This document shows positions 1 through 33,402 of a DNA stretch of 33,402 nt, one piece after another (position 1 is the stretch's first letter; every line of letters begins with the position of its first letter). Both the position numbers and the translations under genes were made by a program. The notes beneath the pieces are model-generated. The model had not been told where the DNA came from. It did not search any database and saw nothing but the letters and a program-made list of their open reading frames with translations. This stretch comes from Candidatus Arcticimaribacter sp. (GTDB taxonomy: Bacteria; Bacteroidota; Bacteroidia; Flavobacteriales; Flavobacteriaceae), in contig PAOB01000048.1 of NCBI GenBank assembly GCA_002708445.1, forward strand, positions 1-33,402, written 5' to 3'.

Positions 1-551
1 ATTAATAAATCTACATCTGGTAAATTTTGCGTGTAAAGATGCTTATTTATTATGGTTTCATCAACATTTTCGGGAGAAATTATATTATTTTTAACTTTAA
101 ACGCAATCTCCCTAAAAGCATGTGTGAGTTCTTCTTTCCCACCGTAGTTTAAAGCCAAGGTTAGAGTCATTCTAGAATTCTTTTTGGTCTTCTCAATGGT
201 TTGGTTCAATTCTTCTTGAACCGACAAGGGTAGTTTGCTTAGATTTCCAATTGCGTTTAGTCGAATATCGTTTTGGAGCATTTGCTCCAGCTCCTTTTTT
301 AATGATTTGACTAATAAGTTCATTAGGGTATTAATTTCTTTTTGTGGTCTTTTCCAGTTTTCAGTAGAAAAGGCATAAAGGGTTAAGTGTTTTACCCCTA
401 ATCGAGTAGACTCCTCAACAGTTTTTTGAACTGCTTTAACACCATTTCTGTGACCGAATAATCTGTTTTTACCTTTAGCTTTTGCCCAACGGCCATTACC
501 ATCCATAATGATGGCAATGTGGTTTGGTATTTTTGACGGTTCTAGAATCAT
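1..551 (-). CDS. uppS: Isoprenyl transferase (undecaprenyl diphosphate synthase), 3' part outside window
   Basis: Cytoplasmic cis-prenyltransferase that condenses isopentenyl diphosphates onto farnesyl diphosphate to make the C55 carrier lipid precursor for peptidoglycan and O-antigen. I translated it by hand from the ATG at 549-551. The product opens with a short N-terminus and then the family signature IAIIMDGNGRWAK with the catalytic Asp, followed by GHRNGVKA, LTLYAFSTENWKRP and NYGGKEEL, all diagnostic of UppS. About 183 residues are visible. The C-terminal part with the RxSGE/RISNFL-type motifs lies beyond base 1, so the gene is cut by the window edge, not broken. Its start codon shares one base with the stop of the PorG-like gene (TAATG), so the two are translationally coupled. 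In flavobacteria this pair is normally followed by bamA. Confidence 0.95.
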   Translation of the reverse strand, partial: MILEPSKIPNHIAIIMDGNGRWAKAKGKNRLFGHRNGVKAVQKTVEESTRLGVKHLTLYAFSTENWKRPQKEINTLMNLLVKSLKKELEQMLQNDIRLNAIGNLSKLPLSVQEELNQTIEKTKKNSRMTLTLALNYGGKEELTHAFREIAFKVKNNIISPENVDETIINKHLYTQNLPDVDLL

Positions 552-1252
552 TATTTTTCTTTACAATAACACGGTAATCTTCCAAAGGTAAAGCTTAATG
601 TCAAACCAGTAAAAACATACCAGTCATTATTGTACAATGCACCGTGTTTTAAATTGGGATCATTTTCAAATTGACCTATGGGATTACTCCCATCAAGGTT
701 GTCCGTAAAGGTGTAACGAGCTCCAATTTCAAATCCAAGGATTACTATTTGATTTAATTTGGTTTTTGCTCCCACAACCAATGGAATTGAAAATTGCAAT
801 TCCTCATCGTATTCAATCATATCATTAGGAGCATTCTTATTTACGTAAAACAAACTGTAATTAAAATAGTTTATTCCCAAATACAAATAAGGGGTAAAGT
901 AGCGGTCATAATCATGTAAATTGAAATCAAAAAAATTAAATTCAATCCCCGCTGACAACTCCGTTATTTTATTTTCAGCACTGACAAAAGAAAGCAATCG
1001 ATTGGGTTCATCTGAAAAAAAGTTCCTGTTCACTAATTTTGAGTATGAAAAACTTCCTCGTAAAGAATAGCGGGTAGTAATATTGTATTTGTAAATAAGC
1101 CCTAAAGCAGGCGATTTTGTGTAAATGAATTTTCTGGATCCAACATCTCCAATTAGGTTGCTACCCCCCAGAAAAAGGCCCACTTCATGCATTTGAGCTG
1201 CAGAAATAAAGGGAAGGCATGATATTAAGCATAAGATCAAAATTCTTTTCAT
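551..1252 (-). CDS. DUF6089 / PorG-like outer-membrane beta-barrel protein
   Basis: Predicted outer-membrane protein of 233 residues. I start at the internal Met at 1250-1252 because it opens a clean signal peptide (MKRILILCLISC..., cleavage near SAAQ). An upstream Met at 1291 would put 13 extra residues before the signal. The mature part alternates short hydrophobic strands and turns (GLFLGGSNLIGDVG, LRGSFSYSKL, ELSAGIEFNFF, PYLYLGINYF, GFEIGARYTF, VFTGLTLSFTFG), as expected for a small barrel. The DUF6089 family, which includes PorG of the type IX secretion system, sits directly upstream of uppS and bamA in many Bacteroidota, exactly as here. The PorG identity is by family and position, not by a unique motif. 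The distal end overlaps the uppS start. Confidence 0.8.
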   Translation of the reverse strand: MKRILILCLISCLPFISAAQMHEVGLFLGGSNLIGDVGSRKFIYTKSPALGLIYKYNITTRYSLRGSFSYSKLVNRNFFSDEPNRLLSFVSAENKITELSAGIEFNFFDFNLHDYDRYFTPYLYLGINYFNYSLFYVNKNAPNDMIEYDEELQFSIPLVVGAKTKLNQIVILGFEIGARYTFTDNLDGSNPIGQFENDPNLKHGALYNNDWYVFTGLTLSFTFGRLPCYCKEK

Positions 1253-1340
1253 CAGAATTTGGGAAATTCTAGCATTTACAAGGTCTTCCATCCTAGAGGA
1301 AGTTCCATTACTCTAAACTGAATTTTGATTGATTTATTGC

Positions 1341-2213
1341 CTAATTTCTTGTGTCAAGACCCCAAAAAAGTTTGTCTTGTAAAGTTTTGAAAAAAGTATT
1401 GTCGTTCAATTCTACCGTAGCTATGGAAAAAGGAGCTTTTTTGACAATAATTTTGGTCTCCTGATTCAATGATATTATTCTCGAATCTAGGGTTAGTAAA
1501 TGGTCCTGACCGCGCCCAGTTACTTTTAGTTCAATGACAGTAGAATTTGGTACAATCAGCGGACGGATGTTAAGGTTGTGAGGAGCAATTGGAGTGAGTA
1601 CAAAACTAGAAGTCTGAGGTGACATTACAGGTCCTCCGCTACTTAGCGAATAGCCTGTTGACCCTGTTGGTGTGGAAATTATTAAGCCATCTGCCCAATA
1701 CGTAGTTAAGGGTTCACTGTTTAGGCGAGTATCGATACTAATTAAAGAAGCTGTATTTTTTCGACTAACCGTAATTTCATTCAAGGCATATGGAAATGAA
1801 TCGATAACATCGTTTGAATTAGGCAATTTAACCTCCAGAAGATTTCTATCAATAAGAGTGTATTTATTTTCCCACAATTGTTTCAGTCCAATATTCAGAG
1901 ATTCTTTCTGAAGACTTGTCAAAAAACCCAATCTTCCTGTATTAATCCCAAGAATGGGGACATTACTGTCTTTTACCGATATTATTGCCTGAAGCATAGA
2001 GCCATCACCACCAATACAAAATAAAAAGTCAGTATTTTTTGGTAATTTTTCAAAAACAGATACAAAAGCAATCATATCAGGGTCTTTCAAAAAATCTACC
2101 ATTTTGGAATCAACCAAGACCGTTACTTTTCGTTCAAGTAAATGTTCCACAACCCCCTGAGCATAACCACGCGAAAGCTCATTTTGAAACGGACAAATAA
2201 TCGCAATCTTCAT
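1341..2213 (-). CDS. nadK: NAD kinase
   Basis: Cytoplasmic ATP-dependent phosphorylation of NAD+ to NADP+. The 290-residue product has the family's normal length. It shows the diphosphate-binding GGDG at residues 68-71, GINTGRLGFLT near 89-99, the NEITVSR stretch near 145-151 and the glycine-rich substrate loop ADGLIISTPTGSTGYSLSSGGP near 174-195. It is the first gene of a minus-strand set with the PorG-like gene and uppS, 88 bases upstream of the PorG-like start. It is divergent from pdxJ across a 126-base intergenic region. In many relatives a CBS-domain gene also lies in this cluster; none is present here. Confidence 0.96.
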   Translation of the reverse strand: MKIAIICPFQNELSRGYAQGVVEHLLERKVTVLVDSKMVDFLKDPDMIAFVSVFEKLPKNTDFLFCIGGDGSMLQAIISVKDSNVPILGINTGRLGFLTSLQKESLNIGLKQLWENKYTLIDRNLLEVKLPNSNDVIDSFPYALNEITVSRKNTASLISIDTRLNSEPLTTYWADGLIISTPTGSTGYSLSSGGPVMSPQTSSFVLTPIAPHNLNIRPLIVPNSTVIELKVTGRGQDHLLTLDSRIISLNQETKIIVKKAPFSIATVELNDNTFFKTLQDKLFWGLDTRN

Positions 2214-2229
2214 ACCACTGAATTTACAT

Positions 2230-2237
2230 CAAAAGTA
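2230..2237 (-). promoter_or_regulatory. Possible -7 promoter element for nadK
   Basis: The minus strand reads TACTTTTG, a match to the Bacteroidota -7 consensus TAnnTTTG, about 17 bases before the nadK ATG. No good TTTG is seen 19-21 bases upstream, so support is partial. Confidence 0.3.
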
Positions 2238-2339
2238 CAAAAACTTATGTTGCACGATATTTTTAATTTTTGAGACCTCTTTTCTGCTAAAAACTCTTGG
2301 GATTAGGAACGGGAAGTTTGTAGTTTTACCAAAAAAACA

Positions 2340-3056
2340 ATGACGAAGCTAAGTGTTAACATCAACAAAGTAGCTACCCTGCGTAATTCAAGGGGAGGAG
2401 ACGTGCCCAATCTTCTCAGAGTAGCATCGGATTTACAGTCTTTTGGAGCAGAAGGAATCACGGTACATCCACGTCCTGACCAAAGACATATTCGGTACGA
2501 CGATGCTTATGCACTACCTAAAATAGTGAACACCGAATACAATATTGAAGGAAATCCAATCCCAGAGTTTGTAAAAATGGTCACGGACATAAGACCTACA
2601 CAAGTAACCCTCGTTCCTGATGCAATTGATGCACTCACTTCAAATGCAGGTTGGGACACTCACACGCATCTCGAATTTTTAAAAAAAACCATTCATCAAT
2701 TTAAAGAAGTAGGGATTCGAACCTCAATTTTTTTTGACCCAGAAGTCAAAATGATTGAAGGAGCTTTTGAAACAGGTGCCGACAGAATAGAATTGTACAC
2801 CGAAGCTTATGCAGCTAACTTCACCAAAAACCCCGAAAAGGCAATAGCCCCTTACGTCAAAGCTGCGGAACGAGCAAATGAGCTAGGTATTGGAATCAAT
2901 GCAGGTCATGATTTAAACCTCGAGAACATTGAGTATTTTGCTAAAAACATCCCCAATTTACTGGAGGTTTCTATTGGGCATGCACTCGTTTGCGAGTCGC
3001 TTTATCTTGGGTTTCAAAATGTAATTCCAATGTACCTTCAACGTCTTGTTCAATGA
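2340..3056 (+). CDS. pdxJ: Pyridoxine 5'-phosphate synthase
   Basis: Condenses 1-deoxyxylulose 5-phosphate with 3-amino-2-oxopropyl phosphate to give pyridoxine 5'-phosphate, the last ring-closing step of the DXP-dependent vitamin B6 pathway. The 238-residue TIM barrel has the expected N-terminus (LSVNINKVATLRNSRGG), the catalytic-His segment ITVHPRPDQRHI, a QVTLVPD strand, FFDPE and the C-terminal GIGINAGHDLN and VSIGHALV motifs. The ATG follows directly after an A-rich run and is divergent from nadK. Its stop overlaps the next gene's start by four bases (ATGA), so the downstream hydrolase is probably translated by reinitiation. Confidence 0.96.
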   Translation: MTKLSVNINKVATLRNSRGGDVPNLLRVASDLQSFGAEGITVHPRPDQRHIRYDDAYALPKIVNTEYNIEGNPIPEFVKMVTDIRPTQVTLVPDAIDALTSNAGWDTHTHLEFLKKTIHQFKEVGIRTSIFFDPEVKMIEGAFETGADRIELYTEAYAANFTKNPEKAIAPYVKAAERANELGIGINAGHDLNLENIEYFAKNIPNLLEVSIGHALVCESLYLGFQNVIPMYLQRLVQ

Positions 3057-3823
3057 AACTTTTAAATAGTTTAATACTCGGTAACACAGATCGCCATCTA
3101 ATTATTTTACACGGTTTTTTGGGGATGGGAAATAATTGGAAAACACACGCAAAGCACTGGTCAGATATGGGCTGGCGTGTTCATTTGATCGATCAACGAA
3201 ATCACGGAAAGAGTTTTTGGTCTGCAGAATTTGACTATTCCCTAATGGCCGAGGACTTAAAAGTGTATTTGGATCATAAAGCAATAGAAAAATGTACCGT
3301 TTTGGGTCACTCCATGGGAGGCAAAACAGCAATGAATTTTGCACTAAAGCATCCAGAAAGGATCAAACAGTTGATTGTTGCAGACATAGGACCCAAATCA
3401 TACCCCTCACACCATCAACAAATTTTAAACGGATTAGCTTCTTTGGATTTTTCGAAGCTCAAAACACGAGCATCAGTTGATCATGCCCTTGAAAACTTCG
3501 TTCCAGAGGTTGGTGTCCGTCAATTTTTATTAAAAAACCTTTACTGGCAGGAGAAAGGAGTTTTAGGACTCCGAATAAATATTGAAGTTTTAAAGCAAGT
3601 TGGAGAAAAAATAGGGGTAGGGTTACAACCCAATCAAAAGTTTGAGGGGTCTACTTTATTTTTAAGAGGATTGCAATCTGATTACATTGTAGATGGAGAT
3701 CAATTGGTTTTGAAGCATCATTTCCCAAATTACACCCTCAAAGGCATAGACAAAGCAGGGCATTGGTTACACGCAGAAAACCCTGTAGACTTTTTAGAAG
3801 CGATAGAAACCTGGTGGGATTAA
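3053..3823 (+). CDS. Alpha/beta fold hydrolase (YbfF-like esterase)
   Basis: Cytoplasmic serine hydrolase of 256 residues, substrate unknown. The longer reading frame from 2990 lies inside pdxJ in another frame and is unlikely to be translated. The ATG at 3053 overlaps the pdxJ TGA as ATGA and gives the normal family N-terminus (MKLLNSLILG). Visible features are the oxyanion-hole motif ILHGFLGMGNNW (18-29), DQRNHGKS (47-54), the nucleophile elbow GHSMGG with Ser87, a candidate acid Asp210 in GLQSDYI, and the catalytic histidine His237 in GHWLHAENP. This order and length fit the YbfF/acyl-CoA esterase-like branch. pdxJ-hydrolase neighbours are common in flavobacteria, but no B6-related role can be read from the sequence. 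Confidence 0.9.
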   Translation: MKLLNSLILGNTDRHLIILHGFLGMGNNWKTHAKHWSDMGWRVHLIDQRNHGKSFWSAEFDYSLMAEDLKVYLDHKAIEKCTVLGHSMGGKTAMNFALKHPERIKQLIVADIGPKSYPSHHQQILNGLASLDFSKLKTRASVDHALENFVPEVGVRQFLLKNLYWQEKGVLGLRINIEVLKQVGEKIGVGLQPNQKFEGSTLFLRGLQSDYIVDGDQLVLKHHFPNYTLKGIDKAGHWLHAENPVDFLEAIETWWD

Positions 3824-3833
3824 CCTATTTTTT

Positions 3834-3859
3834 TCACATTAATATCATAAAATGTGATA
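3834..3859. repeat. Nested inverted repeats between hydrolase and GNAT genes
   Basis: TCACATT (3834-3840) and AATGTGA (3851-3857) form a perfect 7-base inverted repeat. A second pair, TATCA (3843-3847) and TGATA (3855-3859), is interleaved with it. A poly-T run lies before, not after, the repeat on the plus strand, so it does not look like a terminator of the hydrolase gene. It lies about 40 bases upstream of the GNAT -7 element and could be an operator, but this is a guess. Confidence 0.3.
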
Positions 3860-3895
3860 AACAGTAATAAATTTAAAAGCCATACCCATAACACT

Positions 3896-3903
3896 TATTT
3901 TTG
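3896..3903 (+). promoter_or_regulatory. Possible promoter of the GNAT-lysC pair
   Basis: TATTTTTG matches the -7 consensus TAnnTTTG. A TTTA, one base from TTTG, lies 20 bases upstream at 3872-3875. The GNAT ATG follows 18 bases later. Confidence 0.4.
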
Positions 3904-3921
3904 CATTGAAAATTGAAATAA

Positions 3922-4404
3922 ATGATAAGACTAGCTAAGAAAGAAGACATGCCATCCGTTTTGAAGTTGATTCAAGAATTAGCTGATTTTGAAAACGAAC
4001 CCGATGCAGTAGTTATTACTGTTGACGATCTTGTAAGAGATGGTTTTGGAAGCAGTCCAATATTCCATTGTTTAGTAGCGGAAGAAGAAAAAGAAATTGT
4101 TGGGATGGCACTTTTTTATCCGCGCTATTCTACCTGGAAGGGTCCAACTTTTCACCTCGAAGATTTGATAGTAACTCAAAGTCATCGTGGGAAAAACTTT
4201 GGAAAAGAGTTGTACAGCAGTTTCATCGAGTTTGCTGCTCAAAAAAAAGTAAGAAGAATCGAATGGGTTGTTTTGGATTGGAATACTCATGCAATAGACT
4301 TTTACAAAAAAAGTGGTGCAGTTATTCTTGAGGACTGGCGAACCGCACAAATGGACGAAAAAGCAATAGAGGCTTACGTCAAAAATTCTCGACAGATAAA
4401 TTAA
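3922..4404 (+). CDS. GNAT-family N-acetyltransferase, diamine/spermidine acetyltransferase-like
   Basis: 160-residue acetyl-CoA-dependent transferase. The N-terminus (IRLAKKEDMPSVLKLIQELADFE) and a DLVRDGFG segment resemble the spermidine/spermine and thialysine N1-acetyltransferase branch of GNAT. The acetyl-CoA pyrophosphate loop appears as QSHRGKNFGKEL, preceded by the beta-4 strand FHLEDLIV. The tail contains VLDWNTHAIDFYKKSGA, the usual GNAT motif B. The polyamine or lysine-analogue substrate is inferred from this resemblance only. It lies seven bases upstream of aspartate kinase and probably shares its transcript. Confidence 0.85.
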   Translation: MIRLAKKEDMPSVLKLIQELADFENEPDAVVITVDDLVRDGFGSSPIFHCLVAEEEKEIVGMALFYPRYSTWKGPTFHLEDLIVTQSHRGKNFGKELYSSFIEFAAQKKVRRIEWVVLDWNTHAIDFYKKSGAVILEDWRTAQMDEKAIEAYVKNSRQIN

Positions 4405-4411
4405 TTAGAAG

Positions 4412-5668
4412 ATGAAAGTATTCAAGTTTGGAGGAGCATCTGTAAAAGATGCTGATGGTGTAAAAAATGTCGCAAAAGTACTGAATCAAGCAGGGTACAA
4501 AGACACTGTGGTCATTGTTTCGGCTATGGGAAAAACAACAAATGCACTTGAGCTTGTGGTGGACCATTATTTTAATAATACCAACCAACTTCCCAATTCA
4601 ATTTTAGAACTGAAACGTTTTCATTTGGACGTTGTAGAAGAACTATTGGGCTCAGAGTCTGTAGCAATCAAAGCTAAAATTTGTGAATTGATAGAAGAAC
4701 TCAATACCTTCCTCAAACACAACAAAGCCACAAATTACAGTTTTGTGTATGATCAAGTTGTTGGTTTCGGGGAATTGCTTTCGACTTGCATCATAAATTC
4801 TTATTTAAATCATGTGGGTATCCAATCGAAATGGCTAGATGCACGTACATGTGTCAAAACAGATTCGTATTACAGAGACGCAAATCTCGATTGGGAACAA
4901 ACACAAAAGGCGATTAATGAACAGATTACCAAAGATGTTCTTTTTATCTCTCAAGGTTTTATTGCCAGTGATCAAAACAATTTTACAACAACCTTGGGAA
5001 GAGAAGGGTCCGATTACACAGCCGCAATTTTTGCATACGCACTAAATGCAGAGTCTGTAACCATATGGAAAGATGTTCCAGGAGTTTTAAATGGTGACCC
5101 TAGAGTTTTTGAAAACACCCAATTATTGAATCAAATTTCGTATGCCGAAGCTATTGAATTAGCTTTTTATGGAGCATCAGTGATACACCCCAAAACTTTA
5201 CAGCCACTTCAAAGAAAAGAAATCCCTCTTTATGTTCGCTCGTTCATAAATCCAGAAGGAGCAGGTACAGCCGTTTCAAAAGGGAAAACACTTGACCCCT
5301 ACATCCCCTGTTTTATTTTAAAACCCAAACAAGTTTTAATCCGATTATCCTCCTTGGATTTTTCTTTTATGGTAGAAGACAATATTGCCGAAATTTTTGC
5401 CTTGTTGTACCAACATCAAATGCGTGTTGATCTCATTCAAAATTCAGCGATTAGTTTTTCTGTATGCGTTAATAATAAATACAACCGCTTAGAAGAGTTA
5501 CTCAAAAATTTACGTTCCAAGTTTAAGGTAACTGTTTTTGAAGATGTTGATTTACACACAGTCAGACATTTTGATTCGAAAGCACTAGACTCAATTGAAA
5601 ATCAAAAAGAAAAAATATTACTCGAGCAACGGGCTCAAGAAACCATTCAGTATGTTGTTGAAAGATAA
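4412..5668 (+). CDS. lysC: Aspartate kinase (monofunctional)
   Basis: Phosphorylates L-aspartate, the committed step to lysine, threonine, methionine and diaminopimelate. The 418-residue protein has the amino-acid kinase signature MKVFKFGGASV at the N-terminus, GFGELLST, the nucleotide and substrate segment TTLGREGSDYTAA, WKDVPGVLNGDPR, and YGASVIHPKTLQPL. A C-terminal region of about 120 residues (from KQVLIRLSSLDFSF) represents the ACT regulatory part. It is slightly shorter than many aspartokinases and carries no homoserine dehydrogenase domain. The ACT domains suggest end-product feedback. The stop is one base from the stop of the convergent arsC-type gene, leaving no room for a conventional terminator. 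Confidence 0.93.
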   Translation: MKVFKFGGASVKDADGVKNVAKVLNQAGYKDTVVIVSAMGKTTNALELVVDHYFNNTNQLPNSILELKRFHLDVVEELLGSESVAIKAKICELIEELNTFLKHNKATNYSFVYDQVVGFGELLSTCIINSYLNHVGIQSKWLDARTCVKTDSYYRDANLDWEQTQKAINEQITKDVLFISQGFIASDQNNFTTTLGREGSDYTAAIFAYALNAESVTIWKDVPGVLNGDPRVFENTQLLNQISYAEAIELAFYGASVIHPKTLQPLQRKEIPLYVRSFINPEGAGTAVSKGKTLDPYIPCFILKPKQVLIRLSSLDFSFMVEDNIAEIFALLYQHQMRVDLIQNSAISFSVCVNNKYNRLEELLKNLRSKFKVTVFEDVDLHTVRHFDSKALDSIENQKEKILLEQRAQETIQYVVER

Positions 5669-5669
5669 T

Positions 5670-6092
5670 TTACTCAGCTAAATAAAGGTCAACAAATTTT
5701 TCGCAATAGTCTTTTATTTCTTCTCGTGTTGCCTCAAAAGCAGCTTCAATTTCTTTTTCTGATCCTTTTAATTTTGAAGGGTCTGTAAAATTGTTGTGGA
5801 ACTTTTGTATTGCTTTTCCAGGAAATATTGGGCAGTTTTCTTCTGCATGATCACAAACTGTAAGAATAAAATCAAAAGTAATTTTTTCGTAAGCTGAAAT
5901 CAGATTAGATGTATTTTTCGAAAGATCAATTCCAACTTCTTTCATGGTTTTGATTGCTCTTGGATTCACACCATGAGTTTCAATACCAGCACTGAAAACT
6001 TCTAATTTTCCAGCTCCCAATGACTCCATAAACCCTTGAGCTATTTGACTTCTACAAGAATTACCCGTACATATAATCAATAATTTTTTCAT
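5670..6092 (-). CDS. arsC: Thioredoxin-coupled arsenate reductase / low-molecular-weight phosphatase fold
   Basis: Predicted reduction of arsenate to arsenite through a cysteine relay. The 140-residue protein begins with the P-loop CTGNSCR, a CX5R motif with nucleophile Cys8 and Arg14. The two relay cysteines are Cys80 and Cys87 in CDHAEENC, the C-x6-C spacing of the pI258-type enzyme. The FTDPSKLKGS segment carries the usual DPS acid. All three redox cysteines are therefore present, favouring ArsC over a plain tyrosine phosphatase. No arsR, arsenite exporter or thioredoxin is next to it; it is the last gene of the ribF-to-arsC minus-strand run, 13 bases after the dehydrogenase. Confidence 0.85.
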   Translation of the reverse strand: MKKLLIICTGNSCRSQIAQGFMESLGAGKLEVFSAGIETHGVNPRAIKTMKEVGIDLSKNTSNLISAYEKITFDFILTVCDHAEENCPIFPGKAIQKFHNNFTDPSKLKGSEKEIEAAFEATREEIKDYCEKFVDLYLAE

Positions 6093-6105
6093 AATTCAAA
6101 TAAAG

Positions 6106-7050
6106 TTAAAGAATAAATTTAGAACATATTTTGTCTGAAATAATTTGTACTAATTTTTGATGGCTTTCAACAGACCAGCCGGCCACATGTGGGCTCAATA
6201 AAACATTTTCTGCATCAATTAAGTAAGAAAAACTGGGGTTGTTTTTTTGAGCATGAAATATGTTTTCAAAAGAACTACTTTCGTATTCAAGAACATCAAG
6301 TCCGGCTCCCAGTATTTTTCCACTTTTCAAGCCATAAATCAAAGCGTCAGTTACTACAGAAGAACCCCGTGCAGTATTTAAAAGCCAGAAATTACGACCC
6401 ATTTGATCAATAAAACTTTTGTCGATCATACCCTTGGTCAGTTCAGTTTGAGGGGTATGAAGGCTCAAAACATCAACTTCTGACTTCAGCACATCCAAAG
6501 AAACTTGAGAAGCATATGGATCATCCTCCATGTCGAGAAGGTCATTGAAAATAACTTTTTTAACGTCAAAGCCATGTAATTTTTTAGCAAAGCTTTTCCC
6601 CATATTTCCGTACCCAATAATGCCAATTGTTTTTCCTTCAAGTTCAATTCCTCGATGCTCCTCTCGAAGCCAATTTCCATTTCTAATGCTTTGATCGCCA
6701 AGATTGAGTTTGTTGAACAAAGAAAGTAGCATACCCAGGGCGTGTTCTCCAACAGCATTACTATTTCCTTGGGGTGCTGCAAAAAGTTCAACCCCCATTT
6801 TGTTAGCTTGCTTTTGATCGATGTTTTCCACACCAGCTCCCACACGTCCAATAAATTTCAGACGTTTAGCCTTCTTTAGAAAGGCAGCATCAACAGGAAA
6901 TCTACTTCGGATTATCAGCCCATCGTATTGATCAATGGATTTGAGAATTTCACTCTTTGGCTGATCGTATGCAATTGTATTAGTAAATCCAGATTTTTCA
7001 AGGTTTTCTAGCAAAAGAGGATGATTTTTATCTACATGTAGCACTTTCAT
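6106..7050 (-). CDS. D-2-hydroxyacid dehydrogenase (phosphoglycerate dehydrogenase-like)
   Basis: NAD(P)-dependent oxidoreductase of 314 residues. The Rossmann motif GYGNMG is at 146-151. The catalytic residues expected for the family are visible: Arg228 in NTARG, a Glu near 257 in GLDVLEYE, and His288 in SPHVAGWS. The length fits single-domain-pair dehydrogenases, not SerA enzymes with a C-terminal ACT domain. The segment VGAGVENID and the N-terminal domain look like the SerA branch, so 3-phosphoglycerate is a possible substrate, but glyoxylate or hydroxypyruvate cannot be excluded. It sits 11 bases after mgtE and 13 before arsC, in one probable transcript. Confidence 0.88.
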   Translation of the reverse strand: MKVLHVDKNHPLLLENLEKSGFTNTIAYDQPKSEILKSIDQYDGLIIRSRFPVDAAFLKKAKRLKFIGRVGAGVENIDQKQANKMGVELFAAPQGNSNAVGEHALGMLLSLFNKLNLGDQSIRNGNWLREEHRGIELEGKTIGIIGYGNMGKSFAKKLHGFDVKKVIFNDLLDMEDDPYASQVSLDVLKSEVDVLSLHTPQTELTKGMIDKSFIDQMGRNFWLLNTARGSSVVTDALIYGLKSGKILGAGLDVLEYESSSFENIFHAQKNNPSFSYLIDAENVLLSPHVAGWSVESHQKLVQIISDKICSKFIL

Positions 7051-7061
7051 GTTTTCTTGTT

Positions 7062-8426
7062 TTAAAACCCTAAAAAGATTTGAGCAATGAAAAAGAAAAG
7101 GTAAATCCCAAAAATATCATTTGAGGTAGTGATGAATGGTCCTGTTGCAATTGCAGGATCAATACCCTGTTTATTCAAAATGATAGGAACAAAAGTTCCG
7201 ATTAGTGCAGCTACAATAATTACCCCCATCATAGAGCCTGCAACAGTCAAACTCAATATGAAATCCTGATCAATGATCCATCCAAAAATGATTAAAACAA
7301 CTGCCAAGAAAAAGCCATTAATAAGGCTCAATCCAACCTCTTTGATCAATCGATTAATCAGCGAGCCTTTTACAACATCATTAGCAATACCTTGAACAAT
7401 AATAGCAGAAGATTGAACCCCAACATTTCCTGCCATTGCGGCAATCAGTGGGGTGTAAAAAAATAAGCTTCTCAAATGCGGTTGTGTCATTATTGTTTCG
7501 AAATCTTTTAGAATAAAAACACTTCCCAAACCTCCTAATAACCCCAAAAATAACCAAGGCAAGCGGGCTTTAGTCAATTCAAATACATCATCACTCGCTT
7601 CAACATCATTCGAAATACCTGCTGCCAATTGATAATCTTTGTCTGCTTCTTCTTTGATCACATCAACGATGTCATCGATGGTAATTCTACCCAATAATTC
7701 TTGTTTATTGTTTACAACTGGAATGGCTTCCAAATCGTATTTTGACATTATTTTCGCAACCTCTTCTACATCTTCATAAACATCTACAAAATCTACTTTT
7801 GGAATGTAAATATCTTTGACTTTAGCTTTCGAATTTGCAGTTAACAAATCCTTTAAGGAAAGCCTACCCATCAATTTATTTTTTTTGTTGACCACATAAA
7901 TCGAATGCACACGAGTAACATGCTCAGCTTGTGCTCGCATTTCATTTACACACTTGAGTATGCTAAGATCCTCTTGAACTTTGACCAATTCTTTTGCCAT
8001 CAATGCGCCAGCAGTATTTTCTTCATAGGTAAGAAGTTCTCTAATATCCTTTAAATGATCGCTATCCGAAATCTCAGACATTACCTTTTCTTGGCGTTCC
8101 TCTGGAAGTTCTGCAATAAGGTCAGCAGCATCATCGGTGTCTAACTCCTCAATCTCCTCAGCAATTTCCTTAGCAGAAAGCCGAGTCAATATTTTTTCAC
8201 GGAAATCCTCATTTATTTCTGATAGGGCATCAGCAGTTTTTTCACTGTCTAAAAGTTTGATCAGATAAATAGCATCTTCAAGGGATAAACTTTCAGAAAT
8301 TTCAGCAATATCAGCGTAATGTACATCAGCCAGTTTACGAACCAACTTTTTGTCCGAACGTTTTTCGACAAGCGTGTTGATCAAACCAAGGGTGTCGCTA
8401 TCAAGAAGAAATTTTGCCATCTTCAA
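7062..8426 (-). CDS. mgtE: Magnesium transporter MgtE
   Basis: Inner-membrane Mg2+ channel/transporter of 454 residues. An acidic helical N domain with repeated [15 protein letters not shown]-type segments covers roughly the first 130 residues. Two CBS domains follow (about 135-260; [10 protein letters not shown] and YDLEAIPVV). Five membrane helices follow from about residue 290, with the pore-helix signature [16 protein letters not shown] and the final [14 protein letters not shown]. The N and CBS domains close the pore when cytosolic Mg2+ is high in characterised homologues. The start codon (8426, or Met3 at 8420) lies inside the 3' end of rsmA in another frame, an overlap of 20-26 bases. 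Confidence 0.95.
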
Positions 8427-9186
8427 TTTTTTGAGTCAATCCAATAAAATCGTTACCCGAAAGTTTTTCAGGACGTTTGTCAAAGATACTATCTTCTGTA
8501 AGATTAACAGGCAGTTGCAATGTTTTTAAACTGTTTCGGAGGGTTTTTCTTCTTTGTTGAAAACTCATTTTGACAATTTTGAACAGTATTTTTTCATTGC
8601 ATGCCAGGTTGTAATTTTCTTTTCTTCTCAAGGTAAGAACTCCAGAATCTACTTTTGGAGGTGGGCTAAACACCTCTGGAGGCACAGTAAACTCGTATGT
8701 TGCTGTGTAAAAAAGTTGCGCCAAAACAGAAAGTATTCCGTATTTTTTAGTTCCAGGAGTTTCACAAATTCTTTCAGCAACTTCTTTTTGAAACATTCCA
8801 GAGAAAAATGGAATTTGATCACGGTGTTCAATGGTTTTAAAAACAATTTGCGTTGATATGTTGTAAGGAAAGTTCCCGATAATAGCAAAAGGAGAATCTC
8901 CAAAAATTGAGTTCAGGTCATACTTCAAAAAATCACCCTCAATAATGTTTTGTTCCAACAAAGGATATTTATTTTTTAGGTAAACGATCGATTCACTATC
9001 GATTTCGATCAGATGAATTTTTCCAGTTGAATGTGGGAGGTATTGAGTTAAAACCCCCATTCCCGGACCAATCTCTAAAACCTTTGAGTAAGTGTCATAT
9101 TGAAGTGTGTTGGCAATTTTTTTTGCAATGTTGAGGTCGTTCAAAAAGTGTTGGCCCAATTTTTTTTTGGCCTTTACAGTTTTCAT
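8401..9186 (-). CDS. rsmA: 16S rRNA adenine(1518/1519)-N6-dimethyltransferase
   Basis: Uses S-adenosylmethionine to dimethylate two adjacent adenines in the 3' loop of 16S rRNA during small-subunit maturation (KsgA). The 261-residue protein shows the N-terminal [13 protein letters not shown] motif [13 protein letters not shown], and the catalytic NFPYNIS (N-[LF]-P-Y). [16 protein letters not shown] and [11 protein letters not shown] in the C-terminal domain are also hallmark motifs. Its ATG overlaps the stop of the DUF4286 gene by four bases, and its own 3' end overlaps mgtE. Confidence 0.96.
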
Positions 9187-9497
9187 TTCAAGGCAGTAAT
9201 TTGTTCCAACTCTGTATTAAAAGAAAGAATGCGTTCTCCAAATTTTTCAACAGCTTGATTTCTCAACATTGGAGCATCTTCTGCAAGATAACGTTCAAAA
9301 TCGTCGTGACTATTACAATGGTACTGTGTAGCATAACTGCTGCCTCCCATGTCTTCTTCAGTAATAACTTTAAATAAAACAACTTTAATGAATTTCCCAG
9401 TTTTCATCATTTTGGGAAGATATTCATCACGCATCCAATCCATCCATTGGGATTCGATAGAAACTTCTACATGGGTCGTTACGTTGTGAATAAACAT
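9183..9497 (-). CDS. DUF4286 family protein
   Basis: Small cytoplasmic protein of 104 residues with no signal or membrane segment. The opening [21 protein letters not shown], the [15 protein letters not shown] segment and SSYATQYHC match the DUF4286 family of Bacteroidota, a ferredoxin-like fold of unknown function. It sits between serS and rsmA, a placement seen repeatedly in flavobacteria, and its stop overlaps the rsmA start (ATGA). The fixed context suggests a housekeeping or translation-linked role, but that is inference. Confidence 0.85.
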
Positions 9498-9506
9498 AAA
9501 ATATTT

Positions 9507-10778
9507 TTAAGAAATCATATCAAAACCAGTGTAGGGAATAAGCACTTTTGGGATTTTAATACCCTCAGGGGTTTGACAGTTCTCGAGTAATCCGGCAAGA
9601 ACTCTTGGTAAAGCAAGCGAGCTTCCGTTCAAGGTATGGACCAGACGTTTACTACCGTCATTGGCTTTGTAACGAAGTTTAAGTCGCTCAGATTGGAAAC
9701 CTTCAAAGGTAGAAACAGAACTGATTTCTAGCCATTTGTCTTGCGCCGTAGAAAACAATTCAAAATCATAAGTCAAGGCAGAAGTAAAGCCCAAATCTCC
9801 CCCACAAAGCCTCAGAATCCTGAAGGGAATCCCAATTTCTTTCAAAATACCACGTACGTGATCAATCATTTCTTCCAGTGCAGCTTCAGAGCGATCAGGA
9901 GTTTCTAATCGAACAATTTCTACCTTGTCAAACTGATGCAGACGGTTTAGTCCTCGTACATGAGAACCATAACTTCCAGCCTCACGTCTGAAACAAGGAG
10001 TGTAACCCGTTAAGCAAATGGGTAATTGTTTTTCTTCCAAAAGCTCATCTCTGAAGATATTTGTTAAAGGAACTTCGGCAGTAGGGATGAGGTACAAATC
10101 ATCAGCTGTTACGTGATACATTTGACCCTCTTTGTCTGGCAATTGTCCCGTACCATAACCCGAAAGTTCGTTTACAAGATGAGGGACTTGAGTTTCTTGA
10201 TAACCTGCAGCAATATTTTTGTCTAAAAAATAGTTGATCATTGCCCGTTGTAGTCGAGCACCTTTTCCTTTGTAAACAGGAAAACCAGCCCCTGTTATTT
10301 TACTTCCAAGTTCAAAGTCAATCAAATCATATTTTTTTGCCAATTCCCAATGCGGTAAAGCTTCTTTTGAAAGCTCGGGAATGGTTCCGCCACGTTCAAC
10401 TTCAACGTTGTCCTCATCAGAGGTTCCAGACGGGACAATATCTTTAGGGACATTTGGAATTTGATAACGCATTCCAGTCATTTTTTTCTCAGTGTCTTGC
10501 AACAGTTCTTGAAGTTCTTTAGAACTGGACTTCAATTGGGCAGAGCGGTCTTTGAGTGTCTGAGCCTTATCAGCTTCTCCATTTTTAAATAGTTGCCCTA
10601 TTTCTTTAGCAAGGCTATTTGCTTCAGCAAGCTGATGATCCAATTCGGTTTGGGTTTTTCTTCGAGTTTCATCCAAATTAAGTAAATCATCGATCAGTTC
10701 AACTTCTTTGAAGTTTCTTTTTTCCAAAGCTTTTAGAACAGCTTCTTTATTTTCTCTAAGGTATTTTAATTGTAACAT
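9507..10778 (-). CDS. serS: Seryl-tRNA synthetase
   Basis: Class II aminoacyl-tRNA synthetase that charges tRNA-Ser (and tRNA-Sec where present). The 423-residue length is normal. The first 110 residues form the antiparallel coiled-coil tRNA-binding arm, rich in Lys, Glu and Leu. The catalytic core has TAEVPLTN, motif 2 as FRREAGSYGSHVRGLNRLHQF, and motif 3 as LNGSSLALPRVLAGLLEN near the C-terminus. It starts 39 bases after ribF and ends nine bases before DUF4286, so it is inside the ribF-serS-DUF4286-rsmA-mgtE transcript. Confidence 0.97.
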   Translation of the reverse strand: MLQLKYLRENKEAVLKALEKRNFKEVELIDDLLNLDETRRKTQTELDHQLAEANSLAKEIGQLFKNGEADKAQTLKDRSAQLKSSSKELQELLQDTEKKMTGMRYQIPNVPKDIVPSGTSDEDNVEVERGGTIPELSKEALPHWELAKKYDLIDFELGSKITGAGFPVYKGKGARLQRAMINYFLDKNIAAGYQETQVPHLVNELSGYGTGQLPDKEGQMYHVTADDLYLIPTAEVPLTNIFRDELLEEKQLPICLTGYTPCFRREAGSYGSHVRGLNRLHQFDKVEIVRLETPDRSEAALEEMIDHVRGILKEIGIPFRILRLCGGDLGFTSALTYDFELFSTAQDKWLEISSVSTFEGFQSERLKLRYKANDGSKRLVHTLNGSSLALPRVLAGLLENCQTPEGIKIPKVLIPYTGFDMIS

Positions 10779-10817
10779 AGATTCGTTAATAGGGAATACA
10801 AAGATATTGTTTTATGA

Positions 10818-11759
10818 TCAGTGATCGAAGCTTTCGGAATCAAATAATTGAAGGCAGGTTTTTTTGTCTTTTTCAAGTTGTTTTTGGAGCTCGTCAAGGG
10901 AATCAAATTTTTGTTCCTCTCGAATTTTATCCAGTATTTCTATGGTTAAAGATTGTTCATAGAGGGTCTGACTAAATTCAAAAAAATGGACTTCTATGGT
11001 TTTGGTTTTACCATTCACGGTAGGACGCATTCCGATATTCATCATTCCCTGAATAAGTTTATTGTTGATTGTTGATTGAACACAATAAACCCCATTGGGA
11101 GGACAAAGTTTGTAACTCTCCAATATTTTAATATTAGCTGTGGGGAAATCAATGGTTCGTCCGAGCCCAGCTCCTGGGGTTACAATACCACTAAGTTGAT
11201 ACGGACGATTCAAGAAAGTGTTCACTTTTTTTAAATCCCCTTCCGTAAGCGTATTTCTGATTTTTGTTGAACTCACATTAACCGAAGAAATTTCTTGAGC
11301 GGGAATCTCCTCAACCTCAAAACCATAAGTAGCTCCATATTGATGAACATCTTTGATAGAAGCTTCCCGGTTTCTGCCAAAGCGATGATCATAACCGATA
11401 ATAACTTTTGAAATTTTAAAGGTATTAACCAATAAATCTCGAATAAACTCAAGGGAGGTTAATCTTGAAAACTCTTTGGAAAAAGGATGAATAACCAAAA
11501 CATCTACTCCGAGTGAAGCGAGTATTTTTTGTTTTTCTTCTAACGTATCGATCAGCTTGATATCAATATCTTTTTGCAAAACCATCCTTGGGTGAGGGAA
11601 AAAAGTTAGAACAACAGCCAAGTGTTTTTTTTCTTTGGCTTGTTGAACCAGATTTGCAATTATTTTTTGATGACCAAGATGAACCCCATCGAATGTGCCA
11701 ATAGTCAGAATACTAGGGGTTTGTTCTTGGTAGTTTTCAATATGCGTAACAATCTTCAC
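10818..11759 (-). CDS. ribF: Bifunctional riboflavin kinase / FAD synthetase
   Basis: Converts riboflavin to FMN and then to FAD. The 313-residue protein has the N-terminal nucleotidylyltransferase motifs GTFDGVHLGHQKI, GYDHRFGRNR and SSTKIR. The C-terminal riboflavin kinase domain shows GAGLGRTIDFPTANI, PPNGVYCV and MMNIGMRPTVNG. The start is a GTG (complement of 11757-11759); no nearby ATG would keep the nucleotide-binding strand. It is the first gene of the long minus-strand run and is divergent from the metalloprotease. Confidence 0.96.
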   Translation of the reverse strand: MKIVTHIENYQEQTPSILTIGTFDGVHLGHQKIIANLVQQAKEKKHLAVVLTFFPHPRMVLQKDIDIKLIDTLEEKQKILASLGVDVLVIHPFSKEFSRLTSLEFIRDLLVNTFKISKVIIGYDHRFGRNREASIKDVHQYGATYGFEVEEIPAQEISSVNVSSTKIRNTLTEGDLKKVNTFLNRPYQLSGIVTPGAGLGRTIDFPTANIKILESYKLCPPNGVYCVQSTINNKLIQGMMNIGMRPTVNGKTKTIEVHFFEFSQTLYEQSLTIEILDKIREEQKFDSLDELQKQLEKDKKTCLQLFDSESFDH

Positions 11760-11788
11760 TAAAATTAAGTATATTTAGAAGTGCTTTA

Positions 11789-11796
11789 CAAAACTA
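11789..11796 (-). promoter_or_regulatory. Possible -7 promoter element for ribF
   Basis: The minus strand reads TAGTTTTG (TAnnTTTG consensus), about 30 bases upstream of the GTG start. No convincing TTTG is seen at the -33 position. Confidence 0.35.
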
Positions 11797-11865
11797 TGAT
11801 TTTTAGACTTAAAATTGAGGTAAAATTATTGTATGTTTAAATACCAAAAAATTTAACCCCTCTTT

Positions 11866-14800
11866 GTGAAAAATAAATTCCTATTATTGTTTATTTTAAT
11901 TTCATCGTTTTCCTTCGGGCAAGACCTATGGTTTTTTAAAAAGAATTCACAACAATCCTCCTTTTTAGATAAGGCTATTACCCAAGATGAGATCGAAACC
12001 TTAGTTCTGGATCCTGAACAATTGAATTCATTTTTTTTAGAAGACAATACAGTGCAACGTTTTTCTAAAAAAGGAAAAGGAATTATTGAAATGCCTAATG
12101 AATTTGGTACGAAAGAAAAATTTGATCTTCAAGAAGTTTCAACCCTTTCAGCAGCTTTATCCAAAGAACACCCAAATATCAGGTCTTATGTTGGTAAAAG
12201 CTTAGATCGAGAAAATGTAACCATTCGTTGGAGTGTTTCTCCACTGGGACTAAATGCAATGATTCAATCTCCACAAGGAATATTTTTTATTCAACCCAGA
12301 AAGGGGAGTAAACAAAACGAACACTTATTTTACAAAAGGGGAGGAAAAATTTATCATGATTTTGAACGATTAAACTGCCTCTTGGGTGAGGAACAAAAAG
12401 TTAAAAGTTCTAAAAAAGAGGCATTTGTTCACACGAATAACGCATCAAAAAAAAGTTCTGATCAAAAACTCAAGACCTACAGGATAGCCATTTCAACCAC
12501 TGGTGAATTCACAAACTATTGGGGAGATGATGACGATTCAAACGGAACCAATAAAGAAGATGCCTTGGCAAAGGTAGTTAGTACAATTAACCGAATCAAT
12601 CAGATATTTGAAACGGATTTGGAGGTTCATCTTGAATTAGTTACAGGGCTAAACCTCATCTATGATGATCCTGTCACAGACCCTTATGAAAATGATTTTA
12701 ATGAGGATTTACAAGGTGTACTAACCGATCTAATCGGAGAGGACAATTATGATCTTGGTCATCTTTTTGATTTTGGAAGTGCTGACGGCAATGCAGGAAG
12801 TATTGGAAATGTTTGTAAAAACGGAAGAAAAGGAAGAGCCTACACTTCTCATCCTTTTATTGATGTTCAAGGAGGAGGTGAATTTTTGAATGATTATTTT
12901 GACATTGATTTTGTAGCCCACGAAATAGGACATCAATTTGGGGGTTATCATACCTTTTCCCATCAAACTGAAAGTGCAGCTACACACTTTGAGCCAGGAA
13001 GCGGAACAACCATAATGGCCTATGCGGGGGTAACTCCAGACGAAAATGACAATATTCAAAACCACAGCGACCTCTATTTTCATTACATAAGCATAAAAAA
13101 CATTGAAGACTACATAGCAGTAAACAGTTGTCAATCATCTCTTGAAATTGAAAATCGACCCCCTGTTGTTTCTGCGGGTCAAAACATCAGTATCCCAATG
13201 GGAACAGCTTATGAATTAAAAGCCATAGGCTCGGATCCAGACAATGATCGGTTGACCTATTGTTGGGAACAGCTCAACAATGGTTTAGTAACCTATTCTA
13301 ATTTTGGACCAACGGTTTTATCAGGATCAACTAACAGGTCTTTTCCTCCGACAACCTCTTCCATCAGAACCGTGCCCACAATGACAAATGTTTTGGCGGG
13401 TAAATTAACCCAAACCAATCCACAAACTCCCTATGAATGGCAAACGGTTTCCACAGTTCAAAGAAACCTGCTTTGGGGGGTTACTGTTCGAGATCGAAAC
13501 CTATCTTCTGAGGACATTGGACAAACTGCACAGGATGACAAAACCGTAACAGTGGTTGAATCTGCAGGGCCTTTTAGGGTTTTATCGCAAAACACCAACA
13601 CCACTGTTTGGCAAGCAGGGCAAAATGAGGTAATCCGCTGGGATGTAGCAAACACAAATTTGGCTCCCATAAACACCGAAAGAGTTTCTGTGTATCTATC
13701 TCTTGACAATGGAAAAAATTTTTCAACACTTTTGGTTTCAAATACCCTCAACGATGGTCAGGTGGACTTTGTTGTTCCTGGAAATATTAGTTCTACCAAC
13801 GCAAGGATAAAGATTGTTCCAGAAAACGGAATTTACTTTGCGGTAAACAGCGAGCGATTTAGTATTCTCGAACGTCCTTTTGCAACGCCCTTAGCGTCGG
13901 TTAAAAAAGATGTATGTGGTTTATCCGAGGTAAACTTTGAATTTAAATTCAACAAATACCAAGAATCAATTGATAATGTTTCTTTGAGTTTAATTGATGT
14001 TCCTCCGGCAATAAATTATTCCATAAATCCTCAAAACCTGTCTAGAGATCAAACAACAGGGGTAATAACCCTGTCCAACCTTTCAAATTTAGCCCCTGGA
14101 AATTATGAAATAACCCTAGTATCAAGAGCAGGTTCGGTAGAGGCACGGCAAGCATTTCAATACATTCATCAAAAAAGTTTTATCGATACACCTACAAATT
14201 TATCTCCAACGGTTGCTGATGGGACTCAGCCCACTCAGCCCACTTTTGTATGGTCATCCGATGTGAATGTAGATTCTTATCTAATCGAAATTGCATTGAC
14301 CGAAACTTTTGATTCCTTGGTAGTATTGTCAACAACAAACTCATCAACTTTTACCCCCTCATCAGGTCTATCAGCAGTAAGTAATTATTATTGGAGGGTC
14401 AAAGGGTTTAATGAATGTGGTGAAAGCCAGTATTCGGCTATTCAAAATTTAAGCACAAATCAAATTGATTGCAAACCCATTGGAGCAGCAAACTTACCCA
14501 TTCAACTAGAAGATGCAACGGTCAGAGGTAGTGGTGTAACTTATGCCGATGTGTTTATGGCAAACGACTACCCCATAGCGGATATTGATTTGGAAGTCAG
14601 TATTGAACATACCTATTTATCGGATATGATACTGAGTCTAATTGCACCCGATGGCACCGAGGTTGTGTTGGTAAAAAATATTGGCGTGAGGCAATCCAAT
14701 TTTGTAAACACGGTTTTCGATCAAGAGGGAAGCTCAATTGAAGAAGCACAAGCACCCTTTACGGGTAATTTCCAACCCAAAGAAAGTTTAGAGGTCTTCA

Positions 14801-15750
14801 TTGGACAATCCTCTTTTGGGCGATGGAGATTAAAGGTAGAAGACTTAGAAAGAGCAGATTCGGGTAAAATACAAATGTTTAATATTAATTTTTGTGTCAA
14901 CGGCACAATTCTTTTTGACGATGATTTTGATTTAGTACCCAACGATTTTGATAATTGTCCGCTGGTTTCCAATCAAGACCAATCGGATTCGGATGATGAC
15001 GGACTCGGAGATTTATGTGATGTAGACACCTTCAATAACTTTACGATCTCAAAAATTGATGAAACCTGTATTTCAAGAAACAACGGGGCAATAAAAATAA
15101 ACGCTGTGGTTGATGTAATCTATGATGTTCAAGTAACGGGCCCCAACGGATTTAATAAAACCTATCAGTTTTCCGACGATACCCTAAACATTCAAAACCT
15201 CGAAAGTGGGGATTATCTAATTTGTTTTACCACAAACGCAGACCCAAATTTTGAATCTTGTTTTACGGCATCCATTTCAGAACCAGAATCTTTAGAAGTC
15301 AGTTCTTTTGTTGATAAAAGAAACCTGAATTTGACTTTGATTTTAGATGGTGCAACGGAATACACAGTTTCTTTAAATAAAGTAGAAACCCAAGTCAAAA
15401 ACAAAGGACAATTGAATTTTTCGCTACGTAAAGGATTGAATACCCTAGAAGTAAGTACAAATCTGAGTTGTCAAGGATCCTTTAAGCAAGAAATTTACAT
15501 TGCGGAAGACTCCGTTTTGTATCCAAACCCTAGTGGTGAGGAAGCCTATGTATTGATAGGAGGATCAAGCCTTGAGGTTCAGTACATCATCTACGACATT
15601 CAGGCGAATATTTTTTTGGATCATAAAGTTCAATTGGAGCTTGAAAATAGAAAAATCCCCATAAACATGAGTTTATTAACTTCGGGAAATTATTTTATCA
15701 AAATCATAACAGACCAAAACGAAGAAACCATAAAATTCATTAAGCGATGA
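11866..15750 (+). CDS. Secreted reprolysin-like zinc metalloprotease with P domain and T9SS sorting domain
   Basis: Predicted extracellular or cell-surface protease of 1294 residues. The start is GTG at 11866; the in-frame ATG upstream (11833) is followed by a stop. A signal peptide (residues 1-19, ending SFSFGQ) leads into a propeptide of about 180 residues. The catalytic domain has the metzincin zinc motif HEIGHQFGGYH (His352, Glu353, His356, His362) and a Met-turn in TIMAYAG. Downstream are Ig/Fn3-like modules (about 430-860), a proprotein-convertase P domain (about 868-1010, including HTYLSDMILSLIAPDGT and GRWRLKVED), and a thrombospondin type-3 calcium repeat (DNCPLVSNQDQSDSDDDGLGD). The C-terminal sorting domain of about 75 residues begins LYPNPSG. 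Transport would be Sec, then the type IX system. It is coupled by ATGA to a lipoprotein gene. Confidence 0.9.
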   Translation: MKNKFLLLFILISSFSFGQDLWFFKKNSQQSSFLDKAITQDEIETLVLDPEQLNSFFLEDNTVQRFSKKGKGIIEMPNEFGTKEKFDLQEVSTLSAALSKEHPNIRSYVGKSLDRENVTIRWSVSPLGLNAMIQSPQGIFFIQPRKGSKQNEHLFYKRGGKIYHDFERLNCLLGEEQKVKSSKKEAFVHTNNASKKSSDQKLKTYRIAISTTGEFTNYWGDDDDSNGTNKEDALAKVVSTINRINQIFETDLEVHLELVTGLNLIYDDPVTDPYENDFNEDLQGVLTDLIGEDNYDLGHLFDFGSADGNAGSIGNVCKNGRKGRAYTSHPFIDVQGGGEFLNDYFDIDFVAHEIGHQFGGYHTFSHQTESAATHFEPGSGTTIMAYAGVTPDENDNIQNHSDLYFHYISIKNIEDYIAVNSCQSSLEIENRPPVVSAGQNISIPMGTAYELKAIGSDPDNDRLTYCWEQLNNGLVTYSNFGPTVLSGSTNRSFPPTTSSIRTVPTMTNVLAGKLTQTNPQTPYEWQTVSTVQRNLLWGVTVRDRNLSSEDIGQTAQDDKTVTVVESAGPFRVLSQNTNTTVWQAGQNEVIRWDVANTNLAPINTERVSVYLSLDNGKNFSTLLVSNTLNDGQVDFVVPGNISSTNARIKIVPENGIYFAVNSERFSILERPFATPLASVKKDVCGLSEVNFEFKFNKYQESIDNVSLSLIDVPPAINYSINPQNLSRDQTTGVITLSNLSNLAPGNYEITLVSRAGSVEARQAFQYIHQKSFIDTPTNLSPTVADGTQPTQPTFVWSSDVNVDSYLIEIALTETFDSLVVLSTTNSSTFTPSSGLSAVSNYYWRVKGFNECGESQYSAIQNLSTNQIDCKPIGAANLPIQLEDATVRGSGVTYADVFMANDYPIADIDLEVSIEHTYLSDMILSLIAPDGTEVVLVKNIGVRQSNFVNTVFDQEGSSIEEAQAPFTGNFQPKESLEVFIGQSSFGRWRLKVEDLERADSGKIQMFNINFCVNGTILFDDDFDLVPNDFDNCPLVSNQDQSDSDDDGLGDLCDVDTFNNFTISKIDETCISRNNGAIKINAVVDVIYDVQVTGPNGFNKTYQFSDDTLNIQNLESGDYLICFTTNADPNFESCFTASISEPESLEVSSFVDKRNLNLTLILDGATEYTVSLNKVETQVKNKGQLNFSLRKGLNTLEVSTNLSCQGSFKQEIYIAEDSVLYPNPSGEEAYVLIGGSSLEVQYIIYDIQANIFLDHKVQLELENRKIPINMSLLTSGNYFIKIITDQNEETIKFIKR

Positions 15751-16433
15751 GAAAAAGTTTAAATATTTTGGTTTTGAATTTTGCACTGCTGTTTTGTTGG
15801 TCGTGTTCTAAACCCACAATTCCAGAGCCAGGGGCTGCAGTTTTAACATCACCAGAAAACAAAAACACATGCATCCCTATGTTTACCGATGAAGCAACAG
15901 GGGTCGTAAATTTTAAATGGCAAAACTCACTAAACACAGATTCTTATGAGTTAGTTGTTCGAAACACAGTAAGCCGAACAGAACAAAAAAAAGCAGTTGA
16001 TTTGACAACGATAACCCTAGTTCTTGAACGCGGATATCCCTACACTTGGTGGGTAATATCTTCCTCTAATATCAGTGCAGTAAAAACAAAAAGTGAAGTT
16101 TGGAGTTTTTACATAGAAGGGATAGAACAGCAAACACACATCCCTTTTCCAGCACAATTAAAAACACCTTTGGAAGGACAAATAGTAATTTCCTCATCGG
16201 GTCAAATCAATTTGGAATGGCTCGGTTCCGATTTGGATAACGACATCGCATATTATCAAATCTATTTGGGCACAAACCCAAATCGATTACAATTGTTTCA
16301 GGACAATTTATCCATTCCAAATTATTCAGTCAACCTCAGTGTAGACGAAACCTATTATTGGAAAATAGTAACGGTTGATCGCAACGGAAATAAATCAGAA
16401 TCTGTAATTCAAACATTCAGAATAAGTTCCTAG
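15747..16433 (+). CDS. Fn3-like lipoprotein coupled to the metalloprotease
   Basis: Predicted lipoprotein of 228 residues. The N-terminal hydrophobic segment ends in a lipobox, CWSC, with Cys20 as the likely lipidated residue, followed by SKPTIPEPG, a flexible linker. The mature part contains two repeats of a fibronectin III/Ig-like pattern: FKWQNSLNTDSYELVV...YTWWVISS and LEWLGSDLDNDIAYYQIYLG...TYYWKIVTVD. The second resembles the Fn3 module inside the upstream protease. Its ATG overlaps the protease stop (ATGA), so the two are co-translated. Its own stop shares the palindrome CTAG with the stop of pth on the other strand. Function unknown; a surface partner or tether for the protease is inferred from coupling only. 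Confidence 0.8.
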   Translation: MRKSLNILVLNFALLFCWSCSKPTIPEPGAAVLTSPENKNTCIPMFTDEATGVVNFKWQNSLNTDSYELVVRNTVSRTEQKKAVDLTTITLVLERGYPYTWWVISSSNISAVKTKSEVWSFYIEGIEQQTHIPFPAQLKTPLEGQIVISSSGQINLEWLGSDLDNDIAYYQIYLGTNPNRLQLFQDNLSIPNYSVNLSVDETYYWKIVTVDRNGNKSESVIQTFRISS

Positions 16434-17050
16434 GAACCGTTGAATTGATTCATGGCCTCTTGAATGCCTTGAGAAACAAAAGCCAAGGTTTGTTCAATGG
16501 TTTTTTCTACCCTCATATTGAGTTGCTTTTCCTCAGTATCGGACCATTTTCCTAGAACAAAGTTTACCGTATCGTATCCTTTTTCCTCGCTGTTAATCCC
16601 AAAACGGAGCCTGGGGTAGTTTGGAGTGTTTAGTTGAGCTTCAATATCCTTTAGTCCATTATGTCCACCATCACTTCCTTTGGGTTTTAGACGAAGCGTA
16701 CCAAAAGGTAAATTTAGATCATCGGTAATGATCAATATGTTTTGAAGTTGAATATTCTCTTTCAATGCCCAGTACCGAACTGCTTTCCCACTTCGGTTCA
16801 TAAGCGTTGAGGGTTTTAATAAAATCAAAGATTTTCCTTTGAATCGTGTTTTAGAAATTGCACCGTAGCGAAGATCCTCAAAAGTCAAATCTTTTTTTTC
16901 AGCAAAAGCATCCAAGACACGAAACCCAATATTGTGTCTCGTATTGTGGTAAGGAGTTCCAATATTACCCAGACCAACAATTAAAAATTTTTTCAAGACG
17001 TCTTCTTTTGGTTTGTTGTTTTTTTTAAAAAAGGTTCTAAAACAGTTCAT
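16430..17050 (-). CDS. pth: Peptidyl-tRNA hydrolase
   Basis: Releases tRNA from prematurely dropped peptidyl-tRNA. The 206-residue protein has a basic N-terminal extension of about 20 residues before the family core. Similar extensions occur in other flavobacterial Pth proteins, so I keep the ATG at 17050. The core shows LIVGLGNIG, the catalytic His39 in NTRHNIGF, KPSTLMNRSG, the Asp in TDDLNLPFG (about 110), and KGSDGGHNGLKDI. It lies after the rplY terminator hairpin, so it is either transcribed by read-through or from a short promoter I cannot identify. Confidence 0.95.
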   Translation of the reverse strand: MNCFRTFFKKNNKPKEDVLKKFLIVGLGNIGTPYHNTRHNIGFRVLDAFAEKKDLTFEDLRYGAISKTRFKGKSLILLKPSTLMNRSGKAVRYWALKENIQLQNILIITDDLNLPFGTLRLKPKGSDGGHNGLKDIEAQLNTPNYPRLRFGINSEEKGYDTVNFVLGKWSDTEEKQLNMRVEKTIEQTLAFVSQGIQEAMNQFNGS

Positions 17051-17073
17051 CTACTTATCAAAAACATAAAGAT

Positions 17074-17110
17074 AAAAAAAGCATCTGATGGAATCCAACA
17101 GATGCTTTTA
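17074..17110 (-). terminator. Rho-independent terminator after rplY
   Basis: GCATCTG (17081-17087) and CAGATGC (17099-17105) form a perfect stem, extended by A/T pairs to about ten. On the minus strand it is followed by a run of seven T. It lies about 20 bases after the rplY stop and before pth. Confidence 0.85.
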
Positions 17111-17128
17111 TTTAATCGATAACTGAAT

Positions 17129-17749
17129 TTATTCAGCAGCTTCAGTTTCTGTTGTCTCTTCAGTTTCTTCAGTTTCTTCAACTTCAACATCATCTTTGAT
17201 CGAAGCTCGAGAAGTACGAACTTGACAAACAACAGTAGTGTCTGGGTGTAAAAATGAATACGCATCTTTTTTGAGATCGGAAGTAGTTAATTTGTTTCCT
17301 AACTCAAGATCAGAAATGTCTGCAACGATTGTATCAGGCAGGTTAGAAGGAATAGCACGAACACGTAACTTTCTTTTGTTGAGTGAAAGTGTTCCACCGC
17401 TATTCAATACTCCGGGCGCAGCTCCTTGAATTGTTACAGGGATATTCATAGAAATTTCCTTGTCATCTTTCAATTCATAAAAGTCAACATGAAGAATTCG
17501 GTCACTTACTGGGTGAAATTGAATGTCTTGTAAAATGGCATTGATTGATTTGCCGTCAAGTTTGATAACTACGGTGTGTGCATTTGGAGTGTAAACGAGT
17601 TTGCTGAAATCGAGTTCTTTCGCTGCGAAGTGTAAGGGATTGTTTTCTCCGTACAATACACAGGGAACCATTTCAGCATTACGTAGGGCTTTTGTAGCTT
17701 TCTTGCCCACGCTTTCTCTTTTAGATCCGTTAATTGTTATTGATTTCAT
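17129..17749 (-). CDS. rplY: 50S ribosomal protein L25 (TL5/CTC form)
   Basis: Binds 5S rRNA in the large subunit. The 206-residue protein is the long CTC form: an N-terminal L25 domain ([21 protein letters not shown]..., about 1-90) and a beta-rich TL5 domain (about 95-185). It ends in a strongly acidic tail, [16 protein letters not shown], common in Bacteroidota orthologues. It starts 17 bases after prs on the same strand and is closed by a clear terminator. Confidence 0.95.
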
Positions 17750-17766
17750 TGGTATTTATTATTGAA

Positions 17767-18723
17767 TTAAACGATAAATTTAGAACTGATTGATTTGTTT
17801 TCGTGAACCTCGCGCATGGTGTCTGCGAAAAGATCGGCACAACTCAATATTTTTATTTTGGGGCTTTGTTTTTTTGGTGGAATAGAATCGGTTACTATGA
17901 GTTCTTCGAGCAATGAATTTTCGATACGCTCATAAGCATTTCCAGACAGGAGGGCGTGTGTACAAATGGCGCGTACCGAAATTGCTCCACGTTCGCGCAT
18001 CACCTCTGCAGCTTTGGTTAGTGTACCTGCAGTATCCACCATATCATCAACAAGAACAACATTCTTACCTTTAACATTACCAATCAATTCCATGTGAGAA
18101 ATTACATTGGCTTTTTCACGTTGCTTGTAGCAAATTACAACATCACTTTTAAGAAATTTTGAATAGGCATAAGCCCTTTTTGACCCCCCCATATCGGGAG
18201 AAGCAATGGTAAGGTTTTTCAAATTCAAAGACTTCAAATGAGGCACAAATATGGTAGAAGCAAACAAGTGATCCACGGGTTTTTCGAAAAAACCTTGAAT
18301 CTGATCGGCGTGTAAATCCATGGTTATGATTCGTGTTGCTCCAGCCGCCTCAAGAAGTTTAGCGATTAATTTGGCTCCAATCGGAACTCTTGGTTTGTCT
18401 TTTCTGTCTTGACGAGCCCATCCAAAATAAGGCATCACAGCAGTAATGTGTCGAGCCGAAGCACGTTTGGCTGCATCGATCATCAAAAGAAGTTCCATTA
18501 AGTTTTCTGAACTGGGGTGGGTAGAGCCGATTAAAAATACTCTTGATCCACGAACAGATTCCTCAAAAGAGGGTTGAAATTCTCCATCGCTGTAATGAGA
18601 AAAGGCTACATTTCCCATGGGAACCCCAAATTTTTCTGCAATCTGTTTTGCTAGAACTTCACTTTGAGTACAACTAAAAATCTTTGCTTCTGGTTTCACG
18701 CTTCCTAATTTGTTGTTCAACAT
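17767..18723 (-). CDS. prs: Ribose-phosphate pyrophosphokinase
   Basis: Makes PRPP from ribose 5-phosphate and ATP for nucleotide, histidine, tryptophan and NAD synthesis. The 318-residue protein contains the flexible-loop and ATP segments FGWARQDRKDKPRVPI, the metal-binding MDLHADQIQGFF and the PRPP-binding loop VVLVDDMVDTAGTL. The prs-rplY-pth order is the usual flavobacterial arrangement, and the tRNA-Leu gene is divergent upstream. Confidence 0.97.
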   Translation of the reverse strand: MLNNKLGSVKPEAKIFSCTQSEVLAKQIAEKFGVPMGNVAFSHYSDGEFQPSFEESVRGSRVFLIGSTHPSSENLMELLLMIDAAKRASARHITAVMPYFGWARQDRKDKPRVPIGAKLIAKLLEAAGATRIITMDLHADQIQGFFEKPVDHLFASTIFVPHLKSLNLKNLTIASPDMGGSKRAYAYSKFLKSDVVICYKQREKANVISHMELIGNVKGKNVVLVDDMVDTAGTLTKAAEVMRERGAISVRAICTHALLSGNAYERIENSLLEELIVTDSIPPKKQSPKIKILSCADLFADTMREVHENKSISSKFIV

Positions 18724-18737
18724 TTATTTAGGGAATG

Positions 18738-18745
18738 CAAATTTA
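18738..18745 (-). promoter_or_regulatory. Possible -7 promoter element for prs
   Basis: The minus strand reads TAAATTTG (TAnnTTTG), 14 bases before the prs ATG. The -33 half is not evident. Confidence 0.35.
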
Positions 18746-18807
18746 AAAATATTTTTAGGTCTGCAGCTGTTTAATGCAATTATTTTAGGTGGAAAAAAAT
18801 AATTTTC

Positions 18808-18815
18808 TAATTTTG
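18808..18815 (+). promoter_or_regulatory. Possible promoter of tRNA-Leu
   Basis: TAATTTTG matches TAnnTTTG and ends 10 bases before the tRNA. A TTTA lies 20 bases upstream at 18784-18787, a near match to the -33 TTTG. Confidence 0.4.
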
Positions 18816-18825
18816 TAATCCGATT

Positions 18826-18907
18826 GCCTTGGTGGCGGAATTGGTAGACGCGTTGGATTCAAAATCCAATTCTTTCGGGAGTGTGGGTTCGATTCCCACC
18901 CAAGGTA
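18826..18907 (+). tRNA. tRNA-Leu (anticodon CAA)
   Basis: The sequence folds as a class II tRNA. The acceptor strand GCCTTGG pairs with CCAAGGT, leaving a terminal G-U pair and discriminator A. The D arm contains GAATTGGTAGAC. The anticodon stem TTGGA/TCCAA encloses loop TTCAAAA with anticodon CAA, reading UUG. A long variable arm and a T arm GTGGG-TTCGATT-CCCAC follow. CCA is not encoded. The long variable arm and GG in the D loop fit leucine. Confidence 0.95.
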
Positions 18908-18913
18908 CTTCTC

Positions 18914-18956
18914 AAAAGCGCAATCTTTTCACTACGAAAGCTTTGCGCTTTTTTTA
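18914..18956 (+). terminator. Terminator after tRNA-Leu
   Basis: AAAAGCGCAA (18914-18923) pairs with TTGCGCTTTT (18943-18952), and the loop contains a second short stem CTTT/AAAG. A T run follows immediately. This is a convincing rho-independent terminator on the plus strand. Confidence 0.8.
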
Positions 18957-19003
18957 TGTGCTGAGTTTAAAGTTTAATTAAGGTGCTTGATGCACACGAT
19001 TAA

Positions 19004-19272
19004 GATTTTTACGACTTTTTGAAAAAACTATCCTCCGAAGAAAAAAAGGACTATGCGCATAAGCAGGTTTTTTTGCGGTCGTAATACCGGGGCTGGCACA
19101 AGGTTTTTTGAAAGCCAAAGAGCAAGTGGCGCTTTATGGATAGGATCTCAAAATCTCTGGGACTTTAGGAAGTCCTTTACAATCAGGGTTTTCAGAATTT
19201 AGACTTTCATTTGACGGTTGGCACCAGCACAACTTCACTGCAGTTGTCGAAGTTAATCAAGTTCAATAATCC
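19004..19272 (+). pseudogene. Unidentified broken reading frame
   Basis: No intact gene spans this stretch. One plus frame (from about 19004) gives DFYDFLKKLSSEEKKDYAHKQ, then runs into a stop near 19082. From about 19063 a second frame gives AGFFAVVIPGLAQGFLKAKE, a TAG at 19141-19143, then DLKISGTLGSPLQSGFSEF and FDGWHQHNFTAVVEVNQV up to a TAA at 19270. Read as one protein with a frameshift and one nonsense codon, it has normal amino acid composition, so I interpret it as a decayed gene. I recognise no family. It might instead be chance open sequence. Confidence 0.35.
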
Positions 19273-19586
19273 ACCTCATCGGCAAGATTGTTGTCAATCA
19301 GCTATTGGTTAATGCTCTGCTCCTCTTGGTAGAGTTCTCCAATAAAGCGCCCGTAGTTGTCCCTTTTTTTACTTTCAAGGGTAAGTAATGTTCCTTCGGG
19401 ATATCGTTTGCCAAGGATTTATTTTAGGGCTTTGCCTTGTTCTTTGTGTTCGCCTCTAAGCTCGGGAGCGTCAATACGAGCCAGTCGGATGCGTTCTTCC
19501 TTATGGGTGTGAAAACCTAGGTCAATCATGCAAAGCAGGGTGTCTCCATCGACCCAGCACATTACTTTTGTTTTGTATCGGCACAT
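19263..19586 (-). pseudogene. Thermonuclease (SNase-like) pseudogene with two in-frame stops
   Basis: The minus strand encodes a staphylococcal-nuclease-type domain: WVDGDTLLCMIDLG, ERIRLARIDAPELRG (with the family's catalytic Arg, Asp and Glu positions), EQGKALK, then TAA at 19419-19421. The same frame continues as ILGKRYPEGTLLTLES and KKRDNYGRFIGELYQEE (including the second catalytic Arg in YGR), INQ, TAG at 19302-19304, and LIDNNLADEVDY before the natural TGA at 19263. No frameshift is needed; only two nonsense codons interrupt an otherwise complete domain. I start at the ATG at 19584-19586; an upstream Met at 19640 is also in frame. It lacks an obvious signal peptide. Confidence 0.85.
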
Positions 19587-19653
19587 GGTTGTTTGGGTTT
19601 TGTGGTAAGATAGGTGTTTTAGGTTAACTTTACTATACAATCAAATCATTACT

Positions 19654-19833
19654 ATGGCAAGAAAACCACTAAAAGAGAGGTTCAAACTCAAGATCATTCA
19701 GGTAGGATAAAGCAATTTGTGTATTACCCCGCCCATGGAATATTTCGAAATACTCGACTGGGAAAAAGGACAAGAGATTAAGGTTAGCATCAATGAAAAC
19801 AAAAAACAACTGACCCTAAAAAAAGTGGAGTAA
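19654..19833 (+). pseudogene. AbrB/MazE-like antitoxin-type small protein, interrupted by a stop
   Basis: From the ATG at 19654 the frame reads MARKPLKERFKLKIIQVG, a TAA at 19708-19710, then SNLCITPPMEYFEIL and DWEKGQEIKVSINENK up to TAA at 19831. This is the layout of SpoVT/AbrB swapped-hairpin DNA-binding proteins, whose core is K-I-x-x-V-G-N-S-L-x-I-x-[IL]-P...GxxxGxxV. The stop falls exactly at the GNS position, apparently with one extra codon. A shorter product could begin at the ATG at 19735 (32 residues) but would lack the DNA-binding strand. No toxin gene is adjacent. It is divergent from the thermonuclease remnant. Confidence 0.6.
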
Positions 19834-19844
19834 GTTTGTTTATG

Positions 19845-19868
19845 AAATACTTATTTAAATAAGTATTT
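19845..19868. repeat. Perfect 24-base AT-rich palindrome
   Basis: AAATACTTATTT (19845-19856) is followed directly by its exact reverse complement. On the plus strand a T run follows about five bases later (19874-19880). It lies between the AbrB-like remnant and the convergent barrel-protein gene, so it may act as a weak bidirectional terminator. The stem contains almost only A-T pairs, which makes terminator strength doubtful; an operator site is the alternative. Confidence 0.55.
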
Positions 19869-19892
19869 ATTAATTTTTTTAAAGCTTGTATG

Positions 19893-20744
19893 TCAGAGAG
19901 ATATTGTTTCAGATTTTGAATCTGTTTTATTCAAATTGAAAATGCCCCCAAAGAGAATATTGATTTGAGAAAACATAAATTTTTGTTTGGCACCATCTGT
20001 TGGACTGGAGGTAGTTTTGATGTTGGGCAGATTAATGTAGCCTCCTTTGAGTTCTGTTTGTACGAAGAAACGTTGTAAGAATGTAAGATTCAAACCCGTG
20101 ACAAGATGCATTCCAAACCCCGCCCAATGCCATTCGTCGTTTCGTTTAAAATTCAAAAGGGAAGCGTCTGTTTTGGGCATGTATCCCCCAAGCCCACCTC
20201 CCAGTTGACCGTTGAGGTCGAACTTTCCAAATTTTAGGAGTTGGGTGTGTTTTCGAACTTCTAAATTCACGTAATTTAACCCATCGGTATGTTCTAATTC
20301 TAAGAATCCGGGTTCTATTACTACGGGACTGTTGTTGTAGTTGCCGTCATAACCCGAGCCGGTACCGTTGATGAAACCAGAAAGATAAACCGTTTGGTTT
20401 TGATCGACAACATATTTCATATGATCTACCCCCAACGAAATATCCCAGCGGTCTTTAAAAAAATATCCCACACGAACATTGTACTGTGGACTGGTAATGT
20501 GCAATGGATGTAAATATGTTTTGAAACTGAAAGGGGAAGGCCGGTCTTGTGCTGTTACATCAGCCAAAACAAAGTTGTGATTATCTCCTTTGAATTTGAT
20601 GTTGGAATCGGTGTAAGCGCTCCAGTTCCAACCCCAATAGAGGTAAAGATTGTTTTTTTGAAGGGAGTTTCTATCTGAGGGGGATTGTGAAAGAACGAGG
20701 TTAAAATTCAAAATAAATAGAACACTTAAAAAGTGTTTTCTCAT
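19893..20744 (-). CDS. Outer-membrane beta-barrel protein of unknown function
   Basis: Predicted exported protein of 283 residues with a signal peptide (MRKHFLSVLFILNFNLVLSQ, cleavage before or at Gln20). The mature protein has many amphipathic strands typical of an outer-membrane barrel: LYLYWGWNWSAY, YNVRVGYFF, DISLGVDHM, NYVNLEVRKH, LNGQLGGGLGGY, GMHLVTGLNLTF and INILFGGIFNL. I do not recognise a specific family. It is the last gene of the minus-strand run below the enoyl-CoA hydratase, 41 bases downstream. A direct repeat AAAAAGTGTTTT brackets its start codon. Confidence 0.75.
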   Translation of the reverse strand: MRKHFLSVLFILNFNLVLSQSPSDRNSLQKNNLYLYWGWNWSAYTDSNIKFKGDNHNFVLADVTAQDRPSPFSFKTYLHPLHITSPQYNVRVGYFFKDRWDISLGVDHMKYVVDQNQTVYLSGFINGTGSGYDGNYNNSPVVIEPGFLELEHTDGLNYVNLEVRKHTQLLKFGKFDLNGQLGGGLGGYMPKTDASLLNFKRNDEWHWAGFGMHLVTGLNLTFLQRFFVQTELKGGYINLPNIKTTSSPTDGAKQKFMFSQINILFGGIFNLNKTDSKSETISL

Positions 20745-20785
20745 AAATAAAAAGTGTTTTTTTAATAAACCCCGAAGATAGTTAT

Positions 20786-21628
20786 TTAATTTTTTTGGAA
20801 AGGATTATTCCAAAGAGGTTTTCTTTTTTCTAAAAAAGCACTGAGTCCTTCTTTTGCCTCTGGGGAAGATCGGACTTGGGCGATAGAGTCAGCAGTGAAG
20901 TCCATCAGCTTTTGATCAATTTCTTTGTGTGCTACTTCAAAAACCAAGGCTTTTGTTTTTTGTAGTGCCTCTGGTCCATTTTTTAAAAGAGATTGGGTCA
21001 GCATTTCGATAGCATTTTCCAGTTGATTTGTTTCTGCTATTTCAGAAATAAAACCGTGTTTCAAAGCCATTTCAGAAGTCAGGGTCTCTCCAGTCAACAT
21101 CAAGCGTTTTGCTGTTTTTGTTCCAACCGCTTGGATTACATAAGGAGAAATGGTTGAAGCAATGACACCAATCTTAACTTCACTCAAAGCGAGCTTAATA
21201 TCGGAACTTCCCACTGCAATATCACAACAACATACCAGTCCAACACCGCCGCCAAATACTGCCCCTTTTACTTGAGCAATCGTGGGTTTTGGGTGGTAAT
21301 AAAGGCTGTTCATCAATTGTGCTAGAGCCAAACCATCGGCTTTATTTTCCTCAAATGTATTTTGTCCCATGGTTTTCATGTAGCTGATGTCTCCACCAGC
21401 ACAAAAACTTTTTCCCTCTCCTGTCAAAACAACCACCCTTACTTTTGGGTTAGACTTTGCCTTTTCAAGGGCTTGTGTAAGATTTTTCATTTGCTCTGAA
21501 TCAAAGGCATTGTGAACTTCTGGGCGATTCATCACCAAATACAAGACCCCTCCTGGTGTAATAAACTCTAGTAATTCCTCTTTTGAAGACTGGTTTTTCA
21601 GTCCTAAATTATTTAAATATGACTTCAT
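20786..21628 (-). CDS. Enoyl-CoA hydratase/isomerase, methylglutaconyl-CoA hydratase-like
   Basis: Crotonase-fold enzyme of 280 residues. The oxyanion-hole segments are SFCAGGDISYM and GAVFGGGVGLVCCCDIAV. The acid-base Glu appears in LALSEVKIGVIASTISPYV. The phrase ALSEVKxG...SPYV and the GGGVGL loop resemble 3-methylglutaconyl-CoA hydratase (LiuC) of leucine catabolism more than fatty-acid beta-oxidation hydratases, but sequence alone does not settle the substrate. The N-terminal extension of about 20 residues before the first strand (GGVLYLVMNRPEVHNA) is a little long. It lies 21 bases after the MBL-rhodanese gene; no other leucine-pathway gene is in the window. Confidence 0.85.
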   Translation of the reverse strand: MKSYLNNLGLKNQSSKEELLEFITPGGVLYLVMNRPEVHNAFDSEQMKNLTQALEKAKSNPKVRVVVLTGEGKSFCAGGDISYMKTMGQNTFEENKADGLALAQLMNSLYYHPKPTIAQVKGAVFGGGVGLVCCCDIAVGSSDIKLALSEVKIGVIASTISPYVIQAVGTKTAKRLMLTGETLTSEMALKHGFISEIAETNQLENAIEMLTQSLLKNGPEALQKTKALVFEVAHKEIDQKLMDFTADSIAQVRSSPEAKEGLSAFLEKRKPLWNNPFQKN

Positions 21629-21649
21629 ACATCATTTTTTTTGATAAAC

Positions 21650-23056
21650 TTACAAAGTGGTTGGACAAACATAGTCTGTTGTTTTTATTCCCACTTCTTT
21701 GATGGCCTTAAATCCAAGTTCTACATTCAAAAGATTGTGAATTCCTCTTCTTTTCAAAATCGAGGCGGCTATCATACTGCGGTAACCTCCCGCACAATGA
21801 ACATAAAATTCTTTTTGTTTTGGAAATTCTTCCAGATGTTCATTAATAAAATCTAGAGGAGTATTGGATGCTTGAGGAATATGTTCTGAAGCAAATTCTC
21901 CGGGTTTGCGCACATCAAAGATTTTGGTGTTTCCAGCAATACTGTTTTTAAATTCCTCAGCAGTTATTGATTTTACTTGATCTGTGTCTTTTCCAGAATT
22001 TTTCCAGCTTTCGAATCCTCCTTTGAGTGTACCTAGTGTATTGTCAAAACCTACTCTTGAAAGTCGGGTGATGGTTTCGCGTTCTCTTCCCTTTGGAGTT
22101 ACAAGCAGCAGGGGGTGTTTTACGTCTCCAATAACCGAACCAACCCAAGGAGCAAAACCTCCGTCGAGTCCAATAAAAACAGATTGGGGAATGTGGCCTT
22201 TGGCAAATTCATCTGGACTTCGAACATCCAAAATAATAGCATCCGAATGATTTGCGATTTCTTCGATTTTTTGGGCAGAAAATTCTTTTTGACCTCTCTT
22301 GATTACGTCTTCAAAGTCCTCATAACCTTCTTTGTTCATTTTCACATTCAGAGGAAAGTACGTGGGGGGTGGTAGTAATCCCTCGGTAACCTCTTTGATA
22401 AATTCAGCTTCGGTCATGTTTTCTCGAAGAGCATAGTTTAATTTTTTTTGCTCTCCAAGGGTTCCCACAGTTTCTTTACTTAGGTTTTTTCCACAGGCCG
22501 AACCCGCTCCGTGTGCTGGATAAATAATAACATCATCAGCAAGGGGCATTATTTTAGTTCGTAAACTTTTGTAGAGCATTCCTGCTAGTTGTTCTTGAGA
22601 CATTTTTGCTGCTTTTTGAGCTAAATCTGGACGCCCAACATCCCCCAAGAACAGAGTGTCTCCGCTAAAAATTGCATTATCTTTACCTTCTTTGTCTTTA
22701 AGCAAGTAGGTTGTGCTTTCGGTGGTGTGTCCGGGGGTATGGAGTGCAATTATGGTTAATTCTCCTAGTGAAAATTGTTGCCCATCGGTTGCGATTATTG
22801 ATTCAAAATGTGTCTTTGCTGTAGGTCCAAAAACGATTGGAGCATTTGTTTTTTTTGATAAACTCAGATGTCCACTAACAAAATCTGCATGAAAGTGAGT
22901 TTCAAAAATGTATTTGATTTGAGCGCCATTTTTTTCTGCTTTTTTGAGGTAGGGTGTTGTTTCACGTAAAGGGTCTATGATGGCAGCCTCTCCTTGGCTT
23001 TCAATGTAATATGCGCCTTGCGCTAAACATCCGGTGTAAATTTGTTCGACTAGCAT
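21650..23056 (-). CDS. MBL-fold hydrolase with two rhodanese domains (persulfide dioxygenase-like)
   Basis: 468-residue cytoplasmic protein. The N-terminal metallo-beta-lactamase domain has ETHFHADFVSGH (His54, His56, Asp58, His63), His110 in HTPGH, Asp133 in FSGDTLF and His182 in PAHGAG. The arrangement matches ETHE1/CstB-type sulfur dioxygenases that oxidise glutathione or CoA persulfide. Rhodanese domain 1 (about 260-355) lacks the catalytic Cys (its loop reads TPKGRERE). Domain 2 (about 364-460) keeps Cys421 in CAGGYRS. It follows SulP by six bases, implying one transcript and a link between anion/sulfur uptake and sulfane-sulfur oxidation. Whether the substrate is a persulfide is inferred from the family. 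Confidence 0.9.
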   Translation of the reverse strand: MLVEQIYTGCLAQGAYYIESQGEAAIIDPLRETTPYLKKAEKNGAQIKYIFETHFHADFVSGHLSLSKKTNAPIVFGPTAKTHFESIIATDGQQFSLGELTIIALHTPGHTTESTTYLLKDKEGKDNAIFSGDTLFLGDVGRPDLAQKAAKMSQEQLAGMLYKSLRTKIMPLADDVIIYPAHGAGSACGKNLSKETVGTLGEQKKLNYALRENMTEAEFIKEVTEGLLPPPTYFPLNVKMNKEGYEDFEDVIKRGQKEFSAQKIEEIANHSDAIILDVRSPDEFAKGHIPQSVFIGLDGGFAPWVGSVIGDVKHPLLLVTPKGRERETITRLSRVGFDNTLGTLKGGFESWKNSGKDTDQVKSITAEEFKNSIAGNTKIFDVRKPGEFASEHIPQASNTPLDFINEHLEEFPKQKEFYVHCAGGYRSMIAASILKRRGIHNLLNVELGFKAIKEVGIKTTDYVCPTTL

Positions 23057-23062
23057 TTAGGT

Positions 23063-24820
23063 TTATTTTTTATTAGGGTTTATTTGAGTAAGATTTGTTT
23101 TTATTTGACTTTGAAGGGTTATTTTTTTCTGAATTGCAGAGGTTGTTGTTCCCTCCAAAAAGGCAGTTACTGCTTCTGAGGTTTTGATGAATAAATTTTC
23201 TTCTCCAATTATTTGGATTAAATCATGGTCAAAGATGATGTCGCGCACAGGCCCAGTAGCTCCAGCAATCATAATTTTTAGCCCTTGGTTTTTATGGTCT
23301 TCAAATATTTTTTCTAGCATGCTCAGTGCACTTGAGTCAATGTAATTAATGGTTTCTGCATTGAGGATCACGACTTCTAGGGCATTACCTTTTTCTTTGA
23401 TTTGTTTTGTAAATTCTTTTTTGAAGTAGTCTCTGTTTCCAAAGAACAGTTGTGAATCGAATCGGAGGATTAAAATTCGGTCATCAATTTCAATATCGTT
23501 TTCAAAACGAATGATGTTTTTGTAATACTGGGTTCCTTTGATTTTTCCCAGTACAGCAATATGGGGGTTCGATGTTCGGTAGATCATTGTCAACAGCGAT
23601 ATCAGGGTACCAAAGAGTATTCCCTGAGGAATCCCTGCGGTCATCGTTATGATAAATGTAAATACAAAAGAAATGGATTCTTCTCTGTTTTTGCGCCAAA
23701 GTTTTCTGGGGTAATTAAAATCGATCAAACCAAAAATTGAAACCATAATAATTGCGGCTAAAATTGGAATGGGGAGATAATAAAAAAGATGGGTCAAAAA
23801 AAGCAGGGTAAGCAGTACAAGTCCTGCACTGAATAAGGATGCAATCCCTGATTTTGCTCCTCCTTGATCTTGAATAGTTGATCTGGAAAAGGATGCAGTA
23901 GTGGGGTATGATTGGGCAAAAGATCCTACAATATTTGCACTACCCAATGCAATTAATTCTTGATTGGGATCTACTTCGTATTCGGTGTGTCTTTCTTCTA
24001 TGGCTTTAGCAATTGATATTGCCTCAGTAAAACCAACCATTGCCAGTGTGATGGCAACAGGAATAAGCTCTGTAAACTGGTTTTTGTCAAAACTTGGAAT
24101 ACTCAAATCTGGAAGCCCATGGGGGATATCTCCTACAATTTTTATTCCGACAAGCTGCCATTGAGTAAAATACAACAGCAGGGTCCCAAGAGCTACAACA
24201 AGCAGAATTGCAGGAATTTTTTTGTTTATTTTTTGAAAAGTTTTGATCAGTACGATTCCCATCACCCCCAGTCCAAAACTAAGTAGATGGGTTTTTGAAA
24301 TGTTCGATACGACTTCACTTAGAAGGACATGAATTTGATTTGTTTGCACCAAATTAATGCCCAAAATATGTTTCAATTGACTCAGGCCAATAATTATTGC
24401 AGCAGCAGAGGTAAATCCACTCAAAACGGGTTTGGATAGAAAATTGACTAAAAAACCAAGTTTGAAGGCTCCTAACAACAATTGAATTGAGCCCACAAAA
24501 AGTGCCAGGAAAACAGCAGCAGCAATGTATTGTTCAAATCCAACAATTTGGAGGGTACCGATCCCAGCAGCAACAATCAAAGAATCCATTGCAACGGGTC
24601 CTATGGACAGCTGTCGGGAAGTACCCATAACTGCATAAATGATTTGTGGAGTCAGTGCAGCATAAAGCCCAAAAACAGGGGGTAGTCCTGCGATCATAGC
24701 ATAAGCCATTCCTTGAGCAATCGCTAATATTCCGGCAGTAGTTCCAGAAATAGCATCATTCCAAAGCATCTTTTTTTGGTACTTGGGAAGCCATTGCAGT
24801 ATTGGAAAAAGCTGTTTCAA
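23063..24820 (-). CDS. SulP-family inorganic anion transporter
   Basis: Inner-membrane transporter of 585 residues for sulfate, bicarbonate or a related anion. It starts at a TTG (complement of 24818-24820), which gives the family N-terminus (KQLFPILQWLPKYQK) before the first helix; no ATG is suitably placed. Family signatures are AIAQGMAYAMIAGLPPVFGLYAAL, SIGPVAMDSL, GSANIVGSF and PTTASFSRS. A cytoplasmic STAS domain occupies about 430-560, with NYIDSSALSMLEKI around the regulatory serine. It is the promoter-proximal gene of a unit with the MBL-rhodanese gene. Sulfate is the obvious guess given that partner, but Bacteroidota SulP proteins also pair with carbonic anhydrases and may carry bicarbonate. 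Confidence 0.93.
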   Translation of the reverse strand: MKQLFPILQWLPKYQKKMLWNDAISGTTAGILAIAQGMAYAMIAGLPPVFGLYAALTPQIIYAVMGTSRQLSIGPVAMDSLIVAAGIGTLQIVGFEQYIAAAVFLALFVGSIQLLLGAFKLGFLVNFLSKPVLSGFTSAAAIIIGLSQLKHILGINLVQTNQIHVLLSEVVSNISKTHLLSFGLGVMGIVLIKTFQKINKKIPAILLVVALGTLLLYFTQWQLVGIKIVGDIPHGLPDLSIPSFDKNQFTELIPVAITLAMVGFTEAISIAKAIEERHTEYEVDPNQELIALGSANIVGSFAQSYPTTASFSRSTIQDQGGAKSGIASLFSAGLVLLTLLFLTHLFYYLPIPILAAIIMVSIFGLIDFNYPRKLWRKNREESISFVFTFIITMTAGIPQGILFGTLISLLTMIYRTSNPHIAVLGKIKGTQYYKNIIRFENDIEIDDRILILRFDSQLFFGNRDYFKKEFTKQIKEKGNALEVVILNAETINYIDSSALSMLEKIFEDHKNQGLKIMIAGATGPVRDIIFDHDLIQIIGEENLFIKTSEAVTAFLEGTTTSAIQKKITLQSQIKTNLTQINPNKK

Positions 24821-24834
24821 AAAATTTGTTTTTA

Positions 24835-24842
24835 CAAAAGTA
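24835..24842 (-). promoter_or_regulatory. Possible -7 promoter element for the SulP operon
   Basis: The minus strand reads TACTTTTG (TAnnTTTG), only about 14 bases before the TTG start, implying a very short leader. The -33 element is not clear. Confidence 0.35.
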
Positions 24843-24923
24843 CGTTATCTTATTTTATTGCTTTAGTGCTCAAAAAGTTAAAGATACTGATTGAATCTGT
24901 TTTTTTGATCTATCCAAATTAAA

Positions 24924-24956
24924 TTTGCAATCCTTGTAAAAAGAAACTTAAATTTG
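24924..24956 (+). promoter_or_regulatory. Bacteroidota-type promoter of the 53-residue miniprotein
   Basis: TTTG (24924-24927), a 21-base spacer, then TAAATTTG (24949-24956): a full match to the TTTG-N19-21-TAnnTTTG consensus. The miniprotein ATG is 15 bases downstream. Confidence 0.65.
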
Positions 24957-24971
24957 ACTAGGAATTACTTT

Positions 24972-25133
24972 ATGTTAAAAAAGAGCTTTAAACAGCATTT
25001 AAAAGAGCTGCCAGAAGTAGTAAAAAGAACGGATCCTAAGAAATTTTATCCTTTATTGGTTGGATTGTTTTTGTTGCCTGGGGGTTCGTTTCTCTGTCTT
25101 TTTGCCCTGTACTTGAGATTTTTAAAAAAATAA
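24972..25133 (+). CDS. Small membrane protein, 53 residues
   Basis: An unbroken frame from ATG at 24972 to TAA at 25131. The first half is basic and polar (MLKKSFKQHLKELPEVVKRT, DPKKFYP). The second half is one membrane helix, LLVGLFLLPGGSFLCLFAL, ending in positive charges (YLRFLKK). A near-consensus promoter sits just upstream, and the codon use looks like that of its neighbours. It is divergent from SulP (151 bases between starts) and ends six bases before the convergent tocopherol-cyclase-family gene. I do not recognise a family. The promoter plus the charge pattern argue for a real gene. Confidence 0.7.
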   Translation: MLKKSFKQHLKELPEVVKRTDPKKFYPLLVGLFLLPGGSFLCLFALYLRFLKK

Positions 25134-25139
25134 GTTGAC

Positions 25140-26111
25140 TTATTTTAGTAAAACAGCATAATTCCCTGCAACTTCAATTCCTGCTGATGTTCCTATGTCT
25201 TCCAACAAGATTTCCCCTGTTTTTATTTTCATCAATTTTAGGTGAATTTTAGCATTCATACTCTCCTCAATTCGTGCATCCATAAAACCAGCAATTGGAG
25301 CTGCCAGTGGGGTTGCTTTCTCTCGCTCTGCTCGAATCCATAGTTTGTGCGATTTATTTCCCATTTCGATTATCACCTCTTTTTTAGAAACAGAACACTG
25401 CTTTAATTGAGTTTTGTTGTAGGTTGTAAATTGAATTAGTTCTCCATGAATCAAAACCCCAGCAATATAACCGATAAAGGAAGATCCGATCCAAGGGATT
25501 TTGGCTATCGATACTTTGACGGATATTCCTGCTTTACTGAAATGATTGCTTTGCATCCAAACATAACCCTCCGGAAAAGAATGTCCCCAGTCTTTTTCCA
25601 TGTACCCTCTTCCTTGTTCAAAAGAAATGACTTTATCTTGATGAATCAAGCTTCCCTCAATGCGGTGGTCCATACTCAAAATTCCGTGGTAACATTCCAT
25701 AAAGGGAACAAAAGAAAAAGGCCCCATAATACCGGGCGAATTCCAGCTGCTCGGCCACGGATTCCTGTCCCTAAATCGTAAACTTCCTTTTAAGTCTGGT
25801 AGATCAAGCTCAATGCTGTTATTTGTAAAACGATTTTTTCCAATTTGTAAATCATGTGTTTTGGGTTTAGGAATAAATTCTTGAGCGTTAAATTTATGAT
25901 AGGAAGCTTTGAGATTTCTTCCGTCTAAAACTTGAATAAAAGCTTGTTTTTCGCCATTTTCGTCCATTGCAATTCCGGGAATTATTGCAAGTGCCTGTTT
26001 TTGATCTGAACTTATTATTTTGTAATACCAGCCCTCAAAAAATCTTTTGGATTTTCCCCGACCGTGATAGCATTCTGGATTCCATATCGCATGAATTTGG
26101 TTGAGTAACAT
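25140..26111 (-). CDS. Tocopherol cyclase family protein
   Basis: 323-residue protein without a signal peptide. The opening IWNPECYHGRGKSKRFFEGWYYKII, the central MGPFSFVPFMECYHGILS and QGRGYMEKDWGHSFPEGYVWMQSNHF are the conserved blocks of the tocopherol cyclase (VTE1) family, a lipocalin-like double beta-barrel. The plant and cyanobacterial enzyme closes the chromanol ring of vitamin E. No other tocopherol gene is in the window, and Bacteroidota are not known for tocopherol synthesis, so the substrate is probably another isoprenoid quinol or lipid. It starts three bases after the DUF6503 stop and is the last gene of a three-gene unit with the MscS channel. Confidence 0.85.
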   Translation of the reverse strand: MLLNQIHAIWNPECYHGRGKSKRFFEGWYYKIISSDQKQALAIIPGIAMDENGEKQAFIQVLDGRNLKASYHKFNAQEFIPKPKTHDLQIGKNRFTNNSIELDLPDLKGSLRFRDRNPWPSSWNSPGIMGPFSFVPFMECYHGILSMDHRIEGSLIHQDKVISFEQGRGYMEKDWGHSFPEGYVWMQSNHFSKAGISVKVSIAKIPWIGSSFIGYIAGVLIHGELIQFTTYNKTQLKQCSVSKKEVIIEMGNKSHKLWIRAEREKATPLAAPIAGFMDARIEESMNAKIHLKLMKIKTGEILLEDIGTSAGIEVAGNYAVLLK

Positions 26112-26114
26112 AAA

Positions 26115-26837
26115 TTATTGATGGTTTGACTTTTTAAACAGAAAATCAGTTCCGAGGTATTTGTCGTTTTTGTTGTAATACCAAGCTCTATTTCTGGGCA
26201 TTTTGATTCCGTTGACTACAATTTCTTCGGTCAATAGAATGTACTCCCCATCGTTTTTTGATTCCTCATGATAAAACTGATAAACTTCCATGGCAAAAGT
26301 GATCGGATCGAAATAAAAATACCAACGGTCATTTCCCACCTCTTTTTCATAATCTACTTGAGCAACCCAATATTCTTTTCCTTTAAAGCTTCGTTTTTCA
26401 ATCTTGGGATTGATTCGTGTACCTGGGTCGTTGAGTTTCATCGGAAGACCGTACAAATAGGTGTAGTAATCTCTTGTTCGTTTGGTTTGATCGCAAGTGA
26501 GGCGGTATTTTTTTTGTTCTTCGGAGGTAAATTTGGCCTTCCTATTGAAGAGAATCGAACAAACTCCTTTGTCTAATTCTTGAAAAATTAAATTTGAATC
26601 GCTGTTGTACTGATTTCTAAAATATTCTTTTTGCAAATCAAAAAACACAGAACTTATTCTCGGATCCTTAGATGGAGTTTCCATGGTGATTTTCAATTCA
26701 CCAGAAAATTTAGCCCAATTGTTATTTGGGTCGTGATACTGAATGCTTTTATCGATCAGTTCTTTGCCTGTCATATTTTGTTCCAATGAAATAAAACATG
26801 AGAGTAGAAGTCCTGTAAAAAGTATTTTTTTAAACAT
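26115..26837 (-). CDS. DUF6503 family exported protein, possible lipoprotein
   Basis: 240-residue protein when started at the ATG at 26835-26837, which directly opens the signal segment MFKKILFTGLLLSC; an upstream Met at 26867 adds ten residues inside the MscS gene. LLSC at positions 11-14 fits a lipobox, though conventional cleavage near SLEQN is also possible. The mature part has GKELIDKSIQYHDPNNNWAKFSG, FFDLQKEYF, YLYGLPMKLNDPGT and WYFYFDPITFAMEVYQFYH, the pattern of the DUF6503 family, a LolA-like beta-sheet envelope protein of unknown function. It overlaps the MscS stop by eight bases and is three bases from the tocopherol-cyclase gene. Confidence 0.78.
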   Translation of the reverse strand: MFKKILFTGLLLSCFISLEQNMTGKELIDKSIQYHDPNNNWAKFSGELKITMETPSKDPRISSVFFDLQKEYFRNQYNSDSNLIFQELDKGVCSILFNRKAKFTSEEQKKYRLTCDQTKRTRDYYTYLYGLPMKLNDPGTRINPKIEKRSFKGKEYWVAQVDYEKEVGNDRWYFYFDPITFAMEVYQFYHEESKNDGEYILLTEEIVVNGIKMPRNRAWYYNKNDKYLGTDFLFKKSNHQ

Positions 26838-28071
26838 TTGACGGAGGAAATACAGGTGAGAGTTCAAAGCACTCTAATTGAAAATATTCAGTAGAGGCCA
26901 ACAAATGGTCAAAAATATCTGCAACAATATGCTCATAGTTTTTCCACACTTTATCTTTGCTAAAGACGTAGATTTCGATGGGAATACCTTGAGGACTTGG
27001 TGCCAATTGTCTACACATCAAAGTCATGTCTTTATTCAACATGGGGTGCTGCTCCAAATAGGCTTCTGTGTAATTTCTAAACAACCCAATATTGGTTAGG
27101 TTACGCCCATTTATCAATAGAGATTTGTCTGCCTTTGAATTTGAATTATGCGCTTTGATGTCATTTTCCTTGGTTTGGATAAATTCAGACAATAATTTGA
27201 TTTTTTTGAGTTGTAAAAGCTCTTCGTCTTTTAGAAAGTGAACACTACTTACTTTGATCAGAAGCGAGCGTTTGATTCTTCTTCCAGGAGAATCGCTCAT
27301 TCCTCGCCAATTGATGAAAGAGTCAGAAATTAATTTGTAGGTTGGAATGGATGTAATGGTGTTGTCAAAATTTTGTACTTGAACTGTTGAAAGGCTGATG
27401 CTAATTATGTTACCATCTGCATTGCTGTTGGGCATACTAATCCAGTCTCCAATTCGAACGGTATCGTTAACTGTAATTTGAACACTAGCGACAAATCCCA
27501 AAATGGTGTCTTTGAAAACAAAGAGTAATACTGCGGATAGGGCTCCTAGTGTGGTCAAAAAAGCTCCTACTTCGGTTCCGGTCAGTACAGAGAGAATAAT
27601 AATTCCTCCAATAAACCAAAGAAAGATCATAATCACCTGAATGTAGCTGTCAATGGGTTTGTCTTTGAAGGTTCTCAATGTTTTTAAATAATCATTAAGC
27701 GATTTCAACAAAGCACGAGTTAGCGCAATAGCCACAATTACTGATATTGCCTCAAAAACATTTTCGAGCCATTGATATGATGTTAAAAGCTCAGGAACAA
27801 GCTTGTGTAACAAATACAACGAGGGGAAATAAGAGAGTAATTTGGGTGTTCTGTGGGAGAGCAAAATATCATCGAAGGTACTTTTGGTTTTTCTAGAAAC
27901 TCGAGTAAAGAACCCAATAATAATCTTCCTAGAAATCCAAAAAAGAAATATTGAAATGAGGATGTATGACAAAAGAAGAATTCCCGTTGTGGTCACTTCA
28001 GCAAGATTTTCAGTCAAACCATTTTCAAGAAGTTTTTTGTAGATGATTGATGATATTTCTGAGCTTTGCAT
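26830..28071 (-). CDS. MscS-family mechanosensitive channel (YbdG-like)
   Basis: Inner-membrane tension-gated channel of 413 residues. Five hydrophobic helices lie in the first 190 residues (for example ILLLSYILISIFLFW, VIMIFLWFIGGIIIL). The pore helix and beta domain follow: FLTTLGALSAVLLFVFKDTILGFVASVQI, NDTVRIGDWISMP, ISLSTVQVQNFDNTITSIPTYKLIS. The long insertion after the beta domain and the SPQGIPIEIYVFSKDKVW tail fit the YbdG/MscM type rather than small MscS. It would release solutes on hypo-osmotic shock. It heads the unit with DUF6503 and the tocopherol-cyclase-family gene. A weak TAATTTG lies just upstream of its start. Confidence 0.93.
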   Translation of the reverse strand: MQSSEISSIIYKKLLENGLTENLAEVTTTGILLLSYILISIFLFWISRKIIIGFFTRVSRKTKSTFDDILLSHRTPKLLSYFPSLYLLHKLVPELLTSYQWLENVFEAISVIVAIALTRALLKSLNDYLKTLRTFKDKPIDSYIQVIMIFLWFIGGIIILSVLTGTEVGAFLTTLGALSAVLLFVFKDTILGFVASVQITVNDTVRIGDWISMPNSNADGNIISISLSTVQVQNFDNTITSIPTYKLISDSFINWRGMSDSPGRRIKRSLLIKVSSVHFLKDEELLQLKKIKLLSEFIQTKENDIKAHNSNSKADKSLLINGRNLTNIGLFRNYTEAYLEQHPMLNKDMTLMCRQLAPSPQGIPIEIYVFSKDKVWKNYEHIVADIFDHLLASTEYFQLECFELSPVFPPSNV

Positions 28072-28317
28072 GTTTTTTATTTTTATGCAAATTAGTTTTT
28101 TTTCATGGAAACTTGAGTTTTGACCCTCTTAAAACATTAGAAATAATTATTTGATGCCCCCTGCATTGATATGTTTGTTTGGAAGTATTGGATAGATTGA
28201 GCGAATCCTAATAATCAAAGACTATTTGGATACAAATTGGGTAAAGTGAGAGCTTGCTTGGCTCCAAGAAAATCACTTTAAAAAGATTTCATAACTTAGT
28301 TGAAAATCTTTTCAATT

Positions 28318-29619
28318 ATGCGATTTTCCCATCAAATAAATGTATTACTAATTATCTTTCTTATTTGTAGTTGTTCTCAAGAAAAAAAGTCTAAACCCAT
28401 GTCCAGTTTAACGAAAGCCGAACAAATCCACAAAGCTGTAATAACGATTGATACCCATGACGATATTAATACGGGAAATTTTACTGATTCTCTGAATTAC
28501 AGTTCCGAAACTCAATCTCAAGTTCATTTACCCGGAATGCAAGAGGGAGGACTTGATGTGGCATGGTTTATTGTCTACACCGGACAAGACAGTTTGAATG
28601 CATCTGGTTATGCCAAAGCAGCAGCAAATGCGGATGATAAGTTTAGTGCCATTCATCGTTTGGTAAAAACGTATGCCCCCGATCAATTAGAACTAGCACT
28701 TACAGCAAATGATGTTAGAAGGATATGGAAAAGTGGAAAAAAAGTTGCCATGATTGGAGTCGAAAACGGGTATCCAATAGGCGAGGACATCAACAATGTT
28801 GAGGTTTTTTACAATCGTGGAGCACGCTACATGTCGTTGGCTCATAACGGGCACAGTCAGCTATCAGATTCTAATACAGGCGAAAAGGATAATGTTTATT
28901 TGCATAATGGTCTCAGCGATTTGGGAAAGCAAGTCATCGAGAAAATGAATTATTACGGAATGATGATCGATATTTCGCACCCTTCAAAAGAAGCAATCCG
29001 ACAAATGATTGAGCATTCAAAAGCTCCAGTAATTGCCTCCCATTCATCGGCTCGAACTTTGTGTGATCATTCCAGAAATTTAGACGATGAGCAATTACAA
29101 TGGGTCAAAGAAAGTGGAGGAGTGGTTCAAACAGTTGCTTTTAGTTCTTATTTGAATACCGAAAAGCACAACAATTACTTTAAAGCCAAAGATGCTCTTC
29201 TTAAAAGTATTGGAGCCAAAAACAACATTGAGGTTTTGGACAAATACCAGATGAGAGCCTTGGAATTTGATGAGCTTCAGAAGTACATCAAAGAAAGCAA
29301 AAAATTAGAGTCTTTAGTAAAAGACCAACTTACAGCTCTCAAGAAAGACGTTCCACCTGTTTCGGTTAGTGATTTTGTAGATCATATTGATTACATCAAA
29401 AATAAAATTGGGATCGATCATGTGGGAATTAGCTCCGATTTTGATGGTGGAGGCGGAATAGAGGGCTGGAGTGATGCTTCAGAGACTTTAAATGTTACCA
29501 AAGAGCTTGTTAAAAGAGGATACACTCAAGAACAAATTGAAAAAATTTGGGGAGGTAACTTGTTGCGTGTTATGGAACAAGTGGAAGCATTAGCTTCTGA
29601 TTTACAAAAATTTAAATAA
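28318..29619 (+). CDS. Membrane dipeptidase (peptidase M19) lipoprotein
   Basis: Zinc dipeptidase of 433 residues related to renal dipeptidase. I use the ATG at 28318, not the in-frame TTG at 28300, because it places the lipobox ICSC with Cys19 after a normal signal segment. Motifs are IDTHDDI (His47 and Asp49 as metal ligands), MIGVENGYPIG with the bridging Glu149, SLAHNGHSQL, MIDISHPSKE, IASHSSART and HVGISSDFDGGGG. Location is periplasmic or outer-membrane attached. The family cleaves dipeptides including Cys-Gly and some with D-residues. It is ten bases upstream of a GGT-family lipoprotein, suggesting sequential degradation of gamma-glutamyl peptides. Confidence 0.92.
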   Translation: MRFSHQINVLLIIFLICSCSQEKKSKPMSSLTKAEQIHKAVITIDTHDDINTGNFTDSLNYSSETQSQVHLPGMQEGGLDVAWFIVYTGQDSLNASGYAKAAANADDKFSAIHRLVKTYAPDQLELALTANDVRRIWKSGKKVAMIGVENGYPIGEDINNVEVFYNRGARYMSLAHNGHSQLSDSNTGEKDNVYLHNGLSDLGKQVIEKMNYYGMMIDISHPSKEAIRQMIEHSKAPVIASHSSARTLCDHSRNLDDEQLQWVKESGGVVQTVAFSSYLNTEKHNNYFKAKDALLKSIGAKNNIEVLDKYQMRALEFDELQKYIKESKKLESLVKDQLTALKKDVPPVSVSDFVDHIDYIKNKIGIDHVGISSDFDGGGGIEGWSDASETLNVTKELVKRGYTQEQIEKIWGGNLLRVMEQVEALASDLQKFK

Positions 29620-29629
29620 AAATTGTATT

Positions 29630-31237
29630 ATGAAAGTTTGTATTAAGTTTTCGACCTTAATGTTTTTGCTGTTGTTTTTTTCATCTTGTAATTCATTTTA
29701 TGAAAAAGCAAAAATTAAGAACAATGTGGTTTCTAGCGCACATCCTTTGGCGACAAAATCAGGAATATCAATGTATCAAATGGGAGGAAATGCCTTTGAT
29801 GCTGCTGTAGCCTCGGCTTTTACATTAGCTGTAGTTGAGCCTAGTATGAGTGGAATTGGTGGAAGACTTCAGGCAATTTACAAAAAGGAAGACGGCAAAA
29901 TTGGTGGGGTAGACGCTTCGACTGAGGTGCCTACGAATTATGTTCCTTTGGAAGAAAAGTTCTCTTATGGTTATGAAACCATTGGGATTCCGGGGGTTGT
30001 TGCAGGGTTAATTAAATTGCAAAAAGAACACGGTTTACTCGACCTGTACACGGTTATGCAACCAGCAATTGATTATGCCGAAAGGGGATTTATGATTTTA
30101 CCGGGCGAAACTTATCGTCAAGGATTGGTTCTGGATGAGCTCAAAGAATTTGAAGGAACGGCAGAAAATTTTCTAAACAGCGATGGTTCAGTTTTAAAAG
30201 CAAATTCTCTTTTTATTCAGAAAAATCTTGGTACAACTCTAAAAGCAATCTCCGCCCAAGGTCATAAAGGTTTTTACGAAGGAGAAATAGCAGAAAAAAT
30301 GGTAAAAGACGTTCAATCTCACGGCGGGATATTGACTTTAGAAGACCTGAAAAATTACAAAGCATTGGACGCCGAAGTAGTCGAAGGTATTTACAGAGGG
30401 CATAAGGTTCACGCCCTGTATTTGCCGTCTTTTGGAGCTATTACTGTTCAGATTTTACAGATTTTAGACCAAATAAAACCCCCTCTTTCCGAAAATGATT
30501 GGGCGGTAACTATGGGAAAAGCGATTCGATATGCGTATCAATTCCGGAAAGCTCAAAAGTATCCAGATTCTTTAAAAATGATTTTGTCTTACAAAAATGC
30601 AGGAAAAATTGCACAGGAGATTGACGGTCAAACACAAACTATTGCTTCTGTGGAGTCCTCACAAATTCCTGAATCATGGAAAGCCCCCGATGGGCATACA
30701 ACCCATTTAACAACCGCCGATTCCTCCGGAAATGTTGTTTCCCTAACCCAGACAGTTGGTCCAATAATGGGGTCAAAAGTGGCCTCAAAAGGTCTTGGGT
30801 TTATTTATGCTGTTACCCTTGGGGGATATCTTGGAGATTACAAACCCGGCGATCGTGCGAACTCTCATATTTCACCAACACTACTTTCAAAAAAAGACAA
30901 GGTTGTTCTTGCCCTCGGTGCGGCAGGTGGAAGTAGAATTGTTCCAGCTGTTGTTCAGGTAGTTAGTCGTTATGTCGATCAGAATATTTCTCTAGAAAAA
31001 GCCTTGATTCTTCCTAGAGTTTATCCTGTTGGAGATACACTTTGGGTGGAAAATCACTCAAAAATTTCTGAGATTAACGCGGATCTTGACCCGGTTCTTC
31101 AGCCTCACAAAATGATCGATAAAATTGCCCGTTTTGGAAGAGTTCATGCCGTTGCAATTGATAGTTTAAAAACTTCTTGGAACGGAGCTGCCGATCCAGA
31201 TTGGGAAGGTACCTCTGAGTCATTTATTGAAGATTGA
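29630..31237 (+). CDS. Gamma-glutamyltranspeptidase-family lipoprotein with altered substrate pocket
   Basis: 535-residue Ntn-hydrolase precursor. The signal segment ends in the lipobox SSCN (Cys20). GGT landmarks are VSSAHPLATKSGISMYQMGGNAFDAAVASAF, MSGIGG, GYETIGIPGVVAGL and GGILTLEDLKNY. The self-cleavage and nucleophile site is GHTTHLTTAD, giving Thr357 as the new N-terminus, and ALGAAGGSRI holds the oxyanion glycines. However, the FREMAP arginine that binds the glutamyl carboxylate reads VDASTEVP, the NNQMDDF block that binds the alpha-amino group reads YAVTLGGYLG, and SSMSPT reads SHISPT. Self-processing looks possible, but gamma-glutamyl specificity is doubtful. It probably shares a transcript with the M19 dipeptidase. 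Confidence 0.88.
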   Translation: MKVCIKFSTLMFLLLFFSSCNSFYEKAKIKNNVVSSAHPLATKSGISMYQMGGNAFDAAVASAFTLAVVEPSMSGIGGRLQAIYKKEDGKIGGVDASTEVPTNYVPLEEKFSYGYETIGIPGVVAGLIKLQKEHGLLDLYTVMQPAIDYAERGFMILPGETYRQGLVLDELKEFEGTAENFLNSDGSVLKANSLFIQKNLGTTLKAISAQGHKGFYEGEIAEKMVKDVQSHGGILTLEDLKNYKALDAEVVEGIYRGHKVHALYLPSFGAITVQILQILDQIKPPLSENDWAVTMGKAIRYAYQFRKAQKYPDSLKMILSYKNAGKIAQEIDGQTQTIASVESSQIPESWKAPDGHTTHLTTADSSGNVVSLTQTVGPIMGSKVASKGLGFIYAVTLGGYLGDYKPGDRANSHISPTLLSKKDKVVLALGAAGGSRIVPAVVQVVSRYVDQNISLEKALILPRVYPVGDTLWVENHSKISEINADLDPVLQPHKMIDKIARFGRVHAVAIDSLKTSWNGAADPDWEGTSESFIED

Positions 31238-31297
31238 CAGGAGCGTCATCAATGTTTGAAACTTTTTTTTTAATTGAGAAAAAAGCTTATTTAAGGA

Positions 31298-31329
31298 TTT
31301 GAGACAAAACAAAAGTATTCATATATTTG
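31298..31329 (+). promoter_or_regulatory. Bacteroidota-type promoter of the carbonic anhydrase unit
   Basis: TTTG (31298-31301), a 20-base spacer, then TATATTTG (31322-31329): a complete match to TTTG-N19-21-TAnnTTTG, 19 bases before the ATG of the small exported protein. Confidence 0.65.
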
Positions 31330-31348
31330 CAGTACAAACGTATTTTTG

Positions 31349-31645
31349 ATGCCCAAAAAAAGAACAATCATACTTTTTTCATTAGTATCCCTACTTTTCA
31401 TAGTTTCACCTGTAGCTCACGTTATTACCCAAAACTCTCTAGATGTTTCTGAAATATTTTCTAACTCTGAGGAAGAAAAAGGGAATGAAAAGCATTTGGA
31501 TTTTGAAATTTTATTACCCCTACTCAAATCCAACAATTCTCAATATTTTGCATATTCAAAAAAGAGTACCCTAGCTTACGTATCAAAAAGGTATTCAAAA
31601 CCTCGTTTGAATATTATTTCTCCACCCCCAGATTTTTTCTTGTAA
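31349..31645 (+). CDS. Small exported or membrane-anchored protein, 98 residues
   Basis: I start at the ATG at 31349; a TTG one codon earlier is in frame. The product has one N-terminal hydrophobic segment (TIILFSLVSLLFIVSPVAHV) that could be a signal peptide or anchor. An acidic middle follows (SEIFSNSEEEKGNEKHLDFE), then a basic, proline-ending tail (RYSKPRLNIISPPPDFFL). I do not recognise a domain. It has a strong promoter and lies 110 bases upstream of a carbonic anhydrase gene. The split of acidic and basic halves suggests a small interaction protein rather than an enzyme. Confidence 0.7.
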   Translation: MPKKRTIILFSLVSLLFIVSPVAHVITQNSLDVSEIFSNSEEEKGNEKHLDFEILLPLLKSNNSQYFAYSKKSTLAYVSKRYSKPRLNIISPPPDFFL

Positions 31646-31755
31646 AATTTTCACGCAAAACGCATAAAACATACTTTTAGTAAAGCTCAAAATTTACTTT
31701 AAGTTTTGCACTAATTAAGGTGTTAAAAAGTAAAAAAACAGTTAAAACAATAGAA

Positions 31756-32385
31756 ATGAAAGCACACACAAAAGAAACACAAGCATCAATAACCCCTGAT
31801 TCTGCAATGCAACTCCTAAAAGAGGGGAACACCAGGTTTCAAGAAAAAACAAAAGTAAATCGGGATTTGATGGAACAAGTGAAAGATACAAGTAAAGGAC
31901 AATATCCTTTTGCTACAATCTTAAGTTGTATTGATTCTAGAGTATCTTCAGAATTGATTTTTGATCAGGGAATAGGGGATATTTTTAGTGCTCGTATTGC
32001 AGGAAACTTTGTGAATGACGATATTCTTGGGAGTATGGAGTTTGCGTGTAAACTTGCAGGGACAAAACTTATTCTTGTTTTGGGACACACGGCTTGCGGA
32101 GCTGTAAAGGGAGCTTGCGATGACGCTAAATTAGGAAATCTAACGGGGATGTTATCAAAAATCAAACCAGCAGTAAATGGAGTTAGCTCTCCAGAAGATG
32201 CTAGCCTAAGAAATTCATCGAACATTGATTTTGTGAATGAAGTAGCTAAAAAAAATGTAGAGCTTACGATTGATAAAATTGTAGAGGATAGTCCAGTTTT
32301 AGGAGAAATGCAAACCAATGGAGAAATTAAAATAGTAGGTGGGATGTATGATATTAATTCAGGAGTAGTTCATTTCTATGACTAA
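31756..32385 (+). CDS. Beta-class carbonic anhydrase
   Basis: Interconverts CO2 and bicarbonate. The start chosen is the ATG at 31756 (209 residues), which gives the N-terminus normal for Bacteroidota orthologues (MKAHTKETQASITP); a GTG at 31720 is also in frame. Zinc ligands and the catalytic dyad are Cys58, Asp60 and Arg62 in LSCIDSR, and His111 and Cys114 in GHTACGAVKGA. There is no signal peptide, so it is cytoplasmic. It overlaps the DUF2490 start by eight bases. In relatives, carbonic anhydrase often travels with SulP transporters; here the SulP gene is 7 kb away. Confidence 0.95.
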   Translation: MKAHTKETQASITPDSAMQLLKEGNTRFQEKTKVNRDLMEQVKDTSKGQYPFATILSCIDSRVSSELIFDQGIGDIFSARIAGNFVNDDILGSMEFACKLAGTKLILVLGHTACGAVKGACDDAKLGNLTGMLSKIKPAVNGVSSPEDASLRNSSNIDFVNEVAKKNVELTIDKIVEDSPVLGEMQTNGEIKIVGGMYDINSGVVHFYD

Positions 32386-33055
32386 AAATAAATTGATAAA
32401 AAGATCATTTTGGGTAGCGTTGACTTTGGTGTTTGCGCTACCAAATTTGGTTCAAGGACAAGAAAGTAACTTAGGAAATTGGTTGATTTACATCGGAAAC
32501 AAGCAATTGAATGAAAAATGGAATTTGCATCATGAGGTTCAGTATCGAAACTACGATGCTATTGGTGATCTAGAGCAGTTGTTGTTGAGAACTGGATTGG
32601 GTTACACCTTTGGAGAAAGTAAAAAAAACATTCTTCTGGGATACGGTTACATCTTATCGGAGAATTACAATTCCGAAATGGATCTAAAAAAGAGTGTAAA
32701 TGAGCACCGAATTTTTCAACAATTCATATCAAAACAAAAACTAGGGAAACTGAAATTGAGTCATCGATATCGTTTTGAACAACGTTTTGTCGAATCTGAT
32801 TTTAAAATGCGGGTTCGTTATTTTCTAGGGGTTAATGTTCCAATCAGTTCTGAAGAAGAAAACAAGTATTATTTTTCTGCATACAATGAGTTGTTTTTGA
32901 ACACAAAATCCAAACTTTACGATCGGAACAGATTGTATAGTGGATTTGGCTATAATTTAAACAAAAAAGTAAGACTAGAATTGGGATACATGAACCAGTT
33001 TTTTAACGAAGGAAGAAGAGATCAATTGAACATCTTTACTTTTGTTAATCTTTAA
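32378..33055 (+). CDS. DUF2490 family outer-membrane protein
   Basis: 225-residue exported protein. The signal peptide reads RSFWVALTLVFALPNLVQGQ with cleavage before or at the Gln. The mature protein begins SNLGNWLIYIGNKQLNEKWNLHHEVQYR, the signature of DUF2490. It continues with alternating strands (TGLGYTFGE, LLGYGYILS, SHRYRFEQRFV, YFLGVNVPI, YSGFGYNL, VRLELGYMNQFF) ending in a C-terminal FVNL, typical of a beta-barrel. It is translationally coupled to carbonic anhydrase. Function unknown; the repeated pairing with carbonic anhydrase suggests a role in anion or bicarbonate passage, but nothing in the sequence proves it. Confidence 0.88.
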   Translation: MTKNKLIKRSFWVALTLVFALPNLVQGQESNLGNWLIYIGNKQLNEKWNLHHEVQYRNYDAIGDLEQLLLRTGLGYTFGESKKNILLGYGYILSENYNSEMDLKKSVNEHRIFQQFISKQKLGKLKLSHRYRFEQRFVESDFKMRVRYFLGVNVPISSEEENKYYFSAYNELFLNTKSKLYDRNRLYSGFGYNLNKKVRLELGYMNQFFNEGRRDQLNIFTFVNL

Positions 33056-33141
33056 AAGCTGTTTTGCGCATTTATTTTTTTGAAAAATGAAAGAGTTGAT
33101 GATCAATTCCCTTAATTTCACAATAAATATTAAATTTAAAA

Positions 33142-33402
33142 ATGAGGGCTTTAATTGTATTTACCATTTTGTTTGTGGTGCAGTTCAAGCTCAATGCGCA
33201 ACTAAGTAAAGTTCATTACATTCCGCCAATTGCCTATTCAAGTGAAGCCGGGAGTAATGCAATTCCTAACCAAGGCCACTATTTGTATCTTTCTACACCC
33301 ATTACAAGCTCGGTTACGGTCAATGAAATTGCAGTTGGCGGAGCGACAACCAGCCTTGAGGTATCTAACTCAATTCCTCGTGTTTTTGTTATTGATGCTC
33401 CA
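33142..33402 (+). CDS. N-terminus of a secreted flavobacterial surface protein, cut by window edge
   Basis: An open frame of 87 codons from the ATG at 33142 to the last base. A signal peptide (RALIVFTILFVVQFKLNAQ) is followed by LSKVHYIPPIAYSSEAGSNA, then QGHYLYLSTPITSSVTVNEI. This opening is one I associate with long flavobacterial surface proteins that end in gliding-motility-associated or T9SS type B C-terminal domains. The rest of the gene is not visible, so the class is tentative. Confidence 0.6.
   Translation, partial: MRALIVFTILFVVQFKLNAQLSKVHYIPPIAYSSEAGSNAIPNQGHYLYLSTPITSSVTVNEIAVGGATTSLEVSNSIPRVFVIDAP

Follow-up and report, generated by a model that had tools for sequence, protein, structure and literature searches.

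A YbdG-type channel gene, a DUF6503 gene and a PF14249 gene form what looks like a lineage-specific operon in a clade of marine Flavobacteriaceae

Three adjacent minus-strand genes of a Candidatus Arcticimaribacter sp. genome, encoding a YbdG-type MscS channel, a DUF6503 protein and a PF14249 protein, look like a genuine operon, built from known families but confined to one lineage: the arrangement appears local, and a widespread joint system is not indicated. Our preferred reading, to which we give a probability of about 0.6, is that this operon arose once from three otherwise independent genes and that its products act in parallel. The window referred to below is the whole stretch of DNA that was analysed, 33,402 nucleotides of contig PAOB01000048.1. 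The features concerned are the following.

24972-25133, plus strand: small convergent ORF of 53 aa, hydrophobic, 6 bp from the PF14249 stop
25140-26111, minus strand: PF14249 gene, 323 aa, last in the unit
26115-26837, minus strand: DUF6503 gene, 240 aa from its ATG, middle gene
26830-26837, minus strand: overlap of the MscS stop and the DUF6503 ATG, ATGTTTAA, 8 bp, suggestive of translational coupling
26830-28071, minus strand: YbdG-type MscS channel gene, 413 aa, first in the unit
28072-28317: intergenic region separating the unit from the divergent M19 dipeptidase gene, where the unit's promoter is presumed to lie

The original prediction described a tight co-directional three-gene unit, and the three minus-strand reading frames were confirmed at these positions, with an 8-base overlap between the MscS and DUF6503 genes and a gap of 3 bases between the DUF6503 and PF14249 genes. 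The family names given there also hold, as each protein scores above its Pfam cut-off (52.0 bits against 20.2 for PF00924 in the channel, 162.4 against 22.9 for PF20113 in the DUF6503 protein, and 84.3 against a gathering cut-off of 26.6 for PF14249), which places the second and third proteins in their families; no NCBIfam model was above its cut-off for any of the three. A mechanical list of ORFs contains an alternative upstream TTG start for DUF6503 (26867). We prefer the ATG because eight of the nine genomes that carry the unit hold it in an identical ATGTTTAA overlap; the ninth (L047) reads TAATG. Co-expression, also predicted, is probable from the sequence, and from the arrangement we infer one mRNA with translationally coupled expression of the three genes. 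Tight packing by itself is ordinary in the window, where 12 of the 25 same-strand neighbour pairs (genes of at least 90 aa) are separated by 10 bp or less. What exceeds this background is the retention of the gene order in eight other genomes despite their divergence, though with a single origin.

In all nine unit genomes a TA(A/T)TTTGCA stretch can be aligned immediately before the MscS start. The Bacteroidota promoter box TAnnTTTG, scanned for strictly, is absent from the 300 bp upstream in the window. Consensus scans found 17 promoter-like sites where shuffled sequences gave 11.3 (sd 3.5), and 2 terminator-like sites where they gave 2.3; neither these nor the promoter-box scan gave a clear promoter or terminator for the unit. 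The unit's 3' end may be marked by the 53-aa convergent ORF, which forms a single cluster present in 8 of the 9 unit loci and matches no Pfam family at E 0.001.

Our comparison set comprised 149 genomes, the window's own included, with PF14249 in 16 of them, DUF6503 in 62 and some channel match in 127. The complete unit is present in nine of the 19 genomes of the genus, namely the window's own and G001, G002, G004, G007, G009, G012, G016 and G018; for G016 and G018 the DUF6503 ORF was dropped by the simple gene caller and recovered by tblastn. A close YbdG-type homologue (72-93% identity) is found in exactly these nine carriers. The other ten genomes of the genus, several of them incomplete, yielded weak MscS matches and no close YbdG-type homologue, and in four genomes of the genus the PF14249 gene is present without a YbdG-type channel. 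At the farthest, carriers have diverged to 72% identity in the MscS and PF14249 proteins and to 64-66% in the DUF6503 protein. Both internal junctions are nevertheless intact in all eight other carriers, while the outer boundaries are repeatedly broken: the SulP and PF14249 genes are adjacent in two of the eight and the MscS and M19 genes in four, with one of the six SulP-PF14249 breaks (L051) due to a small ORF called at 121 aa. The three unit genes are under purifying selection, with dN/dS values of 0.045-0.302 over five genome pairs; the neighbouring SulP (three pairs) and M19 genes gave 0.047-0.222. In an rpoB tree, from which G083, G001 (where nothing matched) and G004 (where some 66 positions matched) are left out, the seven usable carriers of the nine form one clade with support of 99/95, and the nine PF14249 proteins of the unit fall into one group on their own tree (SH-aLRT 84). 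Because the carriers form a single clade, the conservation reflects one historical event held over moderate divergence, and with one origin it does not amount to independent replication.

Between the M19 and enoyl-CoA hydratase genes lies a variable site (20786-28317), which in the window holds a SulP module and the unit. Comparison with three loci (L251-L253) found that in G005 the interval bounded by these M19 and hydratase genes contains, in place of the unit, genes that by eye encode a transporter and a sugar-kinase-like protein, that G013 is similar, with a kinase-like ORF beside a part where gene calling was poor, and that in G010, where the contig ends before the hydratase gene, the same transporter as in G005 follows M19. 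The SulP gene and a metallo-beta-lactamase/rhodanese gene (21650-24820) make up a second module downstream of the unit, and this pair is intact in 7 of 7 cases. A CRP-like regulator accompanies the SulP/rhodanese module in several loci; in G005 and G013 (L254, L255) this regulator and SulP occur together elsewhere, along with the rhodanese gene in G013. On the other side, genes for an M19 dipeptidase, a gamma-glutamyltranspeptidase, a carbonic anhydrase and a DUF2490 protein run in one direction (28318-33055), and the dipeptidase and transpeptidase would suit glutathione breakdown.

To look beyond the carrier clade we used a scan of public genomes with a PF14249 alignment, from which the best 80 of at least 531 confirmed stretches were taken, a sample that leans to close relatives. 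Seven of these 80 carry the unit, on contigs already counted. Adding 15 loci from relatives to the 80 and removing 12 on the same contigs and 8 unit loci leaves 75 other distinct PF14249 loci. None of them has a channel match within the stretch covered (tblastn, E up to 1e-10), some of the stretches being so short that a more distant channel partner could be missed. A DUF6503 gene accompanies one of them (L068), at a distance of 3.2 kb and on the opposite strand. A widespread operon is rejected on these counts. Close same-strand neighbours (at least 80 aa, within 60 bp) accompany the PF14249 gene in 18 of 72 loci, that is, the 75 minus L077, L132 and L140, where this gene is absent from the gene caller or clustering output; judged by eye the neighbours are of many kinds, and recurrent PF14249 partners were likewise rejected. 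The original prediction of a general joint envelope/quinol system had named scattering of the three genes in related genomes as the outcome that would count against it. Outside one clade they are scattered, and the general system is not supported.

The other two genes vary in their surroundings as well. In four other genomes of the genus (L056, L057, L058 and L060) DUF6503 adjoins one gene family, an M20 peptidase in L056, and in ten further relatives (L031-L040) its neighbours differ (by eye). A gene of 95-97 aa, a DUF3817 gene in L226, precedes the channel gene in 4 of 11 channel regions of other genera. Judged by eye, 38 relatives outside the clade possess both channel and DUF6503 genes, and the two are adjacent in one of the 38. 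In G020 (L220, 3534-5678) a YbdG-type channel gene is followed 96 bp on by a same-strand DUF6503 gene, which belongs to another subfamily and, judged by eye, is lipoprotein-like; the two genes lie farther apart, though still near each other, in G028 (1.5 kb) and G054 (5.1 kb). These three genomes hint that a link between channel and carrier may be more than local.

The channel protein is 39% identical to E. coli K-12 YbdG over an alignment of 387 columns, and its nearest PDB sequences are YnaI chains (E about 1e-8). With its PF00924 domain and homology across most of YbdG it belongs to the YbdG type. The genomic setting differs, as K-12 ybdG sits between pheP and nfsB whereas the channel gene of the window is in a unit with DUF6503 and PF14249 genes. 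According to the available part of one report, E. coli without YbdG dies at a lower salt level after sudden downshock (PMC4005912). Because the channel is a YbdG homologue, a link between the unit and membrane stress is possible.

For the DUF6503 protein, sequence searches match PF20113 only, and the open literature searched yielded nothing on this family. Its N-terminal segment is signal-like by eye. An AF2 model built from nine sequences (pLDDT 72.6) has the LolA-type structures 4mxt and 3buu as top matches at Z 8.5, with LprG, LolB and RseB lower; most of the 20 best entries are chains of LolA, LolB, RseB and LprG, with no Foldseek E-value below 0.001 and unrelated polo-box chains appearing at Z 5. 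We therefore predict a LolA/LolB-superfamily fold at modest confidence, in line with the LolA-like character first proposed; against the likeness to these carriers stand the single-family sequence match and a model of moderate confidence. The window's own genome contains a second DUF6503 match (G000:C43:8812-9457) in two pieces, one with an internal TAG stop, which would be either a decayed gene or an assembly error.

The PF14249 protein gave a model of pLDDT 92.0 and much closer fold matches. The best is CghA (Z 23.9, 282 residues, 3.2 A); CghA, Fsa2 and Phm7 lie around Z 23, followed by AttH NE1406 (20.3), kievitone hydratase (19.5) and 25-phosphosteroid lyase (18.5). These full-length matches cover 257-285 residues at Z 17.4-23.9, and Z falls to 7.8 after 14 entries. 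The shared full-length fold places the protein in the AttH/kievitone hydratase/lipocalin-like Diels-Alderase group, from whose members it differs in sequence (8-14% identity) and which differ in their substrates; a search of the PDB by sequence gave no credible match. Enzymes of the CghA, AttH and kievitone hydratase type are cofactor-free and act on hydrophobic polyenes, phenols or steroids. The protein had been taken for an envelope lipocalin. By eye we see no signal peptide and expect a cytosolic protein instead; with the model, this makes a prenyl-lipid cyclase or hydratase of the cytosol probable.

Its relation to the tocopherol cyclases is partial. Tocopherol-cyclase-like proteins of heterotrophic bacteria have already been reported, and the motif YxEKNWG is conserved in the tocopherol cyclases of photosynthetic organisms (PMC4963081, available part). 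Like VTE1 and Slr1737, the window protein exceeds the PF14249 cut-off and has motifs near YxEKNWG and FP+xWxW+QxNxF, as these are given in the accessible sections of the same source. Unlike them, it is 323 aa long, carries EKDWG and not EKNWG, and has no HPT partner identified. It reads YMEKDWG and thus departs by one residue from the motif of tocopherol cyclase (EC 5.5.1.24). EKDWG is invariant in all 51 aligned rows, drawn from 84 distinct PF14249 loci, nearly all from Bacteroidota and one from Ca. Tenebribacter, and the exchange of EKNWG for EKDWG is possibly a sign of a different reaction.

The genes that would supply a prenylated substrate were considered as well. UbiA-family matches number two to three per genome in the nine genomes searched. 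In the one genome typed (G007) these matches comprise MenA, heme O synthase and a prenyltransferase that reaches no NCBIfam cut-off, with no homogentisate prenyltransferase identified, and a tocopherol pathway is rejected as far as these UbiA genes were typed. G005, a genome of the genus without PF14249, has as many UbiA genes as the PF14249-bearing genomes; therefore no prenyltransferase tracks the PF14249 gene. Haloplasma and clostridia are not known to contain menaquinone. Relatives are reported in bacteria such as these, and the Arabidopsis tocopherol cyclase is described as inactive on menaquinol-4 (PMC4963081, in the text available). With no tocopherol prenyltransferase identified, and with the plant enzyme inactive on menaquinol-4 according to that text, the quinol idea is unsupported; its menaquinol form is weak, MenA being the sole quinone prenyltransferase identified, typed in one genome.

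Other explanations can be weighed against a single-origin operon with parallel products. Insertion at a variable site of a compact genome may simply have left the genes side by side, with co-expression under no selection. Nearly half of the same-strand pairs in the window are equally tight, the unit has a single origin, the M19/enoyl-CoA hydratase site differs among sister genomes, and the unit is not unique in its stability, as the neighbouring SulP-rhodanese pair is also intact throughout. We still consider such neutral clustering rather unlikely, because the internal junctions are intact in 8 of 8 other carriers while both boundaries were repeatedly broken, and because the same overlapping start recurs in eight of nine genomes. 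Very improbable, in our judgement, is a functional pair of the channel and DUF6503, the latter a periplasmic sensor or ligand carrier acting in the manner of RseB, with the PF14249 gene as a chance addition. The second adjacency in G020, the looser proximity in G028 and G054 and the presence of RseB among the predicted fold matches of DUF6503 speak for it, but the two genes adjoin in just one of the 38 outside relatives possessing both, and DUF6503 neighbours vary.

A joint envelope lipid system, in which the PF14249 protein would cyclise a prenyl lipid (for example to a menaquinol-derived chromanol), DUF6503 would carry it across the periplasm and the channel would couple the process to membrane tension, accords with the tight conserved unit, with a carrier-like fold predicted beside a predicted cyclase/hydratase fold, and with MenA as the one quinone prenyltransferase identified. 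We regard it as distinctly unlikely, given that the linkage is not conserved outside the clade, that in four genomes of the genus the PF14249 gene occurs with no YbdG-type channel, that the Arabidopsis cyclase is inactive on menaquinol-4 in the available text of PMC4963081, and that D replaces N of YxEKNWG in every aligned row.

The lineage-specific operon that we prefer would have a single origin, in a clade of marine Flavobacteriaceae to which Ca. Arcticimaribacter (NS5_F) belongs, with its three products made together from one mRNA with translational coupling. The channel would be a YbdG-type inner-membrane valve that opens on hypo-osmotic swelling; the DUF6503 protein would be exported to the periplasm and there, much as LolA or LprG does, bind a hydrophobic ligand; and the PF14249 protein would stay in the cytosol, where it would protonate, cyclise or hydrate a prenyl lipid with no need of a cofactor. 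The products would most likely serve membrane upkeep under osmotic and cold stress in parallel, and not as one complex or pathway.

Three of the seven named carrier records are Ca. Arcticimaribacter (L063, L066) or NS5_F (L064, FRAM18_bin181); the remaining four bear neither name. As far as the available part of PMC9122927 goes, FRAM18_bin181 is NS5_F, NS5_F peaks below 5 deg C and below 33 psu, and it includes the cultured isolate A. forsetii AHE01FL. This cold, low-salinity range fits a need for osmotic and membrane protection, without being proof of it. No report of an MscS/DUF6503/PF14249 unit was found in the open literature searched, and in the carrier clade a tocopherol-cyclase-like gene has constant partners. 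Should A. forsetii AHE01FL carry the unit, the operon and its lipid products could be tested in this isolate. A further idea, to which we assign very little probability, is tension-linked lipid maintenance, with the cytosolic cyclase converting menaquinol or another prenyl lipid into a new chromanol-like antioxidant and the LolA-like DUF6503 delivering this product to the outer membrane upon osmotic downshift in cold, fresher water; if true, it would give the tocopherol-cyclase-like proteins of heterotrophic bacteria a role.
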